A stretch of 7,399 nt of DNA from JALSIF01 sp026981635 [NCBI: bacterium] (GTDB lineage: Bacteria > 4484-113 > JALSIF01): NCBI GenBank assembly GCA_026981635.1, contig JALSIF010000315.1, positions 1 through 7,399 on the forward strand, in the 5' to 3' direction. Under the pieces are notes generated by a model, which saw only the letters and a program-made list of their open reading frames with translations, did not search any database and was not told the DNA's origin. The position numbers and the translations under genes are program-made. Shown here one piece after another: positions 1 through 7,399 of this stretch; positions within the stretch are counted from its first letter, which is position 1, and every line of letters starts with the position of its first letter.

Positions 1-1171
1 CCTGCTTGACCCGCTCAAGGTAGCCGGTGATCTTGTTAAAGGCCTTCTCGTCAATCACCGCGTTAAGGAAGTTGGAAAAGTCCCGCACATCCCCCATCTT
101 CATGGATGAGATGTCTCGCAAAAGCCACTCTCTCACCTCCTCCCACAGGGACTGGGGGATGTAGGCCCGGCTGGCCGCCGAGCACTTCTGTCCCTGATAC
201 TCAAAGGCTCCCCGGCTAAGGGCAGTGATCAGCGCCTCAACGTCGGCGCTCCGGTGGGCAAAGACGAAGTCCTTCCCCCCGGTCTCGCCCACGATGCGGG
301 GATAGGAGCGGTAGCGGTCAATGTTTTCCCCGATGGTGCGGAACATGAACTGGAAGGTCTTGGTGGAACCGGTAAAGTGCAGGCCGGCCAGGTCGGGATG
401 GGTCAGGCAGACCTCCCCCACCTCCTGGGGTGGCTCGGCGTGGATAAGGTTTATCACCCCGGGGGGAAGCCCCGCCTCCTCCAGGATGAGGTAGGTGACC
501 CAAGCCGACAGGGTCTGGGTGAAGGTGGGCTTCCACACCGCCACATTCCCCATCAGGGCCGGTGCGGTGGGCAGGTTTCCCCCGATGGAGGTGAAGTTGA
601 AGGGGGTGACGGCAAAGATGAACCCCTCCAGGGGGCGGTACTCCAGCCGGTTCCACACCCCTCGCGAGGAGATGGGTGGCTGGTCGGTGTAGATCAGGTA
701 GGCGTAGTAGGCGTTGAAGCGCCAAAAGTCAATCAGCTCACAGGCGCTGTCAATCTCAGCCTGGAAGATGTTCTTGGACTGGCCCAGCATGGTGGCGGCG
801 TTGTTGTCCTGGCGCTTGGGGCCGGCGAGGATCTCTGCCGCCTTGAGGAAGATGGCGATGCGCTGATACCAGGGCATGCGCGACCACTCCTGCCAAGCCT
901 CCTTGGCCGCCTCAATGGCCCTCAGGGCCTCCTCCTTCCCGGCCAGGTGCACCTTGGCCAGCACCAGGTCGTGGTCATGGGGGGCGCGAAGCTCCTTGAT
1001 GTTTCCGGTATAGACCCGCTCTCCCCCGATCACGCAGGGGATCTCCAGCGGGGCCTGGGAGATGAACTCCTCAAGCTTGGCCTTTACCGCCGCCCGCTCT
1101 GGCGTGCCCGGGGCGTAGGAGAGGACCGGCTCGTTGTCAGGCAGATTCAGTTTTGGAATGCTCCCACCCAT
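1..1171 (-). CDS. pruA: Delta-1-pyrroline-5-carboxylate dehydrogenase, ALDH4A1-like, C-terminus outside window
   Basis: The minus strand is open from an ATG at 1171 to the window edge, giving 390 residues with no stop. The enzyme oxidises glutamate semialdehyde (from P5C) to glutamate with NAD+, the second step of proline catabolism, in the cytosol. Visible hallmarks are the Rossmann-region motif TPFNFTSIGG, then ALMGNVAVWKPT, LHFTGS, the general-base Glu296 in VGETGGKDFVFAH, and the catalytic Cys330 in YQGQKCSAASRAY. The 34-residue Glu-Cys spacing is the normal ALDH value. The wording of these motifs matches the ALDH4A1/mitochondrial-type P5CDH more than the proteobacterial PutA type. Family members are about 515-565 residues, so roughly 130-170 are missing. 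The start is well bounded: an in-frame TAA lies five codons upstream (1184-1186). No Shine-Dalgarno precedes the ATG, so translation may be leaderless. No proline dehydrogenase is visible in the window. pruA and rocA are both used for this function. Confidence 0.93.
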   Translation of the reverse strand, partial: MGGSIPKLNLPDNEPVLSYAPGTPERAAVKAKLEEFISQAPLEIPCVIGGERVYTGNIKELRAPHDHDLVLAKVHLAGKEEALRAIEAAKEAWQEWSRMPWYQRIAIFLKAAEILAGPKRQDNNAATMLGQSKNIFQAEIDSACELIDFWRFNAYYAYLIYTDQPPISSRGVWNRLEYRPLEGFIFAVTPFNFTSIGGNLPTAPALMGNVAVWKPTFTQTLSAWVTYLILEEAGLPPGVINLIHAEPPQEVGEVCLTHPDLAGLHFTGSTKTFQFMFRTIGENIDRYRSYPRIVGETGGKDFVFAHRSADVEALITALSRGAFEYQGQKCSAASRAYIPQSLWEEVREWLLRDISSMKMGDVRDFSNFLNAVIDEKAFNKITGYLERVKQ

Positions 1172-1177
1172 AGTGGG

Positions 1178-1205
1178 ATAATCTTAGCCGACCAAACTTT
1201 GTCAC
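1178..1205 (-). promoter_or_regulatory. Candidate promoter of the P5C dehydrogenase gene, implying a leaderless mRNA
   Basis: Read on the minus strand, GTGACA (1200-1205) lies 16 bases before GATTAT (1178-1183). The -10 box ends only six bases before the ATG, so initiation at the usual 6-8 base distance would fall on or beside the A of the start codon. The absence of any purine-rich Shine-Dalgarno in this gap fits a leaderless message. The -35 box matches TTGACA at five of six bases, and the -10 match is moderate, so this is a candidate only. Confidence 0.4.
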
Positions 1206-1261
1206 CTGGTGGATGACACTGCCTTGAAATTCAGCCTGAGAACAGGGATCGGGAGTTTGCC

Positions 1262-3835
1262 ATGAGAAAGGGATGGCTGCTTTCAGCTGCTTTTCTGCTG
1301 GGGCTTTTTCTCTCTAGCTCTGCCCTGGCCGAAGAGCTTGCCCCACTCCCTGCTCCGGTCACCATTGAGGAGTGGAGCGCCTTGGGGCCCCTGCCGGTGG
1401 GGGTGAGGGAGGCGGGAGTTGACCCCACCGCCCGCTTCGGTGATCCCCTCACCCTGCCCCGAGCCCTTGGCCGGTGCGTGCCGAGTTACCTGGTGGAAGG
1501 GAACGAGGTGTGCTGGCGAAAGGTGAGGGCCGACGAGAAGGGCTGGGTGACCGTTGAGCCGGTGGGGATAAATGAGGACCTGCTCATGGACGAGTGGGGC
1601 CTGGCGGGGGTCATCTTTACCAACCTGGCCCGGGCCACCTTCACCGTGGAGGGTGGTCCCTACCGCGCTTTGGTGTGGGCCGACCGGGTGGGTTCCTTCA
1701 AGCTGAACGGCCGGGTCTACTACGGGAGCATCTATGGCTACCACCGGGCGCCGGTGCCGGTGGTCCTCCGGCCGGGGGAGAACCGCATTGAGCTGGCCAC
1801 CCGGGGAGACGGCCGCTTCCGCATTGAGATCCTTCCCCCGGAAGATGACCTGTTCATCTCTTCTGGCGACTTTACCCTTCCCGACCTGGTGAGAGGCAAG
1901 CGCCTGCCAACCCTTGTCGGAGTTACCCTGGTAAACGCCACCAACCGCTGGATCACCCCCCGGCTTTATCTCAAGCCAAACGAACTCTACGAGGAGGAGG
2001 TCTCCCATCCCGAGGTCTCCCTCGCTCCCCTTTCCATCATGAAGCTGCCAGTCAAACTTACCCCCAAGCTGGAAAGCTTTCCCGCCGACTACCCGGAGGA
2101 GGTGGTGGAGCTGACTCTGGTGGTGGAGGGAGAGGGGCTTTCCAGTAAGACCAGCTTCAGCCTCAGGGTGCGCGATCCCGACCAGGCCTACAAGGTGACC
2201 TTCAAGTCCCAGATTGACGGTTCGGTCCAGTACTACGGGATCCGCTACCCCAAGGGGTTTGATGCCAACAGGAAGTATGCCCTCATCATCTCCCTCCACG
2301 GAGCGGGGGTGGAGGGGATCGGCATGGCCCAGGCCCACCAGCCCCTGGACTGGGCCTTCGTGGTCTCCCCCACCAACCGCCGCCCCTTCGGCTTTGACTG
2401 GCAGGACTGGGGCCGGCTGGACCTGCTGGAGGTGCTTGACCGGGTTACCTTGACCCTGCCGGTGGACCAGGAGCGCATCTACCTCATGGGCCACTCCATG
2501 GGCGGACACGGCACCTGGATAAACGGCTTCCTCTATCCCGACCGCTTTGCCGCCATCGGGCCGGAGGCGGGCTGGACCACCTTTGACCTCTATGTGCCCA
2601 TGTTTATGCGCCGCAACCTGATCCTGGGCGACCCGGACCTAAACCGCCTTTGGCGGCTGGCCCTGCGGGAGGAGAACACGGTGCTCCTGGCTAGAAACGC
2701 CACCAATCTTCCCGTCTTTGCGGTGGTGGGAAGCGCCGACGACAACGTCCCTCCCCAGCAGCCCCGCATGCTGGTCTCCATGCTCAGGCTTCTGGGCAAC
2801 GACCAGGTGGAGTTCCACGAGCTTCCCGGCCAGCCCCACTGGTGGGGCGATCCCAAGGTGCCCGGCCGAACCCCGCCCAACTACACCCCCCTGCTTGAGT
2901 TCCTGCAGGAAAGGCGTCTCAACCCCTACCCGCGGAAGGTGAGCTTCTTCTCCCACAACTACTCGGTAAACGACCGGGCCTACTGGGTCAAGGTGCTAAG
3001 GCCCTTCAAAGTCTATGAGGACATCGTGGTTGAGGCCGAGGCAGTTTCGCGTAGCCGCATTGAGGTTAAGACCAGAAACGTTGAGTACCTGGAGCTTGTC
3101 CTCTCTGAGAAGCTGGTTGATCCCGGCAAGGTCCAGATTGTGATTGATGGGGTGGAGCTTGAAGTTGAATTTGAGGGCGGGGAATATCCGGTTGACTTCC
3201 AGCGGGCCGAGACCTGGGGGCTAAGCTGCGGCTGCGAGGAGATCTCCCCCCTCAAAGCTGGCCTCACCTACGGGCCCATGAAGCAGGTCTATATGAAGCC
3301 CTTCCTGCTGGTCTACGGAACCGCCGGCTCTCCTGAGCAGACCGAGCAGAATCTCCATCTAGCCCGCCTCACCGCCCAGCGTTGGTGGTACCAGGCCAAC
3401 GGCTTTGCCCAGATAGTCGCCGACCGGGAGGTTGGCGAGGAGGAGGAGCTTAACTACAACCTGGTGCTCATCGGCGGTCCAGAATCAAACCTGGTCACCG
3501 CCCGCCTGATGGACAGGCTGCCCATCCAGGTGGTGGGCCGGGAGGTGCGGCTTGCCGGTAGGCGCATCGTGAGGGAGGAGCCGGTGGCGGTCAAGTTCGT
3601 CTATCCCCACCCCAAGCACCATCAGAACCTGGTCATGGTGATGGCGGCCACCGACCCCGCCGCCTACTCCCTGCTTCCCTCCCTGGGGGTGATCTACTCG
3701 GCCTCCGGCATGCCCGACTTCATCGTGGTGGGCCGAGAGCTTCGCACCCTGGGCTACGCTGGGGCGCGTGCCTTCGGCTTCTTCAACCTGCGCTGGGAAT
3801 ATGCCCCGGAGCTCACCTACCTCAACCCGGAGTAG
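1262..3835 (+). CDS. Secreted multidomain alpha/beta hydrolase (prolyl-oligopeptidase/esterase-like)
   Basis: This 857-residue protein begins with a Sec signal peptide (basic MRKGW, hydrophobic core, probable cleavage ALA-EE after residue 23), so it should act outside the cytoplasm. Residues about 110-192 look like a galactose-binding-type beta domain (WADRVGSFKLNGRVYYG, then PVVLRPGENRIEL). About 195-300 looks like an Ig-type sandwich. About 310-555 is an alpha/beta-hydrolase domain: oxyanion region IISLHGAG, nucleophile Ser412 in GHSMGGHG, Asp493 in GSADDNVPP and His526 in GQPHWWGD complete the triad. The last 300 residues are a further domain I cannot name; it contains a CGC motif near 655, LLVYGTAG and YNLVLIGGPESN. 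The family includes serine peptidases and carbohydrate or polyester esterases, so substrate is undetermined. The ATG follows GGGAG at 1251-1255 with a six-base gap. It stands alone on its strand; the gene before it is divergent and the next is convergent. Confidence 0.85.
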   Translation: MRKGWLLSAAFLLGLFLSSSALAEELAPLPAPVTIEEWSALGPLPVGVREAGVDPTARFGDPLTLPRALGRCVPSYLVEGNEVCWRKVRADEKGWVTVEPVGINEDLLMDEWGLAGVIFTNLARATFTVEGGPYRALVWADRVGSFKLNGRVYYGSIYGYHRAPVPVVLRPGENRIELATRGDGRFRIEILPPEDDLFISSGDFTLPDLVRGKRLPTLVGVTLVNATNRWITPRLYLKPNELYEEEVSHPEVSLAPLSIMKLPVKLTPKLESFPADYPEEVVELTLVVEGEGLSSKTSFSLRVRDPDQAYKVTFKSQIDGSVQYYGIRYPKGFDANRKYALIISLHGAGVEGIGMAQAHQPLDWAFVVSPTNRRPFGFDWQDWGRLDLLEVLDRVTLTLPVDQERIYLMGHSMGGHGTWINGFLYPDRFAAIGPEAGWTTFDLYVPMFMRRNLILGDPDLNRLWRLALREENTVLLARNATNLPVFAVVGSADDNVPPQQPRMLVSMLRLLGNDQVEFHELPGQPHWWGDPKVPGRTPPNYTPLLEFLQERRLNPYPRKVSFFSHNYSVNDRAYWVKVLRPFKVYEDIVVEAEAVSRSRIEVKTRNVEYLELVLSEKLVDPGKVQIVIDGVELEVEFEGGEYPVDFQRAETWGLSCGCEEISPLKAGLTYGPMKQVYMKPFLLVYGTAGSPEQTEQNLHLARLTAQRWWYQANGFAQIVADREVGEEEELNYNLVLIGGPESNLVTARLMDRLPIQVVGREVRLAGRRIVREEPVAVKFVYPHPKHHQNLVMVMAATDPAAYSLLPSLGVIYSASGMPDFIVVGRELRTLGYAGARAFGFFNLRWEYAPELTYLNPE

Positions 3836-3837
3836 GG

Positions 3838-4593
3838 CTAGCCCTCACCCAGGGTCTTGGTCAACTTGCTGGCCAGCCCCATCAGGTATCCGCCACCCCC
3901 CACCAGCAGGACCACCAGCACCCACACGGTCAGGGTCAGCCACCCGGGACGCTCCACTGCCACCGCCGGCTGGCCCACCCCAGGGGGAGGGGCGGCAGAC
4001 TGGGGAACAGGGGGAGGGGAAGTTGCCGCGGGCTGAACGGGGGAGGAAGCCTTACTCTCGGGTGGACCACCATCAGGTGGTGCTGCTTCCCCGCTTGCTG
4101 TTTCAGCCTGCCCCGCCGAAGCTCCATCAGCAGTGGGTGGCTCTGCGGTCTGCACTCCCCTTCCCATCATGCCACCGGCGGGTCCCATTCCGCCCATGCC
4201 CATTCCGGCCCCACCCATCATGCCTGGCGTGATGCGGATGCGTTCCTTGGCCACCTCATCGCCTGAGCGAAGGATGAGCTCATAGGGGCCGGGGCGAAGG
4301 TCTTGGGGAAGGGTGATCCTGAGGGTGAAATCCTCTCCTCCAACTTTGTACATCCCCAATGGGATCTCTCCCCGGGTCCCCTTAATCACCACCTCAACCG
4401 ACTTTGCCCCCTCAAACCCGACCGCTTCAATGGCCACTGTGTCCCCTGGTGGCATCTGGCTGTGGCTGAGCTTCATCATGGGTCCTTCACCGTGGGCCAG
4501 AGCGGGAGGAGCAGGGAGGTAAATCCCCAGAAGGCTTAGGCCTACGGCCAGGGCAAAAGCTCCAAGCATCTTTTGACTGAGAAGCCTGTCCAT
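3838..4593 (-). CDS. Exported, membrane-anchored Ig-like protein with Met-rich segment; possible copper binder
   Basis: I do not recognise a named family for this 251-residue protein. A signal peptide (residues 1-33) ends in PPALA, so likely cleavage leaves His34 as the mature N-terminus, followed by GEGPMMKLSHSQM. Residues about 42-122 form a beta-rich Ig-like domain. Residues 124-146 are glycine/methionine-rich with seven Met (125, 126, 131, 133, 136, 142, 143). A Pro/Ala/Ser-rich linker runs to about 215, and one transmembrane helix (about 218-240) anchors the C-terminus. The domain should therefore face the outside. N-terminal His plus clustered Met and His is typical of periplasmic copper proteins such as CopC and PCuAC, but sequence identity to them is not evident. 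It follows the cytochrome b gene by 37 bases, with its own GAGGTGA ribosome site (4601-4607), so the two are probably co-transcribed. The inferred role is copper handling or electron-transfer support beside the cytochrome. Confidence 0.8.
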   Translation of the reverse strand: MDRLLSQKMLGAFALAVGLSLLGIYLPAPPALAHGEGPMMKLSHSQMPPGDTVAIEAVGFEGAKSVEVVIKGTRGEIPLGMYKVGGEDFTLRITLPQDLRPGPYELILRSGDEVAKERIRITPGMMGGAGMGMGGMGPAGGMMGRGVQTAEPPTADGASAGQAETASGEAAPPDGGPPESKASSPVQPAATSPPPVPQSAAPPPGVGQPAVAVERPGWLTLTVWVLVVLLVGGGGYLMGLASKLTKTLGEG

Positions 4594-4600
4594 CTCACAT

Positions 4601-4607
4601 CACCTCA
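4601..4607 (-). promoter_or_regulatory. Ribosome binding site of the Met-rich protein gene
   Basis: GAGGTGA on the minus strand lies seven bases before the ATG at 4593. It matches the complement of the bacterial 16S 3' end and fixes the start so that the complete signal peptide is included. Confidence 0.7.
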
Positions 4608-4631
4608 CTGGTCGCTAAATCGGGCATCCCA

Positions 4632-5678
4632 TCACATCCCCAGGTGGCTGGCGGGTGGGCTAAGCGCTCCCCAGACGGTGAAGAAGAGCCAAAGCAGGAG
4701 TCCCACGACAAGGAGCAGGCGGGTAAGTTTTATGCGGAGCTCCTCCTTGAGGCTGGGCAGGTTGGCCACCGCCAGGAAGGCAAGCAGAAAGACCACCATG
4801 ATGGCTGAGCCCACCAGGATGCCCATCGCCCCCATCCAGTTTTCCAGCTGGTAGAAGACCAGAAAGGGCAAGGGCGGCTTGGTCGCCTCAATTCCCTCCA
4901 CTGCCCGGTTGAGAAGCACCGGCGGGAAATAGGTCCCAAGAATGATGAGAACTCCTAAAGAAAGCAGGCTTAGGCCACCGAGCTTAATGGCGTGGGTGTA
5001 GAAGGGAACTTTGGGCTGGGGCTTGCCCTCAAGTTCTGGGGGAGTGGAGATGCCGTGGTGGCGGATGTAGAAGAGGTGCAGGCCGAGCAGAAATAGCAGG
5101 ATCAGGGGGAGGATGGAGATATGCCAGGTGACCACCCGCTGGAGCATCTCGTTAGTGAGGGTAAGCTCCTCGCTTACCGGATAGGTGAGTGGACCAAGTA
5201 GGTCATTTACCGCCTTGAAATGTTGCAAAGCCTCGTATCCCTCCTGGTCCCACTTGAGCACCGTGCCGGTGAAGTAGAGGTTGATAAGCACCCCGAGAAG
5301 GAGCAGTCCAACGATGAAGTTTATCCCCCGCGGATAACGCAGGGCTAGGGTCCACACCACCCGGGCAAGGTGGACGATCACCAGCGCCACCGCCAGGGTT
5401 GCGCTCCAATAGTGGACTCCCCTCACGATGGAGAGCCAGGGAATGTCGGCGCTGATAGCAAACACACTGTCCCAGGCAAGGTCACTTTGGGGGGCGTAGT
5501 ACTGGGAGAGGATGATGCCGGTGACGATTGCCCAGACGATCAGCCCCAGGGTAAGACCTCCCAGGCTGTACCAGAGGCTATTGGCGTGTGGTGGGATAGG
5601 GTAGCTAACGGCGTCGAAGCCCAGAGCTTTAGCCGTGGAGAGATTGGAGAGATTTGAATGGCTGTCTTCCTGCTTCAT
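4632..5678 (-). CDS. Cytochrome b of the b6 type with fused C-terminal (subunit IV-like) part
   Basis: This 348-residue integral membrane protein has about seven helices. The first four (about 36-60, 88-111, 119-138, 184-205) form the diheme b6-like core: His89/His103 and His186/His201 are the expected heme ligands. The second pair has 14 intervening residues, as in cytochrome b6, not the 13 of mitochondrial cytochrome b. Motifs WLSIVRGVHYWSA, FTGTVLKWDQEGY and IRHHGIS also follow b6. The last three helices (about 232-252, 283-305, 317-337) correspond to subunit IV. Two features differ from classical enzymes: the Qo motif PEWY reads PPLP (268-271), and the Cys that attaches heme c(i) in b6 is Ser38 in the YSLGG motif. 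It should carry electrons between quinol and an unknown partner; no Rieske or c-type cytochrome gene is in the window. Its promoter contains a CsoR-like operator. A weak GGTAGG (5690-5695) lies 11 bases before the ATG. Confidence 0.88.
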   Translation of the reverse strand: MKQEDSHSNLSNLSTAKALGFDAVSYPIPPHANSLWYSLGGLTLGLIVWAIVTGIILSQYYAPQSDLAWDSVFAISADIPWLSIVRGVHYWSATLAVALVIVHLARVVWTLALRYPRGINFIVGLLLLGVLINLYFTGTVLKWDQEGYEALQHFKAVNDLLGPLTYPVSEELTLTNEMLQRVVTWHISILPLILLFLLGLHLFYIRHHGISTPPELEGKPQPKVPFYTHAIKLGGLSLLSLGVLIILGTYFPPVLLNRAVEGIEATKPPLPFLVFYQLENWMGAMGILVGSAIMVVFLLAFLAVANLPSLKEELRIKLTRLLLVVGLLLWLFFTVWGALSPPASHLGM

Positions 5679-5718
5679 CTTGATGCGAGCCTACCGAAAA
5701 TTAATAGGGCCAGTCTAA

Positions 5719-5747
5719 CATATATACCCCTCTGGGGTATTTGTCAA
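5719..5747 (-). promoter_or_regulatory. Sigma-70-type promoter of the cytochrome b operon
   Basis: On the minus strand TTGACA (5742-5747) is a perfect -35 box and TATATG (5719-5724) a good -10 box, separated by exactly 17 bases. Predicted initiation is near 5712, giving a leader of about 34 bases. The -35 box includes the TGA stop (5744-5746) of the upstream gene, so this promoter can uncouple the cytochrome and Met-rich genes from that neighbour. Confidence 0.75.
5724..5740 (-). promoter_or_regulatory. CsoR/RcnR/CstR-like operator, perfect 7-3-7 inverted repeat
   Basis: ATACCCC-AGA-GGGGTAT is perfectly symmetric in its 7-base arms and almost exactly fills the promoter spacer, overlapping the first base of the -10 box. 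AT-flanked C4/G4 inverted repeats of this form are the known operator class of the CsoR family, whose copper-sensing members repress copA/csoR promoters until Cu(I) binds; persulfide-sensing CstR sites look alike. Repression by steric block of RNA polymerase is the expected mode. No csoR gene is in the window, so the regulator would be encoded elsewhere. The similarity is judged by eye from the general motif. Confidence 0.65.
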
Positions 5748-6367
5748 CCCCCTGGGGGCAAGCCTGCCTTCTCCGCCTTGACCAGAAGCTTGATCAGGGA
5801 GAAGGCAGGGTCTTTAAGGTCAGCGGGAAGCATCACCTCCCAGTGGCGGTTGAGGTAGCTTTTGAGGTAGCTAATGACATCACCTAGGGAAATGGCGATA
5901 TACCCGGGGGTTTGGCTGGGGAGGTAGGAGCCGAAGGCGACCAGCCTGAGGTGGCAGGTCCGGTCGTGGAGACAGATCTCGGCATCACCCCGGCTGAGGA
6001 GTCTTTCCACTTGGTGTTCCACCTCCTCCTGTGGGCAGCAGCCAAAGCGGAGCAGGGCTGCCCGGAGCACGGCTGGTCGTCGGGCGGCTGCGTTTAGTTC
6101 GGCGCGGCCCTCCTTTACTTCACCTACCAGCATCACCATCCGGTCGTCGGGCAATCTGAGTAGGGGATCGGTCTCCCGAAGCTCGCTTTCCTCTCCCCGT
6201 TCACCCACAATTGCCCTCGCCGTGCCGGGAAATCTAACCGCCAGGATGTCCAGGTCGGTTGCCTCCCGGTATCCCTCCCTAGTGTGCTCAATGATGGGAT
6301 ATTCGGTTACCGTGAAGAAGCCGTTGAGCCTAAGGTAGGCTTGTGCCAGTGCTACCGCGATGTCCAC
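5744..6367 (-). CDS. Uncharacterised protein with PD-(D/E)XK nuclease-like core
   Basis: This 207-residue protein starts at GTG 6367, preceded by an excellent Shine-Dalgarno AAAGGAGG (6377-6384) with a nine-base gap. Its order of motifs fits the PD-(D/E)XK fold: an N-terminal helix with Glu22 (FTVTEYP), a strand with Asp38/Asp40 (ATDLDILAVRF), then Glu83-x-Lys85 in VMLVGEVKEGRAELN. These would be the metal and catalytic residues, so it may be an active nuclease. The C-terminal half is helical and includes a CC pair (110-111) and LVAFGSYL. It is predicted to be cytosolic, with no signal peptide or membrane helix. I recall similar short, unnamed proteins in bacterial genomes but no experimentally defined function. 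It is divergent from the ferritin gene and 65 bases upstream of the cytochrome gene, which has its own promoter. Confidence 0.75.
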   Translation of the reverse strand: MDIAVALAQAYLRLNGFFTVTEYPIIEHTREGYREATDLDILAVRFPGTARAIVGERGEESELRETDPLLRLPDDRMVMLVGEVKEGRAELNAAARRPAVLRAALLRFGCCPQEEVEHQVERLLSRGDAEICLHDRTCHLRLVAFGSYLPSQTPGYIAISLGDVISYLKSYLNRHWEVMLPADLKDPAFSLIKLLVKAEKAGLPPGG

Positions 6368-6376
6368 TCTGAGATA

Positions 6377-6384
6377 CCTCCTTT
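6377..6384 (-). promoter_or_regulatory. Ribosome binding site that sets the GTG start of the nuclease-like gene
   Basis: AAAGGAGG on the minus strand sits nine bases before GTG 6367. It supports this start over an ATG at 6652 in the same frame, which would overlap the ferritin gene antisense and add residues of poor protein character. Confidence 0.75.
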
Positions 6385-6424
6385 GGGGATGCTGAAGTTG
6401 AGCATAGCCACAAGTTGATAAGCT

Positions 6425-6434
6425 AGGAGGTGAT
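6425..6434 (+). promoter_or_regulatory. Orphan Shine-Dalgarno-like sequence in the ferritin leader
   Basis: AGGAGGTGAT is a ten-base complement of the conserved 16S 3' end (ATCACCTCCT), yet no ATG, GTG or TTG follows at 5-10 bases. It lies 54 bases before the ferritin ATG and directly precedes a palindrome. It may be chance or a leader element such as a ribosome standby site. Confidence 0.3.
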
Positions 6435-6452
6435 TTTCCCCACCTGGGGAAA
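6435..6452. repeat. 18-base palindrome between the divergent ferritin and nuclease-like genes
   Basis: TTTCCCCA-CC-TGGGGAAA has perfect eight-base arms around a CC centre. It lies 35 bases before the ferritin ATG. It could be a DNA operator for a metal- or stress-responsive regulator acting on either divergent gene, or form an RNA hairpin in the ferritin leader. Its C4/G4 core resembles the operator at 5724-5740, but the AT flanks and the central spacing (four bases between C4 and G4, against three) differ. I see no convincing -35/-10 pair for either gene in this 120-base gap. Confidence 0.5.
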
Positions 6453-6487
6453 GCGTAGGACTGAGAAACCAACCGGGAGGTGTTGAG

Positions 6488-6916
6488 ATGGCAGTAAGCC
6501 GAGAGCAGCTCATTAAGGTGTTGAACGAAGACCTGGCCAAGGAGCTTGGCACCATCATCCGCTACAACGATCAGGCGGCCCGTATCAAGGGTCTCAAGGG
6601 CCATGAGGTGCGTGAGCTTCTGGTCATGGAGATCCAGGATGAGGTGGGGCATGCCCGTTATCTGGCTGACAAGATCGTCATGCTGGGGGGCGAGCCAACC
6701 ATTGAGCCCTACAAGTTCCCCCGCAAAGAGACTCTGCGGGAGATGCTGGAACTAAACATTGAGGTTGAGCTGGCCGACTCCAAGGCTTACTATGACCATG
6801 CCAGGATGGCGGAGGAGTTTGGTGACTACGACCTCATGGTCCAGTTGGAGAACATGGCCTCTGACGAGAGACGCCATGCGGACCAGATGATCCGCCTGCT
6901 AGAAGGATTGGAATAA
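6488..6916 (+). CDS. Ferritin-like diiron protein (bacterioferritin-related, heme Met absent)
   Basis: This 142-residue four-helix-bundle protein carries a complete ferroxidase ligand set: Glu19, Glu52-x-x-His55 (QDEVGHAR), Glu94 in helix C (Glu92 is an alternative) and Glu127-x-x-His130 (SDERRHAD). The numbering nearly coincides with bacterioferritin (Glu18, 51, 94, 127; His54, 130). The residue after Glu52 is Val53, where bacterioferritin has the heme-ligating Met52, so heme binding of the Bfr type is not expected. It is slightly shorter than the usual 155-160 residues. The likely role is cytosolic iron oxidation and storage, or peroxide detoxification as in Dps-like proteins; a cage cannot be proven from sequence. 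The start is set by GGAGG (6476-6480), seven bases before the ATG. It is divergent from the nuclease-like gene and seems monocistronic. A palindrome in its leader is a candidate control site. Confidence 0.85.
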   Translation: MAVSREQLIKVLNEDLAKELGTIIRYNDQAARIKGLKGHEVRELLVMEIQDEVGHARYLADKIVMLGGEPTIEPYKFPRKETLREMLELNIEVELADSKAYYDHARMAEEFGDYDLMVQLENMASDERRHADQMIRLLEGLE

Positions 6917-6937
6917 ATCGCCCTCCAAGCTGGAACC

Positions 6938-6977
6938 GGGCCGGTCCGCTCCTGCAGGGCTAGGCCGGCTCTCTTTT
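6938..6977 (+). terminator. Weak candidate terminator after the ferritin gene
   Basis: GGGCCGG (6938-6944) can pair with CCGGCTC (6965-6971, one G-T pair), followed by TCTTTT. The 20-base loop is long and the T-run interrupted, so it is a poor example. It begins 21 bases after the ferritin stop. Confidence 0.3.
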
Positions 6978-7034
6978 CGAGCTTTGGAAGTGAGAGGTGA
7001 GAACTTTGGGGTCCCCTTAGCTGAGTTATATGAG

Positions 7035-7377
7035 TCAACCTGAGAGGACCACCTTACGGTGTGTTTCTGTCTGCGGCCGGCTAACTGCCAAGCCGTCAGG
7101 GCCACTCTGCTCACGCTTGAGCTTGGGGATAAAGTTGTTGTAGAACAGGCTGAATATCAGGCCGAATATGAACCCGTCCACAGGGGCGTAGGCGGTGACG
7201 ATGACCAGCTGAAGGATGGTTTTTTTCTGCCGAGTAGCCGGGATAGATGCTGACCAGAATGCTCAGGTGGGTGACGGCATAATTCCCGGTAAACAGGTTA
7301 GCAAAGGCAGTAAAGAATACCACCAGACCCCAGGTATTGGCTGAGGCCATTCTGAGCCCCCGGACACTAAGACTCAT
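7035..7377 (-). pseudogene. Small holin-like two-helix membrane protein, frameshifted at an A7 run
   Basis: An ATG at 7377 with a strong AAGGAGG site (7384-7390) opens a frame that reads MSLSVRGLRMASANTWGLVV, a first membrane helix (about 13-33), then SILVSIYPGYSAEK. At seven A (7220-7226) the zero frame turns into basic, non-membrane sequence and stops at 7111. Dropping one base there continues as TILQLVIVTAYAPVDGFIFG and LIFSLFYNNFIPKLK, a second membrane helix, to a TGA at 7035-7037, giving 113 residues. The YPGY and DGFIxGxIFxxxYN pattern is familiar from small bacterial proteins commonly labelled 'bacteriophage holin', though these occur outside prophages and no phage gene is seen here. 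The break could be a real mutation, a homopolymer sequencing error, or slippage restoring the frame. The start of any upstream gene lies beyond the window. Confidence 0.7.
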
Positions 7378-7383
7378 TCCCGT

Positions 7384-7390
7384 CCTCCTT
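7384..7390 (-). promoter_or_regulatory. Ribosome binding site of the holin-like gene
   Basis: AAGGAGG lies six bases before the ATG at 7377 on the minus strand, showing that translation signals are intact although the reading frame is broken downstream. Confidence 0.7.
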
Positions 7391-7399
7391 CCCAGAGCT

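What the first reader, a model, noticed from the sequence alone, without database searches (positions are those of the whole stretch)
5719..5747. CsoR-like operator filling the promoter spacer of a cytochrome b gene
Seen: perfect ATACCCC-AGA-GGGGTAT between a perfect TTGACA and TATATG at 17-base spacing. Known: CsoR-family repressors use such C/G-tract inverted repeats, normally before copper pumps or chaperones. Inferred: a b6-type cytochrome and a Met-rich exported protein are under copper (or persulfide) control here, an unusual target.
Basis: partly seen in the sequence, partly recalled or inferred. Interest (0 to 1): 0.75.

Follow-up and report, generated by a model that had tools for sequence, protein, structure and literature searches.

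The report
Copper-switch operator before a cytochrome b
A short mirror-image DNA sequence that looks like the landing site of the bacterial copper-sensing repressor CsoR sits inside the promoter of a membrane cytochrome b gene, and the same sequence stands before a copper pump, metal-binding and cytochrome-building genes of this genome, suggesting that copper switches part of the electron-transport machinery.

Summary
Observation confirmed. ATACCCC-AGA-GGGGTAT (5740-5724) fills the 17-bp spacer between TTGACA (5747-5742) and TATATG (5724-5719), 45 bp before a cytochrome b. It meets the published description of a type-2 CsoR operator. The 17-mer ATACCC-N5-GGGTAT occurs 9 times in this 1.75-Mb draft genome, 0 times read backwards, and once in nine other genomes of the class. 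It precedes a CPC-type copper ATPase, two Met-rich exported proteins, ccsA-resB (cytochrome c maturation) and this operon; one-mismatch copies precede a csoR, a DsbD-like and a Rieske gene. The genome has four CsoR-family genes, two with Cys-His-Cys copper ligands. New here: this stand-alone cytochrome b lies within 2 kb of P1B metal ATPases in 12 of 67 homologous loci and near CsoR in a Deinococci MAG, and its neighbours are often exported proteins with a predicted N-terminal histidine, as in histidine-brace copper proteins. Best reading: a CsoR regulon containing a cytochrome b/copper-protein pair, possibly a quinone-linked periplasmic copper redox or handling unit.

The parts
5742..5747 (-). 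-35 hexamer TTGACA (also contains the stop codon of the upstream ORF, 5746-5744)
   Evidence: direct reading
5724..5740 (-). CsoR-type (type 2) operator ATACCCC-AGA-GGGGTAT
   Evidence: direct reading; 9 exact ATACCC-N5-GGGTAT in genome vs 0 control; fits published type-2 description
5719..5724 (-). -10 hexamer TATATG, 17-bp spacing
   Evidence: direct reading; not listed by the consensus scanner
4632..5678 (-). stand-alone cytochrome b (348 aa), four heme histidines conserved, PEWY glutamate replaced (KPPW in the family, KPPL here)
   Evidence: Pfam PF00033; alignment A1; AlphaFold pLDDT 91 and Foldseek to bc1 cytochrome b
3838..4593 (-). exported partner (251 aa): signal peptide, Ig-like domain, Met-rich stretch, C-terminal TM helix; starts 38 bp after the cytochrome b stop
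   Evidence: no Pfam or NCBIfam match
4492..4494 (-). codon of His34, presumed first residue of the mature partner (ALA|HGEG), candidate N-terminal copper ligand
   Evidence: His in 18 of 20 aligned homologues, Asp in 2; cleavage read by eye, not tested

Best explanation
The repeat is a functional type-2 operator of a copper-sensing CsoR repressor. Without excess Cu(I), CsoR sits on the 17-bp spacer and blocks RNA polymerase; Cu(I) releases it and the operon is transcribed. The operon belongs to a genome-wide copper regulon with a copper-export ATPase, Met-rich exported proteins, ccsA-resB, and probably a DsbD-like gene, a Rieske gene and a csoR itself. Shown: the sequence, its enrichment, the co-marked genes, the csoR genes. 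Inferred from family knowledge: binding, repression, Cu(I) release. Most likely role of the products (separate confidence about 0.4): a quinone-linked electron conduit in which the cytochrome b exchanges electrons with, or serves, a periplasmic copper protein that binds copper through its N-terminal histidine, keeping periplasmic copper in a manageable redox state or form when copper is high.
For: Sequence matches the published operator type: TAC-X9-GTA dyad, two G/C tracts 3 bp apart, AT repeats 11 bp apart, close to ATATACCCCTNAGGGGTATAT of streptomycete CsoR. 9 exact copies vs 0 control. Targets: CPC-type P1B ATPase with four YHS stretches and a HMBD, Met-rich exported protein (C123) and Met-rich presumed outer-membrane protein (C5), ccsA-resB, csoR C24 (1 mismatch), DsbD-like C25 (1 mismatch). 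Two CsoRs keep Cys-His-Cys. At C69, C123 and C287 the right arm runs into a -10-like box (GGGTATAAT or GGGTATAAA). Homologous cytochromes lie within 2 kb of P1B ATPases in 12 of 67 loci and, in L094, near a CsoR (PF02583) and an HMA protein. Signal-peptide-like ORFs beside the cytochrome have a mature His in 27 of 86 cases vs 13 of 320 distant ones.
Against: No binding or expression data. 0 of 67 distant cytochrome b homologues has the exact core within 400 bp upstream of the match, 2 of 67 have a one-mismatch copy; no genome of the same genus or family was held. Four of the 9 exact sites stand before genes with no evident copper link (C40, C117, C124, C292). Which CsoR acts is unresolved: C24 sits with a MerT/HMA gene and has Lys where the solved CsoRs have Tyr before the first Cys; C302 has only a wide-spaced imperfect repeat before it. 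The copper role of the proteins rests on neighbourhood and on a signal-peptide cleavage read by eye; the copper site itself is not shown, and 8 of 17 actinobacterial partners have Asp instead of His there.
Confidence: 0.75

Rival explanations
1. The box is read by a persulfide-sensing CstR-like paralogue, so the operon answers to reactive sulfur rather than copper.
For: The genome has a CsoR paralogue (C146) with Cys-Tyr-Cys instead of Cys-His-Cys next to a thioredoxin-like gene, and one (C33) beside DsrE and TusA genes. A one-mismatch box lies before an exported rhodanese (C92). A CsoR-like protein of Thermus controls sulfur oxidation and cytochrome genes (PMC10318464 passages).
Against: The box stands before a CPC copper ATPase and Met-rich proteins and, with one mismatch, before a Cys-His-Cys csoR. 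None of the exact or one-mismatch boxes is on C146 or C33; C33 has a two-mismatch copy about 1.4 kb downstream of its csoR, and the sequence before C146 has G tracts only. The Thermus regulator uses a different, G-tract-free motif.
Confidence: 0.12
2. The operator is a CsoR site, but the cytochrome b is a respiratory or metalloid-reduction electron conduit (ExtP-like) whose copper control only protects or reshapes the respiratory chain; the proteins do not handle copper.
For: Best NCBIfam match is ExtP, selenite/tellurite reduction b-type cytochrome (141.6 bits, cut-off 290). ccsA-resB (exact), a Rieske gene and a DsbD-like gene (one mismatch) carry the box, and copper excess raises ccsA and ccsB mRNA in Corynebacterium glutamicum (PMC3140484 passages).
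Against: P1B ATPases and CsoR beside homologues and an N-terminal His on many partners.
Confidence: 0.35
3. The perfect repeat in the spacer is a chance or structural palindrome without a regulator.
For: The region is rich in G tracts, e.g. another palindrome CCCCC-T-GGGGG at 5748-5758.
Against: 9 exact copies vs 0 control, each upstream or at the very 5' end of an ORF; Poisson p about 1e-16.
Confidence: 0.05

Closest known systems
Type-2 CsoR operators (S. lividans csoR and copZA sites; B. subtilis, S. aureus and L. monocytogenes sites)
   Same: TAC-X9-GTA dyad, paired G/C tracts, AT flanks 11 bp apart, promoter overlap; the same genome has a csoR and a copper ATPase with the box
   Different: target includes a cytochrome b operon and ccsA-resB, not only copper pumps and chaperones
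Copper stimulon of Corynebacterium glutamicum (PMC3140484)
   Same: cytochrome c maturation genes (ccsA, ccsB) rise with copper
   Different: the passages I saw give no CsoR box for them; here the box is directly before ccsA-resB
Cytochrome b of bc1 / b6f complexes
   Same: fold, four heme histidines, WDQ-x-GY loop similar to cytochrome b6
   Different: PEWY glutamate replaced by Pro in the family (KPPW), KWDQEGYEA motif, no Rieske or cytochrome c gene in the operon
YcnI / CopC histidine-brace copper proteins
   Same: predicted N-terminal histidine after signal cleavage; in YcnI also a C-terminal TM anchor
   Different: different fold (Ig-like, no Pfam match); second copper ligand unknown
ExtP, selenite/tellurite reduction operon b-type cytochrome (NF040969)
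   Same: nearest curated cytochrome b family in NCBIfam
   Different: score 141.6 against cut-off 290; its known operon neighbours were not compared

Membership tests
CsoR type-2 operator | 5'-TAC-X9-GTA-3' dyad | tested here: met
   TAC-CCCAGAGGG-GTA at 5739-5725; definition from PMC3902906 passages
CsoR type-2 operator | two G/C tracts with 2-4 intervening bases, AT repeats about 11 bp apart | tested here: met
   CCCC-AGA-GGGG; ATA and TAT 11 bp apart (definition)
CsoR type-2 operator | overlaps the promoter | tested here: met
   fills the -35/-10 spacer by reading; promoter itself predicted only and not listed by the scanner
CsoR type-2 operator | copper-ligand (Cys-His-Cys) CsoR in the genome | tested here: met
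   two of four PF02583 proteins, C24 and C302
CsoR type-2 operator | same box before copper export / csoR genes of the genome | tested here: met
   exact before CPC ATPase C309; one mismatch before csoR C24
CsoR type-2 operator | box conserved before orthologues | tested here: not met
   0 of 67 distant homologues with the exact core within 400 bp upstream of the match, 2 of 67 with one mismatch (L063 has 389 and L123 only 5 bp upstream); no same-genus or same-family genome held
CsoR type-2 operator | binding by apo-CsoR, release by Cu(I) | not testable with these tools
   needs gel shift or footprint
bc1/b6f cytochrome b | four axial heme histidines | tested here: met
   H89, H103, H186, H201 invariant in 38 sequences; their role as heme ligands is from family knowledge
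bc1/b6f cytochrome b | PEWY quinol-oxidation motif | tested here: not met
   family KPPWxF aligns to KPEWYF; window KPPLPF
bc1/b6f cytochrome b | Rieske and cytochrome c partner genes in the operon | tested here: not met
   operon is cytochrome b plus the exported partner; one homologous locus, L123, has a Rieske gene about 5.6 kb away
Histidine-brace copper protein (CopC, YcnI/DUF1775) | N-terminal His after signal cleavage | tested here: inconclusive
   His34 after ALA, conserved 18 of 20; cleavage not shown
Histidine-brace copper protein (CopC, YcnI/DUF1775) | CopC or DUF1775 domain | tested here: not met
   no Pfam match; Ig-like domains by Foldseek
ExtP (NF040969) | score above curated cut-off | tested here: not met
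   141.6 of 290 bits

The most novel reading that the evidence does not exclude
A widespread, undescribed copper system: a stand-alone cytochrome b with an altered quinol site, paired with a periplasmic copper protein that carries its metal on an N-terminal histidine, forming a quinone-linked copper oxidoreductase under copper-repressor control and often beside P1B ATPases; in this genome one CsoR regulon joins copper export, this unit and cytochrome c maturation.
Probability: 0.35. Interest if true: 0.85.

Novelty: new variant of a known kind. Interest (0 to 1): 0.68.

Why it matters
CsoR is usually discussed as the switch for copper pumps and chaperones. Here the same box marks a cytochrome b operon and cytochrome c maturation genes, so copper status would directly set part of the electron-transport chain. 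It also hands over a testable functional clue for a cytochrome b family found in many phyla, with small histidine-fronted partners, for which I found no assigned role.

Tried and rejected
Persulfide control (CstR-like paralogues C146, C33) was considered and ranked lower: no exact or one-mismatch box on those contigs and a copper ATPase in the regulon. Chance repeat: rejected by the reversed control and by the nine other genomes. Among the 29, L040 has an exact core inside the cytochrome b ORF itself, and L018 a one-mismatch copy inside the ORF before its cytochrome b; neither was counted. Two of the 12 core matches in the genome (C219 inside an ORF, C306 at a contig end) lack the A/T flanks and were not counted as sites. 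The eight one-mismatch 17-mers (C20, C24, C25, C69, C92, C117:11340, C270, C284) were all looked at: C24, C25, C69, C20 (DUF302) and C92 (rhodanese) lie before or at the start of genes that could belong; C117:11340, C270 and C284 stand near genes with no evident link; I use only C24, C25 and C69 in the argument, as probable. The two-mismatch sites were not studied. Foldseek for the partner gave generic Ig-like domains, not CopC, in the 50 rows shown. Literature: ten searches; in the rows listed I saw no report of a CsoR-controlled cytochrome b of this family or of ccsA-resB under CsoR; only listed rows were seen, and most subscription papers are not in that library. The organism could not be named; its phylum has only 10 held genomes.

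Full report
OBSERVATION. On the minus strand the window reads TTGACA (5747-5742), 17 bp, TATATG (5724-5719), and the spacer is filled by ATACCCC-AGA-GGGGTAT (5740-5724), a perfect inverted repeat. The ATG of a 348-aa cytochrome b lies at 5678, and a 251-aa exported protein starts 38 bp after its stop codon. The TTGACA contains the stop codon of the upstream ORF, so the operon has its own predicted promoter in a very tight gap. The consensus scanner did not list this promoter, since its rule needs a T at the end of the -10.

MORE THAN CHANCE. The core TACCC-N5-GGGTA occurs 12 times in the 1.75-Mb, 317-contig, 85%-complete genome, against 3 for the pattern read backwards. With the flanking A/T (17-mer) it is 9 against 0, and the nine other genomes of the class hold 1 in all, inside a coding ORF. 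At up to two mismatches it is 56 against 29, so only the exact and near-exact copies carry the argument. At the rate of the other genomes 0.07 exact sites are expected here.

WHAT THE SITES CONTROL. Contexts were read. Exact 17-mers: the window operon; C309, 36 bp before a 1015-aa P1B ATPase with CPC motif, four YHS stretches and a heavy-metal-binding domain; C123, before a Met-rich exported protein; C5, at the start of a Met-rich presumed outer-membrane protein (the operator overlaps its first possible ATG, so that start is uncertain); C287, 76 bp before ccsA, which is followed by resB; C117, before a small hydrophobic ORF (no Pfam match) and an FAD-dependent oxidoreductase; C40 and C124, before presumed lipoproteins; C292, before a cupin. 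The last four have no evident copper link. Eight further 17-mers have one mismatch. The most telling are C24, 14 bp before a csoR; C25, at the 5' end of a DsbD-like gene (PF02683), another family tied to cytochrome c maturation; and C69 (core exact), before a Tat-exported Rieske-type protein cut by the contig end (18.8 bits, just under the 20.3 cut-off) that follows a b6/petD-type operon. C20 (DUF302) and C92 (exported rhodanese) may also belong. At C69, C123 and C287 the right arm runs straight into a -10-like box.

REGULATORS. PF02583 finds four CsoR-family genes. Alignments to solved CsoR and relatives and the sequences show Cys-His-Cys in C302 and C24, Cys-Tyr-Cys in C146, and only the first Cys in C33. 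C24 has a one-mismatch box; before C302 I see only a wide-spaced imperfect repeat. C24 is followed by a MerT/HMA gene, so a related soft metal is not excluded. Which CsoR acts is not settled.

FIT TO KNOWN OPERATORS. Passages of PMC3902906 define type-2 CsoR sites: two short G/C tracts with 2-4 bases between, AT-rich repeats about 11 bp apart, and a TAC-X9-GTA dyad; the Streptomyces consensus is ATATACCCCTNAGGGGTATAT. The window site meets each point. Passages of PMC10318464 show a CsoR paralogue of Thermus that controls sulfur oxidation and cytochrome genes through a different motif, so CsoR-like proteins controlling electron-transport genes are not unheard of.

THE CYTOCHROME. Pfam PF00033; best solved relatives by profile are cytochrome b6 (7e-54) and, over most of its length, bc1 cytochrome b; the AlphaFold model (pLDDT 91) matches bc1 cytochrome b. 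In 38 aligned sequences the four presumed heme histidines (H89, H103, H186, H201) are invariant, as are H153, H229 and the loop KWDQEGYE. The quinol-site PEWY motif is replaced: family KPPWxF, here KPPLPF. There is no Rieske or cytochrome c gene in the operon. The nearest curated family is ExtP, far below its cut-off.

RELATIVES. One scan found 67 loci, from records titled Pseudodesulfovibrio and other Deltaproteobacteria, Nitrospinota, Chloroflexi, Actinobacteria, Bacteroidetes, Deinococci, Spirochaetes, Calditrichota, a Geoglobus archaeon and others, best identity 43%. A P1B ATPase (E below 1e-40) lies in the held DNA of 15 of 67 loci, within 2 kb of the cytochrome in 12 of 67; 7 of the 15 are Streptomyces, so the events are fewer than the counts, and some loci hold little flanking DNA. 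No matched control family was scanned; the enrichment is judged against my own rough expectation of about 1%. Some of these ATPases carry CPC, others SPH in its place, and some neither by my pattern; one Streptomyces ATPase has cupredoxin and YHS domains. In L094 (Deinococci MAG) a CsoR (PF02583) and a small exported ORF starting HGGE stand directly before the cytochrome, with an HMA protein about 2 kb upstream. The exact core box stands 54 bp before a CPC ATPase in the Intrasporangium locus L084. No homologue has the exact core within 400 bp upstream of its match (0 of 67; 2 of 67 with one mismatch).

THE PARTNER. The window partner has a signal peptide ending ALA|HGEG, an Ig-like domain, a Met-rich stretch and a C-terminal TM helix (overall model confidence only pLDDT 74, the domain above 90). 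In 20 aligned homologues the residue after the presumed cleavage is His in 18 and Asp in 2. Partners in separate BLAST clusters often show the same feature, read by eye: 8 of 8 in the Bacteroidetes-type cluster and 9 of 17 loci in the actinobacterial cluster, the other 8 having Asp. A crude automatic test found a mature His in 27 of 86 signal-peptide-like ORFs beside the cytochrome, in 25 of 67 loci, against 13 of 320 distant ORFs (Fisher 2e-11); related loci are not independent, and the strict rule missed cases seen by eye. N-terminal histidine is the hallmark of histidine-brace copper proteins such as CopC and YcnI (passages of PMC8424229, and PMC12537917). The fold differs, so this is a resemblance in mode, not membership.

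MECHANISM. Most likely, apo-CsoR on the spacer blocks RNA polymerase and Cu(I) frees it (established for the family, inferred here). The regulon then raises copper export, Met-rich copper binding, this cytochrome b pair and cytochrome c maturation. The last fits the copper stimulon of C. glutamicum, where ccsA and ccsB mRNA rise about 3.6-fold (passages of PMC3140484), and the title of a paper on copper damage to c-type cytochrome assembly, seen only in a reference list. For the pair itself I propose a quinone-linked periplasmic copper redox or handling unit; direction of electron flow is unknown.

VERDICT. The more interesting part is the target: a cytochrome b family that keeps company with metal-ATPase genes and N-terminal-histidine proteins across phyla.

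Noticed in passing
window 5748-5758: A second palindrome, CCCCC-T-GGGGG, directly upstream of the -35; possibly an extension of the operator region or chance.
   Followed up: no
L004 (G000 C33): A CsoR-family protein that keeps only the first of the three metal-ligand residues lies beside DsrE-like and TusA genes; an odd, ligand-poor paralogue.
   Followed up: partly
L145 (G000 C24): csoR - MerT/HMA fusion - small ORF without Pfam match: a possible mercury or copper transport operon under a near-exact CsoR box.
   Followed up: partly
L050 (G000 C117) and L055 (G000 C292): The same exact box stands before a small hydrophobic ORF with an FAD oxidoreductase, and before a cupin; roles in copper response unknown.
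   Followed up: no
L018:1035-1466: The closest held unnamed-genome homologue (37% identity) also has, just before its cytochrome b, an exported ORF with AFA|HGGGHK.
   Followed up: no
window 6488-6916: Ferritin-like / rubrerythrin protein divergent from the operon's upstream ORF.
   Followed up: no
L119:2281-2754 and L066:4931-5494: Homologous cytochrome b loci recurrently carry a PCYCGC-motif protein (PF13798) and a redoxin (clusters of 9 and 16 loci).
   Followed up: partly
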